DNA from: Candidatus Rifleibacteriota bacterium
GTDB taxonomy: Bacteria > Riflebacteria > Ozemobacteria > Ozemobacterales > Ozemobacteraceae
Length of the DNA stretch: 7,162 bases
Assembly: GCA_022704885.1 (NCBI GenBank)
Contig: JAKJFO010000209.1
Span: forward strand, 1-7,162
Direction: 5' to 3'
Shown here: positions 1 through 7,162 of the stretch, in pieces
Position numbering within the stretch: position 1 is the stretch's first letter
Layout of the letters: every line of letters starts with the position of its first letter
Program-made: the position numbers and the translations under genes
Notes under the pieces: generated by a model
The model's database searches: none
What the model saw: the letters and a program-made list of their open reading frames with translations, nothing else
What the model was told of the DNA's origin: nothing

Positions 1-114
1 TTTGTGTCCAATAAAAAAAATCGGGCGCTTGAGCTTAAAATACCAATAATTGATGAGTTCGAGCTTGCCCGCATGCTGGAGATGAAAATTGAAGACGGAA
101 AATTCACGGGCTGA
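1..114 (+). CDS. C-terminal end of a BRCT-domain protein (partial; LigA-like or DnaQ-type exonuclease)
   Basis: Frame 1 is open from the window edge to TGA at 112-114 and gives the last 37 residues of a protein whose start lies outside the window. The stretch NRALELKIPIIDEFELARML resembles the final strand-helix of BRCT domains, where 'kA.elgIpii.E.eF..ml' is typical of the C-termini of NAD-dependent DNA ligase LigA and of BRCT-tailed DnaQ-family exonucleases. Which of these it belongs to cannot be told from so short a tail. A charged tail of about 12 residues follows the BRCT-like part. The last 26 bases overlap the next gene, which suggests co-transcription and translational coupling. The BRCT call is a pattern match by eye and is moderate at best. 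Confidence 0.5.
   Translation, partial: FVSNKKNRALELKIPIIDEFELARMLEMKIEDGKFTG
78..91 (+). promoter_or_regulatory. Ribosome binding site deciding the TTG start of the QueE-like gene
   Basis: GGAG at 78-81 lies seven bases before TTG 89-91, inside the coding end of the upstream gene. No ATG or GTG in frame before 167 has comparable support, and the family signature begins at about residue 12, so this start is preferred. Confidence 0.55.
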
Positions 115-841
115 AATCAGCGAAGTATTCGCTTCCATTCAGGGAGAAGGTCTTTCCCTCGGCACCATGCAGCTGTTTATTCGCTTTGGTCCGGCCAATA
201 GAGAATGCCGGGAGAGAGCTGCACCTGTTGAAGATAATAACGATCAATTCTGGTACAGAACCTTGCCCGGCACTCGCAATTTAAAAGCGAAGAATCCGAT
301 AACTGCCGGCAAACTATTCAACGATATCGCCAGATATTTCCCGTTGCAGCAGTTTTACTGCATCTCGATGATCGGCGAGGAACCTTTACGGCAGGCCAGC
401 TTCCTCAGCGCTTTTCTTCCTCTGCTCAAGCGTGCCGGCCTCAAAACATTCGCGCAGACAACCGCGCCGACAACCAGAGATTTTGCAGGATTGATCAGCA
501 TGTTCGATATGATCTGCCTGGATCTTGATTTATCACGCAGAGAGCGTCACTGCGAAAAAGAACTGAACAGGCTCGCCACAATTATAGAGATGACGGATCC
601 GGCAACAGCCTACCTGCGCCTGACCGTCGATGCCCATGAGAATCCGCACATTCTTCTCGCACAGCTCGAAAAACTGCCGATACATCGTCACACCCTGGTT
701 CTGCAACCCAAAATGACCGGTCTTTCCCATATCAGCGACTGGGATACCGGCACCATTCTGGCATGGATAAACCTGTTTGCGCCATTGTTTGCTCATATTC
801 GCTGGATACCGCAAGTGCATAAACTATTGCGCATTCCATAG
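89..841 (+). CDS. QueE-like protein with degenerate radical-SAM cluster motif
   Basis: Homologue (250 aa) of 7-carboxy-7-deazaguanine synthase QueE, the radical-SAM enzyme of queuosine and 7-deazapurine synthesis. Family landmarks are present in order: EVFASIQGEG (12-21, the QueE substrate-loop signature), RFGPANREC (32-40, where the cluster motif sits), a YRTLPG...NP segment (56-70) typical of one QueE subgroup, GEEP (96-99, in place of the SAM-binding GGEP), LVLQP (203-207) and PQVHKLL (241-247, the usual C-terminal signature). The CX3CX2C cluster motif is reduced to A36, C40 and R43, so two of three cysteines are gone. The usual ETNGT has become QTTAP (123-127) and the lysine of D-K has become D147. 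The frame is intact, so it is not an obvious pseudogene, but normal radical-SAM chemistry is not expected. Start is TTG at 89, with GGAG at 78-81 seven bases upstream. It overlaps the upstream gene by 26 bases. The first internal ATG (167) would delete SIQGEG. Confidence 0.8.
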   Translation: MKTENSRAEISEVFASIQGEGLSLGTMQLFIRFGPANRECRERAAPVEDNNDQFWYRTLPGTRNLKAKNPITAGKLFNDIARYFPLQQFYCISMIGEEPLRQASFLSAFLPLLKRAGLKTFAQTTAPTTRDFAGLISMFDMICLDLDLSRRERHCEKELNRLATIIEMTDPATAYLRLTVDAHENPHILLAQLEKLPIHRHTLVLQPKMTGLSHISDWDTGTILAWINLFAPLFAHIRWIPQVHKLLRIP

Positions 842-858
842 ATTTACGGTATTGTGTC

Positions 859-867
859 TGATATTAT
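859..867 (+). promoter_or_regulatory. Candidate extended -10 promoter before the DUF2225 gene
   Basis: TG at 859-860, one base, then TATTAT at 862-867 (five of six matches to TATAAT) gives a TGnTATAAT-type extended -10 element. It sits in the 61-base gap between the QueE-like and DUF2225 genes and would place a transcript start near 874, about 29 bases before the ATG. No good -35 box is seen at the usual spacing, which extended -10 promoters tolerate. Confidence 0.35.
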
Positions 868-902
868 GCAACCAAATAAAAGCTTGAGAAAACGGTGATA
901 AC

Positions 903-1877
903 ATGGCTTTAAACGAAAAACTCTTTCTACCAAAAGATATCGTCTGCCCAATCTGCGAAAAAGAATTCGTTCGCTATCTTCTGCGCAAAAAACAATTCAG
1001 CCTTGACAAACGCGACATCGACTACCGCCCGATTTATCTCGGCTCGATCAATCCACGATATTTCAATGTATGTGTCTGCCCGCACTGCTTCTTTTCTGCC
1101 GAAGACAAATATTTCTGCCCGCAGATGAATATCGAAGATATGCGGCGCAAGCAGCTTCTCGACAGCCATAAATCGCAATGGGAAGCGGCCAGCCGTGTGC
1201 GTGCGGCTTCCAGCGGCCAGCAGATCTGGAAGGATGTCGAAGCCGAAAAGCTGCGCGAACTGACCAATGCCAATATCACCATTCTGCGTCAGATTTCACC
1301 ACTTCTCAGAAAGGCAGCTGCAAGCATCATCGAAAAGGGTAAGCCATATAACGAGCTGCAGAGAGACGGCGACCTCGAAGCTGCCATCAGATCCTGGGAG
1401 CTGGCTGCCATCTGCCTCAAAGCCAGACGCGCCAATCACCGCCTGCTCGGCTACACCTATCTGAATGGCGCCTGGACCGCCAGAGACGCCTACCAGGGAA
1501 CAGAAGACCCGGCCCTGAAAGAAAGATTCAAGGCTTTTGAAGAAGCCTATCTTACCGAAGCCGTTACCTTTCTTGAAATTACCAACAAGGCCACCGGCAT
1601 CGACGATGCGTTCATGCCCGATGGCACGCGCATTCCCAAAGAAAATCTGCCGCAATCACGAGTGTTTGAAATAATGTACATTCTGGCCGGCGCCAACCGC
1701 CTGCTTGGCAAGATCGACGAAAGTAACCGCTTTCTCGAGCAGATCATCTATGGCAGTCAGAGTGCCCAGGGCATTATTCTCTGGTTTGTTAACCAGGCCC
1801 GAGAAATGCGCCAGGAAGCGACGACCCAGAAAAATCTACCAGTTCCACAGGATGAACCAGATGAAGAAGATTACTGA
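903..1877 (+). CDS. DUF2225 family zinc-ribbon protein with helical C-terminal region
   Basis: A 324-residue cytoplasmic protein with no signal peptide or membrane segment. The N-terminus fits the DUF2225 family: CPIC at 15-18, the KRDIDYRPIYLGSINPRYF segment at 36-54 and CPHC at 59-62 form a two-knuckle zinc ribbon, in which four cysteines can hold one zinc. From about residue 80 to 300 the sequence is almost all helical and TPR-like (for example, the DLEAAIRSWELAAICLKA segment), and it ends in an acidic tail DEPDEEDY. The function of the family is not established. It is widespread in bacteria, and a role in protein or nucleic-acid binding is only inferred from the zinc ribbon. Start ATG 903 has GGTGA at 894-898 just upstream. 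The last 17 bases overlap the TPR membrane protein, so the two are probably co-translated and may work together. Confidence 0.8.
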   Translation: MALNEKLFLPKDIVCPICEKEFVRYLLRKKQFSLDKRDIDYRPIYLGSINPRYFNVCVCPHCFFSAEDKYFCPQMNIEDMRRKQLLDSHKSQWEAASRVRAASSGQQIWKDVEAEKLRELTNANITILRQISPLLRKAAASIIEKGKPYNELQRDGDLEAAIRSWELAAICLKARRANHRLLGYTYLNGAWTARDAYQGTEDPALKERFKAFEEAYLTEAVTFLEITNKATGIDDAFMPDGTRIPKENLPQSRVFEIMYILAGANRLLGKIDESNRFLEQIIYGSQSAQGIILWFVNQAREMRQEATTQKNLPVPQDEPDEEDY

Positions 1878-2574
1878 CCTATATTTTCCGGCCCGAACCG
1901 GCGGAGTCGCCATTATACTGGTGATTCTTCTGCTCATCGCAGGCCTGGTTATCGCCGGAGTAATCTACAGTCAGGGTAGCGGGATGCAGCAGAAACAGGA
2001 AAAGCTGCTGGCACAGGGCTACGAACTGTTCAACGCAGGCAACCTTGAGAAAGCTTACCCGCTCTTCAAGGAAGCGCTCACTACGTTCACTTCGCCACTG
2101 GCATTTTATCGGCGTTTTGCCGCTGCAGAAAATCAGGTGACCCCTGATGAGATTCACGAAATTGCCGTCAGCGTTTCTCTGTCAATTGCCCATGAAAAGT
2201 TTTTCGATCTGCAGAGCGCTGACGAATGGGTCACGCGTGCCGAGGAAGACCTCACCTACCTGCCGGAAGGTGAACGGAAAAGTGACCTTACTGCCACAAT
2301 TGCTACGGCAAGAGCAGTTTCGAAACTTTGCAAAACCTACAATGAAGGCAATTACGAGCAGGCGATGAAAGACCTGCTCGAAATCGAAAAAATCTCGCAG
2401 CCTACCGACCAGGACTTTTTCATCTTCGAAATCCGCTTTCTGATCGCATGCGGCAAGGCCCTCAACGAACCGGCCATACTGAACCAGGCCCGTGAACTGC
2501 TGTTCTTCGCAACCACAGACGCCGGCATCGACAATGAGAAGACCCGCAGTCTGTGGGGCATTCTTACCAATTGA
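1861..2574 (+). CDS. Membrane-anchored TPR-repeat protein
   Basis: A 237-residue protein with a short basic N-terminus, one membrane helix (about 15-37, rich in I, L, V, A and G) and a soluble region outside the cytoplasm. TPR-like helix pairs are visible at about 47-76 (a GYELFNAGNLEKAYPLFKEA pattern) and 154-177 (KTYNEGNYEQAMKDLLEIE). The region between is also helical and charged. Such proteins usually act as scaffolds, but the partner is unknown. The reading frame is open back to 1705, inside the DUF2225 gene. ATG 1861 is chosen because AGGA at 1849-1852 lies eight bases ahead and the membrane helix then falls at the N-terminus; ATG 1852 is the alternative but lacks a binding site. It overlaps the DUF2225 gene by 17 bases and is followed 27 bases later by a strong terminator hairpin. 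Confidence 0.75.
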   Translation: MKKITDLYFPARTGGVAIILVILLLIAGLVIAGVIYSQGSGMQQKQEKLLAQGYELFNAGNLEKAYPLFKEALTTFTSPLAFYRRFAAAENQVTPDEIHEIAVSVSLSIAHEKFFDLQSADEWVTRAEEDLTYLPEGERKSDLTATIATARAVSKLCKTYNEGNYEQAMKDLLEIEKISQPTDQDFFIFEIRFLIACGKALNEPAILNQARELLFFATTDAGIDNEKTRSLWGILTN

Positions 2575-3329
2575 CCATCCGATACAACCCGCATCGAATT
2601 GAGAAGCAGGCCAGAAAATGGCCTGCTTCTTTTTCGGCCGACAGCCTCGATGAAGATATCAGACTGCGTTTCAGCATGTTGTGGAGCGATCACGCAATGG
2701 GATGGGCAGACCCGTTTGCCGTAAAACCCGCTATCGACGAGAACCTGCTCTATGAATACGGATTCGACTGCGCCAGAATTGCTGGCATCTGCGCACAGAA
2801 CCGTGTCTCTGCAGCCTCATTGCTTGAATCTTCGTTCAAATGGCTTTCGCGACTCGACTGGTTTCTGAACAACTCAGAGAAATCAGCCTTTGCAACTGAA
2901 CCATGGCTGGAAGCCGCTCTTCAGGGGCACGACCAGGTTATCTACCGTCACCGCCCCTACTGTGCCTTTGCGCTCGTGCGCAAGGCACTTCGCCTCGCAC
3001 CACCCGATAAAAACCTCGATCCTCTTCAGAAAAATCTTGTAATCAGCGCGGTTTATCCATTCTGCCCGCTCTGGGCTCGCTTCAATCTCTTAGATGAAAC
3101 GGGAATTCCTGCAGCTCTGCCAGCAATTGTCGAAGATTTTCAAGAGTTTGCCTGCGTCAGATTCTCACTGCCGGCAGGCGGCTGGCACTGGCAGGTCTTC
3201 GAACGTAAAAGCTTTTCGACCAGCCCTCAGACAGAGCTGCTCAAACTCAAGTGGGTAAAAAAAGCGGCAGGTAACAGATCACTAAGACTGGAACAAGCCA
3301 AAGAGGGTCTGAAAATATGTTTTGTCTGA
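2571..3329 (+). CDS. Hypothetical soluble protein upstream of comEA (start uncertain)
   Basis: I do not recognise this protein. It is rich in aromatic residues (several W), has no signal peptide or membrane helix, and shows no catalytic motif I can name. The frame is open from GTG 2553. TTG 2571 is given here because it forms a four-base TTGA overlap with the TPR stop. Neither start has a convincing ribosome binding site. A terminator hairpin at 2602-2634 lies inside this 5' part, so translation may instead begin at ATG 2676 or ATG 2697. The latter has GGAG at 2683-2686 ten bases ahead and would give 210 residues. Against a late start, codons between 2631 and 2697 look like normal coding sequence. 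The 3' end overlaps comEA by 13 bases, so it is likely co-expressed with comEA. Any role in DNA uptake is inferred from position only. Confidence 0.65.
   Translation: MTIRYNPHRIEKQARKWPASFSADSLDEDIRLRFSMLWSDHAMGWADPFAVKPAIDENLLYEYGFDCARIAGICAQNRVSAASLLESSFKWLSRLDWFLNNSEKSAFATEPWLEAALQGHDQVIYRHRPYCAFALVRKALRLAPPDKNLDPLQKNLVISAVYPFCPLWARFNLLDETGIPAALPAIVEDFQEFACVRFSLPAGGWHWQVFERKSFSTSPQTELLKLKWVKKAAGNRSLRLEQAKEGLKICFV
2602..2634 (+). terminator. Strong intrinsic terminator hairpin after the TPR gene
   Basis: A perfect 10-bp stem pairs GAAGCAGGCC (2603-2612) with GGCCTGCTTC (2620-2629). It extends by A2602-T2630 and A2613-T2619 to 12 bp around a GAAAA loop. A T5 run (2630-2634) follows at once. 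This is a textbook Rho-independent terminator, 27 bases after the TPR stop codon. It also lies inside the open frame of the next gene, so it may work as an attenuator if that gene starts upstream of it. Confidence 0.8.
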
Positions 3330-3748
3330 ACGAAACAAGTGCCCGAAATTTCAGAGCTCTGATATGCCTGCCGCTTCTTATTGGAATCTGGGCCGCGATG
3401 ACACCGCCAGCCGCGTTACATATTTCTCAGGCCTGGCCGGATGGGCCGGTCACTCTGGTGGTCGAACAGCAAAGTAATGATTACAGTTTGAACAGCATCG
3501 AAGAGCATCATGGAGTTTCGGCTGAACGCGTAATAATAAACGAGTCGACACATGAGCAGCTGATGACCTGCCCTGGCATCGGCTCCAAAACCGCCGCTCT
3601 GATCGTCAAAGAGCGCTCTTTTGCGAGGTTCCATGACTGGCGCGATCTGCACGACCGGGTAAAGGGAATGAGCCACATGAAAATCGAAAAGCTTCAGGAA
3701 GCTGGAGTCAGGCTGAACCGAGAGGAGCAGATAGAAGAAGGCAGATGA
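3317..3748 (+). CDS. comEA: ComEA-type helix-hairpin-helix DNA-binding protein, membrane anchored
   Basis: A 143-residue protein. A hydrophobic segment at about 13-29 is a signal anchor. A linker of about 40 residues leads to two helix-hairpin-helix motifs: LMTCPGIGSKTAALIVKER (82-100, with the PGIG hairpin) and the DRVKGMSHMKIEKLQEAG segment (113-130, with a KGMS hairpin). VIINESTHEQL (72-82) matches the 'vniNtAs.eeL' lead-in of ComEA. ComEA binds double-stranded DNA outside the inner membrane and hands it to ComEC during natural transformation. The SLBB domain of Firmicute ComEA is absent; the protein is short, as in Gram-negatives. ComEC lies 2.2 kb downstream, which supports the call. ATG 3317 has GAGGG at 3303-3307 nine bases ahead. 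It overlaps the upstream gene by 13 bases. HhH proteins of DNA repair are the alternative, but the membrane anchor argues against that. Confidence 0.82.
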   Translation: MFCLNETSARNFRALICLPLLIGIWAAMTPPAALHISQAWPDGPVTLVVEQQSNDYSLNSIEEHHGVSAERVIINESTHEQLMTCPGIGSKTAALIVKERSFARFHDWRDLHDRVKGMSHMKIEKLQEAGVRLNREEQIEEGR

Positions 3749-3776
3749 AATTACGCATGGCGCCAGTGTAATTTTT
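3748..3776 (+). terminator. Probable intrinsic terminator after comEA
   Basis: AAATTAC (3748-3754) pairs with GTAATTT (3768-3774), followed inward by G3755-T3767 and C3756-G3766 and then a TGG/CCA tip with one bulged A. A T5 run covers 3772-3776. The stem begins at the last base of the comEA stop codon. The U-tract partly overlaps the stem's T bases, so it is weaker than the hairpin at 2602-2634. Confidence 0.5.
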
Positions 3777-3791
3777 CAGTATAATATACTG
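3777..3791. promoter_or_regulatory. Perfect palindrome enclosing a TATAAT -10 box
   Basis: CAGTATA (3777-3783), a central A (3784) and TATACTG (3785-3791) form a perfect 15-base palindrome. TATAAT occupies 3780-3785 on the + strand, an exact -10 consensus. The second arm overlaps another perfect palindrome, CTGTACAG (3789-3796). No good -35 box sits 16-18 bases upstream, where the comEA terminator lies. A promoter whose -10 is covered by a dimeric regulator is a reasonable reading, probably driving the NlpC/P60 gene and perhaps the genes after it. Confidence 0.45.
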
Positions 3792-3793
3792 TA

Positions 3794-3812
3794 CAGGGTT
3801 GAGAACAACCTG
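3794..3812 (+). other. Small stem-loop in the leader of the NlpC/P60 gene
   Basis: GGTTG (3797-3801) pairs with CAACC (3806-3810) around an AGAA loop, extended by A3795-T3811 and C3794-G3812 past a bulged G. No T-run follows, so it is not a terminator. It lies just downstream of the candidate promoter and would be in the 5' untranslated RNA. Its function is unknown. The rest of the gap to 3916 is AT-rich, with a short inverted repeat (AATAAA/TTTATT, 3848-3861) and another weak -10-like TATAAA at 3836-3841. Confidence 0.35.
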
Positions 3813-3903
3813 ACAGTTTGGCTTTGGCCAGATTGTATAAACGATTTAATAAAACTTTATTCCTGATCGAACGTAATTATTAATAGTCCAGACCGAAAGG
3901 TAC

Positions 3904-3908
3904 AGGAG
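3904..3908 (+). promoter_or_regulatory. Strong ribosome binding site of the NlpC/P60 gene
   Basis: AGGAG at 3904-3908 lies eight bases before ATG 3917. It is the best Shine-Dalgarno match in the window and fixes the start of the secreted hydrolase. Confidence 0.7.
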
Positions 3909-3916
3909 CAGCAGGC

Positions 3917-4918
3917 ATGAAATACCGGAACATCATTTTTATGGCTCTGGCAGGCATCATGGTGTCCTGCATTGCCACCGCCAGCAATCCATTCAATGTC
4001 GACCAGATTTCGATCGACGCTTCGGTAAATCAGACCAGCACCAGTGCGGCAGTAAACACCGACAGTGCCGCCAGCAAGGCTGCGACCGCTCAAATCGGCT
4101 TTGTCAACGTCAGAACCAGGCTCAACGTCAGAACTAAACCCTGGGGCAAGATAATCGGCAAACTGTACGACGGCGACAAACTCAAAATCGTCGGCAAAGA
4201 AGGCAGCTGGTATAAGATCGAGTATAACGGCGGCTATGCCTACGTGCACAGCAACTACGTCGAAGTTGGCTCAGAGCGAGCTGCAAGCAACACTCCCGGC
4301 GATTCAGGTTCGGTCGTTGGCCCGGTCGGCACCCTGCCAGACGGAACACTTGACCCGGCCCGCTTCGGCTATAACGCCAAAATGTTCAAATCGGTATTCG
4401 ACATTGTCGAGAAGTTCTGTTCGAGCAACAAAGCCTACGTATTCGGCGCCGGCCATAAATACACCTCTGGTTATGCCGAAAAAACAGACTGTTCCGGTTT
4501 TGTCGGTCAGTTCATCCAGAAAATGTCGGCAGCAGCAGGGGTAGCGCCTGTTTTTCCAAAAAACAGCTGGTATCCCTCAAGCCAGGTCTACAAAACTCAG
4601 CATACCAACAAGATTACCAGCAAGTTTCCGCCCCCCAGCCCGCGCGACCTGATCAGACCCGGTGACGTGTTCGTCATGAACCCGGGCAGCAGCGGCGTAG
4701 GCCACGTCGGCCTGTTCATGGGCTACACCCCCTCAGGCCAGCCAATCATCGCCCATTCGACTCCTACCAGAGTCAGCAGCTCAACCAGAATCGCCGGTAA
4801 GGTCGGCTATTCCGGCGTGCGTATCGAAGTGCTGCCGGCACGCTATGCATCACGCTGGGCCGGCGTCTACCGCGTCAAAAACATGGATACCATGCTTGAC
4901 CGACTCTCCAAAACCTGA
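3917..4918 (+). CDS. Secreted SH3-domain NlpC/P60 cell-wall peptidase
   Basis: A 333-residue exported protein. Residues 1-22 form a signal peptide (basic KYR, hydrophobic core, AxA-type A20-T21-A22 before S23). C18 lies in MVSC, which is a poor lipobox, so signal peptidase I cleavage is preferred. A low-complexity S/T/A linker (about 35-58) precedes a bacterial SH3 domain (about 61-117, with the LNVRTKPWGKIIGKL motif), which usually binds peptidoglycan. The NlpC/P60 domain spans about 155-322: nucleophile C192 in TDCSGF, H263 in GVGHVGLF and H280 in IIAHSTP as the third polar residue. All three active-site residues are present. The family cleaves peptide cross-links such as gamma-D-Glu-diamino acid bonds. 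The RPGDVFVM strand (247-254) is the usual one before the histidine. It lies between comEA and comEC, where local wall remodelling for DNA uptake is a plausible but unproven role. Confidence 0.85.
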   Translation: MKYRNIIFMALAGIMVSCIATASNPFNVDQISIDASVNQTSTSAAVNTDSAASKAATAQIGFVNVRTRLNVRTKPWGKIIGKLYDGDKLKIVGKEGSWYKIEYNGGYAYVHSNYVEVGSERAASNTPGDSGSVVGPVGTLPDGTLDPARFGYNAKMFKSVFDIVEKFCSSNKAYVFGAGHKYTSGYAEKTDCSGFVGQFIQKMSAAAGVAPVFPKNSWYPSSQVYKTQHTNKITSKFPPPSPRDLIRPGDVFVMNPGSSGVGHVGLFMGYTPSGQPIIAHSTPTRVSSSTRIAGKVGYSGVRIEVLPARYASRWAGVYRVKNMDTMLDRLSKT

Positions 4919-4923
4919 CATAA

Positions 4924-4974
4924 TTAAGCCGCCTGGTGGCAACAGAAGTCAGAACGGAGAATCAGGGCGGTTAA
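4924..4974 (+). promoter_or_regulatory. Long-range helix covering the ribosome binding site of the propeller gene
   Basis: TTAA-G-CCGCC (4924-4933) can pair with GGCGGTTAA (4966-4974): five G-C pairs, one bulged G (4928) and four A-T pairs, closing a 30-base loop. GGGCGG at 4965-4970 is the likely Shine-Dalgarno of the gene starting at 4976, so the helix would hide it. The pairing is read from the sequence; regulation is inferred. Confidence 0.4.
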
Positions 4975-4975
4975 A

Positions 4976-5947
4976 ATGATGAGAGTGCTCGCTATTCTGC
5001 TGGTATTCATCAGCAATATGACTTTGGCAATGAACCCCGAACCAGCCAGTGCTTCTTTCAGCAGCTGGCTGGTTTTTTCACAGGGAAGCGGCAAAAAGCA
5101 GCTGATGTGGCTGAGTGAAGAAGACGGCAGCATGCTCGACGGTCCATTCCAGGGACCAATGGCGTTCATCACCGACAAAAAGAGTAATCTCTGGGTCGGT
5201 GACAGCCTCAACGCCCGCATACTTGCATTCGACAGCAACGGTAATCAGGGGCGCGAATACGACCTCATCGCTGCTGCAAAAGCGGCCGGTCTGGCATCCG
5301 ACCCGCTGCTTATCGACCTGGTTCCCGGCATCAACGGCAAACTCCTTGCTGCAGATGCTTCTAACAATGCCATAATCGAAATCGACCTGCGTGGCGGCAA
5401 ATCACGCGCGTTCACTTCTCCTCCGGCCGGCAGCAACCACCACTGGTCGCAGATAAACCGCATTCACAGTGACAGCGCAGGTGAAATCTATATCGAAGAT
5501 GTCGCCCTGCGCCATACGGTCATACTGAACCGCGATGGCAAGCCACAAAAAACTCTTGCCGGGTATATCGGGCTGGCTGTAGCAGAATCTTCACGCATCG
5601 CCCTGATTTCTGCCAGCGAAGGCGAAATGACCGAGTGGTATGTATTGACCAGTGAACAACCCGAAGGCGAACTGGTCAAACTGGCACGTCTGAATGCCGA
5701 GAATCCGATCTTATGGTGTTCTCTGATAGGTTATGATGGCCAGCAGCGTCTGCATGTCGTCTACGACACAGCTCTGGCCCGCCATTACATTACCCTCGAC
5801 AGCGAAGGAACAATCACGAACAAGCACACTACCCTGCTGCACGACCCCGGCTACGACGTAAACCGCCCTGACTGGATCGACAGAAGCGGCAGAATCTATA
5901 CCTTACAGGTAAAACACCCGTCGCTGTCGATATTAAGACTTGATTGA
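4976..5947 (+). CDS. Secreted NHL/beta-propeller-like protein
   Basis: A 323-residue exported protein. The N-terminus MMRVLAILLVFISNMTLA is a signal peptide, with cleavage likely after A18 or after A26 (ASA). The mature part has repeated blade-like units of the form 'D..G.lwv.D....ri..fd..G': about 61-89, 111-140, 159-189, 253-281 and a C-terminal one at 299-321. This is typical of NHL or SMP-30-type propellers, which often bind proteins, polymers or sugars. No enzyme-specific metal site is evident to me. Start ATG 4976 (or the adjacent ATG 4979) follows GGGCGG at 4965-4970. It lies 57 bases after the hydrolase and 44 bases before comEC, so it is probably transcribed with one or both. A terminator-like hairpin sits inside the coding sequence at 5040-5078. 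Confidence 0.7.
   Translation: MMRVLAILLVFISNMTLAMNPEPASASFSSWLVFSQGSGKKQLMWLSEEDGSMLDGPFQGPMAFITDKKSNLWVGDSLNARILAFDSNGNQGREYDLIAAAKAAGLASDPLLIDLVPGINGKLLAADASNNAIIEIDLRGGKSRAFTSPPAGSNHHWSQINRIHSDSAGEIYIEDVALRHTVILNRDGKPQKTLAGYIGLAVAESSRIALISASEGEMTEWYVLTSEQPEGELVKLARLNAENPILWCSLIGYDGQQRLHVVYDTALARHYITLDSEGTITNKHTTLLHDPGYDVNRPDWIDRSGRIYTLQVKHPSLSILRLD
5040..5078 (+). terminator. Terminator-like hairpin inside the propeller coding sequence (possible attenuator)
   Basis: AACCAGCCAG (5040-5049) is perfectly complementary to CTGGCTGGTT (5065-5074). The stem continues inward as TGC (5050-5052) with GCA (5061-5063) past a single bulged G5064, leaving an eight-base loop (5053-5060). T6 (5073-5078) follows the GC-rich part. 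It has all parts of a Rho-independent terminator but lies about 65 bases inside a gene, within codons 22-35. Ribosomes translating the gene would prevent it from folding. Confidence 0.6.
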
Positions 5948-5972
5948 CCCTTTTTTTTCGGCAGCGAAGAAT
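5944..5972 (+). promoter_or_regulatory. Candidate promoter before comEC
   Basis: TTGACC (5944-5949, five of six matches to TTGACA, overlapping the propeller stop codon) is followed after 17 bases by AAGAAT (5967-5972, four of six to TATAAT). The spacer contains a T8 run (5951-5958). A start near 5979 would leave a leader of about 13 bases before the comEC ATG. Suggestive only. Confidence 0.35.
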
Positions 5973-5991
5973 GTAGAATGCTTTCTACATT
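5970..5991. promoter_or_regulatory. Perfect inverted repeat abutting the comEC start codon
   Basis: AATGTAGAA (5970-5978), a TGCT spacer (5979-5982) and TTCTACATT (5983-5991) make a perfect 9-bp inverted repeat that ends on the base before ATG 5992. It leaves no room for a usual Shine-Dalgarno. It could be an operator overlapping a -10 region, or an RNA hairpin at the start codon. Confidence 0.55.
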
Positions 5992-7162
5992 ATGGAAAAA
6001 TCCCAGAAGACCCCGGAAATCTCAGTTCCGCAGCTTGAAGCACTGCCGCTGTTCGTAGTCTTTTTTGCCATCGGCATTTCGACTGCAGAAATCTTTGACC
6101 GTAACACTGCCTGGCTCTTCTTTTCGCTGACGATTTTTACGCTGATGCTAAGTGTTCCAGAGTTTCTTCAGAGATATCGCTGGCATTTTCTGATGGTCGC
6201 AGCAGTCTGCGTCGGTATCTTCTATGCTCTGGTCAGAGTCCCGCCCGGCTATGACTTTGTCGAGCTTTTCAAACTAGACGGTACCAGGGGGCGGCTTACC
6301 GGCACCTTACGCGGCGAATACCGTATCGGGAGTAAAAACTCGGTCTCTTTCAAGATGGCTGATGCAGTATTCGAGTTCGATGAACAGCTGGTCAGCATAC
6401 CCATCGACGTAGACTGCAGAATCGCGGCGGCAGGCTTCATCCCGGAACCTGAACAAAAATATTCCTGCTCCGGCAGGTTTTCGGTCACCCAGGTTGCGCG
6501 CAATCCGGTTTTCAGCGGTTCAGACCTGCAATCTGAAAGCGCACTGCTCGACCCCGGCCGGGTCTCAGGCAAACTTCAGCTCATGATCAGAGACGGTCTG
6601 AAAATGGCTCTGCCAAAACGGCATGCCGCCATAGTCACCGGCTTTATACTTGGCGACACTTCTGGAATCAGTGTCGAAGACCGGCAACTTTTCAAAGAAA
6701 CCGGAATCAGTCATCTTCTGGCCGTATCCGGGCAACATCTGATGGTTCTGATAATTCTTATGGCGTCTATTTTTCACTGGCTGCGAATACCACCGATATC
6801 CCGCAGCATACTGACTGTCGCAATACTTGTGGTCTATGCAATGACTACTTCAGGCAGTCCTTCTGTGTGGCGGGCTCTGACCATGTATCTCTGCATTTCC
6901 GCCATTCTGCATCTCGAAGCTTCGCCGTCACCCATCAGACCTGTTGCCGTAGCCGCTCTGCTGCTGCTTCTGCATGATCCGCGCAACTTATCGAATGCTG
7001 CATTTCAGCTTAGTTTCACCGCTGTGATCGGCATTATTTATTTGAACCGGCCGATCGAAAAGCTTTTCAAAAAGATGTATTTTCCGACAAATCTGTCACG
7101 TTATCTCGCAGCCTCACTGGCAGCCAACGCAGCCACAATACCAATGGCTGCCCTGTTATTCG
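5992..7162 (+). CDS. comEC: ComEC/Rec2 family DNA-uptake channel (N-terminal 390 residues, runs off window)
   Basis: The frame is open from ATG 5992 to the end of the window; an in-frame TAG lies at 5974-5976 and there is no other start between. Membrane helices at about 17-90 lead into a soluble DUF4131-type domain (about 90-185). The Competence domain then begins: GFILGDTSGIS (217-227), HLLAVSGQH (241-249, the ComEC signature, usually HLLAVSGLH), the SGSPSVWRA motif (287-295) and DPRNLSNAAFQLSFTAV (329-345), with several membrane helices between. ComEC forms the inner-membrane pore that takes in single-stranded DNA during transformation. The C-terminal part, often with a metallo-beta-lactamase-like nuclease domain, is outside the window. 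No Shine-Dalgarno is visible, and an inverted repeat occupies its place. Four helix-forming segments and all the family motifs make the call secure. Confidence 0.93.
   Translation, partial: MEKSQKTPEISVPQLEALPLFVVFFAIGISTAEIFDRNTAWLFFSLTIFTLMLSVPEFLQRYRWHFLMVAAVCVGIFYALVRVPPGYDFVELFKLDGTRGRLTGTLRGEYRIGSKNSVSFKMADAVFEFDEQLVSIPIDVDCRIAAAGFIPEPEQKYSCSGRFSVTQVARNPVFSGSDLQSESALLDPGRVSGKLQLMIRDGLKMALPKRHAAIVTGFILGDTSGISVEDRQLFKETGISHLLAVSGQHLMVLIILMASIFHWLRIPPISRSILTVAILVVYAMTTSGSPSVWRALTMYLCISAILHLEASPSPIRPVAVAALLLLLHDPRNLSNAAFQLSFTAVIGIIYLNRPIEKLFKKMYFPTNLSRYLAASLAANAATIPMAALLF

Follow-up and report, generated by a model that had tools for sequence, protein, structure and literature searches.

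QueE, the 7-carboxy-7-deazaguanine (CDG) synthase represented by PDB entries 5tgs/5th5, 6nhl and 4njg, belongs to a well-studied radical SAM family, and QueL is likewise a radical SAM enzyme. In work on E. coli QueE (PMC11142719), Q13, E15 and R27 are assigned to the substrate, T40 to Mg and Q189 to SAM; mutants C31A and C35A still produced Q-tRNA, but C38A abolished it; Q13A, T40A, G94A, S136A and Q189A had negligible effects, E15A was unstable and R27A abolished Q. The same source describes a second role for E. coli QueE, which keeps catalysis: a role in cell division, independent of Q synthesis, that needs C31 and C35, and with a division-linked segment, E45-E51, that sets the protein apart from the QueE of B. 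subtilis and P. aeruginosa (PMC11142719). As to salvage, another account predicts that bacteria without preQ0/preQ1 synthesis, but with TGT, QueA and QueH or QueG, are preQ1/preQ0 salvagers; it names QPTR (YhhQ) as a known precursor transporter and QueL as the queuine lyase of queuosine salvage (PMC11130926).

Open-licence PMC papers, as far as their titles and abstract openings go, gave us no account of a QueE pseudoenzyme, and 'Rifleibacterium' had no match in open-licence PMC papers. Here we analysed a stretch of 7,162 nucleotides from a Candidatus Rifleibacteriota bacterium (the window), which encodes a QueE homologue lacking the CX3CX2C cluster motif and with the GGEP, ETNGT and DLK motifs of QueE altered. 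We propose, with a probability of roughly 0.55 for the explanation as a whole, that this gene encodes the Riflebacteria QueE linked to ligA, which has lost catalysis and is kept by selection as a pseudoenzyme, perhaps a ligand-binding one. The pseudoenzyme lineage appears to be real and selected; its function we infer. The features of the window are as follows.

1 to 114, forward strand: 3′ end of ligA (NAD-dependent DNA ligase), a window frame too short for a Pfam match
89 to 841, forward strand: gene of the proposed QueE-derived pseudoenzyme, 250 amino acids, TTG start, stop included, frame intact
134 to 151, forward strand: SIQGEG (residues 16-21), carrying Q18 and E20, the equivalents of the E. 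coli substrate residues Q13 and E15
191 to 244, forward strand: former iron-sulfur cluster loop (residues 35-52), with A36, C40 and R43; drifting, and modelled with pLDDT below 50 at residues 38-48
374 to 385, forward strand: altered SAM motif, GGEP to GEEP (residues 96-99), by alignment
455 to 469, forward strand: altered motif, ETNGT to QTTAP (residues 123-127), by alignment
521 to 529, forward strand: altered motif, DLK to DLD (residues 145-147), by alignment
689 to 838, forward strand: best-conserved stretch (residues 201-250), which holds Q206, H244, K245 and, at the C-terminus, P250
903 to 1877, forward strand: DUF2225 gene, a neighbour in 11 of 11 loci
1861 to 2574, forward strand: TPR-like gene, overlapping both its neighbours, matched in 10 of 11 loci (not L010)
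2553 to 3329, forward strand: gene of 258 amino acids (orf258) with no Pfam or NCBIfam match, adjoining comEA, matched in 11 of 11 loci; omega 0.218
3317 to 3748, forward strand: ComEA-like helix-hairpin-helix gene, matched in 11 of 11 loci
5992 to 7161, forward strand: comEC-like gene, cut by the window end, matched in 10 of 11 loci (not L009)

A preliminary description of this DNA, made from the letters alone, had called the frame at 89-841 a QueE homologue with altered motifs, and our analysis agrees: CX3CX2C is replaced by A36/C40/R43, and the other named motifs lie at the residues listed. Membership of the QueE family is borne out by the fold, and by common descent and a locus shared with canonical QueE, but not by curated family scores: the best QueE NCBIfam model for the protein gave 19.4 bits against its cut-off of 240 (QueE cut-offs exceed 200). 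A Pfam scan found no Radical_SAM (PF04055) match at E-values up to 1, and no other weighty Pfam or NCBIfam match was obtained. As a single sequence the protein had no match in the PDB; phmmer listed 109 proteins, the window protein included, and a family profile built from 93 of these matched the PDB QueE entries 5tgs (6e-18), 6nhl and 4njg. The AlphaFold model (pLDDT 89.4, pTM 0.87) finds its closest structural matches in QueE, followed by PFL-activating enzyme, and residues 38-48, in the former cluster loop, are its sole run of at least three residues with pLDDT below 50. QueL shares with the window protein a broad superfamily and a tie to precursor salvage but is catalytic, and as an identity it was rejected, since none of the 12 PDB entries matched by the family profile is named queuine lyase. 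The viral_contigs search gave no relatives of the window protein, the Rfam scan of the window no match, and the promoter/terminator scan of window positions 1-1000 a count not above that of shuffled sequence.

The surroundings of the gene were compared across the 11 GTDB genomes that yielded a relative (loci L001-L011). The order ligA-queE-DUF2225-comEA-comEC is common to cysteine-less and cysteine-complete QueE of Riflebacteria, with NlpC and NHL genes intervening, among the 11 loci and the window, only in the window and L001-L003. A LigA-like C-terminal frame lies upstream of queE in all 11 loci and belongs, by Pfam, to a full-length ligA in each of the three tested (L001, L006, L011). This shared locus establishes, as far as sequence comparison goes, that the window gene is the in-place orthologue after loss and not a divergent extra copy. 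In the window ligA overlaps the start of the queE-like gene by 26 nt; L001-L007 also have a TTG start, the overlap being 26 nt in six of them and 14 nt in L004, and L008-L011 differ. Such an overlap suggests translational coupling. For six relatives (P0012-P0017) the database gene calls begin at an internal ATG (window residue 27), so that SIQGEG is missed, perhaps because gene callers avoid a TTG inside ligA. The genomes of L005 and L007 are labelled Erysipelotrichia and Ca. Methylomirabilis; synteny and the DUF2225 tree put both loci among Riflebacteria, and these are probably mislabelled or mixed assemblies.

Among the phmmer-listed proteins the window protein and its 16 nearest relatives form one clade (clade A, support 100/100), and none of these 17 rows keeps the CX3CX2C motif: cysteine is found at the three cluster positions in 0/17, 15/16 and 0/16 clade-A rows, against 75/75 at each position in canonical rows. 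A local mutation or sequencing error, which the preliminary description had set against its own reading, is ruled out by a loss that spans the whole clade; the 16 closest relatives are also without the motif, complete forms occur in other clades only, and nine more distant proteins (group B) have the cluster loop largely deleted, positions 40 and 43 being gapped in 9/9 rows. The seven rows of group C (P0035, P0037, P0039, P0044, P0045, P0049 and P0051) fall in the same clade as A and B (A+B+C, 100/99) and also diverge from canonical QueE, but keep all three cysteines; what they have lost, in 7/7, are Q13 and the leading residues of ETNGT (E) and DLK (D). Group B alone is weak (57/33), and the fork uniting A and B has support 83/64. 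A further group of 11 proteins (D1, Ozemobacter type) keeps the cysteines and has Leu for the Mg-binding Thr in 11/11. The DUF2225 tree needs two changes to explain the cysteine-less loci (one change in 27% of bootstraps), the queE tree of the same 12 loci one change; both put the window beside Ca. Rifleibacterium amylolyticum. A second search, made with a profile, scored 7997 candidates and gave 2813 matches, 120 of which were listed; among these 120 were 60 new proteins, 58 with all three cysteines, one (P0110) short with the loop deleted and one (P0113) too short to span the motif.

Within clade A the kept and lost residues appear to divide largely by role, the substrate residues being kept and the cluster and SAM residues lost. 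Q18 and E20 are present in 11/11 rows (six rows that start later, and so miss the N-terminus, being excluded) and R32 in 17/17; H244 and K245 are invariant (17/17) and Q242 is found in 15/17. The window protein also retains the C-terminal QVHK and P250, and we take QxHK and P250 to lie near the substrate in QueE structures. By contrast, position 97 of the SAM motif is G in only 2/17 rows (the window reads GEEP), position 147 is K in 1/17, and the Mg-binding Thr (E. coli T40), which is A45 in the window, is T in 5/17, within the drifting loop. The division is imperfect, since Q206, equivalent to the E. coli SAM residue Q189, is invariant in all 17 rows. Moreover, because E15A is unstable and Q13A and Q189A are negligible in E. 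coli, R32 bears most weight for a retained pocket, and by the same analogy the retained substrate residues may be structural instead of ligand-binding.

The premise from which loss of activity was first argued, that all three cysteines hold the cluster, proves too simple, as C31A and C35A of E. coli QueE make Q-tRNA; we still infer inactivity, since the C38 position is gone here together with that of C31. No one change proves inactivity, as several single E. coli mutants are mild or unstable. The case is instead built from two absent cysteines, the C38 equivalent among them, from the loop deletion in group B and from the pathway partners missing in sister genomes, and judged on these the clade-A protein is almost certainly dead as a radical-SAM CDG synthase.

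For such a protein, ligand binding without chemistry would be the most likely role and a protein partner the main rival, although dependence of the non-catalytic role on a ligand is itself a tentative proposal. The rival holds that the selected pseudoenzyme works through protein-protein contacts, as a scaffold or regulator comparable with E. coli QueE acting on FtsZ, and keeps its pocket for folding only. It draws on the catalysis-independent role in E. coli and on the instability of E15A, by which pocket residues can be structural (both from PMC11142719), as well as on the C-terminal 50 residues being the most conserved part of the protein and on the 26-nt ligA overlap recurring in six of seven related loci. 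The E. coli division role had been offered earlier as a precedent for moonlighting without catalysis; that a catalysis-independent role exists is upheld, but the precedent transfers poorly, because the division effect was abolished in the C31A and C35A mutants (PMC11142719). Here the first of these cysteines is lost and the second, present in the window protein as C40, is not invariant, and the division-linked E45-E51 segment separates E. coli QueE from that of B. subtilis and P. aeruginosa. We consider this rival unlikely.

It is more improbable still that the protein remains an enzyme for some other chemistry, using a putative rebuilt barrel mouth (H183, E184, M209, H214, H244, K245) or a cluster bound through C40, C91 and C143. 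In its favour, 27 positions, for example H183, E184, M209 and L212, are fixed in clade A yet shared by no more than 20% of 25 canonical rows from Riflebacteria; measured against the same 25 rows the equivalent count is 9 in B and 14 in C, and D1 set against D2 gives 13, the groups differing in size. C91 and C143 are, in addition, invariant in the 16-row alignment. However, C40 is V in one clade row and deleted in another, the CX3CX2C spacing is absent from a loop modelled at pLDDT below 50, and the domain scans offered no other family match of substance.

The proposed pseudoenzyme would, very probably, be selected for its non-catalytic role. The queE-like gene is under purifying selection except in its old cluster loop. 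In four clade-A DNA sequences (window, L001, L002 and L003, all frames intact), NG86 dN/dS was 0.117-0.143 in four of six pairs, the remaining two being saturated, and the codon model gave an omega of 0.141, figures which high dS makes approximate. The neighbouring genes gave omegas of 0.025 (NlpC), 0.027 (DUF2225), 0.086 (TPR), 0.108 (NHL), 0.132 (comEC), 0.163 (comEA) and 0.218 (orf258). Compared with canonical Ozemobacteraceae queE, at 0.082, constraint on the window gene is strong but somewhat relaxed. By segment, residues 35-56 have a mean pN of 0.491 and pS of 0.662, so the old cluster loop drifts; pN is 0.094 in residues 1-34; and residues 201-250 have a mean pN of 0.049 and pS of 0.589 in the four DNA sequences, with a mean pairwise identity of 0.92 over 17 rows. 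The idea of a pseudoenzyme or repurposed fold maintained by selection, put forward in the preliminary description, is thus supported by clade-wide motif loss and low omega, and the decay that it had named as a contrary sign, a dN/dS near 1, is far from what we see. A decaying gene with a still unbroken frame might have been suspected from the relaxed omega, the drifting loop and a pathway not found in sister genomes, but is very improbable, and indeed already contradicted: the 16 relatives have long proteins at 60-75% identity, the four frames are intact, residues 201-250 are nearly unchanged while synonymous differences approach saturation, positions have been newly fixed, and the loss goes back to the origin of the clade.

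Queuosine pathway genes were sought in sister MAGs (G001-G005 and others) of unreported completeness. Across 11 genomes, QueC (E at most 4.1e-64) and QueD (E at most 4.1e-37) were present in G006 and G008-G011 and not found in G001-G005 and G007, G001-G005 being the five genomes with cysteine-less forms. Weak QueC matches of up to 29.4 bits, several above the Pfam cut-off, occurred in genomes otherwise without QueC, and the best ones were rejected as QueC: they are MnmA in G001, G002, G005 and G007 and asparagine synthase-like in G003; G004 had no QueC match, even weak. TGT, QueA and QueH were found in all 11 genomes, QueG in none of the 11, QueF in G006 only, and the YhhQ family in G001-G005 and G007 only. 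By the sequence-based prediction cited above, G001-G005 look like queuosine-precursor salvagers. No second full-length QueE was matched in G001-G005; a second, cysteine-complete QueE or queC/queD elsewhere in the genome had been envisaged at the outset, and the search of sister genomes G001-G003 found neither. That the protein is half of an active heteromeric CDG synthase, paired with a cysteine-complete QueE, can be given almost no credence, for although the protein retains the fold and several residues of the pocket, such a partner is contradicted in these sister genomes, which also have no QueD to feed the enzyme or QueC to use its product.

Phylum-wide, 13 of 39 genomes are without both QueC and QueD, six of them the ligA-QueE genomes G001-G005 and G007. 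In another, G013, a canonical QueE is interrupted by a contig end. The other six (G017, G022, G023, G024, G028 and G030) gave no full-length QueE match, G024 and G030 by a weak best E-value alone; YhhQ is present in four of them. In these genomes QueE would appear to have disappeared with the pathway, and in clade A QueE remained; if any of the six belong inside this lineage, the gene is dispensable there. YhhQ is not exclusive to pathway-less genomes phylum-wide, as it occurs together with QueC/QueD in five (G025, G026, G034-G036), and G007, without the pathway but with the cysteines, indicates that loss of the pathway and loss of the cysteines do not strictly go together.

We suggest that this lineage switched from its own preQ0 synthesis to an imported queuosine precursor, taken up by YhhQ and then used by TGT, QueA and QueH. 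Import would have removed the need for CDG synthesis, after which the portion of the site serving the [4Fe-4S] cluster and SAM could have decayed. Less surely, the substrate side of the barrel (Q18, E20 and R32, with H244, K245 and P250) and its remodelled mouth may still serve to bind a small pterin-type or 7-deazaguanine-type ligand, in which case the protein would be a non-catalytic sensor, carrier or regulator. As QueD, the maker of the QueE substrate, was not found, such a ligand would be a different molecule. A broader version of this idea, in which a radical SAM enzyme turned into a non-catalytic receptor for 7-deazaguanine or pterin in precursor-importing bacteria, seems to us rather doubtful; in that reading Riflebacteria would hold a stepwise series at one locus, from canonical (Ozemobacteraceae) through cysteine-complete but changed (D1, C) to cluster-less forms (A, B).

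The retained protein probably has a second job. The value of this apparent clade-wide, selected pseudoenzyme is that its cysteine-complete relatives at the matching locus serve as natural controls, and catalysis could be separated from other possible roles of QueE without making any mutant. It also carries a warning for annotation: relative P0007 is named 7-carboxy-7-deazaguanine synthase, a product that should not be assumed.

Some observations on the pathway stand apart from this argument. In G006 the ligA-linked QueE is cysteine-complete and a second QueE of another type lies in a queD-queE-queC-queF cluster on contig C114 (L071), so that the pathway was possibly regained there through transfer. 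G008-G011 have QueC, QueD, TGT, QueA and QueH without a QueF match, a gap at the preQ0 to preQ1 step. G001 encodes a second TGT (L069, 1107-3173) fused to a C-terminal Methyltransf_30 (MnmC-like) domain, the domain scan covering this copy only; TGT-like frames of about 690 amino acids are also present in G002, G003, G005, G006 and G007. Finally, TGT and YhhQ matches are found within 1 kb of each other in G001, G002, G003 and G028, a proximity which suggests a salvage unit.
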